From Sulfurihydrogenibium subterraneum DSM 15120 (GTDB lineage Bacteria > Aquificota > Aquificia > Aquificales > Hydrogenothermaceae): 64,000 nucleotides of DNA. The DNA lies in NCBI RefSeq assembly GCF_000619805.1, contig NZ_JHUV01000010.1, positions 124,001 through 188,000 on the forward strand, in the 5' to 3' direction. This document shows, piece by piece, positions 1 to 64,000 of this stretch (position 1 is its first letter; each line of letters opens with the position of its first letter). The notes under the pieces are model-generated. The model was not told the DNA's origin, ran no database searches, and saw only the letters and a list, made by a program, of their open reading frames with translations. Made by a program: the position numbers and the translations under genes.

Positions 1-618
1 CATATCTCCGTAGTAATAGATAAGGTCTCTGTTTTTTTCATTTAATTTTTCTCTATTTACAGCCTTATACTTTATACAAGTAGGAGCTATTTTTACTCCA
101 ATTTGAAAAGCTAACTCTACAAATGATGATTTAAAAGGTAAAACAGTCTCACCGTTTGAAGTAGTTCCTTCTAAGAATATAACTAAGTTAAAACCTTTTT
201 CTAACACCTCTTTTAACATTTCTATTTCTCGTTTTATACCATTTTTAGATTGTCTATCTATAAATACACTTCCTCCATACTCTGCTATCTTTCCAAATAA
301 AAAGGTGTTTTTTACTTCATAAGTTGACACAAAAAGATTTTTATCACTGTTTTTTAAAATAAGAATGTCTAAATAAGATAGATGGTTTGGCGTAATTATG
401 TAGCTTTCTTCAGGATTTAGGTTAAAGTTATTTATGTAAACTTTTATATTAAAAAGTTTTAAAGCTAAGTCTCTGTAAAAGTTGCTATTTTTTATAAGTT
501 TATGTAATCTTTTTCTCTTATCTACGGTAAAAAAGTAGATAAAGGTTGAAGATAAAAAAAATAAAAAAGTTAGGACTAAAAAAATGCCAGCTCTGTATAA
601 AAATCTAATGTATTTCAC
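1..618 (-). CDS. PlsC/OlsA-type acyltransferase (3' end missing)
   Basis: Lysophospholipid-type O-acyltransferase, cut by the left window edge. Translating the minus strand from a GTG at 618 gives an N-terminal membrane segment (about residues 8-30), then the acceptor/catalytic motif NHLSYLD (HX4D) and the downstream motif EGTTSNG, both hallmarks of the PlsC family. The GTG overlaps the last 14 bases of the OlsB-like gene, so the two are translationally coupled; the start codon is uncertain because no ATG is in frame nearby and the ribosome site (GAAAG) is weak. An OlsB homologue followed by a PlsC homologue is the established arrangement for ornithine-lipid synthesis, where OlsA adds the second acyl chain to lyso-ornithine lipid. 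Its exact acceptor (lyso-ornithine lipid versus lysophosphatidate) is inferred from context only. Confidence 0.8.
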   Translation of the reverse strand, partial: MKYIRFLYRAGIFLVLTFLFFLSSTFIYFFTVDKRKRLHKLIKNSNFYRDLALKLFNIKVYINNFNLNPEESYIITPNHLSYLDILILKNSDKNLFVSTYEVKNTFLFGKIAEYGGSVFIDRQSKNGIKREIEMLKEVLEKGFNLVIFLEGTTSNGETVLPFKSSFVELAFQIGVKIAPTCIKYKAVNREKLNEKNRDLIYYYGDM

Positions 619-1441
619 TTTTTTTATACTTTCTTTCAAAAGTTTTTGTCAAATTATCTGTGTTTAAAACTGTTAGAAAATCAATACACTGAAACTCTCT
701 ATCTAATGCAGGATAACTACACACAGAAGATCCTGCATTTAGGTATGCTTTTAAAAGTGATGGAATTAAGTCTTTTGCTTTTTCTAAGTCTGGATTCAGC
801 TGTTGTAAAAAGTTTAAATATTTGTCAAACTTTGGCATGACATAATCGGGCTTTACTTCACAGAGTAGATTTTCGTTAAAATAGTTTTTTCTAAGATGTA
901 AGTATAGATACGCAGCTTCTACTGGGTCTGTTATGTAAACACTCGAACAACCAAATAGATATTTAGAGTCTGTTTGTTTTACGTAATCAGCTATACCTTT
1001 CCATAAAAGTGCAATTGTGATACCGTTTCTATGGTCTTTCTTTATTGCAGCTCTACCCATCTCTAAAATATTTCCGTTTAACTTTTTTATGTTGTCTATG
1101 TAAAACTCTGTTTCTGAGTAAAACTTGTTAGAAAAAAGAGAAGATATTAATCTATAAGTACCTATTGGTTTACCTGTTTTTTTGTCAATAATTATTATGT
1201 GGTCTGCTAAAAGGTCGAACTCGTCAAAGTCTATAGGAATAAGTTTTTTCTTACCTTCTAAAAATACTTCAAACCTAAGTTTTAGTAAATCTAAAAGCTC
1301 GTTTTTTGTTTGAGCTGTCTTTACAATGTAGGAGTTTGTTTCTATGTGTATGTTTACTTTACTTTTTAAATTTTTTATTTTGTACTTATAAAAGTTTATA
1401 GGTATGTTTTTAACTTTTTTTATCTTATTTATAGCTATCAT
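605..1441 (-). CDS. olsB: OlsB-type N-acyltransferase (ornithine lipid synthesis)
   Basis: Member of the Acetyltransf_5/COG3176 GNAT-fold family (also annotated hemolysin-like). Recognisable blocks in order are a DEFDLLADH segment, GTYRL, the YSETEF block, LEMGRAAI, HRNG and YLFGCSS, spaced as in OlsB. The 278-residue length fits. OlsB transfers a 3-hydroxyacyl group from acyl-ACP to the alpha-amino group of ornithine, the first step of ornithine-lipid synthesis in the cytoplasm or at the inner membrane face. The start is supported by a strong AAGGAGG site 8 bases upstream. It lies 15 bp after the small DUF2934-like gene and overlaps the downstream PlsC-like gene, so all three look co-transcribed from a promoter near 1663-1705. 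The amino acid used (ornithine, glycine, lysine) cannot be read from the sequence. Confidence 0.82.
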   Translation of the reverse strand: MIAINKIKKVKNIPINFYKYKIKNLKSKVNIHIETNSYIVKTAQTKNELLDLLKLRFEVFLEGKKKLIPIDFDEFDLLADHIIIIDKKTGKPIGTYRLISSLFSNKFYSETEFYIDNIKKLNGNILEMGRAAIKKDHRNGITIALLWKGIADYVKQTDSKYLFGCSSVYITDPVEAAYLYLHLRKNYFNENLLCEVKPDYVMPKFDKYLNFLQQLNPDLEKAKDLIPSLLKAYLNAGSSVCSYPALDREFQCIDFLTVLNTDNLTKTFERKYKKSEIH

Positions 1442-1456
1442 GTTAAAGCCTCCTTT

Positions 1457-1633
1457 TTAGACTTTCTTTTTAGTTGGTCTTTTTTTCAGTAAATCTTTAT
1501 CTTTTAGATACTGGATAACAGTGTTCACTATCTCTTCAGCATCTTTCCAGTTTTGCAAAGTTCTATCATCTGTCTTTCCTGTAATTTCCCAAATTTTTAA
1601 AGCAATTTTCTCAACTATCTCTCTGTTTTCCAT
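1457..1633 (-). CDS. small DUF2934-like protein
   Basis: A 58-residue ORF with ATG at 1633 preceded by AAGGAGC at good spacing and stop TAA at 1457. The pattern IAxKIWEITGKTDxxxLQNWxxAEEIV resembles the short DUF2934 domain (a helix with a conserved W-E-x-x-G, then W-x-x-A-E). The C-terminus is basic (KKRPTKKKV). No function is established for the family. It is the first gene of the operon with the OlsB- and PlsC-like acyltransferases, 15 bp upstream of olsB, so a regulatory or accessory role in lipid synthesis is possible but unproven. Confidence 0.65.
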   Translation of the reverse strand: MENREIVEKIALKIWEITGKTDDRTLQNWKDAEEIVNTVIQYLKDKDLLKKRPTKKKV

Positions 1634-1662
1634 CTTGTCAGCTCCTTACTGATTTTTTATTG

Positions 1663-1705
1663 ATTTTAGACAATAAGATTTAATTTTTGTTTAAGGTAAT
1701 GTTAA
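1663..1705 (-). promoter_or_regulatory. putative Pho-box array and -10 for the ornithine-lipid operon
   Basis: Reading the minus strand, three TTAA-containing units follow each other at exactly 11 bp: TTAACATTACC, TTAAACAAAAA, TTAAATCTTAT (1705 to 1673). Four bases later comes a -10-like TAAAAT (1668-1663), and the first gene starts at 1633 after an AAGGAGC site. The same layout is seen before pstS, the porin and psiE-phoB in this window, which is the basis for calling it a PhoB site. TTAA is common in AT-rich DNA, so the exact 11-bp phase and the fixed gap to -10 carry the argument, not the word itself. Confidence 0.55.
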
Positions 1706-1725
1706 AAATTTTTAGTTTAAAGTTA

Positions 1726-1754
1726 ATGAAATTTAAAAATTTTTTGCTTATAAT
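1726..1754 (+). promoter_or_regulatory. candidate promoter for the coiled-coil/ykuK pair
   Basis: A perfect TATAAT lies at 1749-1754, about 30 bp before the start codon, with a weak -35-like ATGAAA at 1726-1731 (17-bp gap). It points right and diverges from the ornithine-lipid promoter in the same gap. Confidence 0.4.
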
Positions 1755-1784
1755 TATCTTTAAAAGAAAAAGAAGGAGTCTACA

Positions 1785-1988
1785 ATGGACAGATTAGATG
1801 ATATTCTTTCAGAAATAAAAAGTCTTGAAAAAAGATACTCTAAATATCTAAAAGAAAAAGAGAGAGTTAGAAAAAGACAGCAAGACGTCCACTTTACTCC
1901 AAAAGATAGAGAAATACTAATAGAAAGTTTTGTTATAGCTAACATTGTTGAAAACTTGATAAGTAAAGCCATTTCAAAATTAGTATGA
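1785..1988 (+). CDS. small coiled-coil hypothetical protein
   Basis: 67 residues, highly charged and predicted mostly helical: the first 35 residues (DRLDDILSEIKSLEKRYSKY and onward) look like a coiled coil, followed by a second helix. There is no signal peptide or membrane segment. An AAGGAG site precedes the ATG. The stop overlaps the ATG of the ykuK-like gene (ATGA type), so the two are translationally coupled. I do not recognise a family; a partner or accessory subunit of the YkuK-like protein is the simplest reading of the context. Confidence 0.6.
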   Translation: MDRLDDILSEIKSLEKRYSKYLKEKERVRKRQQDVHFTPKDREILIESFVIANIVENLISKAISKLV

Positions 1989-2422
1989 AAAAGTTTGATT
2001 TTGATGAAATTAAACGATACATAGCAAAAACTTCCCAAGAAACGTCTATTTATGTAGGGTGTGATTCTAAGCAATTCCAAACTTACACGCTTTTTGTTAC
2101 AGTGATAGTTGTCCATATAGACTCTTGTAGAGGAGCGAAGATATTCTCAGAGGTTCAAAAAACACGAAAGATAGAATCTCTAAGAGAAAGACTTTTAAAG
2201 GAAGTAGACCTTTCTGTTTATGCAGCGTTAAACATTTTGGAAGTAATAGAAAACAGGACTTTAGAAATTCATCTTGACATAAATCCTAGTGAAAAACATA
2301 AATCAAGTATGGTTGTAAAAGAGGCTATAAGTTATGTTATGGCTCAAGGATTAAAACCTGTTTTAAAACCAAATTCAATTGCTGCTTTTTCCGTTGCAGA
2401 TTATATAGTTAACCACTGTTAA
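1985..2422 (+). CDS. YkuK/DUF458 family RNase H-like protein
   Basis: 145 residues matching the DUF458 (YkuK) family, which has a ribonuclease H-like fold. Visible family features are the early YVGCDSKQF segment (acidic residue in the first strand), the central HIDSCRGAKIFSE segment, and the LEIHLDINPSEKHKSS block carrying a second conserved Asp. Biochemical function of the family is not established; a nuclease-type active site is inferred from the fold. Its start overlaps the stop of the preceding coiled-coil gene. The next gene, a dynamin-like GTPase, begins 87 bp later after its own likely promoter. Confidence 0.75.
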   Translation: MKKFDFDEIKRYIAKTSQETSIYVGCDSKQFQTYTLFVTVIVVHIDSCRGAKIFSEVQKTRKIESLRERLLKEVDLSVYAALNILEVIENRTLEIHLDINPSEKHKSSMVVKEAISYVMAQGLKPVLKPNSIAAFSVADYIVNHC

Positions 2423-2446
2423 ATCTTTTCAAGGACTTGAAGTTAT

Positions 2447-2475
2447 TTGTATAACTATAAAAACTATGATAAAAT
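2447..2475 (+). promoter_or_regulatory. candidate promoter for the dynamin-like operon
   Basis: In the 87-bp gap before the first dynamin-like gene there is TTGTAT (2447-2452), a 17-bp spacer and TAAAAT (2470-2475), about 35 bp before the start codon and upstream of a strong AAGGAGGG site. It is weak and AT-rich, so it is offered as a candidate only. Confidence 0.3.
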
Positions 2476-2509
2476 TCAAGTATAGTTTATCTAAGGAGGG
2501 TAAATAAGT

Positions 2510-4498
2510 ATGATTGACTTAAACTACTATAACAGAGAAAAATCTAAGGTAATAGAAAATGTAAATAATTACATAATTAGATTAAAGAAAGGTAAGGAAA
2601 TTTTAAGCTCTGTAAATTTACCTATAAATTTTGATGAATTTACGGAAAAATTAGATGGAATTGTAAAATCCTTAATAGATGATAAAGTAAGAGTTTCTGT
2701 AATAGCAGAAGTTTCAAATGGTAAATCTACATTCCTAAATGCACTTATATTTAAGAACATTATTCTTGATGCAAGGATTGGAGAAACAACAGCAAGGCTT
2801 TATCATATTTCTTACGGTGATGAATATGCAGTAAAATACAAAAATTTAGAAAAAAAATTTAACAGTTTAGAAGAAATAAAAGAATTTATAAAGCAATTAA
2901 ACAAAGAAACATTAGAAAAAGCAGAAGAAAGTAGAGAGGGAGGAAAAGTTTTAAATATTTCAGAAGATGAGTTAAGCGTGTTTATTTACATACCTTTGGA
3001 ACATTTGAGAGTTGGAATAGAGGTTATTGACACACCCGGGTTTGGAACGCTAAATGAAGAATTAATGATGAAATTTATTACAAGTGCTATTCATTCAAGT
3101 GATGCTGTTATAACTATACTTGATATAAGTCAAGGAATTAAGAAAAGTGAAAGCGAGAAATTTTCAAAGCTATTGTCCATGATAAGGCCTGACAAAAGGT
3201 ATATTGTTTTTAATAAGGTAGATTCATATGAAGATGAGGTAGAAAATTTTGATTATGTTAGTAGAGATGTTATAAACAATATGAACAGGATTTTAGAAAA
3301 GCAAGGATATGACCAAAAAATTGATGTAAATCAATTGTTTTATGTTTCAGCTAAATTAGCACTGCAAGGCTTTATTAAGCAAGCAAAAGCTGAAACTTTA
3401 GATGAGGGAGCTAAAAAATATAAGGAGTTATTCGAGGAGTTTGAAAAAGAGTTCTGGAACGATGTTATAAATTACAAACAAAAAGAATTTTTATCTGATA
3501 AAATCTCTTCCTTTGAAAGATTAAAAGACTCTATAAATAAAGAAATTAATAGTATTTACAAAAATTTAAAGAATAGATTATTACAAATAAAAGCTGAGAA
3601 AGATAAGATATTAAGATCACAATATGAAATAAGTTCAATGTCGTCAAAGCTTCAAGGAAAAGCTAACAATTGTATAAACTATTTAAAAAGTATTAAATTA
3701 AGTGCTGATGAAGTTATTTCTGATATTGAAGAGGAAATTTTACAAAAATCAAAAGTTATTGATTACATTGAAGAAAATTATGGTTTTTTGTCTTCACTTA
3801 CTAAAAAAGGTGAAATAGAAGAAGAAATAAAGTGTAGATTAAAAAATGTAGATATAAAAAGTATTTTAAAGAGTAATCTCAAAAAATATTATGGTGATAT
3901 TTTTGAAAGGATAAGATTCCATGTCCAGGATTATAATGAAAGTGCTTATGAGTTTAATTCTAAACTTGAAAAAATGGGAATAGAAAAATTTAGATTTCCC
4001 GTCGTAGAATACAAAGAATCTGAAGAAGGACAAGAAAAACAAATTTCAACTCAGTTTGAAATTAAAAGGAGCGGTGTTTTAGCTCCTGCATTAGGAGGAT
4101 ATCTGACAGGAGCCCTTATTGGTGGTTTAATTGAGCAATTAGTCTTAGGAACAGTTATTGGTGCAGCAGGGTTTGTTGCAGTTTCAATACTTATACCAAT
4201 TTTTATCTCAAAAGATGTGAAAAAGAAAAAAGAAGAATTAAAACAAAAAATCAGAGAAGGAGTTCGTAATAGTCTTTATGATATAAAGGTAGAAATTAAT
4301 AAACTAAATAATACTTTAGAAGACTATATAGACGATATTAGAAGAAAAGTTATCGAAGTTGAATTTATTAATTCAGAAATAATAAAAGCCCTTGAAAAAA
4401 GTGATTTAGACGAAGAGATAAAAAAGATAGAAAATCAATTAGATACATTAAAAAACATAGCTAATGTTTTAGAAATAAAAATCTTAGCGGAGGTTTAA
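2510..4498 (+). CDS. dynamin-like GTPase 1
   Basis: Large GTPase of the bacterial dynamin-like (Dynamin_N) family, 662 residues. The G1 loop is at residues 66-73 (AEVSNGKS; the usual first Gly is Ala), G2 threonines are at 93-94 (GETT), G3 DTPG at 174-177 and G4 NKVD at 235-238. Long helical, coiled-coil-rich stalk regions follow. Near residues 525-572 a Gly/Ala/Ile-rich hydrophobic hairpin resembles the membrane paddle of bacterial dynamins. Such proteins bind and remodel membranes upon GTP binding and often act as hetero-oligomers of neighbouring genes. A strong AAGGAGGG site precedes the ATG. The next dynamin-like gene starts 3 bp after the stop. The cellular role (membrane fusion, stress or phage tolerance) is unknown. 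Confidence 0.85.
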   Translation: MIDLNYYNREKSKVIENVNNYIIRLKKGKEILSSVNLPINFDEFTEKLDGIVKSLIDDKVRVSVIAEVSNGKSTFLNALIFKNIILDARIGETTARLYHISYGDEYAVKYKNLEKKFNSLEEIKEFIKQLNKETLEKAEESREGGKVLNISEDELSVFIYIPLEHLRVGIEVIDTPGFGTLNEELMMKFITSAIHSSDAVITILDISQGIKKSESEKFSKLLSMIRPDKRYIVFNKVDSYEDEVENFDYVSRDVINNMNRILEKQGYDQKIDVNQLFYVSAKLALQGFIKQAKAETLDEGAKKYKELFEEFEKEFWNDVINYKQKEFLSDKISSFERLKDSINKEINSIYKNLKNRLLQIKAEKDKILRSQYEISSMSSKLQGKANNCINYLKSIKLSADEVISDIEEEILQKSKVIDYIEENYGFLSSLTKKGEIEEEIKCRLKNVDIKSILKSNLKKYYGDIFERIRFHVQDYNESAYEFNSKLEKMGIEKFRFPVVEYKESEEGQEKQISTQFEIKRSGVLAPALGGYLTGALIGGLIEQLVLGTVIGAAGFVAVSILIPIFISKDVKKKKEELKQKIREGVRNSLYDIKVEINKLNNTLEDYIDDIRRKVIEVEFINSEIIKALEKSDLDEEIKKIENQLDTLKNIANVLEIKILAEV

Positions 4499-4500
4499 AG

Positions 4501-6054
4501 ATGGAGCAGGAACTTAAAGTTTTAAGAAATAATATATTGTTTTTAAGAAATGAATACCTTGAAAAACTTTGTGATGTTGCAATTGATGTTATAAAAAGGG
4601 ATAAAATAGAAGTCATTTTTGTTGGTAAATTATCAACTGGAAAAAGTACGATAATGAATGCTCTCCTTGACAGAAACATTATGCCAACAGGGATTGGAAC
4701 TATTACAAAATCTATAAACACAGTTATAAAATCTGATGAAGACAAAATCGAAGTTATTTATAAAGATGGAAACTCTGAGGTTTATCAACTTAATGAAAAA
4801 AGTTTTGAACTTATAAACGGAAAAGCCAATATAAAAGCCGTAAATGTTTATCTTAAAGACTTTCCTTTTTCAAGTGTAATATTTGTAGATACACCCGGAA
4901 TTGATGAGCTACAAGAAAACTTGGAAAACTTAACTCTATCAAGAATCCCTACAGCTGACGCCGTAGTATTCGTTTTAGATATATCAAAAGGTTTAACAAA
5001 AAAAGATAAAGAGTTTTTTAATGATTATATTATTAAGTTTTTGAGAGATAAAATTTTTATTGTCTTTAATAAGCTTGATTTAGTTAAAGATGAAGTTGAT
5101 GAAGAACAAATCCAAAATGTAAAAAAGGATTTAGAAGGATTTACAGTGTTTGTATTTTCTGCAAAAGAGAAAGATAAAGACTTTTTTGCTTTTAAAAATC
5201 AATTATTTAACTATCTTTCAGAAACTAGTAAATCCCAAATCATAAAATCAAGGATAAACTCAATTATAAAAGCGATTGAAGAAGTTTCTAAAAAACAGTT
5301 AAACTCACTAATTGAAAATAAACAAAAAACAAAAGAAGAGCTTCAATCAAAATTATCTGAATTAAAAATGAAGAAAGCTGAGCTTGACAATACATTAAAT
5401 GATTTGAGGAAGAAGGTAGAAGTAGAAATTTTAGATATTATAAATAACAAAATTGTCCCACTTATTGATAATAAAAGAATAGAAGTTATTACAAAAGTAA
5501 AAAACATGGATCCAGATAATCTAAAAACTTATTTATCAGTGAATTTAAGAAATGAAATTCAATCACTTATAGTGAGCATAAAAGAAAATCTAAATAAGTC
5601 AAAATTTGACTTTAACATCGCAGAACTTTCTGGAATAGGGTCTACTTCATCCTTTACATCTTTTATCTTATCGTCGATAGACATTTTAGGAAAGATACTT
5701 GACCCATTACTAAAAAGATTCAATCTTCCAGACTTAACTGATGTTATTCAAGATTTGATTAAAACATTAGCTATGAGTAATATTGAAGACGATATAAATA
5801 AAATTTTTGACAAAATTAAAGAAAATATCATTTATTCTATAGAAAGCTCTAAAGACTATTACTTTGAGGAGTTAAAACTTAGAGAACATGCTAATTTAGA
5901 TAGTGAAATTGTTTCGACCGAGAAAAGTATTGAATTTATTGGAAAAGATAAAGAAGAAATTGAAAATGAACTAAAATTTTATGAAAGTAAGATAAAGGTT
6001 ATAGAAGACACTGTAAATAACATAAGGAGTATTCTTGAAAGTAAAGTTATTTAG
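4501..6054 (+). CDS. dynamin-like GTPase 2
   Basis: Second of three adjacent dynamin-like GTPases, 517 residues. Motifs: G1 GKLSTGKS at 42-49, G2 within GIGTITKS, G3 DTPG at 130-133, G4 NKLD at 190-193. The rest is helical, with a long Lys/Glu-rich coiled coil. A less hydrophobic segment near residues 375-425 (SFILSSIDILGKILDPLLKR) could be an amphipathic membrane-contact region rather than a full paddle, so this may be the partner subunit lacking its own membrane hairpin. GGAGG lies 8 bases upstream of ATG, 3 bp after gene 1. Residues 160-172 (DISKGLTKKDKEF) are identical in GTPase 3. Confidence 0.83.
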   Translation: MEQELKVLRNNILFLRNEYLEKLCDVAIDVIKRDKIEVIFVGKLSTGKSTIMNALLDRNIMPTGIGTITKSINTVIKSDEDKIEVIYKDGNSEVYQLNEKSFELINGKANIKAVNVYLKDFPFSSVIFVDTPGIDELQENLENLTLSRIPTADAVVFVLDISKGLTKKDKEFFNDYIIKFLRDKIFIVFNKLDLVKDEVDEEQIQNVKKDLEGFTVFVFSAKEKDKDFFAFKNQLFNYLSETSKSQIIKSRINSIIKAIEEVSKKQLNSLIENKQKTKEELQSKLSELKMKKAELDNTLNDLRKKVEVEILDIINNKIVPLIDNKRIEVITKVKNMDPDNLKTYLSVNLRNEIQSLIVSIKENLNKSKFDFNIAELSGIGSTSSFTSFILSSIDILGKILDPLLKRFNLPDLTDVIQDLIKTLAMSNIEDDINKIFDKIKENIIYSIESSKDYYFEELKLREHANLDSEIVSTEKSIEFIGKDKEEIENELKFYESKIKVIEDTVNNIRSILESKVI

Positions 6055-6065
6055 GGTGATGATTT

Positions 6066-7547
6066 ATGATAGAAAAACTTCTTGAAAAACTTGAGGAAAA
6101 AACAGACAAAATAAAACAAAAGAAAGAATATTTTATGATAAAACCTACTGTGTGTGTTGTTGGTAAAATGTCAGCTGGTAAATCTTCATTTTTAAATTTA
6201 TTATTAGGTAAAGAAATATTTCTATCTAGATTGGGAGAGACTACTAAAAGTATAACAAAAATTGAGTTATGCGATAATAAATTATTAGTATCAGAATTGA
6301 ATAAAACGGATTTTAAAATTAAAGAAAAAATTTCAATTTCATCGATTTATTCTGAATTTTTATCGTTTCTAAACATAGTAGATGTTCCTGGTTATGACGC
6401 AAGCTACGATGAAGAGATTAAAGCTTACCTTAAAGATGGAGAATACGATATAGTCTTATACATACTTGACATATCAAAAGGTTTAACAAAAAAAGATAAA
6501 GAGTTTTTAGAACTTTTGCAAGAAAAAGAACCTTATGTTTTATTCATTTTAAATAAAATAGATTTATCCGCAGATGAAGATAAAGAAGATACCAAAGACC
6601 ACTTAAACAAAATAAAAAATGATATAGAAAAAATATATCCGAAGAGAAAAATTTTAGGTTATGTTCCATCTTCAGCCACAAAATTTAGGAAAAATAAAGA
6701 ATTAGTTAAATTTTTACAAGATATTATTATAATTGCTTCTTATGTTTCTACATTTAAGAGTAATTTAAACATAATAAGGAATGGAACTATAGAAGCCATT
6801 AACAAAAATATGGTTAAAGTTAAAGAAAGGGACAAATATTACACAAATTTTTATCTCAATAAATTATACGATGAACTTTATAAAATCTCAAATTTTGACA
6901 TTATAACTGATAGTAAGAATGTTATTGAAAAGCTGATAGAAAATTTAAACTTTGAACTGCAAAACGAAATAAGTAAAGATATGGAAACAATAAAGAAGGC
7001 TTTTAATGAGGTAATTAATAATGTTAGAAAATTCATAAACGATATGTCAATTTCCTATATTGAAATTTTAAATTTAGATTTAGATTATGATTTTGGGCAA
7101 GAATATTTAGTCTCAGATTTTTCAAGATTTACTATAGGACAAACTGATTATTCTGAAGAAATCTTAGATGAGATTTTCAATGGAATTATGGTTTCTATAG
7201 GTGGAGGAATACTTGCAAGACTTGCTTTAGGAGCTCTTATTCCAGGTATAGGAACACTTGTTTTCTTAGGGTCGTTAGTTTATACATTTATGAATTTAGG
7301 CAAAAAAGCCGATGAAATAAGAAGTAAAGTTTATAATGAAGTTTCATACAGATTACCGTCAATTATAACAAGTAGTTGGGAAAGTGTGTGTGGAGATATT
7401 GAGAAAAACTTCATAGAACAAATAGACTCTATAACCAAAAGTAAAGATATTGATGAGTTTCTCAATAAACTGATTTCTGGAGCTTACAATATGAATGAAG
7501 AACTTTCAAGCGTTATTATAGATAACATGGATAAACTTTGTAAATAG
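6066..7547 (+). CDS. dynamin-like GTPase 3
   Basis: Third dynamin-like GTPase, 493 residues. G1 GKMSAGKS at 33-40, G2 GETTKS near 58, G3 DVPG at 106-109 (Val for the usual Thr), G4 NKID at 163-166. A hydrophobic Gly-rich hairpin around residues 375-410 (GGGILARLALGALIPGIGTL) resembles a membrane paddle. It begins 11 bp after GTPase 2 and ends the operon, converging with phoR 16 bp away without an evident terminator. Two paddle-bearing members flanking one paddle-poor member suggests a hetero-oligomeric membrane-remodelling complex; this is inference from the layout and from known tandem bacterial dynamin pairs. Confidence 0.83.
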   Translation: MIEKLLEKLEEKTDKIKQKKEYFMIKPTVCVVGKMSAGKSSFLNLLLGKEIFLSRLGETTKSITKIELCDNKLLVSELNKTDFKIKEKISISSIYSEFLSFLNIVDVPGYDASYDEEIKAYLKDGEYDIVLYILDISKGLTKKDKEFLELLQEKEPYVLFILNKIDLSADEDKEDTKDHLNKIKNDIEKIYPKRKILGYVPSSATKFRKNKELVKFLQDIIIIASYVSTFKSNLNIIRNGTIEAINKNMVKVKERDKYYTNFYLNKLYDELYKISNFDIITDSKNVIEKLIENLNFELQNEISKDMETIKKAFNEVINNVRKFINDMSISYIEILNLDLDYDFGQEYLVSDFSRFTIGQTDYSEEILDEIFNGIMVSIGGGILARLALGALIPGIGTLVFLGSLVYTFMNLGKKADEIRSKVYNEVSYRLPSIITSSWESVCGDIEKNFIEQIDSITKSKDIDEFLNKLISGAYNMNEELSSVIIDNMDKLCK

Positions 7548-7563
7548 ATTTTAATCAAAAAAG

Positions 7564-8562
7564 TCAAGTGTTTGGAATTTTTATAAAAAACTTCGACCCT
7601 TTGCCTAATTTACTTTCTACCCAAACTTTTCCTTTGTGAGCTTCTGTAATGTGTTTTACGATAGATAGTCCAAGACCTGTCCCGCCTATGTTTCTACTTC
7701 TTGATTTGTCTACTCTGTAAAATCTTTCAAATACGAGCGGTAAAGACTCTTCAGGAATACCTATACCTGTATCTTCTACAGTTATTGTTGTATGTTTACT
7801 ATCTTTTACAGCTTTGACTATGACTTTACCGTCTTGTTTGTTGTATTTTATTGCATTTTCTATAAGGTTTTTTAAGGCTATGCTAAGTTTTTGCTCGTCA
7901 GCGTAGATTTCAAATTTAGTAGGTATCTGATTGATAAGCTGGATATTTTTTTCTTCTGTTAGGTGTTTTAAGTCTTCAAAGATTTCTTCTATCTGTTTGT
8001 GTAAATCGTAATTTTCTTTTTTGACTTGGTCTTCTTGGGATTCTAACCTTGCAAGGATTAAAAGGTCGTTTATAAGGTGATCCATTTGTTCTATTCTCTT
8101 TTTTGCAATGTTTACAAACTTTTTTATCATTACAGGGTCTTTTTCTTCTTCTATCGTCTCTACAGCTGACTTTAGCACGGATATTGGCGTTTTTAGTTCG
8201 TGGGATACGTTTGATACAAAGTCCTTTTTTGCTTGTTTGTATACTTCAAATGGTGTAATGTCCTGAATGTGAATTATCTTTTTTCCTTCTATCCTGTAAA
8301 CGTTGATTAAGTATTTTTGGTTGTCTATGTTTACTTCAGCTTTTACATCTTTGTCGTGGTTGTAGGATATAAGAGAGTAGATATAGTCATTTTCTACAAC
8401 TTCTTTAAAGTTCTTACCTTGGTAATTTTCATCTTTTAAAAATTTTTTTGCAAATCTATTAACAAACTCTATTACTTTGCTCTCATCATCAACTATTATT
8501 ATTCCTTCTTTTAAAAAATCTAAGAAAGTTATTAAAATGCCGTCATTAATATTACTCTTCAT
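7564..8562 (-). CDS. phoR: PhoR-like sensor histidine kinase, no membrane segment
   Basis: 332-residue histidine kinase: PAS-like domain (about residues 12-105), HisKA dimerisation/phosphoacceptor domain with H121 in SHELKTP, and a HATPase domain with N-box (NLIENAIKYN), G1 (DTGIGIP), F-box (FERFYRVDKSRSR) and G2 (GGTGLGLSI). It would phosphorylate the PhoB-like regulator encoded at 15860. Unlike the classical PhoR of Escherichia coli, no hydrophobic transmembrane segment is visible at the N-terminus, so it is predicted to be cytosolic and would have to receive its signal through PhoU or the Pst transporter. It is the last gene of the pst operon and overlaps phoU by 11 bp. Confidence 0.85.
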   Translation of the reverse strand: MKSNINDGILITFLDFLKEGIIIVDDESKVIEFVNRFAKKFLKDENYQGKNFKEVVENDYIYSLISYNHDKDVKAEVNIDNQKYLINVYRIEGKKIIHIQDITPFEVYKQAKKDFVSNVSHELKTPISVLKSAVETIEEEKDPVMIKKFVNIAKKRIEQMDHLINDLLILARLESQEDQVKKENYDLHKQIEEIFEDLKHLTEEKNIQLINQIPTKFEIYADEQKLSIALKNLIENAIKYNKQDGKVIVKAVKDSKHTTITVEDTGIGIPEESLPLVFERFYRVDKSRSRNIGGTGLGLSIVKHITEAHKGKVWVESKLGKGSKFFIKIPNT

Positions 8563-9211
8563 CTAACTCCTGATGTCTTAACATTTTTCCTTCTTTCATA
8601 TATATTACTTCTTCTGCAAGGTTTGTAGCTATATCTGCTACCCTTTCTATATTTTTAACAACATCTATAAGTCTAAGACCTACCTTTATAGTTGTAGGGT
8701 CTTCTACCATGTATGTGTAGAGCTCCCTAATAATTTGGTCTTCCAAGGCATCTATTTTATCGTCTCTTTTTATAACGTCTCTTGCAAGTTCTGTGTCCAT
8801 TTCTGCAAAAGATTTAATAGCATCTTTTAACATCTGAATTGCCATCTGGGTCATTATTGGTAAGTCCACATACTCTTTTAACTTTGGTTTTTGTAAAATT
8901 GACTGGGCATGCTCTTTTATGTTTTCTGCGTGGTCTCCTATTCTTTCTAAATCTCTGTTAACAAATAAGTCCATTACTAAAAATCTTAAATACTTTGCCT
9001 CTGGTTGGTATCTTGCCATTGTAGTTATTATTAAGCTTTCATTTTCTACTTCCATCTTATCAACTACATCTTCATTTTCTTCAACATACTTCAAATAGTC
9101 TGGATTATGCTCAATTATAGCCTTTATTGCGTTGTCTATCATATTTTCTGCTATTTCTGCCATTTTTAAAAGTCTTTCTCTAATTTCTGTAAGTCTTGGC
9201 TCTATTAACAT
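8552..9211 (-). CDS. phoU: PhoU phosphate-signalling regulator
   Basis: 219 residues, all helical, made of two PhoU repeats (about 15-105 and 120-210). Acidic metal-cluster motifs are visible, including DRxxDHAExI (ERIGDHAENI) in the first repeat and ERVADIATNLAEEVIY in the second. PhoU links the Pst transporter to PhoR and keeps the Pho regulon off when phosphate is plentiful. It overlaps the HepT-like gene by 7 bp upstream and phoR by 11 bp downstream, so it is tightly coupled to both. Confidence 0.93.
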   Translation of the reverse strand: MLIEPRLTEIRERLLKMAEIAENMIDNAIKAIIEHNPDYLKYVEENEDVVDKMEVENESLIITTMARYQPEAKYLRFLVMDLFVNRDLERIGDHAENIKEHAQSILQKPKLKEYVDLPIMTQMAIQMLKDAIKSFAEMDTELARDVIKRDDKIDALEDQIIRELYTYMVEDPTTIKVGLRLIDVVKNIERVADIATNLAEEVIYMKEGKMLRHQELDEE

Positions 9212-9645
9212 TTTATTTCCTCCTGAACGTATTTTTTTATTTTATCAAAGTCTTGTAAAAAAATACTGCTTAATTTTGCGATAGTTTCATAAATCTCTTC
9301 TAACTTTTCTGGTAAATATGCGTGAACAACTTTGTTTCTAAGAAGCTTTGCTTCCATGTAATCTTCTAAGTTGTTAATTATTCCTAATTTTTCTATCCTT
9401 TGAAGTCTTTGTCTAATAGTTTGAGATAAATCTCCATATAAATAAAGTTCAAGGCTTTTGAAGAAGCTGAGAAACATCTCTACCACTTTTTCAAATCTGA
9501 AGGATAAAGAGTCATAATATTCTAAGTCTTCATAAGAGTAAACAACGGTTGGGTCAAAGGGTTTATACTTTAATAAAGAATACTCTAAAAGTTTTACACT
9601 GCTTTCCAAGTCTTTATAAGCTTGACAAATCAAGTCTTTCTGCAT
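9205..9645 (-). CDS. hepT: HEPN-domain protein, HepT-like toxin
   Basis: 146-residue helical protein of the HEPN (HepT-like) family. The signature R-x4-H-x-Y is present as R103, H108 and Y110 (RNKVVHAY); in characterised HepT proteins this is the RNase active site and the Tyr is the residue modified by the partner MntA. The partner nucleotidyltransferase gene lies immediately upstream and overlaps it by 32 bp. The pair sits inside the pst operon, between pstB and phoU, and its stop overlaps the phoU start. It therefore should be expressed under phosphate limitation. Toxin-antitoxin activity follows from family knowledge and has not been shown here. Confidence 0.8.
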   Translation of the reverse strand: MQKDLICQAYKDLESSVKLLEYSLLKYKPFDPTVVYSYEDLEYYDSLSFRFEKVVEMFLSFFKSLELYLYGDLSQTIRQRLQRIEKLGIINNLEDYMEAKLLRNKVVHAYLPEKLEEIYETIAKLSSIFLQDFDKIKKYVQEEIKC

Positions 9646-9901
9646 CTTTCATTACTTCCTTTATAAAAGGGTCGTTTTCTCTGTATATTGCTATATCTAT
9701 ATTTGTGTCTGTGAGTAAAAAGTATTTTGTTTGATAATTTAAAATGTCCTTTAATGTCAGCTCTCTATCTGTTTTTAGGATTAAGTCTATGTCCCCTCCT
9801 TTTTTATCGTTTTTTGTCCTTGACCCAAATAAATAAATCTCTCCTTTAAAGTCTTTAAAAACTTCTTTTAATGCTTGTTTTTCAAAGTCATATAGTCTCA
9901 T
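9614..9901 (-). CDS. mntA: MNT-domain nucleotidyltransferase, MntA-like antitoxin
   Basis: Minimal nucleotidyltransferase of about 95 residues with the polymerase-beta active-site motif GS-x9-D-x-D (G26, S27, D37, D39 counted from the ATG at 9901). MntA proteins neutralise HepT by adding AMP groups to its conserved Tyr. A TTG at 9910 would overlap the pstB end by 8 bp; the ATG at 9901, one base after the pstB stop, is preferred. It overlaps the HepT-like gene by 32 bp. Position inside the pst operon is unusual for this module. Confidence 0.8.
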   Translation of the reverse strand: MRLYDFEKQALKEVFKDFKGEIYLFGSRTKNDKKGGDIDLILKTDRELTLKDILNYQTKYFLLTDTNIDIAIYRENDPFIKEVMKDAERLDLSSL

Positions 9902-9902
9902 C

Positions 9903-10667
9903 TTATCCAAATCTACCTGAGATGTAGTCTTCTGTTAATTTTTTGTTTGGTTTAGTAAATATAATATCTGTTGAGTCAAATTCAATAAGCTCTCCAAGGT
10001 ACATAAATGCTGTATAATCTGATACTCTTGCAGCTTGTTGCATGTTGTGAGTAACGATGATTATTGTGTGGTTTTTCTTTAGCTCTACTGTTAACTCTTC
10101 TATCTTAGCCGTTGATATTGGGTCTAACGCCGAGGTAGGCTCGTCAAACAGAATAACCTCTGGCTTTACTGCTATAGTTCTTGCTATACATAGTCTTTGT
10201 TGTTGTCCTCCTGACAGTCCAAAGGCTGAGGTATCTAACCTGTCTTTTACTTCATCCCAAAGTGCAGCTTCTTTTAAAGCTTGCTCTACTCTGTCTTTTA
10301 ATTCTGTTTTGTTTTTTATACCTTGAAGTCTAAGTCCATAGGCTATATTTTCAAAAATAGACATAGGAAATGGTGTAGGTTTTTGAAATACCATTCCTAC
10401 TTTTGTTCTGAGTTCCATTAAGTCTATATCTTTGCTTAAAATGTTTTTTCCGTCTAAAAGTATCTCTCCTTCGTATCTGTTTCCTGGATATAAGTCGTGC
10501 ATTCTGTTAAAACATCTTAAAAGTGTTGTTTTACCACAACCTGATGGACCTATTAAAGCTGTTATCTTCTTTTCATAAATAGGCATATTGATATTTTTTA
10601 GTGCAAGTTTATTGCCTGCATAGTAAAAGTTGAGGTTTTTTACTTCCATCTTTAAATTTTCTGCCAT
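9903..10667 (-). CDS. pstB: phosphate ABC transporter ATPase PstB
   Basis: 254 residues. Walker A is GPSGCGKTT, the Q-loop is [13 protein letters not shown], the ABC signature is LSGGQQQRL, Walker B is VILFDEP and the switch His is in VTHNM. The sequence [11 protein letters not shown] after Walker A is characteristic of PstB. It is the cytoplasmic ATPase that powers high-affinity phosphate import with PstA and PstC. The start has an AGGAGG site (revcomp of 10675-10682). It lies 18 bp after pstA and is followed after one base by the mntA-like gene. Confidence 0.96.
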
Positions 10668-10685
10668 TTTGAAAAACTCCTCCTG

Positions 10686-11528
10686 TTAGTGCTTTTTCCT
10701 TTGAATCAAGTATCTTGCGGTGATAGATGCGATTAAAACGCCAAATGTGAGTATAAACGACGCAGCCCAAGCCTGTCTGTGCCACTCGTCGTAAGGACCC
10801 ATAGCGTATTGGAATACTGTAACTGTTAAAGATGCCATAGGTTTTGTAGGGTCTAAGTTAGTAAAGTTATTGTTAAAAGCTGTAAATAACAATGGTGCAG
10901 TTTCTCCTGATATCCTTGCAACTCCTAATATTACCCCTGTTAAAACCCCCACTTTTGCAGCTCTTAAAACAACCTGAAAACTTACCTGCCACGGTTGAGC
11001 TCCAAGTGCGTAAGCAGCTTCTCTTGTTTCTCTGGGAACTAATTTCATCATTTCATCAGTTGTGATAACTATAACTGGAATCATTAACAGTGCTAATGCA
11101 ACCCCTCCAGCTATTCCCATAAAGTGTCCAACAGGTTTAACAAGGATAGCATACACAGCAGCTCCGATAACTATAGAAGGGTTGCTCACCATAATGTCAA
11201 CTATGTTTCTTCCTATTCTTGCTATCTTTGAATTTCTTCCATACTCTGCAAAGTATATACCTGCTAATATTCCTATTGGAGTTCCTATTATAGTTCCTAA
11301 AAATGTAATTATTATGTGCCCTATAAATGCGTGTTTTAAACCTCCTCCTTCCATACCTGGTGGGACTGGGTCTTTTGTAAACAGGTCTATGTTGATGTAT
11401 TTAAATCCATTTATAAACAAGTCTCCCAGTATCCAGAATAAGAAAAACAACCCAAAAACAGCTGAAAATAAAGAAAGGGTTAAAAATGTGTAATTTTCAA
11501 TTTTTCTTTTTAACTTGTTAGCACCCAT
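10686..11528 (-). CDS. pstA: phosphate ABC transporter permease PstA
   Basis: 280-residue inner-membrane permease with six hydrophobic segments and the BPD-type EAA loop (TREAAYALGAQPWQVSFQVV) that contacts PstB. The N-terminal loop TKDPVPPGMEGGGLKHAFIG is typical of PstA. It pairs with PstC to form the phosphate channel. One base separates it from the pstC stop, indicating translational coupling. Confidence 0.95.
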   Translation of the reverse strand: MGANKLKRKIENYTFLTLSLFSAVFGLFFLFWILGDLFINGFKYINIDLFTKDPVPPGMEGGGLKHAFIGHIIITFLGTIIGTPIGILAGIYFAEYGRNSKIARIGRNIVDIMVSNPSIVIGAAVYAILVKPVGHFMGIAGGVALALLMIPVIVITTDEMMKLVPRETREAAYALGAQPWQVSFQVVLRAAKVGVLTGVILGVARISGETAPLLFTAFNNNFTNLDPTKPMASLTVTVFQYAMGPYDEWHRQAWAASFILTFGVLIASITARYLIQRKKH

Positions 11529-11529
11529 C

Positions 11530-12486
11530 TTAAACCTTCCACTTTTTTTCTATTTGTAATAACATCAATTTTGACAAGTATAAAATTATAAAGGACATGA
11601 TAAATAAGATTAAAGCTAAAAAGTATAGAGAAGATAAGTAAATATCTGTGTCAGCTTCTGTAAATTGGTTAGCTAAAGCTACGGTGATGGTTGTAAACGG
11701 GTCTAAAAGTGAATGGGGTATCTGGTTTACGTTTCCAGCTAAAAATGTAACTGCCATAGTCTCTCCCAGAGCTCTACCTATACTTAAAATAAGACCACCA
11801 GCTATACCTGAAGCTGTGATAGGAATCATAACTTGTTTTATCACTTCCCACTTAGTTGCACCAAGGGCATAGGCTGATTCTTTCATAATTGGAGGAACCA
11901 TGTTAAAAGCATCTTTTACAACTGAGCTCATAAAAGGGATTATCATAATTGCTAAGACTAAAGAAGTTGTCAAAACGTCAACTCCTGTTGGAGATCCTTC
12001 AAAAAGTTTACCTATAACAGGAACGCTTCCAAGTTTATCTTGAAGCCAAGGCTCTACCTTTTCACCAAAAAGTGGAGCAACAACGAAAAGCCCCCACATA
12101 CCGTAGATAATACTTGGTATTGCAGCCAAAAGCTCAATAGCTGTTGAGAATATTGGTTTTAATTTGTTAGGGGATAACTCTGTAAGGAAAATAGCAATTC
12201 CCATAGATATAGGAGCTGCTATTAAAGTGGCTAAAAAGGTTGCTATTAAGGTACCTACAAGAGGAACCAACCCTCCAAATTTTCCAGCAACTGGATCCCA
12301 ATCAGTAGAAGTTATAAAGTTTATTATTCCCAATTTATCTATTGCGAGAGATGCTTCTTTATATAGAATAATAAAAATTACAATAGGAAGTATTATCCCT
12401 ATAAATAAAGCTGCAAAACCAAGTACTACTCTAAATATGTATTCTAAGAATTTAGCTTTTTTTAACGCAGAGTTTACACTGTTCAT
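11530..12486 (-). CDS. pstC: phosphate ABC transporter permease PstC
   Basis: 318-residue permease with six membrane segments. The N-terminal loop (TSTDWDPVAGKFGGLVPLVG) and the EAA-type loop KESAYALGATKWEVIKQVM identify PstC. It is separated from pstS by a transcription terminator-like hairpin, so it is expected to be expressed at a lower level than the binding protein. Confidence 0.95.
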   Translation of the reverse strand: MNSVNSALKKAKFLEYIFRVVLGFAALFIGIILPIVIFIILYKEASLAIDKLGIINFITSTDWDPVAGKFGGLVPLVGTLIATFLATLIAAPISMGIAIFLTELSPNKLKPIFSTAIELLAAIPSIIYGMWGLFVVAPLFGEKVEPWLQDKLGSVPVIGKLFEGSPTGVDVLTTSLVLAIMIIPFMSSVVKDAFNMVPPIMKESAYALGATKWEVIKQVMIPITASGIAGGLILSIGRALGETMAVTFLAGNVNQIPHSLLDPFTTITVALANQFTEADTDIYLSSLYFLALILFIMSFIILYLSKLMLLQIEKKWKV

Positions 12487-12521
12487 AATCCCACCTTAAA
12501 AATTTGTTTTCCTTAACTATT

Positions 12522-12554
12522 ATAAAACAAAAAAACCCCACTACATCGTGGGGG
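12522..12554 (-). terminator. intra-operon terminator downstream of pstS
   Basis: On the minus strand CCCCCAC / GTGGGG form a 6-7-bp G:C stem (12548-12554 with 12536-12541) around a 6-base loop, followed directly by a run of seven U's. It sits 31 bp after the pstS stop and 36 bp before pstC, where a partial terminator would let PstS be made in excess over the transporter subunits. Confidence 0.8.
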
Positions 12555-12584
12555 AGAAAACGATGGAGGTTAAACATGGGAAGC

Positions 12585-13589
12585 TTACATTAAACCGTTT
12601 TCTTTCCAGTATTCTCTTATAAGATTTTTTACGTTTTGTGGTAATGGTATGTAGTTTAATCTTATAGCTTCTTGGTCTCCGTTTTTAAATGCCCAATCAA
12701 AGAATTGAACTGCTTTTTTAGAAGATTCAGGTCTGTCTTTTGCTAAAAGTATGAATGTCGCTCCAGCTATAGGATAACTGTTTTTACCATGTTGGTCTGT
12801 TAAAACATAGTAAAAGTGTTGTTTTTTGTCCCACTTAGCGTTTGCAGCTGCAGCTTGGAAGGATTCAACAGAAGGAGCTACGAAGTTTCCTTCTTTGTTT
12901 TTAACTTTAGCCACAGGCATGTTGTTTTGTTTCGCGTAGATGTACTCTACGTATCCGATAGCACCTCTAAATCTTTTAGTGTAGTTGGCAACACCTTCGT
13001 TTCCTTTTCCACCTATACCTGCAGGCCAGTTAACAGACGTTCCGTATCCAACTTGTTTTTCCCATTCTGGGCATACTTTTGATAGGTAGTTTGTAAATAT
13101 CCAAGTTGTACCTGAACCGTCAGACCTTCTTACTACTGTGATATCTCTATCAGGTAGGTTAACTCCTGGGTTTAGTTGTTGTAAGTATGGGTCATTCCAC
13201 TTTTTAATTTTTCCCATGTAGATATCACAAATAGATCTTCCGTCAAAGTTTAACTGTTTTCCTTGGACTTCTGGAAGGTTGTAGGCTAAAACTACCCCAC
13301 CTATAACAGTAGGGAATTGTAAAAGTTTTTTCTCGTTTAACTCTTTTGGAGTTAAAGGTGCGTCAGAAGCTCCAAAGTCAACAGTTCTGTTTTCTATCTG
13401 TCTTATACCACCACCAGAACCGATTGATTGGTAGTTTAACTTTATACCAGTCGCTTTTTCATACATGTAAGCCCAAGCTGAATAAATTGGGTATGGAAAT
13501 GTAGCTCCAGCTCCTGTTAACTCAGCTGCAAATACTACTGTAGATACTGTTAAAAGTCCCCCTATTGCTAACTTTCCTATAGTTTTCAC
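12585..13589 (-). CDS. pstS: phosphate-binding protein PstS
   Basis: Periplasmic phosphate-binding protein. After a signal peptide (KTIGKLAIGGLLTVSTVVFA, cleavage near AELTG) the mature protein begins with the GAGATFPYPIYSAW motif; the phosphate-contacting DGSGTTWIFT block and the later AIGYVEYIYA are present. A longer reading from a TTG at 13607 is possible, but it would place the AGGAGG ribosome site inside the gene; the GTG at 13589 has that site 7 bases upstream and gives a clean signal peptide. It lies downstream of the porin and its own Pho-type promoter, and is followed by a terminator before pstC. Confidence 0.95.
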   Translation of the reverse strand: MKTIGKLAIGGLLTVSTVVFAAELTGAGATFPYPIYSAWAYMYEKATGIKLNYQSIGSGGGIRQIENRTVDFGASDAPLTPKELNEKKLLQFPTVIGGVVLAYNLPEVQGKQLNFDGRSICDIYMGKIKKWNDPYLQQLNPGVNLPDRDITVVRRSDGSGTTWIFTNYLSKVCPEWEKQVGYGTSVNWPAGIGGKGNEGVANYTKRFRGAIGYVEYIYAKQNNMPVAKVKNKEGNFVAPSVESFQAAAANAKWDKKQHFYYVLTDQHGKNSYPIAGATFILLAKDRPESSKKAVQFFDWAFKNGDQEAIRLNYIPLPQNVKNLIREYWKENGLM

Positions 13590-13622
13590 TTTTTTACCTC
13601 CTTTCAAGATTTACTTAAGTTA

Positions 13623-13675
13623 AGTTTAAATCAAAATTTTTAAAATTTCATTAATTTTTTGTTAAAAAATTTTAA
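13623..13675 (-). promoter_or_regulatory. putative Pho-box array and -10 for pstS
   Basis: On the minus strand TTAA units start at 13675, 13665, 13654 and 13643, i.e. spacings of 10, 11 and 11 bp (for example TTAACAAAAAA then TTAATGAAATT then TTAAAAATTTT). Four bases after the last unit is TAAACT (13628-13623), a -10 candidate. The array lies 34-86 bp upstream of the GTG start of pstS. Confidence 0.6.
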
Positions 13676-13705
13676 CAATCCCCCTCTCCCCCATTCTTAA
13701 CTCTA

Positions 13706-14998
13706 TTACCAACTTAACTCAGCTGTGAGTTTGTATTGAGACTTATCAAAGTAGCTTGCAGATTTATTTAGATTACCTAAATCATCTTTTCCAGAGTAGT
13801 CAAAGTTTTCATAGTTTAAAATCCATTTTACATACTTATTCATAGTATAAGCAACACCTACATAATAAGCTCTTCTCTTATCCCAATAGGCAGTTGCCAC
13901 ACCTTGTTTATTTTTTGGTTTCCAGTAATCATATCTTCCAAAGATTGACCAATCTTGAACAGGTCTAACCTCAAGGTTTACAGAGTATCCATCACCAGCG
14001 TTGGCAGATGCTGTATTGTAGTCAACTTTTCCATACTGAGCTGCTATTAAAAACATTGGATGGTTGTAAACTGCGTGTATGTGGTAAAGGTTTAGATTTT
14101 TGTGAGTTGTGTATGCATCGTTATAACCTATGTTAGATGCTAAGTGTAAAGATATGTTTGCATACTGGTCTTTTGTTGGATTTAACTTTTTATCTCCGTT
14201 TCCAAGGATGTGATATGTGATTCTACCTTCAAATGAGTTATGTATTCCAGAAGATTTTGTAGAGCTTGTTTTTATTTTGTCATAACCTTCTCCGTTAAAC
14301 ATTCCTATTTCAGAAGATATATAAGGAGTTTTTGTTTTAAAGTTGATTCCAAGGTCAGCAGACGGCCAAAGTCCCATACCGTATCCAGATTCAGCAAATG
14401 TTTTATCTACACTTCTATACCACCAGCCTGTATGCTCTTCAAAGTCTATCCAAGGAGTGTGAGCCACACCAAACTCAAATCCAGTATGTGGTATTAATTC
14501 AGAGATGTCTTTGTAGAGATATCCGTATTTAATTTTTAATTTGTAATCTGTACCAGCTGATAAATCAGTAGTAAATCTTATGTGGTCTTTGTCTTTTAAG
14601 TATGCTTTTGTATCAAAGTAGAATCTTCTTACTTCAAAGTCCCCTCTGTCGTTGTTTCCTGTGTATTGTTTTTTGTCAACTGTGTAAGTATAACCTATGT
14701 AGGCTTTTCCGCCAATTTCAAACTTTTTAAACTTTCCTGCTAAAGCTGGCATGTCTCCCCATTTTTTCTCTAACTTGCTTAACTTCTCCTTTGCTTCCAT
14801 TGCTGTCTTGTCAATTTCAGCTTGATACTTTGCTTTTTCAGCTTCTTCCTGTGCAAGTTGTTCGTCAATCGCTGCTGCTTCCTGCTCTGTTAAGATACCC
14901 TTTTCTACTAACTTTTTAAGAATAGGGTTCTCAACTACAGCTGCCTGAGATAAACCTACTGCCCCCATAAGAGCAAGTAATGCTAAACTCTTCTTCAT
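13706..14998 (-). CDS. outer-membrane porin, phosphate-porin-like
   Basis: About 430 residues: signal peptide (KKSLALLALMGAVGLSQA), an N-terminal helical coiled-coil segment rich in Glu/Ala/Lys (about 30-85), then alternating beta-strand sequence rich in aromatic residues to a C-terminal Trp (ELSW), as expected for an outer-membrane barrel. The pattern around EVRRFYFDTKAYLKDKDHIR resembles the Porin_O_P (phosphate-selective porin) family. The upstream in-frame ATG at 15004 is only 2 bases from AGGAGG, so the ATG at 14998 (8 bases) is preferred. Its promoter carries the Pho-type repeats, and it lies directly upstream of pstS, so phosphate passage across the outer membrane is likely. Substrate selectivity is inferred. 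Confidence 0.8.
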   Translation of the reverse strand: MKKSLALLALMGAVGLSQAAVVENPILKKLVEKGILTEQEAAAIDEQLAQEEAEKAKYQAEIDKTAMEAKEKLSKLEKKWGDMPALAGKFKKFEIGGKAYIGYTYTVDKKQYTGNNDRGDFEVRRFYFDTKAYLKDKDHIRFTTDLSAGTDYKLKIKYGYLYKDISELIPHTGFEFGVAHTPWIDFEEHTGWWYRSVDKTFAESGYGMGLWPSADLGINFKTKTPYISSEIGMFNGEGYDKIKTSSTKSSGIHNSFEGRITYHILGNGDKKLNPTKDQYANISLHLASNIGYNDAYTTHKNLNLYHIHAVYNHPMFLIAAQYGKVDYNTASANAGDGYSVNLEVRPVQDWSIFGRYDYWKPKNKQGVATAYWDKRRAYYVGVAYTMNKYVKWILNYENFDYSGKDDLGNLNKSASYFDKSQYKLTAELSW

Positions 14999-15033
14999 AA
15001 ACATAACCTCCTGTAAAAATTATTTACTCAGAA

Positions 15034-15107
15034 AGAATACAAAAAAATTGTTAAAATTTAACGAAGGAAAAATTAATAAAACTTAACGATAAGACAAAGA
15101 TTGTTAA
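15034..15107 (-). promoter_or_regulatory. putative Pho-box array and -10 for the porin
   Basis: On the minus strand units begin at 15107, 15097, 15086, 15076, 15065 and 15054 (spacings 10, 11, 10, 11, 11): TTAACA, TTGTCT, TTAAGT, TTAATT, TTCGTT and TTAACA cores. Four bases after the last unit is TATTCT (15039-15034), a good -10. The porin ATG follows about 36 bp later after AGGAGG. The outer end of the array is 13 bp from the -35 region of the divergent tRNA-Ser promoter. Confidence 0.6.
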
Positions 15108-15119
15108 GAAAATTTAAAA

Positions 15120-15145
15120 TTGAAAAAATCGTAGTGTGGTATAAT
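15120..15145 (+). promoter_or_regulatory. promoter of tRNA-Ser and SRP RNA
   Basis: A perfect extended -10, TGG-TATAAT (TATAAT at 15140-15145), ends 16 bp before the tRNA. A TTGAAA at 15120-15125 is a poor-spaced (14 bp) -35, so the extended -10 probably dominates. Confidence 0.7.
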
Positions 15146-15161
15146 ATTTTATTCTAATAAA

Positions 15162-15251
15162 GGATGGGTGTCCGAGTGGCCGAAGGAGCAGCACTGGAAA
15201 TGCTGTGTACGGGTAATCCCCGTACCGCGGGTTCGAATCCCGCCCCATCCG
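15162..15251 (+). tRNA. tRNA-Ser (anticodon GGA)
   Basis: Class II tRNA of 90 nt. The acceptor stem GGATGGG (15162-15168) pairs with CCCATCC (15244-15250), followed by discriminator G at 15251. The anticodon stem CAGCA/TGCTG encloses the loop CTGGAAA, giving anticodon GGA at 15196-15198, which reads UCC and UCU. A long variable arm (TACGGG/CCCGTA) and a T arm with GGGTTCGAATCCC are present. CCA is not encoded. The SRP RNA follows about 17 bp downstream. Confidence 0.97.
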
Positions 15252-15268
15252 CTTGGCAGTAGAAAACA

Positions 15269-15361
15269 ATCGGGACCCTCCGGGTAGGAGACGGTGAACC
15301 TCCCCAGGTCCGGAAGGAAGCAAGGATAAGCCGAACCTCCTATGCCGGAGTAAGTCCCGTT
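15269..15361 (+). ncRNA. ffs: 4.5S signal recognition particle RNA
   Basis: Short bacterial SRP RNA of about 93 nt. The universally conserved tip is present as CAGGTCCGGAAGGAAGCA near 15305-15322, binding the Ffh M domain. The outer ends CGGGAC (15271-15276) and GTCCCG (15354-15359) pair, and inner segments fold into the single hairpin. There is no Alu domain, as in most Gram-negative bacteria. It appears co-transcribed with tRNA-Ser, and no separate promoter or strong terminator is visible. Confidence 0.95.
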
Positions 15362-15373
15362 AATATAAAAATT

Positions 15374-15430
15374 TCTTAACAAAATCTTAATAAAATCTTA
15401 AATTAATCTTATTAAAATCTTCACTATGCT
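15374..15430 (+). promoter_or_regulatory. putative Pho-box array and -10 for psiE-phoB
   Basis: Four tandem 11-bp units in perfect phase: TCTTAACAAAA, TCTTAATAAAA, TCTTAAATTAA, TCTTATTAAAA (15374-15417), with a fifth decayed TCTT at 15418. TATGCT at 15425-15430 is a -10 candidate placed as at the other three arrays. This is the clearest copy in the window and lies in front of the operon encoding the PhoB-like regulator, suggesting autoregulation. It begins 13 bp after the end of the SRP RNA. Confidence 0.7.
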
Positions 15431-15857
15431 AACCGTAGAAAAAATTTTAAAGTTTAGAGTGCTGGATAATGCAATACTAATCTCACTATTTATATTAGAG
15501 ATAATAGTATCTTTTGGACTTGGTCTAAGTATATTCAATATAATTTTTAGCCTTTATCAAAATTACCCTAACCTTAAACAGATGATAGAAAGCCTTATAA
15601 ATAATACTCTGTCTATCTTCATAATGATAGAGATAATAAAAAGTATAAACGACTACATAGCTTTAAAAAGAGTTAGAATATCTGTAATTATAGACATCTC
15701 AATAATCATACTCCTTAGGGAGCTGGTGATAGGATTGTATCAACATAATATTTCTACAGAGTTTTCTATATTACTAATAGGTATTATCTTTTTATTAGTT
15801 ATAATGAGAGTAATAACATTAAAATACTCACCGAATAAGTATAAACTGGAGGTATAA
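15426..15857 (+). CDS. psiE: PsiE-family membrane protein
   Basis: 143 residues with four hydrophobic segments and a central conserved stretch (IFIMIEIIKSINDYIALKRV and the following LLRELVIGL) typical of the phosphate-starvation-inducible PsiE family. The role in the cell is not established. The ATG at 15426 has no ribosome site and overlaps the proposed -10 element, so the true start may be downstream, for example GTG at 15459, or translation may depend on read-through from ffs. It ends 2 bp before phoB, which has its own GGAGG site. Confidence 0.8.
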   Translation: MLTVEKILKFRVLDNAILISLFILEIIVSFGLGLSIFNIIFSLYQNYPNLKQMIESLINNTLSIFIMIEIIKSINDYIALKRVRISVIIDISIIILLRELVIGLYQHNISTEFSILLIGIIFLLVIMRVITLKYSPNKYKLEV

Positions 15858-15859
15858 AA

Positions 15860-16546
15860 ATGGCACTCATTTATGTAATTGAAGACGATGAAGACATCAA
15901 CGAACTACTAACTTACAACTTTAAAAAAGAAGGATTTGAAGTAAAGTCTTTTCCTAATGGTAAGGTAGCGTTTGAACACATTAAACAAGATAAACCAGAT
16001 GCTGTGGTTTTAGACTTAATGATGCCAGAGGTTGATGGGCTTGAGTTTTGTAAGTTAGTCAGGTCTGATAAAGAAATAAGCCATACACCCTTAATTATGC
16101 TAACTGCAAAAAGTACAGAAATAGATAAAATAGTAGGCTTAGAGCTTGGAGCTGATGATTATGTAACAAAACCTTTTTCTTTTAGAGAGCTTTTAGCAAG
16201 AGTTAAGGCTGTAATTAGAAGGTCTAAGTCTTACCACTTTCCAACTGCAAAACCTAAGTATAAATTTAAAGATTTAGAGATTATCCCAGAAAAGTTTGAA
16301 GTTACTATAAAAGGACAACACATTAACCTTACTATAACACAGTTTAAACTACTTTTAGCCCTTGTTAACGCAGAAGGTAGAGTTTTATCAAGAGATTACA
16401 TATTAGAAAATATATGGAAATGGGATAAAGACATATACGATAGAACAATAGACGTTCATATCAAAAAATTAAGAGAAGTTTTAGGAGAGTATGGAAACTG
16501 TATTAAAACAGTCAGGGGAGTGGGATACAAATGGGAGTGCGATTAA
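15860..16546 (+). CDS. phoB: PhoB-like response regulator
   Basis: 228 residues. The receiver domain (1-120) has acidic residues D9/D10/E11, phosphoacceptor D52 in VVLDLMMPEVDG, T82-A83 and K104 (TKPF). The OmpR-type winged-helix domain (about 130-228) has the recognition-helix region YDRTIDVHIKKLREVLG and the wing IKTVRGVGYKW. It is the expected partner of the PhoR-like kinase encoded at 7564-8562 and the likely reader of the 11-bp repeats before the pst, porin, psiE and ornithine-lipid genes. psiE lies 2 bp upstream. Which OmpR-family target it has is inferred from location. Confidence 0.88.
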   Translation: MALIYVIEDDEDINELLTYNFKKEGFEVKSFPNGKVAFEHIKQDKPDAVVLDLMMPEVDGLEFCKLVRSDKEISHTPLIMLTAKSTEIDKIVGLELGADDYVTKPFSFRELLARVKAVIRRSKSYHFPTAKPKYKFKDLEIIPEKFEVTIKGQHINLTITQFKLLLALVNAEGRVLSRDYILENIWKWDKDIYDRTIDVHIKKLREVLGEYGNCIKTVRGVGYKWECD

Positions 16547-16562
16547 ACACTCCCACATTTCT
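16532..16562 (+). terminator. terminator-like hairpin after phoB
   Basis: TGGGAGTG (16532-16539) pairs with CACTCCCA (16548-16555) around an 8-base loop that contains the phoB stop codon, followed by an imperfect U-rich tail. It separates phoB from the converging DUF302 gene. The short T run makes efficiency uncertain. Confidence 0.6.
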
Positions 16563-17059
16563 TACATTGAAGGGTTATTTTGTCTCTTTTCAAAATGGTC
16601 TGCTGTTTTTTGAAGGATACTTTTCATTTCTTCTGTAACTTGTTTTAAAAATGCTTTAAATCTTTTATCTTCTACACCAAAGTTAGATGAAGCTGATTCT
16701 ACATCTTCAACTAAGATTTTAATATTATTTTTATCCTGATAAATAGATATTCTACAAGGTATCAAAACACTTATCACATCTTTATTAAATTTTAATCCTT
16801 CTGTTAGATAATCTGCTCTACATAGTAAGTAAGTTTTGTGAGGTGTGTTTGATTTTACAGTTTTATCTACGTTCATTGTATGAATTACTCCCCATTTATG
16901 ATTTTCTATCTCTGTCTTAAGTACCTCGTTAACTCTGTCAAAGTTAGCATTTTTAATAACAACGTAATAATAACCTTTTTCAAATTGAACTTCCGCAGCT
17001 AACACTGAATAAAAAGATAAAAGTAAAGACAATGAAAGGACTGTTAAAAATTTTCTCAT
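16562..17059 (-). CDS. secreted DUF302 protein
   Basis: 165 residues with a signal peptide (MRKFLTVLSLSLLLSFYSVLAAE) and a DUF302 domain (about 40-135), including the VLIPCRISIY strand typical of the family. The function of DUF302 is not established. A GGAGG site lies 9 bases before the ATG at 17059; the further ATG at 17074 overlaps that site and is rejected. Two AT-rich palindromes lie upstream (17109-17144), so it may be individually regulated. It converges with phoB across a terminator-like hairpin. Confidence 0.75.
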   Translation of the reverse strand: MRKFLTVLSLSLLLSFYSVLAAEVQFEKGYYYVVIKNANFDRVNEVLKTEIENHKWGVIHTMNVDKTVKSNTPHKTYLLCRADYLTEGLKFNKDVISVLIPCRISIYQDKNNIKILVEDVESASSNFGVEDKRFKAFLKQVTEEMKSILQKTADHFEKRQNNPSM

Positions 17060-17108
17060 GATACATACCTCCATTTTTTTAATATAACATGACTATATTT
17101 AATTATAG

Positions 17109-17144
17109 TGAATATATATTCATATATACTATGATTATTATCAT
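17109..17144. promoter_or_regulatory. paired palindromes upstream of the DUF302 gene
   Basis: A perfect 14-bp palindrome TGAATATATATTCA (17109-17122) and an imperfect one ATGATTATTATCAT (17131-17144) lie 22 bp apart in the short gap between yjbQ and the DUF302 gene. They could be operator sites for a dimeric repressor; the second weakly resembles half of a Fur box. No regulator is assigned. Confidence 0.35.
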
Positions 17145-17536
17145 TCTATTATTTTGATAAAAACATTTCTACTCCTTGGACCGTCAAACTCTGCAAAGAA
17201 TATTCCCTGCCAAGTCCCCAGTAGTAAATCCCCCTTGTCAATGATTATTGAGATTGAATTTCCGGTCAAAATTGATTTTATATGTGCAGCTGCATTTCCT
17301 TCTAAGTGTTTGTAGTTGTTTATCCATGGGACTAACTTTTCAAGATGGTTTTTTACATCGTAAACAACATCTGGGTCTGCATTTTCGTTTATAAATACTC
17401 CAGCTGTCGTGTGGGGGACGTAGATAACGCATAATCCTTCTTCTACTTTAGACTGTCTTACAATTTCCCTTACTTTTGAGGTAATATCTATAAAATCTGT
17501 ATGAGATGAGGTTTTTATCGAAATTCTGTATAGCAT
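17141..17536 (-). CDS. yjbQ: YjbQ/UPF0047 family protein
   Basis: 131 residues covering the whole UPF0047 family. Conserved blocks are PHTTAGVFINENADPDV, the HLEGNAAAHIKS segment and the C-terminal LLLGTWQGIFFAEFDGPRSR. Some members have weak thiamin-phosphate synthase activity; the physiological role is not settled. The His residues of the first two blocks form a putative metal site. It starts 3 bp after the nuoF stop and is probably co-transcribed with nuoE-nuoF. Confidence 0.9.
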   Translation of the reverse strand: MLYRISIKTSSHTDFIDITSKVREIVRQSKVEEGLCVIYVPHTTAGVFINENADPDVVYDVKNHLEKLVPWINNYKHLEGNAAAHIKSILTGNSISIIIDKGDLLLGTWQGIFFAEFDGPRSRNVFIKIIE

Positions 17537-17539
17537 TTT

Positions 17540-18829
17540 TTACTCCTTAAAACAAACTCCAGCTGGACATTTTTTCTCAATGTGTGCATAAAATTCATCT
17601 TTAAACTTTCTTAAAGCATCTCTTACAGCGTTAGGAGCTGAATATCCAAGACCACATATTGAACCAACAGGAATGTTATCACATAGATGTTCTAAATATT
17701 TTATATCTTTCTCAGTTGCTGTTCCATCTTGGAATTTTTTTAGTATATTCAAAAGTTCATAAGTTCCTACTCTACAAGGAGTACATTTTCCACAGCTTTC
17801 GTGATGGAAAAACTCACCTATAACGATAAGAGCATCTATAATACAGTCATCTTCTGCTAATACTATGGTTGTACCCGTTCCTCCAAAACCCTTTGGTGAG
17901 TAGTCCATAGGTGTATCTAAATCTCTTTCTGAATAAACGCCTAAAGCTCCTGCAAAGACAGCTTTAAACTTCTTACTGTCTTTCATACCTCCAGCCATAT
18001 CTATAAGTTCACGGAGTGTAATGTCCATAGTAGATTCATACACACCGGGCTTGTTCACTTTTCCACTAACAGGAAAAAGCTTTGGTCCATAGTATCCAGC
18101 AGGTCCTATATTCATGTAATAGTTCTCGTAAGTCACTATTATTGGAATGTTAGATAGAGTTTCTACATTGTTTACGACTGTAGGTCTTCCAAAAAGTCCT
18201 TCGTTTGCGGGATAAGGAGGTCTTAGTCTTGGATGTCCTCTCTTACCTTCAAGGCTTTCTATAAGAGCTGTCTCTTCTCCACATATGTAAGCTCCAGCTC
18301 CTCGGTATACCAGTATGTCAAATGAAAAATCTGTTCCTAATATATTTTTTCCTAAATAGCCTCTTTTCCTTGCTTCCTCTATTGCATCTTCAAGTATCAT
18401 GTACCCAGCAGGATACTCTCCTCTAATGTAGATAAATCCAAGTTCTGCACCTAAGGCGTAAGCTGATATAATCATTCCTTCTATAAGTAAGTGTGGGTCT
18501 CTTTCTATTATGATTCTATCTTTAAAGGTTCCTGGCTCGCTTTCGTCAGCGTTGCATATCAGATATCTTGGCTTAGGGTTTGCAAGAGCAAATCTCCACT
18601 TTCTTCCAGTAGGAAATCCAGCTCCTCCTCTTCCTCTAAGAGTGCTTTCTTCTACCATTATAACTATGTCTTCTGGAGTTAGTTTTGTTAAAGCTTTTTT
18701 TAATGCGGAGTATCCACCTGTTGTTTCGTACTCCTCTATCCATACTGTTCTATTCTCTTTTGCCCTTTTTAAAAGAAGGTTTATAGAGCTGTTTGCGTTT
18801 AAATCAGGTATATTTGGATAGTATCTCAT
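17540..18829 (-). CDS. nuoF: NADH dehydrogenase subunit F (diaphorase flavoprotein)
   Basis: 429 residues. GRGGAGFPTGRKW (about 66-78) is the FMN/NADH site, GAGAYICGEETAL the NADH-binding segment, and SCGKCTPCRVGT plus a distal Cys bind the N3 [4Fe-4S] cluster. It oxidises NADH in complex I or in a related NAD-linked hydrogenase or formate dehydrogenase. Only nuoE and nuoF lie here, overlapping by 26 bp; the other complex I genes are not in the window, so membership of complex I is the usual but not the only possibility. Confidence 0.92.
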   Translation of the reverse strand: MRYYPNIPDLNANSSINLLLKRAKENRTVWIEEYETTGGYSALKKALTKLTPEDIVIMVEESTLRGRGGAGFPTGRKWRFALANPKPRYLICNADESEPGTFKDRIIIERDPHLLIEGMIISAYALGAELGFIYIRGEYPAGYMILEDAIEEARKRGYLGKNILGTDFSFDILVYRGAGAYICGEETALIESLEGKRGHPRLRPPYPANEGLFGRPTVVNNVETLSNIPIIVTYENYYMNIGPAGYYGPKLFPVSGKVNKPGVYESTMDITLRELIDMAGGMKDSKKFKAVFAGALGVYSERDLDTPMDYSPKGFGGTGTTIVLAEDDCIIDALIVIGEFFHHESCGKCTPCRVGTYELLNILKKFQDGTATEKDIKYLEHLCDNIPVGSICGLGYSAPNAVRDALRKFKDEFYAHIEKKCPAGVCFKE

Positions 18830-19310
18830 TTAACTTACCTTCTGTTATTTTTGTTCCGTCATACAAATCATCGTCTATCATAAAAGCAGGTGCTATACTA
18901 CAAGCTCCTATACATTCTACCGTCTCTATGTAAAATCTTCCATTTTTACTTTCTTGGTTTGCCTTCTCTCCTGTAAGCTTTTCAAACAACTCTATCAACT
19001 TTTTACAACCCATTACATGACATGGAAGATTTTTACACACTCTTATGTGGTGTCTTGCACCTCTTTTTACTCTAAACATGTCATAAAAACTTACTATACC
19101 TTCTATATGAGCAAGAGGTACTTGAAGGTAGTCTGACAGCTCCTGCATATGTTCTAACGTTATGTCTCGATATTTTGAGTATATAAGATGAAGAGATTGT
19201 ATTATAGCTTGATCCTTTACAGGAAAATGTTCTAAGTATCTATCAATCTTTTCTTTTATGTCTTCAGTTATATATATATAACCCAATCTAATAAACTCCA
19301 GCTTTAACAT
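18804..19310 (-). CDS. nuoE: NADH dehydrogenase subunit E
   Basis: 168-residue thioredoxin-fold subunit with four Cys ligands of the N1a [2Fe-2S] cluster: CKNLPC (C-x4-C) and CIGAC (C-x3-C). The N-terminal helical region (IDRYLEHFPVKDQAIIQSLH) is typical. No good ribosome site precedes the ATG at 19310, so the start could be wrong by a few codons. It overlaps nuoF by 26 bp, making them translationally coupled. Confidence 0.92.
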   Translation of the reverse strand: MLKLEFIRLGYIYITEDIKEKIDRYLEHFPVKDQAIIQSLHLIYSKYRDITLEHMQELSDYLQVPLAHIEGIVSFYDMFRVKRGARHHIRVCKNLPCHVMGCKKLIELFEKLTGEKANQESKNGRFYIETVECIGACSIAPAFMIDDDLYDGTKITEGKLNEILSKYT

Positions 19311-19345
19311 TTATAAAGTATATTTTATAACATTGTTTTATTTTT

Positions 19346-20290
19346 TTAAAGCAATGAAAGAGTCTTTTCTACTACCTCTTGAGGAGATATTGAGGTTAGG
19401 CATCTAAAATCTCCGTATTTACAGCTATCTTTACCGTGTAAAGTACAAGGCTGACATTTTAATCCTTTAAATATGTAATCTCCTTCGTCTTTCAAAGGAG
19501 CAAATCCAAAGTATGGATGGGTTGAGCCGTATATCATCAATACCTTTACGCCAACAGATCTTGCCATGTGTGCCACAGCTGAGTCATTACTTATTACAAG
19601 CTTTGATTTTGAGATAACAGCAAAGCTCTGTCTTATAGAAAGTTTTCCTCTAAAGTCTATTACTTGCTGAGGATAAATAGCTTGGTCTTTTTCTTTGTCT
19701 TCTTTGCTACCAACTAAAACAATGTTGTATCCTTTACTTATCAAAATCTCTGCTACTTGGTCGTAGTAAGGATACATTTTGCTTAAATATCTTGCTCCTG
19801 CACCTATTACGATGTAATTTTGTAGAATGAGATTTTCAACGGAGTTTAAATCTTCTTGGTCTAATATAACTTTTGGTCTGTAATCTCCCGATATTCCAAG
19901 AGGTTTTAAAGTATCTAAGTATGCCTTTACAACATTAAAGTTTGGGTCTAACATTTTTAGTCTTCTTTTTAAACTTTGTTTTTTATACCTTAAAACTTTC
20001 CCTTTGGTAAAAGTAGATAACAAAAAAGACCTTAGATTACCGTGAAGGTCAATTATATAATCATATTTTCCAAGAGTTTTAGAAAATTTCAGTATATCTT
20101 TAAATGATTTTAGTTGACTTTTGTCAACTGCTATAAGATTTTTAATTCTGTAATCTTTTTCGAAAATCTGTGAGAATGGTTTAAAAGTTAAAAAATCTAT
20201 CTGATAACCACTTTGATACAAAGGGTCTAATACAGCTGAAGATAGTATAACATCACCTAAAGATGATAATCTTATAACAAGGACTTTAAT
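19346..20290 (-). CDS. family 9 glycosyltransferase (heptosyltransferase-like), apparent ATT start
   Basis: Glycosyltransferase of the ADP-heptose:LPS heptosyltransferase (GT9) family, about 314 residues. The C-terminal domain has the nucleotide-sugar region IVIGAGARYLSKMYP, VLVGSKEDKEKD, and the SNDSAVAHMA motif. The first ATG/GTG/TTG start in frame (TTG at 20221) would remove the family's conserved N-terminus. The in-frame sequence upstream encodes KVLVIRLSSLGDVILSSAVL, a textbook GT9 start, running back to an ATT at 20290 with AGGAG 8 bases before it and a stop codon 15 bases further up. ATT initiation is therefore proposed. It overlaps the TPR gene by 19 bp. Role: probably lipopolysaccharide core assembly at the inner membrane. 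Confidence 0.8.
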   Translation of the reverse strand: MKVLVIRLSSLGDVILSSAVLDPLYQSGYQIDFLTFKPFSQIFEKDYRIKNLIAVDKSQLKSFKDILKFSKTLGKYDYIIDLHGNLRSFLLSTFTKGKVLRYKKQSLKRRLKMLDPNFNVVKAYLDTLKPLGISGDYRPKVILDQEDLNSVENLILQNYIVIGAGARYLSKMYPYYDQVAEILISKGYNIVLVGSKEDKEKDQAIYPQQVIDFRGKLSIRQSFAVISKSKLVISNDSAVAHMARSVGVKVLMIYGSTHPYFGFAPLKDEGDYIFKGLKCQPCTLHGKDSCKYGDFRCLTSISPQEVVEKTLSLL

Positions 20291-20592
20291 CTTTCTATCT
20301 CCTGTTTAAACTCTTCTACCATTGTTGGATGGTTGTACTTCCTTGCCTGCTCTATTCCTCTTTCGTATGTTTCTATAGCCTGTTCTATATCGCCAATATT
20401 TACATAAGCCTGTGCTAAGGTTCTATAAGCAGCTCCTTGGTCGTCGTAAACACTTAGATATTTTTTAAAATACACTATTGCATCTTCGTATCTACCTTCT
20501 TTATAAAACTCTAAGGCAAGTCCGTAAAGCCCTAACGGATTGTTAGGGTCTTTTTCCAATGCTTTTATCAAAGCCTCTATTCTGCTACTCAT
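20272..20592 (-). CDS. small TPR-repeat protein
   Basis: 106 residues forming about three tetratricopeptide repeats (NPLGLYGLALEFYKEGRYED, GAAYRTLAQAYVNIGDIEQA and a capping helix). No signal peptide or membrane segment is seen, so it is a cytosolic scaffold of unknown partner. It is sandwiched between the ComEA-like gene (4 bp upstream) and the glycosyltransferase, whose start lies inside its last codons. Confidence 0.75.
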   Translation of the reverse strand: MSSRIEALIKALEKDPNNPLGLYGLALEFYKEGRYEDAIVYFKKYLSVYDDQGAAYRTLAQAYVNIGDIEQAIETYERGIEQARKYNHPTMVEEFKQEIERLKSLL

Positions 20593-20596
20593 TTTG

Positions 20597-20905
20597 CTAC
20601 TCCTGTAATTTTAAGTATTCTTTTGCTTTGTCATAGTTTCTTATCCACTTTAACTCTTCAATACTTTTATAATATCCTCTTATTTGACGGTCTTGTATGA
20701 TTAAAATAGCAGTATTTTCTCCTATGTAAGGCACTTTTTCAAGGGTTAGCTGGTCTGCTTTGTTTACATCTATTTTAAGATTATCAGCTGAGTATTTAGG
20801 TTTATCTTTAAAAATTACACTCAGGTAAGAAAATACAACGGTTATAACCGTTAGAATAACTATCCCAACTGATTGAATTTCAATTAATTTTTCATTTATT
20901 TTCAA
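20597..20905 (-). CDS. ComEA-like helix-hairpin-helix protein
   Basis: 102 residues: one N-terminal membrane segment (about 14-32) followed by a helix-hairpin-helix domain with IDVNKADQLTLEKVPYIGEN and the R-x-x-G-x-x-x-S-x-E-E-L pattern of the ComEA DNA-binding domain. ComEA binds incoming DNA at the outer face of the inner membrane during natural transformation. The protein is shorter than most ComEA receptors and has no linker, so another DNA- or protein-binding role is possible. It overlaps the NurA gene by 4 bp. Confidence 0.75.
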   Translation of the reverse strand: MKINEKLIEIQSVGIVILTVITVVFSYLSVIFKDKPKYSADNLKIDVNKADQLTLEKVPYIGENTAILIIQDRQIRGYYKSIEELKWIRNYDKAKEYLKLQE

Positions 20906-22035
20906 AGAGCTTCCCTTCCTGTTATTGAAAAGCTCAGTCCAAGCTCTCTTTCTATCAGCTCAAAATCTGCTGCTGTTATCCTTACTTGTTTGTCTACCAT
21001 CTTAAGTCTTAATGGGTAGTTGTAAACGGAAGTGGTATTTCGTAAGTAGTCTAAGATTTCTTCCTCTTTTACACTTGCCCTGTCTGGATGTTGAAAATAC
21101 TCTATAAGGTTAATAGACCTGACATCGCTATACTTTGCATAAAAAGACTCTATCGTTAAATCGTATAACTTATTGTTTAAGTCAAGGTCTACATACTGCA
21201 GCTGTCCAAACTCTGATTTTAAACTTTGTAGGTTTTGATACACAGGTTGTGAGTAGCCTAAATCTTTACAATACTCAAGAAAAAGTTTTATGTCAGGGAC
21301 AGAGGACTTTAAAAGGTCTGTTCCTGTACTTGTTTTTGCAAGTCCTATTATTATCGGTTTGTACTCAAGATTTAAAAGGTTGTACAGGGTTATAAGATGC
21401 TCGTAGTAGGCAAGCTGAGATATTACTACTTCTAATAAATCTCTTCTTTTATCAGAGAGATTGCTTAAAACTTCTTTTTCAATCTCTTGGGACAGAGAGT
21501 ATATGTAAGGATATGATAAACAGTTATCTTTTACTTTTGGATAAAGTTGTTTTATTAAACTAAGTAAATCTTCTGATTCTTCTTTTGTAAACCAGTAAGG
21601 TAGAGGAAAAGGTATTATAAATTTACTTGTTATTGTTCCATCTAACATTATAAAATCTGGTTTTTTTCTTTTGGCAAGGTTATAAACTGCCTTTACTTCT
21701 GACAAAAACATAAAAAGTGTGAGTAAAGTCTTAAAGTTATCAGACTGTTTTATAACGGATAAATAAACGTCTCCAACAAAATCACTGTCAGCTTCTTGGG
21801 TTTTTGGGTCAAAGCTCTCTGCATAACCGCTAAACACTCCTAAGAAAAATCCAAGATACTGTTTACTGTAAAAAGACCCATCAGAAGCTGCTATGTGTAT
21901 GTCTTTACCTGCTGGGCTGTAGCTGTTCCATTTTTCTAAAATCTCTTGTAAAGAGATATCTAAATCTTTGTTTTCTAAATACTTTAATATGTATGATTTT
22001 TTTTGTCGGATAACTTCTAAAAGTCTATAAACCAT
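20902..22035 (-). CDS. nurA: NurA-domain nuclease
   Basis: 377 residues with the NurA nuclease signature: ASDGSFY (catalytic Asp, about residue 50) and FIMLDGTI (second Asp, about 152), plus a C-terminal region typical of the family. NurA is a 5'-3' exonuclease that works with the HerA helicase in DNA end resection, mainly in archaea and thermophilic bacteria; herA is not in this window. The ATG at 22035 lacks a good ribosome site. It heads a four-gene leftward operon (nurA, comEA-like, TPR, GT9) and diverges from the chemoreceptor at 22190. Confidence 0.8.
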   Translation of the reverse strand: MVYRLLEVIRQKKSYILKYLENKDLDISLQEILEKWNSYSPAGKDIHIAASDGSFYSKQYLGFFLGVFSGYAESFDPKTQEADSDFVGDVYLSVIKQSDNFKTLLTLFMFLSEVKAVYNLAKRKKPDFIMLDGTITSKFIIPFPLPYWFTKEESEDLLSLIKQLYPKVKDNCLSYPYIYSLSQEIEKEVLSNLSDKRRDLLEVVISQLAYYEHLITLYNLLNLEYKPIIIGLAKTSTGTDLLKSSVPDIKLFLEYCKDLGYSQPVYQNLQSLKSEFGQLQYVDLDLNNKLYDLTIESFYAKYSDVRSINLIEYFQHPDRASVKEEEILDYLRNTTSVYNYPLRLKMVDKQVRITAADFELIERELGLSFSITGREAL

Positions 22036-22189
22036 TACTTTAAAACCTACCGTGATTTTTTTTTATTTATTTTAATATAATTTTTAAATAAAAAGACGAA
22101 AAGAATTAATATGTTAAAATTATCAAGTAGCAAAGAAAAATGGTAAAAATTTAACAGTTAGATAAAAAGTTGATTGTATGGGAGGTTAA

Positions 22190-23785
22190 ATGTTCATGAA
22201 AACGATTAGAGCAAAAATTGTGTGGAGTTTAATAGTTGGCTCAATTATTGCCTGTATTGTCATCATTTCAGCAGTATATATTGATTTTAAAAAATTACAA
22301 AAACAATCTTCTTACGATGAGATTTCTTTATTGGCAGAAACAGCTTTTAGGTCTCTAAGAATAGCCATGAATACCGGAAATCCAGAACTCGTTGAATCAG
22401 CAGCTAACGAGATAAAAAGAATTGAGGGTATGCATAGTTTTAACGTTCACAAATCTAAACAAGTTATAGAACTATTTAGACCAGATGCAAAATATACAAA
22501 CGATAAAGATGTTTTAGAAGTTTTTGAAAGTAAAAAAGAAAAGATATTTGAGTTTACACAAAATGGAGATAGACATTTAAGAATCTTAAAACCTGCCATC
22601 GCTGAACAGATGTGTTTAAAATGTCACGTTAATGCAAAAGAAGGGGATGTCTTAGGTGTTATAGATATTACTAAAAGTATGAAGAAAACAGATAAAACTA
22701 TATCTAACAATTTAAAGACACTTGTTGGTTTGTTTATTATTTTAATCGTTATAATTATTATATCTTCTTTAATCTTTTTAGGATTTTTCTTGTTTAAACC
22801 TCTTAATTTATTAACTGAAACGGCAAAGAATATATCTGAAGGAGAAGGAGATTTAACAAAGAGACTAAATATAAAAAATAAAGACGAAATAGGAATTGCC
22901 GCGTCATACATAGATAAGTTTATAGAAAAAGTTCAAAGTGTACTAATAAACATTAGAAAGAAAGTAGATGATTTAGTATTAGCTGAAAAAGAAGTTTCAG
23001 AAAGTGTAGAAAATATTTCAGAAAAAGTTATAAAACAAAATGAATCTATAGAAGAAGTTAAAAATATGAGTGATTTTATTAAAGATAAAGCTCTTCAGTC
23101 TAAAAATGTTGCACAGGAGACAGAAAAGTTAGCTAATGAAAGTAAAGATAATCTTGAAATGGTTGAAAAAGAGATAGATAATTTAATTAAAGATATAAAC
23201 ATTATAAGTTATGAAGAGCAAAACATATCTCAGGAAATTTTAAAATTACAAAATCAAGCTGAAAATATAAAATCAGTTATGTCATTAATATTAGATATAG
23301 CTGAACAAACAAACTTACTTGCACTGAACGCGGCAATAGAAGCAGCAAGAGCAGGAGAGATGGGAAGAGGTTTTGCAGTTGTTGCAGATGAAGTTAGAAA
23401 ACTTGCAGAGAAAACGCAAAATAGTATATCTCAGATAGAAAATGTAATAGGAGATGTTATATCTAAGATATACCAAACTAGTGATAGTATGTTCAAAAAT
23501 GCAAAAGAAATTCAAAATTTAAGTGATGATATATCAAAACTTAAAGAAAACTCTACATTAACTAAAGAAAAAGTAATACAAATGCTTGAAAGTTCAAAGC
23601 AGTCTTTAAACTCTGCCATAGAAATAACAAAAGCAGTAGAAGATATGAGTAAAAAAATTGAAGATATTTCAGAAAAATCTTTAGAAACAAAAGAAATAAC
23701 CGATAATTTAAGATACACAACCGAAAAATTAAACAAAGTCAAAAACGAAATAACTCAATTAATTTTGAAATTTAAACTAACATAA
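22190..23785 (+). CDS. chemoreceptor with periplasmic CXXCH haem motif
   Basis: Methyl-accepting chemotaxis protein of 531 residues: TM1 (about 10-30), a periplasmic domain (31-177), TM2 (178-201), a HAMP domain (202-255) and a cytoplasmic signalling domain with the conserved tip [20 protein letters not shown]. The periplasmic domain carries CLKCH at residues 142-146, a c-type haem attachment motif, as in the haem-containing receptors known from Geobacter. It would sense redox state or a gaseous ligand and pass it to CheA. GGGAGG lies 4 bases before the first ATG and 10 before a second (22196); either may be the start. No CheR-tethering pentapeptide is seen at the C-terminus. Confidence 0.88.
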
Positions 23786-23798
23786 ATGGAGGTAAAAA

Positions 23799-24323
23799 AT
23801 GGAAAGACCAACACCAAAACCGGTAGAAGTTCCGGTACCACCAGATAGGTTCCTCGTATCAAAAACAGATACAAAAGGTATTATCACTTACGCAAATCCT
23901 GTTTTTTGCGAAATTGCTGGATACTCAGAAGAGGAACTTATCGGAAAACCACACAACATTGTAAGGCATCCAGATATGCCAAGAACTATATTTAAACTTC
24001 TGTGGGATACAATTCAAAAAGGAGAAGAATTATTTGCATACGTAAAAAATATGGCAAAAGATGGTAGTTATTACTGGGTTTTTGCCCATGTAACGCCTAC
24101 CTTTGACAGTAGTGGAAAAATAATTGGTTATACATCCGATAGAAGACCTGTTTTAAACAGAGACGTTCTTACAAACATTATAGAACCTCTCTATAGAGAA
24201 CTAAAAGAGGCGGAAAGTAGAGGAGGATTAGAAGCGGGAGTAAGACTTTTAGATGAGAAGTTAAAGCAAGTGAGTAAATCTTACGAAGAGTTCGTATTTA
24301 CGATTACATTTAAGGAGGACTGA
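23799..24323 (+). CDS. Aer-type PAS protein, CetB-like
   Basis: 174 residues: a single PAS domain (about 15-125) of the Aer type, with [20 protein letters not shown], the [10 protein letters not shown] motif and [12 protein letters not shown], which in Aer and CetB hold FAD. No membrane segment or receptor signalling domain is present. It ends 2 bp before a membrane-anchored receptor, reproducing the two-gene CetB-CetA energy-taxis system of Campylobacter, in which a PAS protein senses redox state and signals through its receptor partner. Confidence 0.8.
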
Positions 24324-24325
24324 GG

Positions 24326-25780
24326 ATGAAAGAGTATAACAAACCATCTTCGCTGACTATAATACAGTATGCTAACATGCTATCTATAGGTATATTTTCT
24401 TTTGCACTTGTCATAGAGATTTACAAACATGGTTTTGACTTGATAAGAGTTTTAAATCTTATTAACTTTATAACAGCTTGGATAATTTTTGTTAATATTA
24501 GAAAAGTTCAAGGTTTTATAAAGAGAATATCTTATGTTCTAACAGAGGCAGAGAAGGGTAATCTTGAACCAAGACTTATAAAAGAAAAAGAAAGAGGAGA
24601 GCTTTTAAAACTTGCCCATGATATAAACTACCTTTTAGACCAAGTTGATGTGTTTATAAGAGAGTTAAAAACACCAATAGAGTATGCTTCCCATAGAAAA
24701 TACTGGAGAAAACCTGTAGATTTTGGGTTTACTGGAACGTTTAAGGTTGTTATGCTGTCTTTGAAAAAACCTTTAAAAGCTATAGAGGAAAATGACAGAT
24801 TTATAGAGAAGACACTTATGATTGAAGAGATGGGCAAATTAGGCGGTGGAATATCATCAAACTTACAAATAATAAGTAAAGACCTTGGAAGAATAGTCCA
24901 AGAGATACAAAATATAAAAAATGAAAGCAGTAAAACAAAAGAGGTATCCGAAGAAGGTTTAGAGAAGATAGAAGAGATAGTAGAACACTTAAACCAAATT
25001 ATAGAATCAATAAAACAATCTTCTGATGTTGTGCTTAACCTTACAAGAAAGATATCTGATATTTCAGAAGTGGTAAACCTTATCAGAGAGATAGCAGACC
25101 AGACAAACTTACTTGCACTAAATGCAGCGATAGAAGCAGCAAGGGCAGGAGAGATGGGAAGAGGTTTTGCAGTCGTTGCAGATGAGGTTAGAAAACTTGC
25201 GGAGAAAACACAAAAAGCAACAGAAGAGATAACAACGTCTATTACTCACCTACAATCACAAAGTAAAGACGTAGCAAAAGAAACAGAAAAGATGGTAGAT
25301 ATGGCTAAAAATTCAGTCGAAGAGATTAAATCGTTTAAAGATATAGCAAAAGAATTCGAAAGACAAGCAGATACGGTAAACAGATTGGCTATTTACATTT
25401 CAGATATAGCGTTCTTTTCGGCAAGAAAGTTGGATCACATAATATTTAAAAACAACACATACTCATCTTTATCACAGGAAGAATTAGTCTTTAATTTTAC
25501 AGACCATCATAACTGCAAATTCGGAAAGTGGTATTATTCAGAAGAATCTGAAGAGTTTAAAGTATTTAACTCATTTAAGCAGATAGAAGAATACCATAAA
25601 GACTTTCATCAAACTCTCTATCCACTTATAGAACTTATAGAAAAAGGAGAGGATATTGTAAAACATAGACAACTTATATTTAACAACCTTCAAAAAGCTG
25701 AAAATGATTCTATGGAGCTGTTTAAGCTTATGGATGATGTACAAGAAGAAAGAAAAAAATATCTTTTAAAATCTTTTTAA
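24326..25780 (+). CDS. chemoreceptor with C-terminal CZB domain, CetA-like
   Basis: 484 residues. Two hydrophobic segments lie near the N-terminus (about 15-60) with almost no periplasmic loop, so there is no external ligand domain. A HAMP-like region follows, then the signalling hairpin ([20 protein letters not shown]). The C-terminus (about 365-480) is a chemoreceptor zinc-binding (CZB) domain, with [19 protein letters not shown] and EYHKDFH supplying the His/Cys ligands. It is probably the output partner of the PAS protein encoded 2 bp upstream. The CZB domain is not part of the Campylobacter CetA and would add zinc or hypochlorite sensing. Confidence 0.85.
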
Positions 25781-25892
25781 GAAGGTATAAATGTTGATTT
25801 ATTTAGATGGAGCAGAAATTAAGTTTAGATATTAATAAACATCTTTCTCCAATTTAAAAAAACTGTATTCAAGTGAACGGAGGTATATGACA

Positions 25893-26165
25893 ATGAAACA
25901 CGTAGAAAAGATCAACGAGATAAAAAAGATGGTAGAAAACATAAAAAAGATTGCAAAACAAAGCAATCTTTTGGCTTTAAACGCCGCCATAGAAGCTGCA
26001 AGAGTAGGAGAGATGGGAAAGGGTTTTTCAGTCGTTGCAGGAGAGTTTAGAAAATTGGCAGACGACACAAACAAAATAGCAGCAGAGATAGGGATAATTG
26101 TAAATGAACTTCAACATGAGATAGAAAAGTTAGAGGAAAATTGCAAGGAAAAAGATAACAGTTAA
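25893..26165 (+). CDS. mini-chemoreceptor: signalling hairpin tip only
   Basis: About 90 residues consisting almost entirely of the chemoreceptor hairpin tip ([20 protein letters not shown]) with short flanking helices. There is no sensor, membrane or HAMP region. CGGAGG lies 9 bases before the ATG at 25893 (an ATG at 25887 is too close), and the frame is intact with its own stop, so it looks like an expressed gene and not a decayed fragment. It lies 15 bp before cheV. It could compete for or tune CheA/CheW array contacts; that is speculation. Confidence 0.7.
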
Positions 26166-26179
26166 AATGGAGGTTTGTT

Positions 26180-27127
26180 ATGAGTGACAACTATGGACTT
26201 CCGGATATACTAAAAACCGGACAGAACGAACTTGAGATAATAGATTTTAGAATATATGAAGATAGAGAAGAAGGATTATACGAATGGATATTAGGAGTTA
26301 ATGTAGCCAAAGTAAGAGAAGTTTTAAGAACACCACCTTTAACAAAAATTCCAAACATGCCACCTCAAGTAGAAGGTATGGCAGAGATAAGGGGAGAACT
26401 TATACCAGTTATCAGCCTTGCAAAGTGGATGAACATACCAGAACCTCCCGAAAGAAAAAAGTATCTTCTGTTTATGGAGTTTTTAAGAGAAAAGGTAGGA
26501 GTTATTATACATAAAGCAAACAGGATAAGAAGAATATCTTGGAAAGACATTAAAAAAGCACCTGAAGTTATTAATCAAAGATTAAATGGTAGGATTACAG
26601 GGGTTGTAGAAGTAGAAGATGGATTTTTACTTATCCTTGACTTTGAAGGAATACTAAATGATATGAACTTACTTTACGTATTTAACGTACCTACCGAAGC
26701 AGAAAAAAGAGAAGCAAAGAAAAAGTTAAGAATACTCGTAGCCGAAGACTCTGCTGTAGCAAGAAAGATAATAAAAGACATTTTAGAATCTGCAGGACAC
26801 GAAGTTATACTTACAGAAAGCGGAAAGCAAGCGTGGGAAAAACTACAGGAGATTTATAACCAAGCTTCCGCTTACGGTAAAAGCGTAAAAGACTATATAG
26901 ATGTAGTACTTACAGATATTGAGATGCCAGAAATGGATGGTCTTACACTTACAAATTTAATAAAAAACACTCCCGGATTTTTAAATCTACCTGTAATAGT
27001 AAACACAACTCTATCAGACGAAGCAAACCAGCAAAAAGCAAGAAATGTAGGTGCGGATGACTACTTAGTAAAGTTTGATGCAAAACACTTAACCCAACTG
27101 ATAGAAAAGTATGGAGGTGGGCAATGA
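26180..27127 (+). CDS. cheV: CheV (CheW-receiver fusion)
   Basis: 315 residues: an N-terminal CheW-like coupling domain (about 10-165, with GELIPVISLAKWM) and a C-terminal receiver (about 188-312) with acidic pair E/D near AEDSAVARKI, the phosphoacceptor Asp in VVLTDIEMPEMDG, and K in LVKFD. It couples receptors to CheA and can act as a phosphate sink for adaptation. GGAGG precedes the ATG. Its stop overlaps the cheA start (ATGA). No cheB or cheR is present in the window, so CheV may carry more of the adaptation load here. Confidence 0.92.
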   Translation: MSDNYGLPDILKTGQNELEIIDFRIYEDREEGLYEWILGVNVAKVREVLRTPPLTKIPNMPPQVEGMAEIRGELIPVISLAKWMNIPEPPERKKYLLFMEFLREKVGVIIHKANRIRRISWKDIKKAPEVINQRLNGRITGVVEVEDGFLLILDFEGILNDMNLLYVFNVPTEAEKREAKKKLRILVAEDSAVARKIIKDILESAGHEVILTESGKQAWEKLQEIYNQASAYGKSVKDYIDVVLTDIEMPEMDGLTLTNLIKNTPGFLNLPVIVNTTLSDEANQQKARNVGADDYLVKFDAKHLTQLIEKYGGGQ

Positions 27128-29085
27128 TTCCAGATGAACTTAAAGAAATTTTTGAAGAGTTTGTAGTTGAAGCATCAGACCATTTAGAAAATTTAGAATC
27201 AGCACTACTAAGCCTTGAAAAAGATGCCGAAAATCAAGATTTGATAAACTCAGCTTTTAGAAGTATGCATACTCTTAAAGGTGGAGCTGGTTTTTTAGGA
27301 TTAACAAAAATAGTAGATGTTGCACACAAAGCTGAAGACATACTGGGAAAAGTTAAAGAAGGGAAGCTGAAAATCACTTCGGAAATTCTTGACGTTTTGC
27401 TTAAGGCAGTTGATTACATTAAAAATGCTATAAGGGATTATCAATCTGGAGAAGAACCTGAAGAACCTACAGATATTATAGAAAATCTCACTGAAATATT
27501 AACAGACAAACCAAAACATTCTTCCTCTCAAGACCAAGGAGAAATAACATTAGACAGGTTGTTAGATAAGTACGGTTTATCACACCTAAAAGGTCTTACC
27601 ATAGAAGAGATACTCGAAGAGTTAGTTTTAATGCCACCAAACAAAAGACCAAAAGAGATAGTAGATTACATAGATAACTTGTTAAATGTTGGTGCTGAGA
27701 CAAAACCTATACCTACAGACATAATCCAAAGTATAGAAGAAGAAACAGCTAAAAAGATGCTTGAAGCTGTAGAAGAAGAAATAATAAAGAGAGATTTAGA
27801 GACACCAACGACAGAAGAAAATAACATAGAAGAGACTAAGATAGAAGAAACAAAAAAAGAAGAGAAAAAACCTCAAAAACCTCAGAAAAAAGATGAAGAA
27901 GAGAGGGTTTTAAGGATAGACGTTCAAAAGATAGAAAACCTTATGAACCTTGTAGGAGAGCTGGTTTTAGATAGAAACAGGCTTTTGAGAAGCGTTCAGG
28001 AACTGACACAAAACATGGCTTCAAATAAGTACATAGAAGAGATAGAATCAGTTGCATCTTCAATAGATAAAATAGTAGGAGATTTGCAACTTGCAGTTAT
28101 GAAAACCCGTATGCAACCTGTTAAGAGGCTCTTCCAAAAGTTTAGCAGAGTAGTAAGGGACTTATCAAAGTTAGTAGGAAAAGAAGTAAATCTTATAATT
28201 GAAGGCGAAGATACGGAGATGGATAAATCTATTCTTGAAAAGTTAGAAGAACCTTTAGTCCACTTGATAAGGAATGCCTTAGACCACGGATTAGAAACTC
28301 CTGAAGAAAGAAAGAGACTTGGAAAACCACCTATCGGCAAATTAGTTCTAAGGGCTTACTATCAAGGAGATAGAGTTTATCTTGAAGTAGAAGATGACGG
28401 AAGAGGAATAGACCCAGCAAAAGTAGCCCAGAAGGCGATAGAAAAAGGAATAATAACAAAGGAACAACTTGAAAAAATGACAGAAAAAGAGATATTGCAA
28501 CTTGTTTTCTTACCGGGCTTTTCAACCAAGGATAAAGTATCAGAAATATCTGGACGTGGCGTAGGAATGGACGCTGTAATGAATACAGTTATAAACTTTA
28601 GAGGAACCATTGATATATGGAGTGAAAAAGGTAAAGGAACAAAGATATCTATGGCATTTCCTTTAACAGTTGGCATAATAAGGTCTCTGCTTGTATCTGT
28701 TAGTGGAAGAAGATTTGCTATACCTATATTCTTAGTAACTGAAATTATATCTGTAGAAAATGCGACAGTAAAAACACTGTCTGGGAAAGAAGTATTAATA
28801 TTAAGAGAGAAAGCTTTACCACTTATAAACATATATGATATGCTAAAAGTGCCTCCTTGTAAGACAGGATATATAATAGTATGTCTCATTGGTAATCAGA
28901 GAGTAGCATTTACAGTAGAAGACCTTTTTGGAGATGAAGAGATAGTTGTTAAACCACTTGGAAAAATATTTGGAGACTTGCACGGTATATCAGGAGCTAC
29001 TATAACAGGAGATGGTAAAATCGTTTTAATACTTGATTTAGTAGAACTCCTTAAAAACTTAAACAGTAATGCCTTAAAAGTATAG
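27124..29085 (+). CDS. cheA: chemotaxis histidine kinase CheA
   Basis: 653 residues. P1 phosphotransfer domain with His49 (MHTLKGGAGF); a linker region (about 140-260) that includes a helical segment and an Glu/Lys-rich stretch and shows no clear P2 CheY-docking domain; P3 dimerisation from about 268 (VQKIENLMNLVGELV); P4 ATP-binding domain with LVHLIRNALDHGLE, DDGRGID and GRGVGMDAV; and P5 CheW-like domain from about 515. It autophosphorylates and passes phosphate to CheY and CheV. Start overlaps the cheV stop. cheW follows 10 bp later. Confidence 0.95.
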   Translation: MIPDELKEIFEEFVVEASDHLENLESALLSLEKDAENQDLINSAFRSMHTLKGGAGFLGLTKIVDVAHKAEDILGKVKEGKLKITSEILDVLLKAVDYIKNAIRDYQSGEEPEEPTDIIENLTEILTDKPKHSSSQDQGEITLDRLLDKYGLSHLKGLTIEEILEELVLMPPNKRPKEIVDYIDNLLNVGAETKPIPTDIIQSIEEETAKKMLEAVEEEIIKRDLETPTTEENNIEETKIEETKKEEKKPQKPQKKDEEERVLRIDVQKIENLMNLVGELVLDRNRLLRSVQELTQNMASNKYIEEIESVASSIDKIVGDLQLAVMKTRMQPVKRLFQKFSRVVRDLSKLVGKEVNLIIEGEDTEMDKSILEKLEEPLVHLIRNALDHGLETPEERKRLGKPPIGKLVLRAYYQGDRVYLEVEDDGRGIDPAKVAQKAIEKGIITKEQLEKMTEKEILQLVFLPGFSTKDKVSEISGRGVGMDAVMNTVINFRGTIDIWSEKGKGTKISMAFPLTVGIIRSLLVSVSGRRFAIPIFLVTEIISVENATVKTLSGKEVLILREKALPLINIYDMLKVPPCKTGYIIVCLIGNQRVAFTVEDLFGDEEIVVKPLGKIFGDLHGISGATITGDGKIVLILDLVELLKNLNSNALKV

Positions 29086-29095
29086 GAGGGTCATT

Positions 29096-29569
29096 ATGAG
29101 CTTAGTACTATCGACACAAAAAAAACCAGTAATTTACGGACAAGATACCACTAAAATTTTAGAGTTTTTAGGAGTGTACCTGGAAGACGAATTTATAGGT
29201 ATATCCCTTAAAAATGTTTTAGAAATATCAAAGATATTAGAAATTTTTCCCGTCCCTCTGACCCTACACTACATAAAAGGAGTAATAAACCTAAGGGGTG
29301 AGATACTTCCTGTTGTATCAATAAAAGAGATGGTAGGAGTGAAGGAGACAAAAGAACCAACAAGACTTATTATATTAGAAACAAACTTAGGCAAGTTAGC
29401 TATACTTGTAGACTCTGTTTACGGTGTGTTAAAAATTCCAGAAGATAATTTAGAGCCAAATCCTATGACCAGTATATACAGTAATTACCTTTCAAACGTA
29501 GCCTTAACACCTCAAGGATTTATAAGTATAATAGATTTAGATAAACTTTTTCCTGAGAGGGAAGAATAG
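29096..29569 (+). CDS. cheW: coupling protein CheW
   Basis: 157 residues forming a single CheW domain. Typical segments are ISLKNVLEISKILEIFPVPL, KGVINLRGEILPVVSIKEM and the later RLIILETNLGKLAILVDSVY. It bridges receptors and CheA in the chemosensory array. AGGAGGG precedes the ATG, 10 bp after cheA. Confidence 0.92.
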   Translation: MSLVLSTQKKPVIYGQDTTKILEFLGVYLEDEFIGISLKNVLEISKILEIFPVPLTLHYIKGVINLRGEILPVVSIKEMVGVKETKEPTRLIILETNLGKLAILVDSVYGVLKIPEDNLEPNPMTSIYSNYLSNVALTPQGFISIIDLDKLFPEREE

Positions 29570-29576
29570 GAAATAG

Positions 29577-30050
29577 ATGTTTATAGTGAAAATTATGGAA
29601 TTTATAAGCAATAAAAGAATGGATCTTTTTCAAAGTTTATTTTTTAACCTTTATGAAAAGTACAACGGAGATGCGGACTATTTTGTAGAAGATTGGTTTA
29701 GACGATATACTTATACAACATTAAAAACTTACTTTAGAGAGGACTTTTTTAAAAAAGATTTAGAAGAGTTTTTTAATAAGAATAAACATGTTATAAAAAC
29801 TTACATAAAAGCTTATTGGAGTTTTTGCAATGACCCAGATGCAAGACCCCACCATATAAAAGTTGCAATGGATTTTTTCGGAATAAAAGAACTTTCGGAA
29901 AAAGAACTTAAGAAAAAGTTTAGAGAGATGGTAAAGTTGTATCATCCTGATATTCATCCAAATAAAAAAGAAGCAACATTAAAAATGATGGAAATAAACC
30001 ATCATTATCAGATTCTCAAAGCATTTTTAGAAAAATACGGAGGAGAGTAA
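29577..30050 (+). CDS. J-domain protein within the chemotaxis operon
   Basis: 157 residues. The C-terminal 55 residues form a J domain with the essential HPD tripeptide at 123-125 (LVKLYHPDIHPNKKEA region), preceded by LSEKELKKKFREM and followed by a helix with EINHHYQILKAF. J domains stimulate DnaK ATPase. The N-terminal 100 residues are helical, aromatic-rich and unrecognised; placing J at the C-terminus is the reverse of DnaJ and suggests a dedicated co-chaperone. It lies between cheW (7 bp) and cheZ (overlaps by one base), so a role in assembling or turning over chemotaxis or flagellar proteins is likely. The start is uncertain (ATG 29577 or 29595). Confidence 0.75.
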   Translation: MFIVKIMEFISNKRMDLFQSLFFNLYEKYNGDADYFVEDWFRRYTYTTLKTYFREDFFKKDLEEFFNKNKHVIKTYIKAYWSFCNDPDARPHHIKVAMDFFGIKELSEKELKKKFREMVKLYHPDIHPNKKEATLKMMEINHHYQILKAFLEKYGGE

Positions 30051-30610
30051 TGGAAAACCTAAAGACTGTTATAAAGAGCATACTGGAAGAAGTAAGATTA
30101 CTTGAAGAAAAGATAGAAGAAACTGCAAAAGTTACTACCCATACAACGAAAGTCATAACACCTACCGCTACAGAAAGTCTTAGAGAGGTAATAAAATTCT
30201 CCGAAGAAAGTGCAAACAACATAATAGGGCAGATAGACAAAGTAGAAGAAAATTGTAAGATAATCGACGCTATAACAAATGAACTTTTAAACTTAAACCC
30301 TATTAACACTATAAAAGAAAAGTTAAATATAATAAAAGAAAAAAATCAAGATAACATGAATATCTTAATAAAGGTTTACGAAATGTTTTCTTTTCAAGAC
30401 CTTATGGCACAGCAGATAAAAGAGGTTATAAACATATTAGAAGAAACAAAGAAAAATCTCTTAAAGTTTGCGGCTACATCTATAGAAATGTCATCATCTT
30501 TATCCGAAGAAGATAAAAAGAAAGCAGTTGGAAAAGTTCATGAACTTATTACTGGAGATAGAGTTAATCAGGAAGATGTAGATAAACTTTTAGAAGAATT
30601 AGGATTATAA
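30050..30610 (+). CDS. cheZ: CheZ-like CheY-phosphate phosphatase (divergent)
   Basis: 186 helical residues. The catalytic-type motif FQDLMAQ is at 115-121, matching FQDLTGQ of Escherichia coli CheZ in which the Asp and Gln do catalysis (here D117 and Q121). The last residues, QEDVDKLLEELGL, match the C-terminal CheY-binding helix of CheZ. The rest is poorly conserved, as in the remote CheZ homologues of epsilonproteobacteria. It would remove phosphate from CheY, encoded 11 bp downstream, ending the switching signal. Confidence 0.8.
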   Translation: MENLKTVIKSILEEVRLLEEKIEETAKVTTHTTKVITPTATESLREVIKFSEESANNIIGQIDKVEENCKIIDAITNELLNLNPINTIKEKLNIIKEKNQDNMNILIKVYEMFSFQDLMAQQIKEVINILEETKKNLLKFAATSIEMSSSLSEEDKKKAVGKVHELITGDRVNQEDVDKLLEELGL

Positions 30611-30621
30611 AGGAGGTTAAT

Positions 30622-31014
30622 ATGGGATTTCCTTCAGATGCTAAAATTTTATCAGTAGACGATATGGCTACAATGAGAAAAATAATAAAAAGTCTTTTAA
30701 CACAACTGGGATACACAAATGTTGATGAAGCTGAAAACGGGAAAGAAGCCTTAGCAAAACTAAAACAACAAAAATACGATTTGGTTTTACTAGACTGGAA
30801 TATGCCAGAAATGGACGGAATCACACTACTACAAGAAATAAGAAAAGATCCGGATTTGAAAAATATACCGGTTATAATGGTTACAGCTGAAGCCAAAAAA
30901 GAAAACGTTTTACAAGCAATACAAACCGGAGCAAATAACTATATAGTTAAGCCTTTTACAGCTGAAACTTTGAAAGAAAAGATAGATAAAGTTTGGGCAC
31001 AATTGCAAGGTTAG
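30622..31014 (+). CDS. cheY: response regulator CheY
   Basis: 130-residue single receiver domain. Acidic D13/D14 (SVDDMATMRKI), phosphoacceptor D58 (LLDWNMPEMDG), T in VTAEA and K in VKPFTA are all in place. Phosphorylated by CheA, it binds the FliM N-terminus at the flagellar switch. AGGAGG precedes the ATG. cheZ is 11 bp upstream and fliG follows 4 bp downstream, linking sensory and switch genes in one operon. Confidence 0.95.
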   Translation: MGFPSDAKILSVDDMATMRKIIKSLLTQLGYTNVDEAENGKEALAKLKQQKYDLVLLDWNMPEMDGITLLQEIRKDPDLKNIPVIMVTAEAKKENVLQAIQTGANNYIVKPFTAETLKEKIDKVWAQLQG

Positions 31015-31018
31015 TAAA

Positions 31019-32035
31019 ATGGATAAAGAAAAACTTTCAGGATTAGATAAAGCTGCTGTACTTTTATCAATTTTACCAGAAGATAAAAATGTAAAGATTT
31101 TTAAACATTTAAAGCAGACAGATTTAGAAAAAATTATAAAAAAACTTCTAACGCTCGAATCACCAGATAAGGAAACTTTAAAAAAGGTCATTGAAGAAGC
31201 TTATAAAGAAATATCCGAAACAGCTCCACTAAGGCTTCTTCCAGAAAACCTTAGAAAGATATTAGAAAAAGCTCTTCCTCCAGAAAAGGTTAAAGAACTT
31301 TTTGACGGACTACTTCTAGCAGAACAAGGAAAAGCCATATTCAATGAACTTGAAAAACTTCCCTCTAAAGTAGTAGCAAATCTTATAAAAAATGAGCATC
31401 CTCAAGTTATATCACTAATATTAAGCCAGTTAAAACCAAGTAAAGCAGCAGAGATAATCCAATTTTTACCAAGAAGACAAGGAATATCAAACATTCAAGA
31501 AGAAGTAATAAAAAGACTTGCATCTTTAGAGAAAGTATCATCAAATATGATTAAGATGGTTGCTGATAATCTTGAAGCAGAGTTATACACTATAGGAGCT
31601 GGAAAAGAAGAGATGTTAAGCGGTTTAGACATAGCTGCTGAGATAGTTAACAACCTTCCAAAAGACTTTGCACAGGAGATATTAGACGAAATAAGAAAAG
31701 AGGCACCTTCGTTGGCAGACAACATAGAAGAAAGAATGTTCAAATTTGAGGACATTATTAAACTTGACAACAGAGCTATTATGGAAATACTCAAACAAGT
31801 TGACAAAAATGACCTTCTTGTTGCACTTAAAGGAGCTCCTCAAGAGATTATTGACAAGTTCCTTGCTAATATGTCAAAAAGGGCTGCACAGATGTTTATG
31901 GAAGATATGGAAGTACTTGGACCTGTTAAAAAGTCAGATGTTGAAAATGCCCGTAAGAAAATTATACAGGTTATTAAAAACCTTATACAAGCTGGTGTTA
32001 TTGAGTATGGCGGTGGTGGAGAAGAGATGTTATAA
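31019..32035 (+). CDS. fliG: flagellar switch protein FliG
   Basis: 338 residues, full family length, with N, middle and C domains. The middle-domain EHPQ-type motif is present (NEHPQVISLILSQL), and the C-terminal domain has the charged torque helix around LVALKGAPQEIIDKFLANMS and KRAAQMFMEDME. It is the rotor protein that contacts MotA. It starts 4 bp after cheY, with cheY's end providing little ribosome site, so coupling is likely. Confidence 0.95.
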   Translation: MDKEKLSGLDKAAVLLSILPEDKNVKIFKHLKQTDLEKIIKKLLTLESPDKETLKKVIEEAYKEISETAPLRLLPENLRKILEKALPPEKVKELFDGLLLAEQGKAIFNELEKLPSKVVANLIKNEHPQVISLILSQLKPSKAAEIIQFLPRRQGISNIQEEVIKRLASLEKVSSNMIKMVADNLEAELYTIGAGKEEMLSGLDIAAEIVNNLPKDFAQEILDEIRKEAPSLADNIEERMFKFEDIIKLDNRAIMEILKQVDKNDLLVALKGAPQEIIDKFLANMSKRAAQMFMEDMEVLGPVKKSDVENARKKIIQVIKNLIQAGVIEYGGGGEEML

Positions 32036-32059
32036 TTATAATTTAGTGGGGTGATTTAA

Positions 32060-33028
32060 ATGTCAGATTTTTTATCTCAAGAAGAGATTGATGCATTACT
32101 TGGAGGTGGGAAGAAAGAAACTGTTGTTGAAACGAAAAGAGAGAAACCTTTTGATTTTTCTAAAATTGAAAAGATAAAGAAAGGTGGTTTTCCGGGATTG
32201 GAAGTAATCTTTGAAAGATGGGCTAAAATATTCCGAGAAGAGATAAGATCTCTATTCCCCGTTATAAACATGGTTTCTAAAAATATTATAACTGTGATGA
32301 AGTTTGGAGATTTTATCAACAAAATTCCACTACCTGCATCTTACACGATATTTACAATGAAACCTCTTAATGAGTCTGCACTTTTAGTAATAGACTCAAG
32401 AGTAGTTTTTAATTTAGTTAGTGCCTTGTTTGGAGGAGGTGCAAGACCCTTTAAAATAGAAGGTAGAGACTTTACAAAGTTAGAGATTAACATAATTAAT
32501 GATTTTGTAGATACTGTTTTAAGTAGTTTTGAGAAAATATGGCACACTGTTTTTCCAGTTGAAATAGAAAAAAAATCTATTGAATTTAACCCATTTTTAG
32601 TAAGGATAGTATCTCCTGCTGAAAAAGTTATAGTAGTTGAGATGATACTTGACATAGAAGGTTTAGAAGTACCCTTTAGTTTTGCTTTTCCGCAGATGCT
32701 TTTTTTACCACTAAAAGATATCATCTTTTCAGAAACTTCTGGTTTAGAGATATCTCCGGAATGGGAAGAAAATATCCAAAAGAAAATATCAAAAGTAGAA
32801 CTTACGCTAACTTTAGAACTCTCACGTTTTACTATGTTAGTAGAGGAATTAATAAACTTGGAAGTAGGGAGTGATATAATTTTAGATGTAAAAAAGGATG
32901 ATATCATAAAACTGTTAGTTGCAGGAAAACCTAAGTTTTTAGCAAAGCTTGGAAGGTACGACAAAAAGTACGCAGCGATGATAGTAAGCAGAATTAAAGG
33001 TGAGGAAGATGGAAGAGAAGGAAAATAA
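32060..33028 (+). CDS. fliM: flagellar switch protein FliM
   Basis: 322 residues. The N-terminal MSDFLSQEEIDALLGGG is the CheY-phosphate-binding peptide plus linker; a CheC-like middle domain (about 50-230, with ALFGGGARPF) and a C-terminal SpoA domain (about 245-315) follow. It forms the C-ring wall with FliG and FliN. GGGGTG lies before the ATG. It overlaps fliN by about 20 bp. Confidence 0.95.
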   Translation: MSDFLSQEEIDALLGGGKKETVVETKREKPFDFSKIEKIKKGGFPGLEVIFERWAKIFREEIRSLFPVINMVSKNIITVMKFGDFINKIPLPASYTIFTMKPLNESALLVIDSRVVFNLVSALFGGGARPFKIEGRDFTKLEINIINDFVDTVLSSFEKIWHTVFPVEIEKKSIEFNPFLVRIVSPAEKVIVVEMILDIEGLEVPFSFAFPQMLFLPLKDIIFSETSGLEISPEWEENIQKKISKVELTLTLELSRFTMLVEELINLEVGSDIILDVKKDDIIKLLVAGKPKFLAKLGRYDKKYAAMIVSRIKGEEDGREGK

Positions 33029-33578
33029 TAACCAAGAAAACCAAGAAGAAGTATCTCAAGAAGACTTGGCAGCTGCTTGGGAGCAGATGCTTCAGCAGGA
33101 ACCTGTTGTAGAAGAAAAAGAAGAAAAAAAAGAAGAAAGTAAACCTTCTGAATCTCAAGAAGACTTAGCGGATGCTTGGGCACAGATGCTTGAATCTGAA
33201 AAAAAAGAAGAGAAAACAACACCTGAACAAGAAATTATAAAAGAACAACCAAAAGAGGAACCTATAAAAGAACAAACACAAAATATTCCAGAAGTTATAC
33301 AACAAAAACTTAGCATACTCTTAGACCTTCCTATAACTATAACGGTGGAGATAGGTTCAAGGGTAATGACAATAGAGGAGATATTAAAACTTTCACCAAG
33401 TAGTGTAGTAGATTTAGATAGATTTATAACAGAGCCTATAGATTTAAAAGTAAACGGCGTTTTAGTAGCAAAAGGAGAGCTTTATCAGGTTGAAGATCAG
33501 TTTGCAATAAAGATAAAAGAAATTTTGACGAAAGAAGAAAGAGTAAACCTTATATCAAAACAATTGAAGAGGTTATAA
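33009..33578 (+). CDS. fliN: FliN with extended N-terminus
   Basis: About 189 residues. The C-terminal SpoA domain (about 100-185: LSILLDLPITITVEIGSRVM, GELYQVEDQFAIKIKEI) is FliN. The N-terminal 95 residues are an acidic, Lys/Glu/Gln-rich extension containing a short motif twice, SQEDLAAAWEQML and SQEDLADAWAQML, which resembles the DLWADAL peptide near the FliN N-terminus of proteobacteria. ATG at 33009 is chosen because an AAGG lies 8 bases upstream; a GTG at 33000 is the alternative. A second, minimal FliN-type protein is encoded at 52869. Confidence 0.88.
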   Translation: MEEKENNNQENQEEVSQEDLAAAWEQMLQQEPVVEEKEEKKEESKPSESQEDLADAWAQMLESEKKEEKTTPEQEIIKEQPKEEPIKEQTQNIPEVIQQKLSILLDLPITITVEIGSRVMTIEEILKLSPSSVVDLDRFITEPIDLKVNGVLVAKGELYQVEDQFAIKIKEILTKEERVNLISKQLKRL

Positions 33579-33580
33579 AG

Positions 33581-34294
33581 ATGGCAGTAAATTTTCAACC
33601 AATTTACATTTTAGCCTCTGGAGGAAGTAGGGCGGTAGATCAGTTAGATACTATAACAAATAATATATCAAACGCAAACACTTCTGGATTTAAAAAAATA
33701 CTTATGAGGGAGATGAGTCAAAAAATTCCAGAAAATGTAGGACAAACGGGAGACTTGCTTGTATTTCCAAGATTTAGAGATACACATGTTATCAACAGTC
33801 AGGGGACTCTCATAAAAACAGATAACCCTTTAGATTTAGCAATAGAAGGTGAAGGATTCTTTCAAGTAGAGACAAACGTAGGAAGATTTTATACGAGGAA
33901 TGGACATCTTTTTATAAACAACGAAGGTTTTTTAGTTGACCAAAACGGTGGATACGTACTTGATACAAACGAACAAAGAATAAAATTAAACACAAACGGT
34001 AGAATAGATATTACAACAAAAGGAGAGATATACCAAAACGGACAACTTGTAGCAACTTTAAGAGTAGTAAACCTACAAAACCTTCAACCTGTAGGAAATA
34101 GTTATTACAACGGACAAGAACAACCAACTCAAAAGTATAGTATTAGACAAGGGTTTTTAGAAGGATCTAACATAAATATAGTAAAAGAAATGGTAGAGAT
34201 GATAAACAGTCATAGAAGATTTGACATTTACATGAATTTAGCAAAATCTTTAGACCAACTTGAAGGAAGATTAAACGAAATAGGAAAAGCTTAA
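33581..34294 (+). CDS. flgF: flagellar proximal rod protein FlgF
   Basis: 237 residues with the rod/hook family N-terminus (LDTITNNISNANTSGFKK) and C-terminal helix (NIVKEMVEMINSHRRFDIY). The length and position directly before flgG fit FlgF. It is exported by the flagellar type III apparatus into the rod. It starts 2 bp after fliN. Confidence 0.88.
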   Translation: MAVNFQPIYILASGGSRAVDQLDTITNNISNANTSGFKKILMREMSQKIPENVGQTGDLLVFPRFRDTHVINSQGTLIKTDNPLDLAIEGEGFFQVETNVGRFYTRNGHLFINNEGFLVDQNGGYVLDTNEQRIKLNTNGRIDITTKGEIYQNGQLVATLRVVNLQNLQPVGNSYYNGQEQPTQKYSIRQGFLEGSNINIVKEMVEMINSHRRFDIYMNLAKSLDQLEGRLNEIGKA

Positions 34295-34308
34295 AAGGAG
34301 GGTTTAAC

Positions 34309-35109
34309 ATGTTAAGAGCACTTTGGACGTCAGCATCAGGAATGGAAGCACAACAAACAAACTTAGATGTTATATCTCACAACATAGCAAACGTTAATAC
34401 TGTAGGGTTTAAAAGAAGTAGAGCAAACTTTGAAGACCTTATTTACCAAGATGTTAGAGACCCGGGAGTTTTAAGCTCTACTCAAAACAGAGTTCCAGCA
34501 GGAATACAGATAGGTTTAGGTGTGAAAGTCTCAGATGTTGCAAAAATGTTTTCTCAAGGAAGTCTTATAAAAACAGATAACCCGTTAGACCTTGCTATTC
34601 AAGGAGATGGTTTTTTCAAAATAGAGATGCCAGATGGTAGTGAAGCCTTTACGAGAGCGGGAAATTTCCAACTTGACAACGAAGGTTATATAGTAAATCC
34701 AGAAGGTTATAGATTAAGTCCAAATATCCAAATATCAGCCCCAGAAACAGTTATAAGTATATCAGTAAGTCCAAACGGTAAAGTTGTTGTAGTTAGAAAC
34801 AGTGGTGGACAGCAGACAACAGAGGAAGTTGGAGACATAAAACTCTACAGATTTATGAACCAAGCAGGATTAAAAGCGATAGGACAAAACTTGTTTAAAT
34901 ATACAGAAGCATCAGGAGAACCAATAGAAGGAGACCCTAACACAGACGGTTTTGGAAAGATTACACAAGGATTTTTAGAAGCTTCTAATGTAAACATAGT
35001 TGAGGAGATGGTTAACCTTATAGTTGCCCAAAGAGCCTACGAAGTAAACTCAAAAGGAATAATTACAGCAGATGAAATGTTAAGAACTGTTTCAACGCTT
35101 AAAAGTTAG
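34309..35109 (+). CDS. flgG: flagellar distal rod protein FlgG
   Basis: 266 residues, the usual FlgG length. N-terminus MLRALWTSASGMEAQQTNLD and C-terminus NVNIVEEMVNLIVAQRAYEV are characteristic, and the segment after residue 45 (DLIYQDVRDPGVLSS) is the FlgG-specific stretch that stiffens the rod. GGAGGG precedes the ATG. Confidence 0.95.
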   Translation: MLRALWTSASGMEAQQTNLDVISHNIANVNTVGFKRSRANFEDLIYQDVRDPGVLSSTQNRVPAGIQIGLGVKVSDVAKMFSQGSLIKTDNPLDLAIQGDGFFKIEMPDGSEAFTRAGNFQLDNEGYIVNPEGYRLSPNIQISAPETVISISVSPNGKVVVVRNSGGQQTTEEVGDIKLYRFMNQAGLKAIGQNLFKYTEASGEPIEGDPNTDGFGKITQGFLEASNVNIVEEMVNLIVAQRAYEVNSKGIITADEMLRTVSTLKS

Positions 35110-35114
35110 ATAGG

Positions 35115-35618
35115 ATGGTATGGTTTTTTATACTAATTTTAGCTTTTATTAAGCTAAGTTTTTCAGCGGATAACGTAGAAAAATTCAAAAACTTAGTTGA
35201 TAATTACGTAAAGACAAACTTTAAAGAGTTTGAAATTGTAAATATGGTAAAAATACCTGAAAGTTATACAAAACAGATTACGGAAGACTTTGACAGTGTA
35301 GATTGTAAAAGTAAAGGAAACAGTGGACTGTACCTTTACTTGTCTTGCTTGGTGATAGAAGATGGTAAAACTTTAGCAGAAATACCAGTTGCGTATAGAA
35401 TAAGTCAGCAAAAAGATGGAAAATTAATTCTAGTTATACGAAAAAATCAAAAAGTGAATATTTTATATATGAAAGGTGCAATAAAAGTTCAACTTTTAGG
35501 TATTGCGTTAGATAATGGAAAAGAAGGAGATTACATAAAAGTTAAAAATATTTCTACTGGTAAAGAAATAGTAGGAAAGGTTATAGATGGACAAACGGTC
35601 TTAGTTGAGGGAGAGTAG
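35115..35618 (+). CDS. flgA: P-ring chaperone FlgA (short form)
   Basis: 167 residues: signal peptide (MVWFFILILAFIKLSFSA), then a beta-rich region whose C-terminal half (GAIKVQLLGIALDNGKEGDY to GKVIDGQTVLV) matches the ChapFlgA/SAF domain end. It is shorter than the roughly 220 residues of enteric FlgA, with one of the N-terminal subdomains reduced. FlgA helps FlgI assemble the P ring in the periplasm. Placement between flgG and flgH-flgI supports the call; it ends 0 bp before flgH. Confidence 0.8.
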   Translation: MVWFFILILAFIKLSFSADNVEKFKNLVDNYVKTNFKEFEIVNMVKIPESYTKQITEDFDSVDCKSKGNSGLYLYLSCLVIEDGKTLAEIPVAYRISQQKDGKLILVIRKNQKVNILYMKGAIKVQLLGIALDNGKEGDYIKVKNISTGKEIVGKVIDGQTVLVEGE

Positions 35619-36287
35619 ATGAAATTAAAGTTAACAGCTTTTATTCTAACGGCTTTTGTTATAGGATGTGCATCTAAAAACGAGTATGCCAAGCCTTACA
35701 ACCCTGTTCCTCCTGATATTCCACAAGAGAAAGTTTCAAGAACTGCAGGGTCTTTATACACGGGAAGTTATAATAATCTGTTTACAGACTCAAAGGCATT
35801 TAACGTTGGAGACGTTATTACTATAAAAGTTGTAGAGACAATAGCAGGACAGACAGCTTCCGGAACAAACACACAAGAACAATCTAAAATGTCTTTAGGC
35901 GTACCATCTCCAACTATAATGGGTAAACAAGTACCAAATAAAACGCCTATTGCAGGTATTACAGAAAATAACTCTGACACTTATAAAGGGACTGCATCAA
36001 CAAACAGGTCTTCTAAACTGATAGCTACAATATCTGCAAGAGTTACTAAGGTTTATCCCAATGGAAATCTATTTATAGTCGGTAAAAAAGTTGTAAAAGT
36101 AAACGATGATTATCAAACACTTGTAATATCCGGAATAGTAAAACCTACGGATATATTACAAGATAACTCTGTTGATTCATCAAGAATATCTGATATGTAT
36201 GTTGAGTACAACGGAGAAGGTTATATGGCAGACAGTACAAAACCAGGCTGGCTTGCACAATTTTTAAAGAAAATCTGGCCATTTTAA
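35619..36287 (+). CDS. flgH: flagellar L-ring lipoprotein FlgH
   Basis: 222 residues. The lipoprotein signal ends in VIGC (Cys about residue 17), so it is anchored to the outer membrane. Family segments GSLYTGSYNNLFTDSKAFNV-type start, VGDVITIKVVE and NGNLFIVGKKVV are present. An L ring confirms a true diderm envelope. It directly abuts flgA and is followed by flgI after 11 bp. Confidence 0.94.
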   Translation: MKLKLTAFILTAFVIGCASKNEYAKPYNPVPPDIPQEKVSRTAGSLYTGSYNNLFTDSKAFNVGDVITIKVVETIAGQTASGTNTQEQSKMSLGVPSPTIMGKQVPNKTPIAGITENNSDTYKGTASTNRSSKLIATISARVTKVYPNGNLFIVGKKVVKVNDDYQTLVISGIVKPTDILQDNSVDSSRISDMYVEYNGEGYMADSTKPGWLAQFLKKIWPF

Positions 36288-36298
36288 AGGTAGAGAAA

Positions 36299-37390
36299 AT
36301 GTTTAAGAAAATAATTTTACTGCTTTTTATACCTTTTATAACGTTTGCTGCTACAAATGAGATAAAAATCAGAGATTTAGTAGAAGTAGAAGGTTTTAGA
36401 ACGAACTATCTTACAGGCTATGGTATCGTTGTAGGACTTAACGGGACTGGAGACGGAACAACAAGTAGATACACACTTATAAGTATTGCTAATATGCTTA
36501 GAAAACTTGGTATATACATAGACCCAGCTCAAGTAAGGACTAAAAACTCAGCAGCTGTTATCGTTACTGCAAACCTTCCACCGTTTGCAAAACCGGGAAT
36601 GACTGTAGATGTCCAAGTTGCTTCCATAGGTGATGCAAAAGATATTAGAAATGGACTTTTAATAAGGACACCTCTTTATGGTCCCGATGGTAAAATATAC
36701 GCTTTTGCTCAAGGTCCCGTATCAACTGGAGGAGGATTTACTGAATCTAACAAGACAGGTAAAGTTCAAAAAGGATTTACAACAGCTGGTATAATACCAA
36801 ACGGTGTAATAATAGAAGAAGAGCTTCCCTTTGATTTTAACTCTTTAACTGAGATAACACTTAACTTGAAAAATCCAGATTTTAAAAGGTCTACACTGAT
36901 TGCAAACACTATTAATAAAAAGTATCCAAACATAGCCAGTGTTTTAGATGCCACTTCTGTTAAAATTAAACTTCCAGATGGAAACTCCAAGGCGGAGTTT
37001 TTAGCATCAATTTTAGACCTAAAAGTTTCCTTAGATACAGATTATCCAACTATTGTTATCTACGAAAAAACAGGAACAGTTATAATGAGTGGAGATATTA
37101 AAATAGACCCACCTGTTTATGTATCCCATGGAAATATATACGTATCGGTTGAAACTGTTCCTCTTGTTTCTCAGCCGCCGCCTTTATCAGGTGGTCAAAC
37201 TGTAATTGCTCAGCAGACTATAACGAAAGTAGTTGAAGAAAAAGGAAGAATTATAGAAATAGAAAAGCCTTCTTTAAAAGATTTAGTAAAAGCCCTCAAC
37301 GATTTAGGTGTTTCTCCGTACGACCTTATAGCTATCATTCAAGCTATAAAAAATGCAGGAAAGATTAACGCAAACATAATAATAATGTGA
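36299..37390 (+). CDS. flgI: flagellar P-ring protein FlgI
   Basis: 363 residues with signal peptide (KKIILLLFIPFITFA) and the conserved start IRDLVEVEGFRTNYLTGYG, then GLNGTGDGT, NSAAVIVTANLPPFAKPG and SLKDLVKALNDLGVSPYDLI near the C-terminus. It forms the periplasmic bushing around the rod, in the peptidoglycan layer. Confidence 0.95.
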   Translation: MFKKIILLLFIPFITFAATNEIKIRDLVEVEGFRTNYLTGYGIVVGLNGTGDGTTSRYTLISIANMLRKLGIYIDPAQVRTKNSAAVIVTANLPPFAKPGMTVDVQVASIGDAKDIRNGLLIRTPLYGPDGKIYAFAQGPVSTGGGFTESNKTGKVQKGFTTAGIIPNGVIIEEELPFDFNSLTEITLNLKNPDFKRSTLIANTINKKYPNIASVLDATSVKIKLPDGNSKAEFLASILDLKVSLDTDYPTIVIYEKTGTVIMSGDIKIDPPVYVSHGNIYVSVETVPLVSQPPPLSGGQTVIAQQTITKVVEEKGRIIEIEKPSLKDLVKALNDLGVSPYDLIAIIQAIKNAGKINANIIIM

Positions 37391-37399
37391 GGTTTCATA

Positions 37400-37690
37400 A
37401 TGGAGATAAATCACATAAACTCTTACTTTGATTTAAAAAGTATCCAAGAAGCAAAAACACCGGAAGAAGTAGCAAAAAACTTTCAAACTATTTTCTTATC
37501 GATGGTAGTTAAAGAGATGAGAAAAACAGTTCCTCAGTTTTCCTCAAACGATTTTGGAAGTAGGATGTACCTTGATATGTTTGATATGCAACTTGCACAG
37601 GTAATGGCAGACTCAGACCAGTTAGGTTTAAAAGACTACATATTAAACGCTATAAAATCCTATGCTCAAAACCAAGATAAAAAGGGATAA
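37400..37690 (+). CDS. flgJ: rod-capping protein FlgJ, N-terminal domain only
   Basis: 96 residues matching only the rod-binding domain of FlgJ (VAKNFQTIFLSMVVKEMRKT, and the MYLDMFDMQLAQVMADS segment). The peptidoglycan hydrolase half of enteric FlgJ is absent, as in many non-proteobacterial flagellates, so wall penetration must use another enzyme. It lies 9 bp after flgI and 2 bp before flhA. Confidence 0.85.
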   Translation: MEINHINSYFDLKSIQEAKTPEEVAKNFQTIFLSMVVKEMRKTVPQFSSNDFGSRMYLDMFDMQLAQVMADSDQLGLKDYILNAIKSYAQNQDKKG

Positions 37691-37692
37691 TC

Positions 37693-39771
37693 TTGGAAAG
37701 AGCCTTAAGTGTATTTGAAAAGATAAATCAATACTCAGATGCAATAGTAATTATTCTTATTTTAATAATTTTAGGTTCATTAGTTCTTCCCGTTCCACCT
37801 TTTTTACTTGATATACTTCTTACGTTCAGTATTACATTTTCTATGCTAATTCTTATGGCTACTGTATATGTAGAAAGTCCTTTAAAGTTTTCTTCATTTC
37901 CTTCTATACTTCTTGTAGCTACACTTTTTAGACTATCTTTAAACGTTGCATCTACAAGAAGAATACTTCTGCATGGACACGAAGGACCTGATGCAGCAGG
38001 ACACGTTATACAGGCTTTTGGTCAGTTTGTAGTAGGCGGTAACTACGTAGTAGGTATAATTGTATTTTTAGTGCTGGTTATAATTAACTTTATCGTTATT
38101 ACTAAAGGAACAGAAAGAATATCAGAAGTTGCTGCAAGGTTTACACTTGACGCTATGCCAGGAAAACAAATGAGTATAGACGCTGACCTAAACAGTGGTC
38201 TTATAGATGAAAAAGAGGCTCAAAGAAGAAGACAGGAAGTTCAAAGAGAAGCTGATTTTTACGGAGCTATGGACGGTGCTACCAAGTTTATAAGAGGAGA
38301 TGCGGTAGCAGGAATAATCATCGTTTTTATAAACATAATAGGCGGAATTATAATAGGTATGGTTCAAAAAGGTATGGACTTTCAGACAGCTCTGCAAAAC
38401 TTTACAATACTTACTATAGGTGATGGATTAGTATCTCAGATTCCTGCATTAATAACTTCAACAGCTGCCGGACTTATGGTTACAAGGGCAGCCTCTGAGA
38501 TGAATTTAGGACAAGAGATATTTACACAGCTTACAAGTTATCCAAAAGCACTATTTATGGCTGCTGGTGCAATATTTGTTATGGGTATTATTCCGGGAAT
38601 GCCTACATTACCATTTTTAATCTTATCTTCCATAGTAGGTATATCTGGTTATATGATGAACTTAATACTTAAAGAGAAAGAATCAAAAGAAAAAGAAGAA
38701 AAAGCAAAAGAAATAGTAAAGTCGTTAGAGGAGGAAAAACCCGAAGATTACGTCCAACCACCAGAACCTCTTACATTAGAGATAGGATACGGGCTTATAT
38801 ACCTTGTAGATGAGAAACAAGGAGGAGATTTAGTAAAAAGAATAAAAAATTTAAGAAAACAGCTGACTAAGGAGCTTGGTCTTTTAATACCTTTAGTACA
38901 CATTAAAGACAATCTTGAATTAAAGCCAAACGAATACAGAATTCTTATAAAAGGAGTAGAAGTAGCAAAATACGAAGTTTACCCTGGAAAGTACCTTGCG
39001 ATAGATACAGGAATGATAAAAGAAAAAGTTGAAGGTATTCCTACGAAAGACCCTGCTTTTGGATTAAACGCTTTATGGATAGAAGAGAATTTAAAAGACA
39101 AATCAAGATTATCAGGTTATACAGTTGTAGATATAAGCACAGTTATAATCACACACCTTTCAGAAACAATTAAAAAGTACTCATACGAAATACTTACAAG
39201 ACAGCAGGTAAAAGAACTTTTAGACATAGTATCTAAAAACTACCCGATGGTAAAAGATATCGTTCCAGACCAAGTACCTTTAAATATTTTACATAAAGTA
39301 TTACAAAACCTTTTAAAAGAAGGAATTCCTATCAAAGATATACCTACTATCGTAGAAGCATTGTCAGATAACATAAATAAAACAAACGACCCAGACCTAC
39401 TAACAGAATATGTAAGAATGGCTCTTAAAAGAGTAATTACAAGTATGTATCAAAAAAATGGAGAGATAATGGCATTAGTTTTAGGAAATAGAACGGAAAA
39501 CTATATAAATAAACTACTTAATGAGAACAAAAACGGCTTATCAGTAAGCCCTTCTTTTGTACAGAAATTAATAGCATCTATAAGCCAAGACTTAGATAAG
39601 TTTATAATAAACTCTACCCAGCCTATACTGATAACTTCACCTATCGTTAGAAAATACGTAAAACAGATACTTGAAAACTACCTTCCAAATCTTACTGTTT
39701 TATCCTACGGGGAGATAGAAAATAATGTAAAATTAAATATAGTAGGGATGGTGGATGTAGATGAAAATTAA
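37693..39771 (+). CDS. flhA: flagellar export gate protein FlhA
   Basis: 692 residues, standard length. Eight hydrophobic helices lie in the first 330 residues with the FHIPEP-type signatures ATLFRLSLNVASTRRILLHG and the conserved cytoplasmic loop (AARFTLDAMPGKQMSIDADL); the C-terminal half is the cytosolic ring that docks export chaperones. The start is TTG at 37693, with GGGA 7 bases upstream. It overlaps flhF by 11 bp. Confidence 0.95.
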   Translation: MERALSVFEKINQYSDAIVIILILIILGSLVLPVPPFLLDILLTFSITFSMLILMATVYVESPLKFSSFPSILLVATLFRLSLNVASTRRILLHGHEGPDAAGHVIQAFGQFVVGGNYVVGIIVFLVLVIINFIVITKGTERISEVAARFTLDAMPGKQMSIDADLNSGLIDEKEAQRRRQEVQREADFYGAMDGATKFIRGDAVAGIIIVFINIIGGIIIGMVQKGMDFQTALQNFTILTIGDGLVSQIPALITSTAAGLMVTRAASEMNLGQEIFTQLTSYPKALFMAAGAIFVMGIIPGMPTLPFLILSSIVGISGYMMNLILKEKESKEKEEKAKEIVKSLEEEKPEDYVQPPEPLTLEIGYGLIYLVDEKQGGDLVKRIKNLRKQLTKELGLLIPLVHIKDNLELKPNEYRILIKGVEVAKYEVYPGKYLAIDTGMIKEKVEGIPTKDPAFGLNALWIEENLKDKSRLSGYTVVDISTVIITHLSETIKKYSYEILTRQQVKELLDIVSKNYPMVKDIVPDQVPLNILHKVLQNLLKEGIPIKDIPTIVEALSDNINKTNDPDLLTEYVRMALKRVITSMYQKNGEIMALVLGNRTENYINKLLNENKNGLSVSPSFVQKLIASISQDLDKFIINSTQPILITSPIVRKYVKQILENYLPNLTVLSYGEIENNVKLNIVGMVDVDEN

Positions 39772-40915
39772 AATATACGAAGGTTTTAACTTAGAAGAGC
39801 TTTTGAATAAAGTAAACCAAGAGCTGGGAGATAAATATAAAATCCTTTATAAAGATAAAGTTAAAGTAAAAACAAAGATACCTTTTATAAAAAAAACAAA
39901 ACACATACTAATAGTTGAACCTGAAGAGGAAGAAAAAGTCCAGTTTGAAGAATTGTTAGAAAAAGAGTTAGAGGTTGAAGAAGAGGAAAATTATCAGCCT
40001 CCTTCCAATCCACTTCGGTCTTACCATCTGGTAGAAGAAAGTCCTGTAAAAGAACCAGAAGTTAAAAAAGAAATAACAATACACGATAATAAATTAGAGG
40101 AGATTACAAAAGAATTCTCAGGCAAAGCTATAGATTTGATTAACATCTTAACACAAAAAGAGGTAAACTTAGAGGTTGCTAAAGAGATTGTAAGAGGAGG
40201 ATGTGGTTTAGAGCTGTCTTCTAATAAACTTGATTTAAAACACTTTACTTTTAGAGAATCATTGATAGAAGGTCTAACTAACAGCGTTAAGTTTAAAGGT
40301 GATGTATTTGAAAACTTAACAAGACCAAAAGTTTTGGTTTTCTTAGGTCCAACAGGTGTAGGAAAAACAACAAATCTTTTTAAAATAGCTTCAGATTTAG
40401 TTTTAAATAAAAACAAAAAAGTAGCAGTACTCTCTATTGATACTTTTAAAGCAGGAGCTGCAGATCAGGCAAGAAGTTATTCTAACATCTTAGGAATACC
40501 TTTTTACCTACTATCAGACCCTAAAAAAATAAGAGAGACCGTTGATGACTTAAACTTTGTAGATGTTATACTTATAGACACGATAGGAAGAAGCCACTAT
40601 GACCACTGGAAGTTAGGCGAGATGAAAGAAACTTTAAGATTTTTGGATGAAGCTCAGTATATGATGGTTTTAAGTGCTAATATGAATACAAAGGAAGGTT
40701 TTAATATAATAGAAAAATACCAAAGATTTTTCAAAATAGACTACTTATTCTTTACAAAGATAGATGAAACTGCTTATCTGGGTATAATACTTAACCTTAC
40801 AGTAAAAACAGGCATACCACTCACTTATATAAGTACAGGTCAAAACGTCCCTGAAGATATAAAAGTTTTAACCCCAGAAAGACTTGTCTCTTTACTACTT
40901 AAGGAGACAGAATAA
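39761..40915 (+). CDS. flhF: flagellar SRP-family GTPase FlhF
   Basis: 384 residues: a variable N-terminal basic/acidic region (1-110), an N-domain-like helix region and a C-terminal SRP-type G domain with GPTGVGKTTN, LSIDTFKAGA, LIDTIGRS and TKIDE. It sets flagellar position and number, usually polar. Overlaps flhA upstream and shares its final base with the start of flhG. The presence of both suggests polar flagellation. Confidence 0.93.
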   Translation: MKIKIYEGFNLEELLNKVNQELGDKYKILYKDKVKVKTKIPFIKKTKHILIVEPEEEEKVQFEELLEKELEVEEEENYQPPSNPLRSYHLVEESPVKEPEVKKEITIHDNKLEEITKEFSGKAIDLINILTQKEVNLEVAKEIVRGGCGLELSSNKLDLKHFTFRESLIEGLTNSVKFKGDVFENLTRPKVLVFLGPTGVGKTTNLFKIASDLVLNKNKKVAVLSIDTFKAGAADQARSYSNILGIPFYLLSDPKKIRETVDDLNFVDVILIDTIGRSHYDHWKLGEMKETLRFLDEAQYMMVLSANMNTKEGFNIIEKYQRFFKIDYLFFTKIDETAYLGIILNLTVKTGIPLTYISTGQNVPEDIKVLTPERLVSLLLKETE

Positions 40916-41787
40916 TGGAACAGCAACTTGAGCATTTAAAAACTTTAGTAAAACAAAAGTTAGAAAATAACAATAATGTTATAAAAAACTCGAAATTTAT
41001 ATGCGTTGCTTCTGGAAAAGGAGGAGTAGGAAAAACAAACTTCTCTATAAACTTTGCCTATATCTTAGCTAATAAATTTAACAAAAAAGTTTTACTTATT
41101 GATGCAGATATAGGACTTGGAAACATTCACGTCATCTTAAACATACCACTAATAAGGTCTTTAAAAGAGTTTTTTGAAGGTAAAAAAGACATAGAAGAAA
41201 ACATACTAAATGTAAAGAATTTCGATTTAATTCCTGGCTTTTCTGGAATAGACAACATATCGGTTTTAGAAGAAGAGAAAATAATTATGTTAGTTGATAA
41301 ACTTGACAAAATTTCAAAACTATACGATTACGTAATTATAGATACTGGAGCTGGAATAGGAAAAGATGTTATAAACTTTGTACTTCCATCTGACAAAACT
41401 TACCTTATCACAACTCCAGAACCTACCGCACTTACAGATGCTTACAGTTTTATAAAATCCTTATATAAGATTTATAACTATAAAGACTTTAAAGTAGTTA
41501 TTAATATGGTAAAAAGCGATGAAGAAGGATATGAAGTATTTGAAAGATTGAAAGAATCTTGTAAAAAATTTTTAGAATTAGATTTAGAGTTATCAGGATT
41601 ATTGCCTACATCTGAGAACCTAAAAAAATCAGTTTTAGAAAGAAAGTTAATATGCGAAGAATATCCAAAAGATAAATTTTCAGAAAAACTAATCCAAATA
41701 GCAGTAAAAGAAACAGGAGAAGAAATTAAAAATAAAGAAGAGAAAAGCTTTTTTAAAAAATTTTTATCACTGATAAAAGGTGAATGA
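40915..41787 (+). CDS. flhG: FlhG/FleN, MinD-like flagellar number regulator
   Basis: 290-residue ParA/MinD-family ATPase with deviant Walker A SGKGGVGKTNF, switch I region LLIDADIGLGN and IIDTGAGIGKD. A basic, Phe-rich C-terminal tail (KSFFKKFLSLIKG) could be a MinD-like membrane-targeting helix. It limits flagellar number by stimulating FlhF GTPase. It is the gene between flhF and fliA, as in many polar flagellates. Confidence 0.93.
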   Translation: MEQQLEHLKTLVKQKLENNNNVIKNSKFICVASGKGGVGKTNFSINFAYILANKFNKKVLLIDADIGLGNIHVILNIPLIRSLKEFFEGKKDIEENILNVKNFDLIPGFSGIDNISVLEEEKIIMLVDKLDKISKLYDYVIIDTGAGIGKDVINFVLPSDKTYLITTPEPTALTDAYSFIKSLYKIYNYKDFKVVINMVKSDEEGYEVFERLKESCKKFLELDLELSGLLPTSENLKKSVLERKLICEEYPKDKFSEKLIQIAVKETGEEIKNKEEKSFFKKFLSLIKGE

Positions 41788-42452
41788 ATCTGGATAAAGA
41801 AAAGAAAAAATTAGTAGAAGAGAATTTAAATCTCGTTAAAAAAGTTGCTTCAAAAATATACTATAGATTACCAGATTGTAGTATTGATTTTGATGATTTA
41901 TTTCAAGTTGGAGTGATAGGTCTAATTAAAGCTTCAGAAAACTATAACGAAGATAAAGGGAAATTTTCAACCTATGCCTATATAAGAATTAGAGGAGAGA
42001 TTTTAGATTTTTTAAGAAGCTTAGAAATTTTTCCCCATACGGAAAGAGATTATATAACAGTAGAAAAAGCAGAACCAGACGAGGATCTACCTTACTCTAA
42101 TACTGCTGTTATCCTTAGTCTTGATAGGATAATATCTACAGAGGATGAAAGTATATCTTTAATAGACTCTATTGTATCAAACTCCAAAACACCTGAAGAG
42201 GAGTATGAAATAAAAGAACAGATTGAAAAAATATCCCAAATAATAGACAACCACTTAGATGAGAATGAAAAAAAAGTTATAAATTACTTATTTTTTGAAG
42301 AAAAAGATCCGAAAGAGATACAGGAGATTATGGGAATAAGCTTAGGTAGAATATCTCAAATAAAAGCAAAAGCACTGGAAAAAATCAGAGAAATTATGTA
42401 TCATAATAAGGAGAAAGTTGGAGGGAAATATGAATCCCATAAAAGAAAGTAG
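41784..42452 (+). CDS. fliA: flagellar sigma factor FliA (sigma-28)
   Basis: 222 residues with sigma regions 2 (DDLFQVGVIGLIKASENY and STYAYIRIRGEILDFLRS), 3 and 4 (NEKKVINYLFFEEKDPKEIQ helix-turn-helix). The sequence best fits the FliA/WhiG group. It would drive late flagellar and chemotaxis genes; its usual inhibitor FlgM is not encoded here. It overlaps flhG by 4 bp and fliK by 23 bp. Confidence 0.92.
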   Translation: MNLDKEKKKLVEENLNLVKKVASKIYYRLPDCSIDFDDLFQVGVIGLIKASENYNEDKGKFSTYAYIRIRGEILDFLRSLEIFPHTERDYITVEKAEPDEDLPYSNTAVILSLDRIISTEDESISLIDSIVSNSKTPEEEYEIKEQIEKISQIIDNHLDENEKKVINYLFFEEKDPKEIQEIMGISLGRISQIKAKALEKIREIMYHNKEKVGGKYESHKRK

Positions 42453-43911
42453 TTTAGATAGCAATTTAACTGCGATAAAAAATAACAAAGCAAAACAGAA
42501 AATAAAGTTTTCTGTTTTTGACCTGATTTTGTCCAAAGAAACTTCATCAAAAGAGTCTTTAAAACCAGAAAACAAGTTAAAAAAAGATAAAAACATAGTG
42601 GAGAAAGAAACAAAACTCCAGCAAGATTTAATAGATTTGTCCAAACAGACTGATAATGTTCAACTTCATAAAGCTATTGAGATATCAGAAATTCAAATAA
42701 AAGAAAACCTAAAACCAGAAAATAAGACAAAAAAAGATAAAAATGCTTCAGAAAGAGATTTAAAAATTCAGCAAAATTTGACAGATTTATCCAAGCAGAT
42801 TGATAACCTTCAGCTTGATAAACCCATTGAAATAGTAAAAATTCAAACAACTGGAAATCTAAAACCAGAAAACAAACCAAAAAAAGATAAAAACATAACA
42901 GAAAAAGGTTTAAAACTTTCGCAAAGTTTAAATCAAATTCAAATAAAGACTAATACTGAAAAAGGGGGCAACTTTTTAACAGAATTACAAAATGATGGAA
43001 AGCATAATAAAATTTTAGACCAGTTAGGTGTTCTATCTCAAGAAGATTTCAAATACCAAAAAACTTTACCTCAACAGAATTTAAAACAGGTGTTAACGCA
43101 AGCAGAGAATCAATCAGCTAATAAATTAAGTAAACTCCAAAATCAAGATAGTGATGTAAAAGATGTATTAAAAACATATAACCTTAATCAGCTTAAAAAA
43201 TTAGAAAATAATAATAACTTAAATGAAAATAAGTTATTGCACAATACCTCTTTAAAGAACGACGAGATTAAAGTGAAAAGAAATTATGAAAGTATTAAAG
43301 AAACAGATCAAATAGATTTGAAAAAAGTAGATATTAAAATAGAATCTAAAAAACAAGACTTTCTTAAATCCCTAAAAATAGAAAGAGAAGATTTTACCAA
43401 CAATATAAATAATAACATCTTAACAGAAAGTTTTAAAAATACAGAAAAACAAAGTATTAACACTAACCTTAACAGTAAAAGTTTAGACCAGAATACGAAT
43501 AAGAGTAATAATTTAGACTTTGTTAATACTAACAACGCTACAGCTGTTAACTACGACCTTACCTCTGGGTATAACAGCTCAAAATCAGCGGGTGATAATG
43601 CAAATAGTTTCACTCAAAACCAACATCAGCCCAGCACATCTGGACAAAGTAGTTTCCAAAATTTTAACATAACATATCAAAACACAAACATTAACGCAGT
43701 TATTACACAAACAACATTAAATCTTTTTATAAAAAGTTCAGACGTTGTGTTTACACCTGAAATTATTGACAGTATAAAAAATATCCTTAAAACCAGTGGC
43801 TACAAAGATTTAAAGCTTACTTTAAAAGATAGAGAAAAAGTATACAAAGTAAACAGCATAGAAAAATTAAGCCAACCGACTACCGAAAAAGGTATTAATA
43901 TTGCAGTATGA
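42430..43911 (+). CDS. fliK: FliK-like hook-length control protein
   Basis: 493 residues, very rich in Lys, Asn, Gln and Ser and largely disordered, with a compact C-terminal domain (about 400-485: YQNTNINAVITQTTLNLFIK and ILKTSGYKDLKLTLKDREKV) resembling the Flg_hook domain that flips the export switch. The N-terminal third holds three 50-residue repeats. As the molecular ruler of hook length, FliK is exported and tolerates sequence drift, so the disorder is expected. ATG at 42430 is preceded by GGAGGG; the TTG at 42418 overlaps that site. Assignment rests on position and the C-terminal domain. Confidence 0.7.
   Translation: MNPIKESSLDSNLTAIKNNKAKQKIKFSVFDLILSKETSSKESLKPENKLKKDKNIVEKETKLQQDLIDLSKQTDNVQLHKAIEISEIQIKENLKPENKTKKDKNASERDLKIQQNLTDLSKQIDNLQLDKPIEIVKIQTTGNLKPENKPKKDKNITEKGLKLSQSLNQIQIKTNTEKGGNFLTELQNDGKHNKILDQLGVLSQEDFKYQKTLPQQNLKQVLTQAENQSANKLSKLQNQDSDVKDVLKTYNLNQLKKLENNNNLNENKLLHNTSLKNDEIKVKRNYESIKETDQIDLKKVDIKIESKKQDFLKSLKIEREDFTNNINNNILTESFKNTEKQSINTNLNSKSLDQNTNKSNNLDFVNTNNATAVNYDLTSGYNSSKSAGDNANSFTQNQHQPSTSGQSSFQNFNITYQNTNINAVITQTTLNLFIKSSDVVFTPEIIDSIKNILKTSGYKDLKLTLKDREKVYKVNSIEKLSQPTTEKGINIAV
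42561..43010 (+). repeat. three 150-bp tandem repeats inside fliK
   Basis: The sequence AAAACCAGAA recurs at 42561, 42711 and 42861, exactly 150 bp apart, each followed by a similar AAAAAAAGATAAAAA stretch. In protein terms this is a 50-residue unit beginning LKPENKxKKDKN and containing LxDLSKQxDNxQLxK. The third copy is partial and decays after about 100 bp. Copy number change would alter the length of the putative ruler by 50 residues per unit. Confidence 0.85.
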
Positions 43912-45809
43912 AAAAACTTTTTTTTGTTATACTTGTTTTTTCTTTCGTCTCTTTAAACTCTTACGGAAAAACTGAAAGTGAAGATTATCCAATCTATCAA
44001 AAAGCATTATCTTACTATAATTACGGTTCTTATTACTCTGCTTTAGAAGAGTTAGATAAATTAATTTACAAAAAAAATCTAAAGTTTTATCCAGACGTTC
44101 TACTTTTAACTGCGAAAACGTATTTAGGTATAGGAATAAAATCTGGAATAAAAAAGTATCTTTGGAATGCTGTATACTATCTAAATTACTACATAGGATA
44201 TGGCGGTAAAAAGACAGAAGATTATTATTATACAAAGGGGTTGGCATACGAAAGACTTGGATTTTACGAAAGGGCTTTAACAAACTATAAAATAGCTTTA
44301 CTATCAAAATCAGAAAACAGCAATATTACAAACAAGATAATTCTTGGAATTATGAGAACTTCTATTTTAATGGAAAAGGTTGACAACATAACTAAGTACA
44401 TAGTATACCTTGCACCTTTAGAGACAAGCGAAGGACAAGAGTTATCTGTCGTTTTAGGTATGAAGTATTTTTATGAAGGAAATTATGATTTAGCATTTAA
44501 CTACTTCTCACAAGTTTATCAAGATTTTGAAGAATATTTACTTTACAATCCGGATTTTTACTACTACATTGGAGAGACTGCCTATAGATTAAAAAAGTAC
44601 GAGTTTGCTAAAAGAATATTTAGAAAAATTGTAAATAATGTAAAAAATGACGATGTTATAAGGAAAGCTTACTTAAGACTTGGTGATATAGCAGTAATAC
44701 AGAATGATAAGTATGAAGCGTTTAACAATTACTACATAGTTATAAACAGATTTCCAGAAACAAATGAAAACACTGTAGCAAGGCTTAAAATGTTAGCGCT
44801 TGGATTAAAGTATTCAGATTTAGAAAGTAAAATAAAAAAAGTAAAACAGCTCGAAGACCCTATTAAATTTGTAGTTCAAACTCTTGTATCAAATAGGACA
44901 AACTACATAGGAAAATACGCTATAGGAAACTTTGGAGTTTTAGTTTTACAAAACCCTATAGATTTTTTGATTGATAAACTATCTTACGAGCTTTCCCTTT
45001 TATACCCTGCCAACTTTACTTATGAACAAGCAGAGTATATAAGAAGTCTGTGGACTCCTTACTTGGAAAAATTAGATAATAAAGCACTTATAAAACTTTA
45101 CAAAGCAAATCCTAAGTTTTTTAAAGATATATTTGATGAAAAAATTCTAAAAAGAATATTAGAAAATCTTAAAGACAACTACTACAAAAAAGACTTACTA
45201 AAACATTTAATTAAGATTTACGACAAAGATGAGTATAAAATCCAGCTTACAAAAATATACTATGAAGAAAAAAATTACTCTAAAGCTTTAGATACCCTAT
45301 CTACTGTAAAAGATAAAAATTGTAACTTTTATATAATTTCTGCTCTTGTTAAAAAAGCTATGAATATGAGCTACAAAGAAGATTTGGATAACATAGAAAA
45401 AAGCTGTAAAGACCAAAAACTACCATTTGAAATTGCTCTTGATTATCACTTAATAAAGAATGACTTATCAAAAGCAGTATCTACTATTTTAGAAAACAAA
45501 AACAATCTAAAAGACGGTGAAGATACTAAAAATAAAATCTCAGACTTAATCCTAAAACTGTATAACGCTAAAATGTATAAAGAAATCTCTGAACTTTTAG
45601 ATAACATTCCAGAAAATCTATTACCAAAAGAAAAACTTTGTGATATAGCATCTTACTATTTAATTGCAAAAGTTAAACTAAATTCAGTTAATGCTAGAGA
45701 GTTGTATTATAATACTGTAAAAAAATGTGATACACAAATCGCTAAAGTATCTTTTGAACTTTACGAAACAGTAAAAGTAATACAGGAGGTTAAAGGAAAT
45801 GTTCGATGA
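43908..45809 (+). CDS. secreted TPR protein of the flagellar operon
   Basis: 633 residues: signal peptide (MKKLFFVILVFSFVSLNSYG) followed by many helical TPR-like repeats rich in Tyr and Lys (for example YPIYQKALSYYNYGSYYSAL and YYIGETAYRLKKYEFAKRIF). No other membrane segment is visible, so it is probably periplasmic. It sits between fliK and flgB (each overlapping slightly), so a flagellar role is likely. Size, location and TPR content recall PflA, a periplasmic motor scaffold of Campylobacter and Helicobacter, but I see no sequence proof of homology. Confidence 0.75.
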   Translation: MKKLFFVILVFSFVSLNSYGKTESEDYPIYQKALSYYNYGSYYSALEELDKLIYKKNLKFYPDVLLLTAKTYLGIGIKSGIKKYLWNAVYYLNYYIGYGGKKTEDYYYTKGLAYERLGFYERALTNYKIALLSKSENSNITNKIILGIMRTSILMEKVDNITKYIVYLAPLETSEGQELSVVLGMKYFYEGNYDLAFNYFSQVYQDFEEYLLYNPDFYYYIGETAYRLKKYEFAKRIFRKIVNNVKNDDVIRKAYLRLGDIAVIQNDKYEAFNNYYIVINRFPETNENTVARLKMLALGLKYSDLESKIKKVKQLEDPIKFVVQTLVSNRTNYIGKYAIGNFGVLVLQNPIDFLIDKLSYELSLLYPANFTYEQAEYIRSLWTPYLEKLDNKALIKLYKANPKFFKDIFDEKILKRILENLKDNYYKKDLLKHLIKIYDKDEYKIQLTKIYYEEKNYSKALDTLSTVKDKNCNFYIISALVKKAMNMSYKEDLDNIEKSCKDQKLPFEIALDYHLIKNDLSKAVSTILENKNNLKDGEDTKNKISDLILKLYNAKMYKEISELLDNIPENLLPKEKLCDIASYYLIAKVKLNSVNARELYYNTVKKCDTQIAKVSFELYETVKVIQEVKGNVR

Positions 45810-46167
45810 AACAGATAAGATAAATAAAATGTCTTCTTTTTACTTTGAAAGATTTAAGGTTATTCAGGGAAATATTGCAAATGTCAATACACCTTTTTAC
45901 AAACCTAAAGACCTAAAGTTTGAAGAAGTTTTTAGAAACCATGTTCCTATGAAGCTCACTAATCCAAAGCATATCAATCCAGAAGGTAGTGAAGATATAA
46001 AAATAACAAGTTTTGAGAACGGATACATCACAGGATATGATCAAAACAAAGTAAACCTTGAAGAAGAGATGGCTAAGCTTGCGGAAAGCTCAATAATGTA
46101 TAAAACTCTTGTTGAGGTTATGAAAAAAGAAATGGCAAAGATGAAGTATGCGATATCAGGTAAATAA
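45799..46167 (+). CDS. flgB: flagellar proximal rod protein FlgB
   Basis: 122 residues. The rod N-terminal motif IQGNIANVNTPFYKPKDLKF and the C-terminal ALPHA-helix with VNLEEEMAKLAESSIMYKTL identify FlgB. GGAGG precedes the ATG, and the start lies within the end of the TPR gene (11-bp overlap). Confidence 0.93.
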   Translation: MFDETDKINKMSSFYFERFKVIQGNIANVNTPFYKPKDLKFEEVFRNHVPMKLTNPKHINPEGSEDIKITSFENGYITGYDQNKVNLEEEMAKLAESSIMYKTLVEVMKKEMAKMKYAISGK

Positions 46168-46181
46168 GGAGGGATTAAAAG

Positions 46182-46595
46182 ATGATTTTTAAAGGGCTTG
46201 AAGTATCAGTTTCAGGAATGCAAGCAGAAAGAGTAAGGATAGACTTATCAGCCAGCAACCTTGCTAACATAAACTCAACTAAAGCAGAAGATGGACAACC
46301 TTACAGAAGAAAAGTTCCAGTATTTGAAGCAGTTTTAGACAGTCAGTCAAAAAATATACCTGTATATAAAGTGAAAGTAAAAGAGATTCAAACAGACCCT
46401 TCTCCTTTTAAATTAAAATTTGACCCAAATAATCCTGACGCAGACCAAAACGGATACGTAAGACTACCAAATGTTGACCCTGTAAGAGAAATGGTAGATA
46501 TGATGTCAGCAATGAGAAGCTATGAAGCAAACCTTACAGCTTTTAACACCCATAAAGACATGATTTTAAAAAGTCTTGAAATAATAAGAGTATAA
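46182..46595 (+). CDS. flgC: flagellar proximal rod protein FlgC
   Basis: 137 residues, standard length, with FKGLEVSVSGMQAERVRID and LSASNLANINSTKAEDGQPYRRK at the N-terminus and NVDPVREMVDMMSAMRSYEA at the C-terminus. It is a rod protein exported with FlgB. GGAGGG lies upstream of the ATG. Confidence 0.95.
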   Translation: MIFKGLEVSVSGMQAERVRIDLSASNLANINSTKAEDGQPYRRKVPVFEAVLDSQSKNIPVYKVKVKEIQTDPSPFKLKFDPNNPDADQNGYVRLPNVDPVREMVDMMSAMRSYEANLTAFNTHKDMILKSLEIIRV

Positions 46596-46606
46596 AGGAG
46601 TAAGCT

Positions 46607-46894
46607 ATGAGAGTAGAATTAAACACTCTTCCATTAAAGTTGGACCAAGAAACTAATTTAAATAATCAAGAAAAACCCTCTTTTTCAGATATTTTGAAAA
46701 ACTTTATCCAAGATGTAAACAACGACCTTTTAACAGCAAAGCAGGTTGAACAAGATTTAGCAGCAGGAAAAGTGGAAAACATACAAGAAGCTATGTACCT
46801 AATAGAAAAAGCAGACATATCATTTAAACTTTTAACAGAGATAAGAAATAAAGCATTAGATGCATACCAAGAAATAATGAGAATGCAGGTGTAA
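46607..46894 (+). CDS. fliE: flagellar hook-basal body protein FliE
   Basis: 95 residues with the FliE pattern SFSDILKNFIQDVNNDLLTA and DISFKLLTEIRNKALDAYQE-like end. FliE joins the MS ring to the rod. AAGGAG precedes the ATG. It is followed 3 bp later by fliF. Confidence 0.93.
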   Translation: MRVELNTLPLKLDQETNLNNQEKPSFSDILKNFIQDVNNDLLTAKQVEQDLAAGKVENIQEAMYLIEKADISFKLLTEIRNKALDAYQEIMRMQV

Positions 46895-46897
46895 TCC

Positions 46898-48499
46898 TTG
46901 GCTATAGACATTAATCAGCTAAAGGAAAAGCTTATAGAATTTGTAAAGGACAAAAAAAATCTTAAATATATAGTATCAAGTCTTATAGGGCTTTTTTTAG
47001 CCGTTATTTTGTCTTTAATACTGTTTAAATCTTTTCATAAAGAAGATTACGCAGTTTTATACTCTGGTCTATCTCCTGATGATGCAGGAAATGTTCTTAC
47101 AGCCCTATCACAAGAAAACATACCTTACAAGTTGGAAGGAAATGGAACAATTATAATGGTACCAAAAGATAAAGTCTACGATGCAAGGTTAAAACTTGCC
47201 GCAAAAGGACTACCTTCTGGAAAGGTTGTAGGGTTTGAGATATTTGAAGAACCAAAGCTTGGAACTACTCAATTTCAAGAAAACGTCAATTATATAAGAG
47301 CTGTTGAAGGAGAGCTTACAAGGACTATAAAACAGCTTGATGCTGTTATGGATGCCAAAGTAAACATATCTATGCCAAAAGATTCTTTATTTGTAAGAGA
47401 AGATGAAGAAGCAAAAGCATCAGTAATAATAAAACTCTGGCCAGATAAGGATTTAACAAAAGAACAGATAAAAGCTATCGTATTTTTAGTATCCCACGCC
47501 GTACCAAAACTAAAACCAGAAAACGTAACAGTTGTAGACAATAGAGGAAGAGTTTTATCAGACCTTATAGATGAAAATATAACAGAAGCCTCTGGAGATA
47601 AAACTGTAGAGTTAAAAAGAAAACTTGAAAAGCAGTTAGAGAAAGACATTCAATCAATGCTTGCAAAAGTAGTAGGACCAGAGAGGGTTGTTGTTAAAGC
47701 AAGCGTAGAACTTGAAACGGGAAAAATCAATCAAAAAGATGAGATATATGACCCTGACAAAGTTGCTGTAGTTAGTGAAAGAAAGATAAAAGAATCAGAA
47801 ATAGAAGAAGCAAACACTATTAACGCCCCTCCAGGAACTCCTACAAACGTGCCACCAGTTATGAACACGCCTATTTTTGGTGGAGGTGGTAAGAAAAAAG
47901 AAAAAAGTGATATAACAACAAACTATGACGTTTCCAAATCTATGATAGAAACTCAAAAACCTCTATTTGCTATTAAGAAAGTAAGTGTTGGAGTTATGAT
48001 AGATGGTAAGTATAAAGAAGTTAAAGATAAAGATGGAAATATAAAGTTAGAATTTGAACCAAGATCTCCACAGGAGCTTCAATCTTACGAAAATCTTATA
48101 AAAAGTGCAATAGGTTTTGACCCAAACAGAGGAGACAATGTTACTGTAATTAGCGTACCTTTCGAATCTTTAGAAACTCGAAAACAAGGAGAAGAAAAAC
48201 CAAGTATTATACAGTATATAGTTGCAGGTTTATTGGGTTTAATCTTGCTTGGATTAATAGTATTCTTACTGCTTAAAATGAAAAAGAAAAAACAAGAGGC
48301 TATTATTACACCTTTATCTACAGGAGCAGCTCCTGCAGGTTTAGCCGCAGAACTTGCTAAAAGATACGAAGAAGAAAAAGGACTACAGCCAGAGTTTGAG
48401 AAAATACCTGAATACATAAAATTATTAGAGATTGCAGAAGAGAACCCTGTACTTATTGCTAATCTTATATCAAAGTGGTTAAAAGAAGAAGGTAAGTAA
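46898..48499 (+). CDS. fliF: MS-ring protein FliF
   Basis: 533 residues with two membrane helices (about 27-45 and 445-465) flanking the ring-building motifs (YAVLYSGLSPDDAGNVLTAL, the LPSGKVVGFEIFE segment, and NVTVVDNRGRVLS). The cytoplasmic tail (last 60 residues) binds FliG. The start is TTG at 46898 with AGGTG six bases before it. Confidence 0.95.
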   Translation: MAIDINQLKEKLIEFVKDKKNLKYIVSSLIGLFLAVILSLILFKSFHKEDYAVLYSGLSPDDAGNVLTALSQENIPYKLEGNGTIIMVPKDKVYDARLKLAAKGLPSGKVVGFEIFEEPKLGTTQFQENVNYIRAVEGELTRTIKQLDAVMDAKVNISMPKDSLFVREDEEAKASVIIKLWPDKDLTKEQIKAIVFLVSHAVPKLKPENVTVVDNRGRVLSDLIDENITEASGDKTVELKRKLEKQLEKDIQSMLAKVVGPERVVVKASVELETGKINQKDEIYDPDKVAVVSERKIKESEIEEANTINAPPGTPTNVPPVMNTPIFGGGGKKKEKSDITTNYDVSKSMIETQKPLFAIKKVSVGVMIDGKYKEVKDKDGNIKLEFEPRSPQELQSYENLIKSAIGFDPNRGDNVTVISVPFESLETRKQGEEKPSIIQYIVAGLLGLILLGLIVFLLLKMKKKKQEAIITPLSTGAAPAGLAAELAKRYEEEKGLQPEFEKIPEYIKLLEIAEENPVLIANLISKWLKEEGK

Positions 48500-49170
48500 T
48501 GTTAAATCTTACAGATTTTAGTAAGATAAATAAAAGTAATAATTTAGAAGATGATAAAAAATATCAGGAACTATTGATGGAAAACTCCATTTTAAAACAT
48601 CAAATTAAAGAGCTTGAAAAAAAGTTAGAAGAAATAAAGCAGATATCCTTAATCGAAGGTTATGAAAAGGCAAAAGAAGAACTACTAAAAGAGTTAGAAA
48701 TTGAAAAGCAAAAATATTTTAATCAATTAAAACAGGAGTTTGAAGAAAAAACAGCTCAAAAGTTACAGCTGTATAAAAAAACATTTGAAGATCTAAATTA
48801 CAAATTAAATCAAGGTTTGAAAGAGATTTTAGATAAAATAAACGTAATTATTTCAGACTCTGTAGAAGAGATTTTAGATTTTTTATCTTTAAATTATCAT
48901 AATCCTCAAACAATTAAAGACAGTATTGAGATGTTGATAGAAACTTTAAAATCTAATAATCTCGTAAGCATAAAAGTTGGAAAAAAAGAATTAGAAGAAC
49001 TTTTAAAAAAAGCTTTACCAGACACACAGATAACACTTGATGAAACATTAAACCCTAACGATTTTAAATTAGAGTTTGAAATGGTAAAGGTAGAGAATAA
49101 CGTAAAAGAAAAAATAGAACTGGTAAAAGATGAAATTAAAAGAGAGATTAAAAAGTTATCCGAAGTATAA
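48499..49170 (+). CDS. fliH: flagellar export ATPase regulator FliH
   Basis: 223 residues, mostly a long Lys/Glu-rich coiled coil (about 15-115) and a C-terminal globular domain (about 120-220), the layout of FliH. Sequence conservation is low, so the call leans on its position between fliF and fliI. It ends 41 bp inside fliI. FliH holds FliI inactive and links it to the C ring. Confidence 0.8.
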   Translation: MLNLTDFSKINKSNNLEDDKKYQELLMENSILKHQIKELEKKLEEIKQISLIEGYEKAKEELLKELEIEKQKYFNQLKQEFEEKTAQKLQLYKKTFEDLNYKLNQGLKEILDKINVIISDSVEEILDFLSLNYHNPQTIKDSIEMLIETLKSNNLVSIKVGKKELEELLKKALPDTQITLDETLNPNDFKLEFEMVKVENNVKEKIELVKDEIKREIKKLSEV

Positions 49171-50443
49171 GATAATAGGGAAAGTAAAGAAAATTAAAGG
49201 AAACACGATAGAAGCTGTAATGCCTGAAGTTAGTATAGGAGACGTATGCTTTATAAATGACAAAATAGAGTCTCAAGTAATTGGTTTTAACGATATGTAT
49301 ACCATATTGATGACATACGAAGATATTGAAGGAGTCAAAGTAGATAGCCCAGTTGTGCTAAGTTATACAAAAGGAAATATTTTAGTAGGGGATGACCTGC
49401 TTGGGTCTATTTTAGACCCTTTTGGAAAATCTCTCAATAAAGAAAGTATAAATTACTCAAATAGTTATTACCTAAAGTTAGAATCTATAAATCCTCTTAA
49501 AAGAGAAAGGATAAAAGAAGTTTTAGATGTTGGAGTAAAAATAATAAACAGTTTAATCACGATAGGAAAAGGCCAGAGAGTAGGGATACTATCACCAGCT
49601 GGAGTAGGAAAAAGTACCCTTCTTGGAATGATTGCAAGATACACAGATGCAGATGTAAACGTTATTGCACTTGTAGGTGAAAGAGGCAGAGAAGTAAAAG
49701 AGTTTATAGAAGATAACTTGGGAAAAGAAGGTTTAAAAAAGTCAGTGGTTGTCGTTGCAACATCTGATATGTCTCCATTAGCTAAAATAAGAGCTGTTTT
49801 AGTTTCTTTGACTATTGCACGGTATTTTTCTGACAAAGGTAAAAATGTCCTTTATCTTCTTGACTCGTTGACAAGAGTTGCTATGGCTCAAAGAGAAATA
49901 GGTCTTTCTGCTGGAGAGCCTCCAACTACAAAAGGTTATACACCATCAGTTTTTACTCTTATGCCTAAGATAATAGAACAAGCAGGAAATTTTAAAGGAA
50001 AAGGAAGTATAACAGGAATCTACACAGTATTAATAGAAGGTGAAGAAATATCTACAGACCCAGTGGCAGATGCAGCTATATCTTTCTTAGATGGACATAT
50101 CGTTTTATCAAGACAGATAGCCAACAAAAGAATATATCCAGCTGTTGACATACTAAAAAGTATAAGCAGATTAATGCCACAGCTGGTAAATGACGAAATA
50201 ATGAATTATCAAAGTATAATAATAAACTTAGAAAGCAAATACAGAGATATGGAAGATATGATTAACTTAGGACTTTATAAAGAAGGGTCTTCCAAAGAAA
50301 TAGATATTGCAATAAAGATGCATCCAATAATAGAAGACTTTATTAAACAAAATATAAATGAAAAATTTGACTTTAATTCTTCTATTGAAAATTTAAAAAA
50401 AGTGATAGAATATTATCTAAAGATGGGAGGTGAGTTGAAATGA
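49130..50443 (+). CDS. fliI: flagellar export ATPase FliI
   Basis: 437 residues related to the F1-ATPase beta subunit: Walker A SPAGVGKST, the VALVGERGREV segment, Walker B VLYLLDSLTRVAMAQREI, and the SAGEPPTTKGYTPSVFTLMP stretch specific to type III ATPases. It energises export of axial proteins with FliH and FliJ. The ATG at 49130 is out of frame inside fliH; a later start would shorten the N-terminal FliH-binding region. Confidence 0.95.
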   Translation: MKLKERLKSYPKYKIIGKVKKIKGNTIEAVMPEVSIGDVCFINDKIESQVIGFNDMYTILMTYEDIEGVKVDSPVVLSYTKGNILVGDDLLGSILDPFGKSLNKESINYSNSYYLKLESINPLKRERIKEVLDVGVKIINSLITIGKGQRVGILSPAGVGKSTLLGMIARYTDADVNVIALVGERGREVKEFIEDNLGKEGLKKSVVVVATSDMSPLAKIRAVLVSLTIARYFSDKGKNVLYLLDSLTRVAMAQREIGLSAGEPPTTKGYTPSVFTLMPKIIEQAGNFKGKGSITGIYTVLIEGEEISTDPVADAAISFLDGHIVLSRQIANKRIYPAVDILKSISRLMPQLVNDEIMNYQSIIINLESKYRDMEDMINLGLYKEGSSKEIDIAIKMHPIIEDFIKQNINEKFDFNSSIENLKKVIEYYLKMGGELK

Positions 50444-51099
50444 TAGATACTTCTTTAACAAAATTTCCCGATGCAGCTCAAACAGGAAAACCCAAGATTG
50501 TAGATACAAATTATGATAACTCTAAAATGTCCAATTCGGACTTTTTAAAAGTTCTTCTAACAGACCTCCAATGGCAAGACCCATTGAACGCCAAAGATAT
50601 ATCAGATTTTCTTGATAATACTGTAAAACTAAGACAGATGGAATCCTTAGATGGTTTTCAAAAGCTAACCGATGCTTTATCTAAATTTACAAATAGTATT
50701 CTTACAGCTTCCTCTCTAATAGGTAAAAAAGTGAAGTATGAAGGTAATCAAACTTACGTAGAAAACGGTAAGTCTCAGATAGAGTTTAAGTTAGACTCTC
50801 CAGCATCTTTGGTAAAAGTCTCTATAATAGACCAAAATGGAAATGTAGTAGAAGAAAATACACTTAAAGATTTAAATGGTAATACTACATACCCTTATCA
50901 GATAAATAACAATAATCTATCAAACGGTTATTACAAAGTTATAATATCAGCAAAAGACTCTCAAGGTAAAGATGTGTCTTATACCTTATACTCAACAGGA
51001 ATAGTTAACAGTGTTTATAAAGATGAAAACGGGTCTATATCTGCTAAAATAGCGAATAATCCAGTTTCATTAGATAAAATTTTAGAAATAAGTATGTAG
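50440..51099 (+). CDS. flgD: hook-capping protein FlgD
   Basis: 219 residues. The N-terminal SNSDFLKVLLTDLQWQDPLN is the FlgD signature; the C-terminal half has the tudor and FlgD_ig-like beta domains (about 90-200). It caps the growing hook. GGGAGGTG precedes the ATG, which overlaps the fliI stop. Confidence 0.93.
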   Translation: MIDTSLTKFPDAAQTGKPKIVDTNYDNSKMSNSDFLKVLLTDLQWQDPLNAKDISDFLDNTVKLRQMESLDGFQKLTDALSKFTNSILTASSLIGKKVKYEGNQTYVENGKSQIEFKLDSPASLVKVSIIDQNGNVVEENTLKDLNGNTTYPYQINNNNLSNGYYKVIISAKDSQGKDVSYTLYSTGIVNSVYKDENGSISAKIANNPVSLDKILEISM

Positions 51100-51112
51100 G
51101 GAGGTAGATGCC

Positions 51113-52342
51113 ATGCTTCAATCATTTTATACAGCTGTAAGTGGCTTAAACGGTAACCAAAGATGGATAGACGTAATATCTGATAACATTGCAAACGTTA
51201 ACACTATAGGTTTTAAAACTGAAAGAGTTACATTTGAAGATTTAGTGGCAAAAAGTTTAACAACGTTTGCAAATAACACACCTAAAAACATGGAAATAGG
51301 CGGTGGTTCGTTTATTGCATTAACAACTAAGGATTTTTCACAAGGTTCATTCCAAAACACAACTAATCCGTTGGATTTAGCGTTAGATGGAGAAGGATTT
51401 TTTATGGTAAAAGATAATCAGGGAACTGTATACTATACAAGAGCTGGGCAGTTTAGATTAGATGCTAACGGTGATATTGTAAACGTAGATGGAATGAAGC
51501 TTCAGGGATGGAAGTTAGATACTGCTGGAAACATATCCGCTGCTTTAGACAAAATAAACGTTCCATACTCTGTACTACCATCTATTACCACAAAGATAAA
51601 TCTTGTAGAACCTACAAACTTAGATTCAAGAGTGAATACAATCTCTGGAACAATAAATCCAACTAATCCTGCAACATTTAACTATGCAAACTCTATGACT
51701 ATTTATGATTCATTAGGAAATCCTCATACTTTAACTTTCTATTTCCAAAAAAGTGCCGCTAATACTTGGAATGTGGCAGCTTACGTAGATAACAATACAA
51801 CAACCCCTGTTGGAAGTGGTACATTACAGTTTGATTCAACAGGAAAACTAACTTCAGGTTCTCCTATTAATTTAACTATTAACTTATCAAACGGAGCTAC
51901 TACTCCTCAAACTATTACTGTTGATTTTAGCCAAGTTAAACAGGTTGCTTCTGACTTTATCTTCTATGCAAATCAAGATGGATTTGCAAAAGGAGATTTA
52001 ATTGGTGTGTCTGTATCAGAAGACGGTGTAGTTAGAGGAATGTATTCAAACGGTAAAGTAGAACTAATTGCAAGACTTGCAGTTGCAACTTTCAAAGATA
52101 AAGAGATGCTCGTTAGAAAAGGCAATAACTTATATCTTCCAAACACTCAATCTTTTACACCTATAATCACACCAGGAGGAATATTAAGTAAAGTTAGAAG
52201 TGGATTTTTAGAACTTTCTAACGTTGATATTTCAAGAGAATTTATAAACCTTATAACTGCACAGAGGGCATATCAAGCAAACGCAAGAGTTATCACTACC
52301 GACGATCAAATTCTACAAGAAGCAATGAACATTAAAAGATAA
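51113..52342 (+). CDS. flgE: flagellar hook protein FlgE
   Basis: 409 residues. N-terminal FYTAVSGLNGNQRWIDVISD and NVNTIGFKTERVTFEDLVAK; a central variable domain rich in Thr and Asn; C-terminal VDISREFINLITAQRAYQAN. Length and domain layout fit the hook subunit. GGGAGG precedes the ATG. It follows its cap gene flgD by 13 bp. Confidence 0.95.
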   Translation: MLQSFYTAVSGLNGNQRWIDVISDNIANVNTIGFKTERVTFEDLVAKSLTTFANNTPKNMEIGGGSFIALTTKDFSQGSFQNTTNPLDLALDGEGFFMVKDNQGTVYYTRAGQFRLDANGDIVNVDGMKLQGWKLDTAGNISAALDKINVPYSVLPSITTKINLVEPTNLDSRVNTISGTINPTNPATFNYANSMTIYDSLGNPHTLTFYFQKSAANTWNVAAYVDNNTTTPVGSGTLQFDSTGKLTSGSPINLTINLSNGATTPQTITVDFSQVKQVASDFIFYANQDGFAKGDLIGVSVSEDGVVRGMYSNGKVELIARLAVATFKDKEMLVRKGNNLYLPNTQSFTPIITPGGILSKVRSGFLELSNVDISREFINLITAQRAYQANARVITTDDQILQEAMNIKR

Positions 52343-52355
52343 CAAGAGGTAGTTA

Positions 52356-52865
52356 ATGGCTGAAGAAAAAGAACAACAAGAGCAGCAACAAGAAGAAGGA
52401 AAAGGTGGGAAGAAAAAGTTAATAATTATACTTATACCAGTATTATTACTTATACTTGGAGGCGGTGGTTTTGCCGCTTACAAGTTTTTATTTGCTCCAA
52501 AAGGTGAAGAGAAACCAGCAGAAAAAGTAACAAAAGAAGTTAAAAACGTTGAAGAGCATGGAGTTGAGCTGGAAGTAGGCACTTTTGTCGCAAACTTAGC
52601 TGATAAAGACGCAGACAGATACATAAAAGTAACAATAGTAATGGAAGTACAAGATGAAAAAGTGAAAGAAGAGGCAACCAAAAGAATGCCTCAAATAAAA
52701 GACTCTATAAATACATTATTATTTACTAAAACATCAGAAGAGTTGAAATCTCCCGAAGGTATAGAAAGACTTAAAGAAGAAATAATAAGAAGAATAAATG
52801 CCATATTACCTACGGGTGGTGTTAAAGATGTTTACTTTACTGAGTTTATTATTCAGACGAGTTAG
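52356..52865 (+). CDS. fliL: flagellar basal body protein FliL
   Basis: 169 residues: charged cytoplasmic N-terminus, one membrane helix (about 20-45, LIIILIPVLLLILGGGGFAA), and a periplasmic FliL domain ending in the conserved VKDVYFTEFIIQTS. FliL rings surround and stabilise stator units. It precedes the small fliN-type gene by 3 bp. Confidence 0.93.
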   Translation: MAEEKEQQEQQQEEGKGGKKKLIIILIPVLLLILGGGGFAAYKFLFAPKGEEKPAEKVTKEVKNVEEHGVELEVGTFVANLADKDADRYIKVTIVMEVQDEKVKEEATKRMPQIKDSINTLLFTKTSEELKSPEGIERLKEEIIRRINAILPTGGVKDVYFTEFIIQTS

Positions 52866-52868
52866 GAA

Positions 52869-53120
52869 ATGATAGCTTTAGAAGATATTATTTTTTTTAG
52901 AGATGTAGAAGTACAGGTAAGAGTAGAAGTATCAACTATTAAAAAAACATTTGAATTTTTACTAAATATAAAAGAGGGGGATATAATCCCTCTTGAAAAA
53001 AATATAGAGGATTTTCTTGTATTACATGTGGAAAATGTACCATTTGCTATTGGAGAAATGACAAATATAAACGAAAAATTCGGAATAAGAATAGTAGACC
53101 TTATAAAAGAAGATGTTTGA
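52869..53120 (+). CDS. second FliN-type SpoA protein
   Basis: 83 residues that match a complete SpoA/FliN domain and nothing else: VEVQVRVEVSTIKKTFEFLL, then GDIIPLEKNIEDFLVLHVEN, then the FAIGEMTNINEKFGIRIVDL strand pair. This is the classical operon position of fliN (after fliL and before fliO), while the long FliN lies after fliM at 33009. Both may occupy the C ring or the export platform, as two SpoA proteins do in some systems. A short hairpin-like sequence inside it (52972-52996) is coding. Confidence 0.8.
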   Translation: MIALEDIIFFRDVEVQVRVEVSTIKKTFEFLLNIKEGDIIPLEKNIEDFLVLHVENVPFAIGEMTNINEKFGIRIVDLIKEDV

Positions 53121-53388
53121 ACTTACAATTGTTGTAAAAGTAATTTTTTCACTGATTATAGTTATTCTCACTATGTACGGTTTATTATTTGTTGTAAAAA
53201 AATACTCTCCAATCGCTTCAGGATTTTCTAACGAAAATGATATAAAAGTAAGGGATCTAAAATTTATTGGAAAAGATAAAGGGCTTTTTACAGTAGAATT
53301 TAACAAAAAGGTTATTTTATTTTCTTTCAGTCAGACAAGTGTTGAAAAAATTGACGAAATGGAGTTAGAAAAAAAAGAAAATGAGTAA
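53113..53388 (+). CDS. fliO: flagellar export protein FliO
   Basis: 91 residues: one N-terminal membrane helix (about 5-28) followed by a short cytoplasmic beta domain (VRDLKFIGKDKGLFTVEFNK). FliO is poorly conserved; the call rests on topology and its place directly before fliP (8-bp overlap). FliO acts as an assembly factor for the FliP ring. Confidence 0.82.
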   Translation: MFELTIVVKVIFSLIIVILTMYGLLFVVKKYSPIASGFSNENDIKVRDLKFIGKDKGLFTVEFNKKVILFSFSQTSVEKIDEMELEKKENE

Positions 53389-54100
53389 ATATTTATTTGT
53401 CTTACTTTCTTTATTTATAGTCTTTGATTTTAGTCAAGCCGACTTACTTACAGAAACTCTGCAAAATTTTAACAGATTAGATACCTCTTTAAAAATTCTA
53501 CTTCTTATAACAATACTTAGTATAGCTCCTGCTATACTTATAAGTATGACATCGTTTGTCAGGATAGTTATAGTTTTGTCCTTACTAAGACATGCGTTGG
53601 GTATTCCTACAGCTCCTCCAAATCAAGTTATAGTTGGTCTTGCATTATTTTTAACTTTTTTTATAATGAAACCAGTCTTTGATAAAATAAGTGAGGTAAG
53701 CCTTACACCCTACCTTAAGAAACAGATATCTGACGTTCAAGCTATTGAAAACGCAAAACAACCTTTAAAAGAGTTTATGTTAAAAAACACAAGAAAAGAA
53801 GATTTAAAACTCTTTTTAGACATATCAAAAGAAAAACCTCAAAAACCTGAAGATGTAAGTATGACTACGCTTATTCCTTCATTTATGATAAGTGAAATAA
53901 AAACAGCTTTTGAAATAGTTTTTATTATTTATCTTCCGTTTTTAGTTATAGACTTTGTAGTTGCCAGTATACTTATGTCTATGGGTATGATGATGATACC
54001 TCCAATGTTTATCTCTCTTCCTTTTAAACTTATGCTTTTTGTCCTTGCCGATGGCTGGGAATTACTTACAAAAGCTTTAATACAAAGCTATAAATTTTAG
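53381..54100 (+). CDS. fliP: flagellar export gate protein FliP
   Basis: 239 residues with a cleavable-type signal sequence (YLFVLLSLFIVFDFSQA), then the conserved helices SIAPAILISMTSFVRIVIVL, RHALGIPTAPPNQVIVGLAL and SMGMMMIPPMFISLPFKLML. Five copies form the core of the export pore with FliQ and FliR. Overlaps fliO by 8 bp. Confidence 0.95.
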   Translation: MSKYLFVLLSLFIVFDFSQADLLTETLQNFNRLDTSLKILLLITILSIAPAILISMTSFVRIVIVLSLLRHALGIPTAPPNQVIVGLALFLTFFIMKPVFDKISEVSLTPYLKKQISDVQAIENAKQPLKEFMLKNTRKEDLKLFLDISKEKPQKPEDVSMTTLIPSFMISEIKTAFEIVFIIYLPFLVIDFVVASILMSMGMMMIPPMFISLPFKLMLFVLADGWELLTKALIQSYKF

Positions 54101-54109
54101 GGAAGTAAA

Positions 54110-54379
54110 ATGAATATAGATTTAGCAGTAAACTTGGCTATGGAGATGTTTAAAATAACGTTGCTTGTAAGCACGCCCGTTATTCTTCTTATTTTTATAG
54201 TTGGGCTGGTTATCAGTATATTTCAGGCTGCTACTCAAATAAATGAAATGACTATTACATTTGTTCCTAAAATCGTTGCAGCTATAATAGGATTGATGAT
54301 TTTTGGTTCGTGGATGACTACAAAGTTAGTAGATTATACCCGTCATGTTTTAGAAATGATAGTTCAGATATTAAAGTAG
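54110..54379 (+). CDS. fliQ: flagellar export gate protein FliQ
   Basis: 89 residues with two membrane helices and the family sequence GLVISIFQAATQINEMTITF. Standard length. It is followed immediately by fliR with no gap. Confidence 0.95.
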   Translation: MNIDLAVNLAMEMFKITLLVSTPVILLIFIVGLVISIFQAATQINEMTITFVPKIVAAIIGLMIFGSWMTTKLVDYTRHVLEMIVQILK

Positions 54380-55153
54380 ATGGTTTTAATAACACCTGAC
54401 CAAGCTATAGCAGTAGCTCTTGTATTTTCAAGAATAATAGCTTTTTTTTCTACTTTTCCTTTAATATCCTCTGCTATAATTCCCCATAATGTTAAAGTTT
54501 TATTAGTTGTGTCTTTTGCCTTTTTTACTATGCTGGAGTTTAGCATTCAAGTTAAAGTAAATCAGATAGAGCTTATAACGTTTCTTATTTTAATTGTTAA
54601 AGAGTTTTTTATCGGCTTATCTTTAGGGCTTATCGTTAACATACTGGTTTCTGCATTTTCTTATGCAGGAGAAATAATCGGATTTTTAATGGGTTTAACC
54701 GTTATGAATATATACAATCCTGCCTTTGGTCAAACATCTGTTTTATCTGGATTTTTTGTTTTTTTATTTTATTTCCTATTTTTTGTTTCAGGTGCTTATC
54801 AGATACTTATAGGTTCTTTATTTAAAAGTTTTGAAATTTTACCGATAAGCCAAACTTCCATAAATCAAGGCATATTTCCATATGTAATAGAAAAATCTGG
54901 AGATATTTTTTTACTCTCATTTCAGATGGCTTTTCCTTTTATCCTTGTTTTGCTTATTTTTAACGTTGTTTTAGCGCTTATAAATAGACTTATACCTCAA
55001 ATAAACGTATTTTTTATAGGTCTTCCTGCTCAGATTTGGATAGGCTTTATAATTCTTATGTTTTCAAGTATTTTACTTGTCAAAGTAGGATTAAACTTTG
55101 TTGATAAAATGGTAGAATATTATACAGAAGGATTAAAAATACTCAGCAGGTAA
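54380..55153 (+). CDS. fliR: flagellar export gate protein FliR
   Basis: 257 residues with about six membrane helices. Typical segments are ALVFSRIIAFFSTFPLISSA, VKEFFIGLSLGLIVNILVSA and IPQINVFFIGLPAQIWIGFI. It completes the FliPQR pore and contacts FlhB, encoded 3 bp downstream. Confidence 0.95.
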   Translation: MVLITPDQAIAVALVFSRIIAFFSTFPLISSAIIPHNVKVLLVVSFAFFTMLEFSIQVKVNQIELITFLILIVKEFFIGLSLGLIVNILVSAFSYAGEIIGFLMGLTVMNIYNPAFGQTSVLSGFFVFLFYFLFFVSGAYQILIGSLFKSFEILPISQTSINQGIFPYVIEKSGDIFLLSFQMAFPFILVLLIFNVVLALINRLIPQINVFFIGLPAQIWIGFIILMFSSILLVKVGLNFVDKMVEYYTEGLKILSR

Positions 55154-55156
55154 TCT

Positions 55157-56215
55157 ATGGCAAAAGACCCTCGCAAGACAGAAAAGGCAACGCCTAAACG
55201 AAGGCAAAAAGCGAGAGAAGAAGGTCAAGTCTTAAAAAGTACGGACGTTGCTATTGCTTTATCGTTGTTTGTCGTTTTTTTAGTGATGGTTTTTTATATT
55301 CCATTTATATACAAACATCTTTTAAGCTATTTTAAGTACACATTTTCAAATCCTCTTTATCTAATTCCAGAAGAAAACGGTAATAACTTTATATGGTTTA
55401 CTTTTAAAGTTTCAGCCCTGTTAATACTACCTTTTGTTTTCATACTTTTTATCGTTGGAATTATATCTAACGTAGCACAGTTTGGATTTTTATTTACATT
55501 AAAACCGCTAACTCCAAACCTCAGTAAAATAAATCCAATATCAGGTTTGCAAAGACTTTTTTCACTTTCTACATTGTTTGAGCTTGTAAAAAGCATTTTA
55601 AAACTATCCTTAGCATTGTTTGTATCATACTTTATAGTTAGCTATTTACTTGATGGTTTTTTGGTCTATATGACTGCAACTATAAACTCTCAAGTTTACA
55701 TACTTGCAAAAACAATAATTATACTAATAATGGCATTTGCGTTTTTATCTATACCAATTGCAATAGCTGACTTTTTTTATCGTAGATACGAATATGAAGA
55801 AAATCTAAAGATGACTAAGGACGAAGTAAAGGAAGAAAGAAAATCCTACGAAGGAAACCCGCTTATAAAAAGAGAAATTAGAAAAAGGATGAGACAGTTA
55901 GCTTTAAAAAGAATGATTGCAGAAGTCCCAAAAGCAGATGTTGTTATAACAAACCCTGTTCACTACGCCGTAGCTTTAAAGTATGAAAAAGGAAAGATGA
56001 GAGCTCCACAGGTTGTGGCAAAAGGACAAGATTTAATAGCTCAAAAGATAAAGGAAGTTGCTAAAGAACACAACGTAAAAATCGTAGAAGACCCGCCTTT
56101 GGCTAGAGCTTTATACTCTTCCTGTGAAGTTGGAGATTATATTCCAGAAGATTTTTACGAAGCAGTTGCAAAAATCCTTGCAGTTATTTACAAACAAAAA
56201 GCCAAAATGATATAA
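55157..56215 (+). CDS. flhB: export switch protein FlhB with NPVH site
   Basis: 352 residues: a basic N-terminus (TEKATPKRRQKAREEGQVLK), four membrane helices, and a C-terminal cytoplasmic domain. The autocleavage site, normally NPTH, reads NPVH at residues 266-269 (ITNPVHYAVAL), keeping the essential Asn-Pro. The rest (DPPLARALYSSCEVGDYIPE) is standard. FlhB changes export from rod/hook to filament substrates after interaction with FliK. Confidence 0.95.
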   Translation: MAKDPRKTEKATPKRRQKAREEGQVLKSTDVAIALSLFVVFLVMVFYIPFIYKHLLSYFKYTFSNPLYLIPEENGNNFIWFTFKVSALLILPFVFILFIVGIISNVAQFGFLFTLKPLTPNLSKINPISGLQRLFSLSTLFELVKSILKLSLALFVSYFIVSYLLDGFLVYMTATINSQVYILAKTIIILIMAFAFLSIPIAIADFFYRRYEYEENLKMTKDEVKEERKSYEGNPLIKREIRKRMRQLALKRMIAEVPKADVVITNPVHYAVALKYEKGKMRAPQVVAKGQDLIAQKIKEVAKEHNVKIVEDPPLARALYSSCEVGDYIPEDFYEAVAKILAVIYKQKAKMI

Positions 56216-56242
56216 TTTTAATAATCTGAGTTGGAGGGTAAA

Positions 56243-57619
56243 ATGGTTTTTTTTAGGATTATTTTTGTAATGGCTTTGTTGATTATAAATATTTCAAAAT
56301 CTCAGGTATTGGTAAAACCTGGTGAAATAACATATTTAGAAGTTAAGTATAACGATACTTTAGTGGCAGGAGAACCTAAAACTATAGAGTTTAAAGCAAC
56401 AGACGCTTTTGGAAACCCTTCTAATAACTTAGGATTGGTAGATAAAATAAAGGTAATATCAAACGGTTTAATTCTTGATAAATCTGAAATATATCCAACA
56501 GAGATAAAAAGCGGAATATTTACATTAAAGGTAAACGGTAAAAAAGCAGGGGATTACTCTATCCAATTCCTATTAAATGAAAAACCAATTATTATAAAAG
56601 TACAACCTACAAACGCTCTAACTCCAACTCTAAGATTTAAAGTAATAAACAACAAAGCAGATTTTGTAATCATAACTTCACCTGATACATTTTTACCAGG
56701 ATATCCATATACAGTAAAAGTTTCTTTTTACGATAAAGAAGGAAATCCTGTAATAACAAAATATCATTTAAATCAATCATTTACTATAACTGCTAATGGA
56801 ACATCAAAAGAAGTTAACATCAATGATTTTATAGGGGAAACTTATGAGTATCAAATAATACCTTATCTAACAAAGGAGTTTAGTATAGAGGTTATAGACA
56901 AATATATAGACAAAAAAGTAGCTTCTAAAATCATCCAACCTGAAAAACAAGAGATAAGCAAAATAGATATAGAAATGCCTTTAGAGTTGGAAGTAGGAAA
57001 ACCATTTAAGATAAAATTAAAAGCTTACGATACAAAAGGAAGGTTAATAAAAGTTTACGATAAAATAGGTAAAGATGTAATACTTAAAACATCTGGAACT
57101 GGAGATTTAATACCAAATAAAGTTCCAAAGGAAGCTTTCTCTGATGGAGTTGCTGAAGTAGATGTTATATATACAAAAAGTGAAACTATATCTATATACC
57201 CTGAATTAGAAGGGTCTTCAAAACCAATCCAAACTGAAAAACCACAGAAGGAGATAAAACAAGAAACAAAACAAGAGAAAAAACAAGAAATCAAAGAAAC
57301 TCCAAAGAATAAAGAAAAAACATCAGTAAAATTAAAATTTCCCCCTGAAATTGGTACTATCGGTAGATTGGTAGAATTATCTTCAACAGAAAATGGAACT
57401 TCATTAAAAATAATTTTTTCTAAAAGAGACCTTGATTATGAAGTGAAAAAGTATGAAAAAGATATAACTATTAAGAATAAAATCATAGGTAAAATTGTAT
57501 TCTTTGAAGAACCTGACCACAATGTAAGATTAGATATAATGGTTGATACTAAGAAATATTACATAAAATACCAGCTTTTACCTAAAAACTCTGTAGAGGT
57601 TGAAATTGAGGAAAAGTAA
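56243..57619 (+). CDS. secreted beta-sandwich protein of unknown function, flagellar operon end
   Basis: About 458 residues: signal peptide (VFFRIIFVMALLIINISKSQ), then three Ig-like beta repeats of about 100 residues that each open with a phrase such as AGEPKTIEFKATDAFGNPSN, PGYPYTVKVSFYDKEGNPVI and VGKPFKIKLKAYDTKGRLIK. A Lys/Glu/Gln-rich linker (about 335-370) and a C-terminal beta domain of about 90 residues follow. GGAGGG lies before the ATG at 56243. The family is not one I recognise. Directly after flhB in the same direction, it is likely periplasmic and may be a motor or envelope accessory. Confidence 0.7.
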   Translation: MVFFRIIFVMALLIINISKSQVLVKPGEITYLEVKYNDTLVAGEPKTIEFKATDAFGNPSNNLGLVDKIKVISNGLILDKSEIYPTEIKSGIFTLKVNGKKAGDYSIQFLLNEKPIIIKVQPTNALTPTLRFKVINNKADFVIITSPDTFLPGYPYTVKVSFYDKEGNPVITKYHLNQSFTITANGTSKEVNINDFIGETYEYQIIPYLTKEFSIEVIDKYIDKKVASKIIQPEKQEISKIDIEMPLELEVGKPFKIKLKAYDTKGRLIKVYDKIGKDVILKTSGTGDLIPNKVPKEAFSDGVAEVDVIYTKSETISIYPELEGSSKPIQTEKPQKEIKQETKQEKKQEIKETPKNKEKTSVKLKFPPEIGTIGRLVELSSTENGTSLKIIFSKRDLDYEVKKYEKDITIKNKIIGKIVFFEEPDHNVRLDIMVDTKKYYIKYQLLPKNSVEVEIEEK

Positions 57620-57797
57620 ATTTTTGATAGGTTTTTTAACAATTGCTGTGTTATTTTACACTTCATACGGGAAAGAGAAAAAAGTAAAAAAACAGGAAAT
57701 TGTTGTTCCTGTTGAAAAGAAAATAAATGAAAAAGAATTTTCTAAATTAAACTTTAAGAAGAAACAGAAAAAAGAAGTACAAGTAGAGGTTAAATAA
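57606..57797 (+). CDS. small secreted lysine-rich protein
   Basis: About 63 residues: a signal peptide (RKSKFLIGFLTIAVLFYTSYG) followed by about 40 very basic residues (Lys-rich, with VPVEKKINEKEFSKLNFKKK). TTG at 57606 is favoured by AGAGG six bases before it; TTG at 57600 is the alternative. It overlaps the preceding gene's end. Last gene of the rightward flagellar block; only 2 bases separate it from the converging motE gene. Function unknown; a cationic periplasmic peptide bound to the wall or to a motor protein is possible. Confidence 0.6.
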   Translation: MRKSKFLIGFLTIAVLFYTSYGKEKKVKKQEIVVPVEKKINEKEFSKLNFKKKQKKEVQVEVK

Positions 57798-57799
57798 TT

Positions 57800-58249
57800 T
57801 TAAGGGTTTTGCCTTTTTAAACCTGAAAGTATCTTTACAATTTTGTTAACCATAACAGGATCTGTGTTGTTTAAAATCGCAGCTGCTTTCTTTTCGTTCA
57901 TATTGTAGAGTATATAAGCTGCATCTTCTGCTGACTCCATTTTAGAAAACTTTTCTCCTGCAAGTTCTGGATCCATTTTTTCAAATATCTTGGCTAATTT
58001 TTTATACCTCTCTTCATTAATCTTCTTTCGAGACTCTTCAATCTGTTTTTTAAGATTTTCTAAATCTTCCTTTTCTTTTTTAATTTGGTTTAGTAATGCT
58101 TGATTTTTTTCATACATTTCTTTTATTTCGTTCCTAACTTTTATAAGTTTATCTAACTCTGTTTTTATCTCTTTTTCTTGAGAGTAGCTAACTGTTATAG
58201 TTGCTAAAATTCCTATTGTAAATATCTGAATTTTTGATACTTTCTTCAA
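57800..58249 (-). CDS. MotE-like MgtE_N-domain periplasmic protein
   Basis: 149 residues: signal peptide (KVSKIQIFTIGILATITVSYSQ), a coiled coil (about 25-85) and a C-terminal MgtE_N-type domain (KLAKIFEKMDPELAGEKFSK, MNEKKAAAILNNTDPVMVNK), the COG3334 layout. The Sinorhizobium member MotE is a periplasmic chaperone for the motility protein MotC. Start is TTG at 58249, inside fliJ (62-bp overlap). It ends the leftward motA-motB-fliJ-motE block. Confidence 0.75.
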   Translation of the reverse strand: MKKVSKIQIFTIGILATITVSYSQEKEIKTELDKLIKVRNEIKEMYEKNQALLNQIKKEKEDLENLKKQIEESRKKINEERYKKLAKIFEKMDPELAGEKFSKMESAEDAAYILYNMNEKKAAAILNNTDPVMVNKIVKILSGLKRQNP

Positions 58250-58607
58250 ATTGAGCTTTTACCTCCATTTGTAGTTGTTTCTTATACATGTACTTCTCTA
58301 ACGCTTTTTTATATGCATTTTTTTCTTTTATACTATCAATAATTTTAGTCTCTTCCTCGTATAGGTCTTTTAACTGATTTTGTATCTCTTCTAACTTTTT
58401 TTGTAAAAAGTTTATGTAGTTAATCTTTATTTTTAGGTCAGCTATACTTTCCACTATTGTAGATATTTCTGTATTATGAAGCTGATTAAGTAAATTTTCT
58501 TTATACATGTTTTTTTCAAAGATATTCTTTCTAGTTTCTAAAAGTTTATAAGTATCATTGTTTATTTGATTTTCCAACAGCTTCAAGATTCGGTCTAACT
58601 TCTTCAT
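58188..58607 (-). CDS. fliJ: FliJ-like coiled-coil export chaperone
   Basis: 139 residues, almost entirely two long helices able to form an antiparallel coiled coil, ending in YKKALEKYMYKKQLQMEVKA as FliJ proteins do. Sequence identity to the family is low; the call uses length, helix pattern and position next to motA/motB and the MotE-like gene. It overlaps motB by 53 bp and the MotE-like gene by 62 bp. FliJ stimulates FliI and escorts chaperones to FlhA. Confidence 0.7.
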   Translation of the reverse strand: MKKLDRILKLLENQINNDTYKLLETRKNIFEKNMYKENLLNQLHNTEISTIVESIADLKIKINYINFLQKKLEEIQNQLKDLYEEETKIIDSIKEKNAYKKALEKYMYKKQLQMEVKAQFEESIKNSDIYNRNFSNYNS

Positions 58608-59352
58608 TTATCTCTACCTTTTCTGTTTTTATTTTTTCTTTATACTCATCTTCTTTGTCTGTTCCTGTGATAAGGTTTATCTCTATCCTTCTGTTCATTG
58701 ACCTTCCTATTTCAGAAGTGTTAGGTGCTATTGGTTTTGTGTCTGCATACCCTACTGCTGTAAACATTGAAGGAGGAAGGTTTTTAGACTGTATTAAGAA
58801 TCTTACAACAGAAGCTGCTCTTGCAGCAGATAACTCCCAGTTAGACGGATACATACAGCTCCCAGAAGGAGGGATATTGTCTGTATGTCCTTCAACTTCA
58901 ACAGGTAAGTTGGCTTCTTTTATAACTTCAGCAATAGAAGATAAAAGTTCTTGATACTCTTTTTTTATTTCTACACTACAAGGGTTAAAAAGTATGTAAT
59001 CTAATATTCTTATTCTAACTCCCATAGGTATTACTTCTACTTGAACTTTTCCTTCAAGGTTTAGCTTTTTTATTATCTGTTCTACCTTTTCTTTTATCTT
59101 TTTCTTTGTATCTTCTCTTTTTTGTTTTACACCTACACCTTCTATAATAGATGGTGGTGCAGAAGTTGATATAGGTTTAAAACTAAATGCAGCTGATATT
59201 GCCTCTACAAACGATGCAAGTTTCTTTTTATCTATGGTTGAAATTGCAAAAAGTGCTATAAATAAAGCAAGAAGTAGGCTTAAAAAGTCTGCATAGGGAA
59301 CAGCCCATCTCTCTCCAGCTCCATGTTCTTCGTGTTTCTTTTTTTTAGCCAT
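58555..59352 (-). CDS. motB: stator protein MotB
   Basis: 265 residues: short cytoplasmic N-terminus, one membrane helix with the ion-carrying Asp22 (PYADFLSLLLALFIALFA), a plug/linker (about 45-115) and a C-terminal OmpA-like peptidoglycan-binding domain (VEVEGHTDNIPPSG, SNWELSAARAASVVRF). It anchors the stator to the cell wall. Its ATG overlaps the motA stop (TAATG). Ion type (H+ or Na+) is not decided by sequence alone, although the related Aquifex stator is reported as Na+-dependent. Confidence 0.94.
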   Translation of the reverse strand: MAKKKKHEEHGAGERWAVPYADFLSLLLALFIALFAISTIDKKKLASFVEAISAAFSFKPISTSAPPSIIEGVGVKQKREDTKKKIKEKVEQIIKKLNLEGKVQVEVIPMGVRIRILDYILFNPCSVEIKKEYQELLSSIAEVIKEANLPVEVEGHTDNIPPSGSCMYPSNWELSAARAASVVRFLIQSKNLPPSMFTAVGYADTKPIAPNTSEIGRSMNRRIEINLITGTDKEDEYKEKIKTEKVEINEEVRPNLEAVGKSNKQ

Positions 59353-60113
59353 TACTTACCTTGTTCTTCGGATTTTCCAGTATATATTAAAAGTTGTTCT
59401 CTAAGCATTTTAGGGTTTTTAGATAAAGCTATTCCAATTATTCCTTCTAATATCATTTCTCTAGTTTTTACTATGTCTTTCGATTTTGCCTTCATTTTAT
59501 GACCAAAAGGTCCAAATAGAAGGTAAGAAGATACAATACCTGTAACAGTTGCAGTAAAAGCTCCTGCAATACCTTCTGCCATTTCTACAGGGTTTTCAAG
59601 TCTTTTTAGAGCGAGTATCAGTCCCATAACAGCTCCGACAAGACCAAAAACAGGTGTAGTTTCTCCTGCAGTTATCCAATACTTTGCAGCTCCTTCATAA
59701 TACTCTTCTATCTCTGCGATTTCAAGCTCCATCCTTTCCCTGATTACTTCTGGCTCTAATCCGTCAACTAACATCTGAAGTCCTTTTCTGAAAAATGGGT
59801 CATCTATATTTCCTATCTCAGCTTCTATTGATAAGATTCCTTCTTTTCTTGCTTTTTCTGCTATTTTTATTATCTGATCTAAAGTTTCTTCTGGATTAAG
59901 TTGTGGATTTCCAAAAACTATTTTAAGTTCTTTATATGCAGCTGCTACATACTTTTGTTTTGTTGCAACTGCAGCAGCTGAAAGAGTTGTAGGTACAACG
60001 ATTATGATAGATGATATGTGTATAAGCCCTGCAGGATTTCCACCTTCTAAGATATCTCCGACAGCAAATAATACTAATGCTGCAATTATACCACCAATCG
60101 TTGTTATATCCAC
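59352..60113 (-). CDS. motA: stator protein MotA
   Basis: 253 residues with four membrane helices, a large cytoplasmic loop containing EKARKEGILSIEAEI (the charged region that meets FliG) and the conserved ITAGETTPVFGLVGAVMGLI segment before TM3. It forms the ion channel with MotB. It starts 17 bp after the LolD-like ATPase, so it may be co-transcribed with the upstream transporter. Confidence 0.94.
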   Translation of the reverse strand: MDITTIGGIIAALVLFAVGDILEGGNPAGLIHISSIIIVVPTTLSAAAVATKQKYVAAAYKELKIVFGNPQLNPEETLDQIIKIAEKARKEGILSIEAEIGNIDDPFFRKGLQMLVDGLEPEVIRERMELEIAEIEEYYEGAAKYWITAGETTPVFGLVGAVMGLILALKRLENPVEMAEGIAGAFTATVTGIVSSYLLFGPFGHKMKAKSKDIVKTREMILEGIIGIALSKNPKMLREQLLIYTGKSEEQGK

Positions 60114-60130
60114 GGCTTATCTCCGTTTTT

Positions 60131-60820
60131 TCATTTTATTATATCAGATTTTAATAGAATTTCTTCTACAATTTGACCATCTTTCATCTTAACTATTCTG
60201 TCAGTTTTTTCTGCTAAATCAATTTCGTGAGTAACCATCACAATAGTTTTTCCTTCTTGGTTTATCTGTTTAAATATTTCCATTACTTTTTCGGTATTTT
60301 TTGAGTCTAGATTACCTGTTGGCTCATCTGCGATTAAAATGTCTGGGTCGTTAGATAATGCTCTTGCAATAGATACTCTCTGCTGTTCTCCACCTGATAT
60401 TTGATAAGGCTTTCTATTTTCTTTTCCTTTTAAGCCTAATTTTTCAAGTAAAATGTTAGCTTTTTCTCTTGCAACATTTTTATTTACCTTTGCCTTTAAC
60501 ATAGGAACCATAACATTTTCTTCTAAAGTAAGCTCATTTATAAGGTAGTGAAATTGAAAAACAAAGCCAAACTTTTTATTTCTAAGTGTTGCCAATTTGT
60601 TTTTATCTTTAAAAGAAATTACTTGGTTTTCTACAATTACTTCTCCTTTTGTAGGACTATCTAAAAGTCCAAGTATGTAAAGTAGCGTACTTTTCCCAGA
60701 CCCTGATGGTCCTATTATACTTAAAAACTCTCCTTTATTTACAGAAAGGTTTATGTTTTTTAATATCTTTTCTTGACCTATTACTTTTTCTATGTTTTTA
60801 ACTGATAGAATCTCCATCAA
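60131..60820 (-). CDS. LolD/MacB-type ABC transporter ATPase
   Basis: 229 residues: Walker A GPSGSGKST, Q-loop FVFQFHYLINELT, signature SGGEQQRVSIARAL, Walker B ILIADEPTGNLD and switch His VTHE. The FVFQFHYLxxELT segment with LDSPTKGEV places it in the LolD/MacB/FtsE group. It energises the FtsX-type permease whose gene it overlaps by 4 bp. Together with the membrane-fusion protein it could be a mechanotransducing exporter of the MacAB or Lol type. Confidence 0.9.
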   Translation of the reverse strand: MMEILSVKNIEKVIGQEKILKNINLSVNKGEFLSIIGPSGSGKSTLLYILGLLDSPTKGEVIVENQVISFKDKNKLATLRNKKFGFVFQFHYLINELTLEENVMVPMLKAKVNKNVAREKANILLEKLGLKGKENRKPYQISGGEQQRVSIARALSNDPDILIADEPTGNLDSKNTEKVMEIFKQINQEGKTIVMVTHEIDLAEKTDRIVKMKDGQIVEEILLKSDIIK

Positions 60821-62067
60821 CCACTCCTGAATATATCAACAGGATTTAGTTTTGATGCTTTGTAAGAAGGATAAAAAGATGCTAAAACAGAAAAAGTTAA
60901 AGAAAAGAAAAAGCCATAGATAAAATAAACAACACTTCTGTCTAATATAAAACCTTTTGCCCTAACTAACCCTTCTACTTCTATTTTAATAGAAGACAAC
61001 CACTCTTGGATGCTGTAGCCTAAAACACTACCGATAAAATAACCAAAAAGTCCAACTATAAATCCTTGATAAACGAAAATTTTTATAATATCTTTCTCTT
61101 CGTACCCTACAGCTTTTAAAATTGCTATATCTTTTTTCTTTTCCATAACTGTCATCATTATTATGTTAAATATTCCAAAAGCAGAAACAACCAATATTGC
61201 AAAAACTATCATATAGGTTATGTAATTTTGTATTTTAAAAAGTTGAAGGAAGTTTTTGTATGCGTACTGCCAACTTTCTGTATAATAACCAGTTTCGATG
61301 TGTATTTTCTTTGCAAGTCTTTCAGCCATGTTTACGTCTTTTATTTTAAATATAAGCTCGTTAACTTCGTTGGGTTTTTCTAATATAGCCTGAGCCGTTC
61401 TTAAATTTATATAAACTCTTGTTTGGTCTAAGCTTGTTATACCTGACTCAAAAAAATCAACTACTTTAAATATTTGACGATTGCCGTTAGGGGTTGTAAG
61501 TATAACTTTTTTTCTAATTTCGTTAACACCTAAGTCCTTTGCAAGAAGTTTACCAAGTATAACACCGTTTCTGTCTGAAAGTAAGTCATCTGATCTTTTA
61601 TTTGTTATAAACTTGTCTATTACAGAAGCTTTTCTCTCTAAGATAGGGTCTATTCCTATTAAACTGCCAGCTTTTTCTATAGTTCCGTATCTTACTATCA
61701 CTTGACTTGTAAGGTGGGGGGCTACGCCTAATATATTACTATCTGAGCTGTACTTTTCTATTATGTGTTTGTAGTCTGTTATTTTGTCTTTTTCTTCTTT
61801 AGGTTTGTAGCCGTAAACTTTTGCGATGGTATCTTTACCAAAGAAAAGTTTTACTATTTCTTGGGGGTTGTTATCTGGTTTTACTTTTAAGGTAATATGG
61901 GCGTTTAGGTCTATTGCTTGTTCTATAAAGTACTTTTGAAAACCGTTCATTAAAGATGCCATAACTATAAAGGCTGCAACTCCTATAGAAACGCCCATTA
62001 TTGATACAAAGGTCTGTCTTTTTCTTTCAAACATAAGTTTTATCGATAGAAAAATTACATGATACAT
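60817..62067 (-). CDS. LolC/E-type (MacB_PCD + FtsX) permease
   Basis: 416 residues: TM1 (about 20-42) followed by the LolC/E-like VMASLMNGFQKYFIEQAIDL segment, a large periplasmic domain (about 45-275) and three C-terminal helices of the FtsX domain with MEKKKDIAILKAVGYEEKDI. Such permeases move lipoproteins or other periplasmic substrates using a LolD-type ATPase. It lies 1 bp after the membrane-fusion gene and overlaps the ATPase gene by 4 bp. Whether it serves lipoprotein release or efflux is not decided. Confidence 0.85.
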   Translation of the reverse strand: MYHVIFLSIKLMFERKRQTFVSIMGVSIGVAAFIVMASLMNGFQKYFIEQAIDLNAHITLKVKPDNNPQEIVKLFFGKDTIAKVYGYKPKEEKDKITDYKHIIEKYSSDSNILGVAPHLTSQVIVRYGTIEKAGSLIGIDPILERKASVIDKFITNKRSDDLLSDRNGVILGKLLAKDLGVNEIRKKVILTTPNGNRQIFKVVDFFESGITSLDQTRVYINLRTAQAILEKPNEVNELIFKIKDVNMAERLAKKIHIETGYYTESWQYAYKNFLQLFKIQNYITYMIVFAILVVSAFGIFNIIMMTVMEKKKDIAILKAVGYEEKDIIKIFVYQGFIVGLFGYFIGSVLGYSIQEWLSSIKIEVEGLVRAKGFILDRSVVYFIYGFFFSLTFSVLASFYPSYKASKLNPVDIFRSG

Positions 62068-62068
62068 T

Positions 62069-63187
62069 TTATTTTCCGATAACCAGCGTATCGCCTTCTT
62101 TCAATCCACTTAAAACTTTTACATATCCGTTATAATCTTCACTTTCTGTCTGTATGGCTACTTCTTTTACTTTACTTCCTTGAAGAATTTTAACTTTACC
62201 TTCTGAAATAAACTCTTTTGGTATGAAAATACCTTCTTCTTTTGATAGAATTATGTTTCCTTCTACTGTCATATTTACAACAATTGGTAGGTCATAATTA
62301 ACATCTGCTTTAACTTTAACAGTCCTTGAGTTTCTGTCTGATTGGAGATCTATAGTTTTTATCTTTCCTGTAAAAACTTTGTCTGGGTATGAGTCTAACT
62401 TAATTAAAACTTCCATACTTTCCTTTATTTTTGGAATGTACTCTTCATCAACAAGTAAAACTGTTTCTATTTTGTTTGGATTTCCTATAGAGACTATCTG
62501 GTTAGATTGAGTCATAGAGTTTACGTAATCTCCCACGTTTAAAAATTTTCTTAAAACTTTACCATCAGTAGGAGATTTTACTATGTACTTATCAAGCTCT
62601 TTTTCGAGTGAGCTTTTTTTTGCAGATAGACTTTTTAGCTGAAAGTTAAGGTCTTGAATGGTGTCTTTATAAAATTCAACCTGTTTTTTATAGTCTTTCT
62701 CTGCAACTTCTAAGTTTTTTGAAACTTCATCAAACTGTTCTTTTGATATAAGACCTTTTTCAAAGAGAGCTTTTCTTCTTTCGTAAATTTTTTTTGCATT
62801 TTCGTAAACCTGTTTTTTTATCTCTATCTGAGCTTGGTTCTCTTTTTGAAAAGCTGAGTTTTCTAAAAGTTTTTCTTTTATAGAAGATATTTGATAGTCT
62901 ATGTCTTTTATGTTTTCAAAGATGGTTTGGTTTGATATTTTAGCTATCGGCTGACCTTTTTTTACAGTATCTCCTTCTTTTACATAAAGTTTTTCAACAT
63001 ACCCTGATACTTCTGACTTTACTACCACTAAATCTGATGTATCTATGTACCCAGATGCATAGATAGATTTAACTACTTGTCTTTTTTCTACTTTATAGGT
63101 TTGATAGCTATTATTTTTCTTATAAAAAAACAAACCTGTTAGTAATAAAGCTAATACAATGCCGAGGATTACTAGTTTTTTAACCAT
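62069..63187 (-). CDS. HlyD/MacA-type membrane-fusion protein
   Basis: 372 residues: N-terminal membrane anchor (LVILGIVLALLLTGLFFYKK), a biotinyl-lipoyl-like half (VKSEVSGYVEKLYVKEGDTV), a long coiled-coil hairpin (about 90-200), the second lipoyl half (KYIVKSPTDGKVLRKFLNVG) and beta-barrel/proximal domains. It bridges an inner-membrane transporter to an outer-membrane channel; no TolC gene is present here. Its start overlaps the deaminase stop by 8 bp and the permease follows 1 bp later. Confidence 0.88.
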   Translation of the reverse strand: MVKKLVILGIVLALLLTGLFFYKKNNSYQTYKVEKRQVVKSIYASGYIDTSDLVVVKSEVSGYVEKLYVKEGDTVKKGQPIAKISNQTIFENIKDIDYQISSIKEKLLENSAFQKENQAQIEIKKQVYENAKKIYERRKALFEKGLISKEQFDEVSKNLEVAEKDYKKQVEFYKDTIQDLNFQLKSLSAKKSSLEKELDKYIVKSPTDGKVLRKFLNVGDYVNSMTQSNQIVSIGNPNKIETVLLVDEEYIPKIKESMEVLIKLDSYPDKVFTGKIKTIDLQSDRNSRTVKVKADVNYDLPIVVNMTVEGNIILSKEEGIFIPKEFISEGKVKILQGSKVKEVAIQTESEDYNGYVKVLSGLKEGDTLVIGK

Positions 63188-64000
63188 TTATTATTTTTTC
63201 TCTCCATTTTTTAGCTATGTATAATACTTTATCTTTTTCTACTGTTTGAACTACTTTATTTTTCATTACAACCTTTCCGTTTATTATTACAGTGTTAACA
63301 TCTAAACCTTTACCAGAGTAGATTATTTGAGTGTATGGGTCAAAAAGAGGTTGTAAGTGAGGCTGATTTACATCTATAACAATAATATCTGCATCTTTTC
63401 CTACTTCTATACTTCCAATTCTATCTTCCATTAGTATTGCTTTTGCTGCTTGTCTTGTAATCATTGCTAAAACTTGTTTTGCAGGTAAGACTGTAGGATT
63501 GAGATTATAACCTTTATGAAGTTTTGCAGCTGTAGATGCTTCTCCTATCAAGTCTAAATCATCGTTTGAAGCTGTTCCATCTGTTCCAAGGGATACAACT
63601 ATCTCCTTTTCTAACATTTTAGGAACTGGTGCTATTCCTGATGCAAGTTTTAGATTACTTTCTGGACAGTGGGCTATCTTTACTTTCTTTTCTGATAGAA
63701 TTTCTATCTCTTCTTCTGTAGGGTGAACCATATGGGCAGCTAAGACTCTTTCGTTTAAAACACCTATACTATTTAGATGTTTAACTGGTGTGTTTCCATA
63801 TCTGTTTTTTATATCTTCTACTTCATTAATAGTCTCTGAGACGTGAATGTGATATAAAACGTTGTAATCTAAAGCAACTTCCATAGCTTTTGTTAGAGTG
63901 TTTGGACTACAAGTGTAAGGTGCGTGAGGTCCAATGGCAGGAAATACATTATTATCATTTCTGTATTGTATTATAAAATCTTTTGTTTTTTGTATTCCTT
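63180..64000 (-). CDS. mtaD: MtaD-type 5'-methylthioadenosine/SAH deaminase (5' end missing)
   Basis: Amidohydrolase cut by the right edge; the open frame continues through position 64000 without interruption, with PAIGPHAPYTCSP upstream of the first in-window ATG. Family residues visible: HIHVSET (metal His and Glu), HMVHPTEEEI, the AHCPESNLKLASGIAP block, and SLGTDGTASNDDLDL with the metal Asp. It deaminates S-adenosylhomocysteine and/or 5'-methylthioadenosine in the methionine cycle. Related aminohydrolases such as guanine or chlorohydrolase are less likely given the NxxLASG and DGTASNDDLD motifs. Overlaps the membrane-fusion gene by 8 bp. Confidence 0.85.
   Translation of the reverse strand, partial: GIQKTKDFIIQYRNDNNVFPAIGPHAPYTCSPNTLTKAMEVALDYNVLYHIHVSETINEVEDIKNRYGNTPVKHLNSIGVLNERVLAAHMVHPTEEEIEILSEKKVKIAHCPESNLKLASGIAPVPKMLEKEIVVSLGTDGTASNDDLDLIGEASTAAKLHKGYNLNPTVLPAKQVLAMITRQAAKAILMEDRIGSIEVGKDADIIVIDVNQPHLQPLFDPYTQIIYSGKGLDVNTVIINGKVVMKNKVVQTVEKDKVLYIAKKWREKIING

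What the first reader, a model, noticed from the sequence alone, without database searches (positions are those of the whole stretch)
2510..7547. Operon of three consecutive dynamin-like GTPases
Bacterial dynamins are known singly, fused, or as pairs. Here three related but distinct GTPases follow each other with gaps of 2-11 bp. The first and third have Gly-rich membrane hairpins, the middle one has only an amphipathic stretch. This suggests a three-component membrane-remodelling machine, possibly in envelope stress or phage tolerance.
Basis: partly seen in the sequence, partly recalled or inferred. Interest (0 to 1): 0.7.

Follow-up and report, generated by a model that had tools for sequence, protein, structure and literature searches.

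The report
Acquired trio of bacterial dynamin GTPases
Three membrane-shaping GTPases of the dynamin family really are encoded back to back here, on a piece of DNA that the nearest related genome lacks; two form an old, co-inherited pair and the third looks like an add-on, a layout that also turns up in gut and soil bacteria and that probably helps the cell hold its membrane together under attack.

Summary
ORFs A (2510-4498, 662 aa), B (4501-6054, 517 aa) and C (6066-7547, 493 aa) are three complete dynamin-like proteins (DLPs). They lie 2 and 11 bp apart, have intact GTPase motifs, and are the genome's only strong Dynamin_N matches. A and C have hydrophobic Gly-rich tips; B does not.

The trio lies on a 5.1-kb accessory segment. 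The nearest sister genome has 375 unrelated bases at this site, and no close homologue occurs in 136 genomes of the phylum.

A and B are a LeoBC-like/LeoA-like pair. Their only close relatives are one unplaced contig (A-B order, same 2-bp gap) and a Campylobacteraceae MAG (A and B unlinked, no C). The A and B trees are concordant. C has no orthologue found.

The premise 'singly, fused or pairs' is incomplete: 41 of 55 loci found elsewhere with an A-type probe carry three adjacent DLPs. These belong to other families, mostly in Bacillota and Bacteroidota, each position usually its own clade.

Best explanation: a pair-plus-one, hetero-oligomeric, membrane-protecting (probably anti-phage) DLP system. 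The anatomy and mobility are shown; the function is inferred. Novelty: new variant of a known kind.

The parts
2510..4498 (+). Gene A: LeoBC-type dynamin-like GTPase, 662 aa, hydrophobic paddle
   Evidence: Pfam Dynamin_N 3.9e-19; PADLOC LeoBC 2.2e-17 over residues 169-644; clade with L038_A and L039_A, support 100/98
4501..6054 (+). Gene B: LeoA-type dynamin-like GTPase, 517 aa, no strong hydrophobic tip
   Evidence: Dynamin_N 5.4e-22; PADLOC LeoA 1.3e-12; clade with L038_B and L132_B, support 100/99; AF2 model matches BDLP1/IniA
6066..7547 (+). Gene C: compact dynamin-like GTPase, 493 aa, hydrophobic tip, no orthologue found
   Evidence: Dynamin_N 6.9e-18; no close match outside this genome in any search made; AF2 model matches BDLP1/Cj-DLPs
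2705..2731 (+). A: P-loop AEVSNGKST (residues 66-74)
   Evidence: sequence; invariant E-S-N-G-K-S-T in the A clade
4624..4650 (+). B: P-loop GKLSTGKST (residues 42-50)
   Evidence: sequence; alignments
6162..6188 (+). C: P-loop GKMSAGKSS (residues 33-41)
   Evidence: sequence; K39 invariant in a 36-row alignment
4076..4207 (+). A: Gly-rich hydrophobic tip (about residues 523-566)
   Evidence: KD19 maximum 2.48
5647..5790 (+). B: amphipathic, low-confidence tip (about residues 383-430)
   Evidence: KD19 maximum 1.25, moment about 0.55; pLDDT below 50 at residues 370-415
7179..7301 (+). C: Gly-rich hydrophobic tip (about residues 372-412)
   Evidence: KD19 maximum 2.01
2490..2509 (+). Strong ribosome-binding site (aaggaggg) before A
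   Evidence: sequence
4487..4500 (+). Ribosome-binding site (gcggagg) for B lying in the last codons of A
   Evidence: sequence
2444..7545 (.). Accessory segment absent from the sister genome; homology to G004 stops at 2443 and resumes at 7546
   Evidence: blastn of the window against L030; flanking genes 93-95% identical in G004

Best explanation
A horizontally acquired, accessory dynamin operon built as a pair plus one. A (LeoBC-type, with membrane paddle) and B (LeoA-type, no strong paddle) form the obligate heterotypic GTPase core: they dimerise through their GTPase heads, A inserts in the inner leaflet of the cytoplasmic membrane, and B completes or stimulates GTP hydrolysis. C, a second paddle-bearing DLP of another lineage, was recruited to the same transcript and gives a second membrane contact or a mixed polymer. 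On envelope damage, most likely phage attack, the complex clusters on the inner membrane and tethers, patches or fuses bilayers, delaying lysis. SHOWN: three intact DLPs in one likely transcription unit; unequal tips; A and B co-inherited; segment absent from the sister genome. INFERRED by analogy to Cj-DLP1/2, LeoABC and DynA: hetero-oligomerisation, membrane activity, defence role, and that C joins A-B.
For: Dynamin_N in all three and BDLP1/IniA/Cj-DLP folds for B and C. All three A-clade proteins have PADLOC LeoBC as best match and all three B-clade proteins LeoA; leoBC lies upstream of leoA in ETEC too (PMC4159319). The A and B trees have the same branching (BB28, (window, L038)) although A and B are unlinked in BB28. 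The 2-bp A-B gap recurs in L038. Accessory segment with low GC (0.26-0.27, GC3 0.18-0.19, against 0.29-0.34 for most other genes sampled). Triads in other lineages sit on plasmids in Lysinibacillus. [quoted passage not shown] LeoA alone shows no GTP binding or hydrolysis (PMC4159319); DynA delays phage lysis in B. subtilis (PMC8844932); Eleos/Dynamins are scored as defence systems (PMC11811056).
Against: No defence gene next to the trio: the flanks are an RNase H-like gene and the phosphate (pho/pst) cluster. The nearest relatives do not keep C, and in one A and B are unlinked. The PADLOC Leo models also hit other DLP families well, so the Leo labels are weak. No expression, interaction or phage data. 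The promoter scan is no better than chance and no terminator was found. The left flank is equally AT-rich.
Confidence: 0.5

Rival explanations
1. Only A-B is the machine; C is an independent, recently added DLP that merely shares the promoter and works alone or not at all.
For: C lacks orthologues and sits on a very long branch (1.99); BB28 has A and B but no C; the B-C gap is larger with a weaker ribosome-binding site.
Against: C is an intact, full-length ORF with all motifs and a paddle; triads with a third DLP recur in other lineages, which suggests that a third member is useful.
Confidence: 0.25
2. A vesiculation or envelope-trafficking device in the manner proposed for ETEC LeoABC: it promotes release of membrane vesicles rather than resisting phage or damage.
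For: A/B resemble LeoBC/LeoA in class and order; leoA, leoB and leoAB deletion halves vesicle cargo in ETEC (PMC4159319).
Against: No signal peptides noticed in A, B or C (no predictor run); cytosolic GTPases would have to act from the inner face; no vesicle genes nearby; the Leo vesicle role is itself called tentative in PMC6104087.
Confidence: 0.15
3. A housekeeping membrane-remodelling system of this lineage.
For: Single chromosomal copy, no transposase or integrase at the junctions.
Against: Absent from the sister species at the same site and from all other 135 genomes of the phylum searched, including the rest of the genus.
Confidence: 0.05
4. Mis-called ordinary translation GTPases (Era/Der/YsxC-like) or an ORF artefact.
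For: C's best single-sequence PDB matches are Der (EngA).
Against: Dynamin_N outscores MMR_HSR1 for all three; long helical trunks follow the head; BDLP-type folds; full-length profile alignment to other DLPs.
Confidence: 0.01

Closest known systems
LeoC-LeoB-LeoA of ETEC H10407 (PADLOC 'Dynamins'; Eleos in DefenseFinder, recalled from memory as LeoBC + LeoA)
   Same: Three adjacent dynamin genes on an accessory segment; LeoBC-type gene upstream of LeoA-type gene; proposed cooperation
   Different: There leoC+leoB are one split DLP, so two DLPs in all; here three complete DLPs; low sequence identity; no gene here corresponds to leoC, and ETEC has nothing like C
Cj-DLP1/Cj-DLP2 pair of Campylobacter jejuni (PMC6104087)
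   Same: Side-by-side DLPs, predicted obligate heterotypic partners; B and C models match both folds
   Different: Pair, not trio; different clade (Campylobacterota DLPs group elsewhere in the tree); no HcpA-like gene here
DynA of Bacillus subtilis (phage-lysis delay, PMC8844932)
   Same: More than one dynamin module working at the inner membrane; likely membrane surveillance
   Different: Two modules fused in one protein
DLP triads of Bacilli, Clostridia and Bacteroidales found here (e.g. L041, L060, L035 on plasmid pFN9B)
   Same: Three adjacent DLPs, tight spacing (most gaps under about 140 bp, some overlapping)
   Different: Genes not orthologous to A, B or C; those operons carry extra conserved small genes (c0/c1/c2 or c4), absent here

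Membership tests
Dynamin superfamily (bacterial DLP) | Dynamin_N GTPase domain with P-loop, DxxG and N/TKxD | tested here: met
   motifs read
Dynamin superfamily (bacterial DLP) | Helical neck/trunk after the head and BDLP-like fold | tested here: met
   B and C: models and Foldseek, moderate confidence and low TM-scores (hinge differences); A: full-length profile alignment only
Dynamin superfamily (bacterial DLP) | Membrane-binding paddle | tested here: inconclusive
   Hydrophobic tip in A and C, not in B; lipid binding not testable here
LeoABC/Eleos (PADLOC Dynamins) | Adjacent LeoBC and LeoA genes | tested here: inconclusive
   A best hit LeoBC 2e-17, B best hit LeoA 1e-12, but these models also hit unrelated DLP triads at 1e-22 and have no curated cut-off
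LeoABC/Eleos (PADLOC Dynamins) | Anti-phage activity | not testable with these tools
   needs phage assays
LeoABC of ETEC | LeoBC split into LeoC (about 206 aa) + LeoB | tested here: not met
   A is one intact 662-aa ORF
Cj-DLP1/2 type pair | Same clade as Campylobacterota DLPs | tested here: not met
   Campylobacterota DLPs group with the BacX clade, not with A, B or C
DLP triads of Bacilli / Clostridia-Bacteroidales | Members fall in the position-specific clades X/A/B or X/Y/Z | tested here: not met
   A and B form their own clades; C alone on a long branch
DLP triads of Bacilli / Clostridia-Bacteroidales | Conserved accessory genes c0/c1/c2 or c4 | tested here: not met
   none flank the trio

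The most novel reading that the evidence does not exclude
Three-component dynamin operons are a general but overlooked class of mobile bacterial membrane-defence machine, assembled several times independently by adding a third DLP of another lineage to a conserved heterotypic pair. The window's trio is one such independent assembly, in a thermophilic (Aquificota-like) host.
Probability: 0.35. Interest if true: 0.68.

Novelty: new variant of a known kind. Interest (0 to 1): 0.45.

Why it matters
Bacterial dynamins are currently understood through pairs and fusions. If triads are a recurrent, mobile arrangement, hetero-oligomer models built on two partners are incomplete. A thermophile's compact proteins (493-662 aa), one of which lacks a strong hydrophobic tip, would be a good system for reconstituting a three-part membrane machine. 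The position-specific clades in other triads make the question of one machine or three proteins directly testable by co-purification and single-gene deletion.

Tried and rejected
Single-protein and early profile scans of viral contigs with A, C or A/B profiles found nothing, so no sign of phage carriage of this subfamily in IMG/VR. PHROGs gave only weak chance-like hits. tblastn of plasmids and phages gave only distant DLPs, but these revealed the Lysinibacillus triads. One-to-one orthology of A, B, C with the Bacilli or Clostridia positions was considered (hhalign scores for B with BacB and for C with CloZ) and rejected after the tree. The idea that the 375-bp filler in sister G004 is a remnant of the small operon beside the histidine kinase in G001/G003 was tested and not supported (tblastn E 0.01 or worse). 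A Parcubacteria home for L038 is doubtful: no other of 380 genomes of that phylum has it, so the contig may be mis-binned. Local tandem duplication as the origin of A-B-C was rejected: A and B each have nearer relatives elsewhere than in the operon.

Full report
WHAT IS THERE. Three + strand ORFs, A (2510-4498, 662 aa), B (4501-6054, 517 aa) and C (6066-7547, 493 aa), follow each other with gaps of 2 and 11 bp. A has a strong ribosome-binding site (aaggaggg), and that of B lies in the last codons of A, so A-B translation is probably coupled. All three match Pfam Dynamin_N far above its cut-off. In the whole 1.61-Mb genome (99.95% complete) they are the best Dynamin_N places; everything else scores at most about 48 bits, in the range I expect of Era/Der/MnmE-type GTPases (those were not identified one by one). 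P-loop, DxPG and NKxD motifs are intact. Pairwise identity in the GTPase domain is 27-34%. B's clade members elsewhere are also weak at the tip (1.39 and 0.62), whereas the third genes of Bacilli triads reach 2.0-2.4, so weak tips look like a feature of the B clade. AlphaFold models of B and C (pLDDT 78 and 70, pTM 0.60 and 0.55) show a GTPase head plus long helices, and Foldseek's best hits are BDLP1, IniA and Cj-DLP1/2. TM-scores are low (0.3-0.5), as expected for hinged proteins and moderate models.

IT IS AN ACCESSORY SEGMENT. In the nearest sister genome (G004; flanking proteins 93-95% identical) the RNase H-like gene and the histidine kinase that flank the trio are 418 bp apart. Nucleotide homology stops at window 2443 and resumes at 7546, with 375 unrelated bases in G004. 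None of the other six genomes of the genus, nor any other of 136 genomes of the phylum, has a close homologue of A. The genes are AT-rich (GC 0.26-0.27, GC3 0.18-0.19, against 0.29-0.34 for most other genes sampled), though the left flank is AT-rich too, so composition alone would not prove transfer. No transposase, integrase or long repeat marks the junctions, so the mode of entry is unknown. From gene content and low GC I take the host to be Aquificota-like, near Hydrogenothermaceae; the tools did not name it.

A AND B ARE AN OLD PAIR; C IS AN ADDITION. A scan of 84,980 genomes with an A-type profile gave 55 loci. Only two carry true A-clade members: L038 (a contig binned as Parcubacteria, probably mis-binned) and L039 (Campylobacteraceae MAG BB28). 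L038 has A then B with the same 2-bp gap (31% and 36% identity); its contig ends inside B, so a C cannot be seen. BB28 has A alone on one contig and a B-clade gene on another, and no C-like gene. In a maximum-likelihood tree of 76 GTPase domains, the A clade (100/98) and the B clade (100/99) have the same inner branching, (BB28, (window, L038)), and C stands alone on a branch of 1.99. Co-inheritance of A and B even when unlinked is the best evidence that they work together; C is dispensable in at least one lineage. A further 397 Campylobacterota genomes searched with a B profile gave no other B-clade member, only the phylum's own DLPs.

TRIADS ARE NOT UNIQUE. Of the 55 loci, 41 hold three adjacent co-directional DLPs, 12 two, one a single DLP and one four ORFs (one DLP split in two). 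They lie in Bacilli, Clostridia and Bacteroidales, and two more are on Lysinibacillus plasmids. They fall into types with their own accessory genes: c1-c0-X-Y-Z-c2 in Clostridia/Bacteroidales; X(about 760-1070 aa)-A'-B'-c4 in Bacilli; about 750-aa x3; and a type beside a WYL-like regulator. In the first two types each position forms its own clade, so these triads are old and co-inherited. The tree also suggests that the pairs Bacilli A'/B' and Clostridia X/Y share one half of the tree, while the third members (BacX, CloZ) come from other lineages; deep forks are partly open, so this is a suggestion only. The sample is biased, because it was fetched with an A-type probe. In less biased draws, 22 of 119 Bacillota-type and 14 of 118 Bacteroidota-type genomes have strong Dynamin_N hits, and most of these are fused pairs, two-gene pairs or singles; clear triads there were only the two genomes chosen as centres. 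Triads are therefore a recurrent minority arrangement.

KNOWN WORK. Michie et al. 2014 (PMC4159319) described leoC-leoB-leoA of ETEC: three genes, but leoC+leoB are one split DLP; LeoA alone neither bound nor hydrolysed GTP; leo deletions halved vesicle cargo. Liu et al. [quoted passage not shown] DynA (two fused modules) delays phage lysis in B. subtilis (PMC8844932). Defence surveys score 'Dynamins' and 'Eleos' as defence systems (PMC11811056) and report LeoABC in an ICE-borne defence island of Pseudolactococcus (PMC13335696). PADLOC assigns all A-clade members to LeoBC and all B-clade members to LeoA; these models also hit the other triads, so the label is 'Leo-type pair', not 'member of Leo/Eleos'. 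Ten literature searches in an open-access library found no description of three-DLP operons as a class; papers outside that library were not seen.

MECHANISM (inferred). Heterotypic A-B GTPase core with A as membrane anchor and B as the partner lacking a strong tip; C adds a second membrane contact. On damage or phage attack the complex clusters on the inner membrane and tethers, patches or fuses bilayers, delaying lysis. Steps shown: intact modules, unequal tips, co-inheritance of A-B, accessory status. Steps inferred: complex formation, membrane activity, trigger and defence role. Confidence 0.5.

VERDICT. Observation confirmed; novelty premise and 'conserved triplet' idea only partly supported; new variant of a known kind; interest 0.45.

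Noticed in passing
window 9205-9910 (- strand): A MNT nucleotidyltransferase/HEPN-like pair (Polbeta plus NTase_sub_bind) sits inside the phosphate cluster between phoU and pstB. It is also present in L017 (G001), and G004 aligns across it, but in L016 and L018-L020 phoU directly abuts pstB, so it looks like another accessory insertion.
   Followed up: partly
window 1-1441 (- strand): An ornithine-lipid type acyltransferase (OlsB-like) lies next to a second, PlsC/OlsA-looking ORF cut by the window start: a probable ornithine-lipid synthesis pair just upstream of the trio.
   Followed up: no
L038:2907-4628: An AAA+ ATPase with a C-terminal TerB-like domain directly precedes the A-B pair on this contig, behind small ORFs with similar C-termini and a transposase.
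   Followed up: no
L030:2265-2640 (sister genome G004): 375 bp of unrelated sequence fills the site where the trio sits in the window; only short ORFs, origin unknown; no solid match to neighbouring small genes in G001/G003.
   Followed up: partly
L054:4375-10476: A triad in which the middle DLP is split into 134-aa and 480-aa ORFs with overlap, reminiscent of the LeoC/LeoB split or a frameshift.
   Followed up: no
L040-L092, families c0, c1, c2: Clostridia/Bacteroidales triads carry conserved small proteins: c0 (about 179 aa), c1 (one member with a C39-like peptidase domain) and c2 (about 175 aa); c0 and c2 have no Pfam match.
   Followed up: partly
L087, L090, L091 upstream of the DLPs: A conserved WYL-like transcriptional regulator (about 323 aa, cluster c12; assignment by eye) precedes another type of DLP triad.
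   Followed up: no
L037 (MT836781.1): A record labelled 'Bacteriophage sp.' from human faeces encodes two DLPs; flagged UNVERIFIED, possibly a bacterial fragment.
   Followed up: no
window 15162-15364 (+ strand): tRNA-Ser (GGA) directly followed by the small SRP RNA.
   Followed up: no
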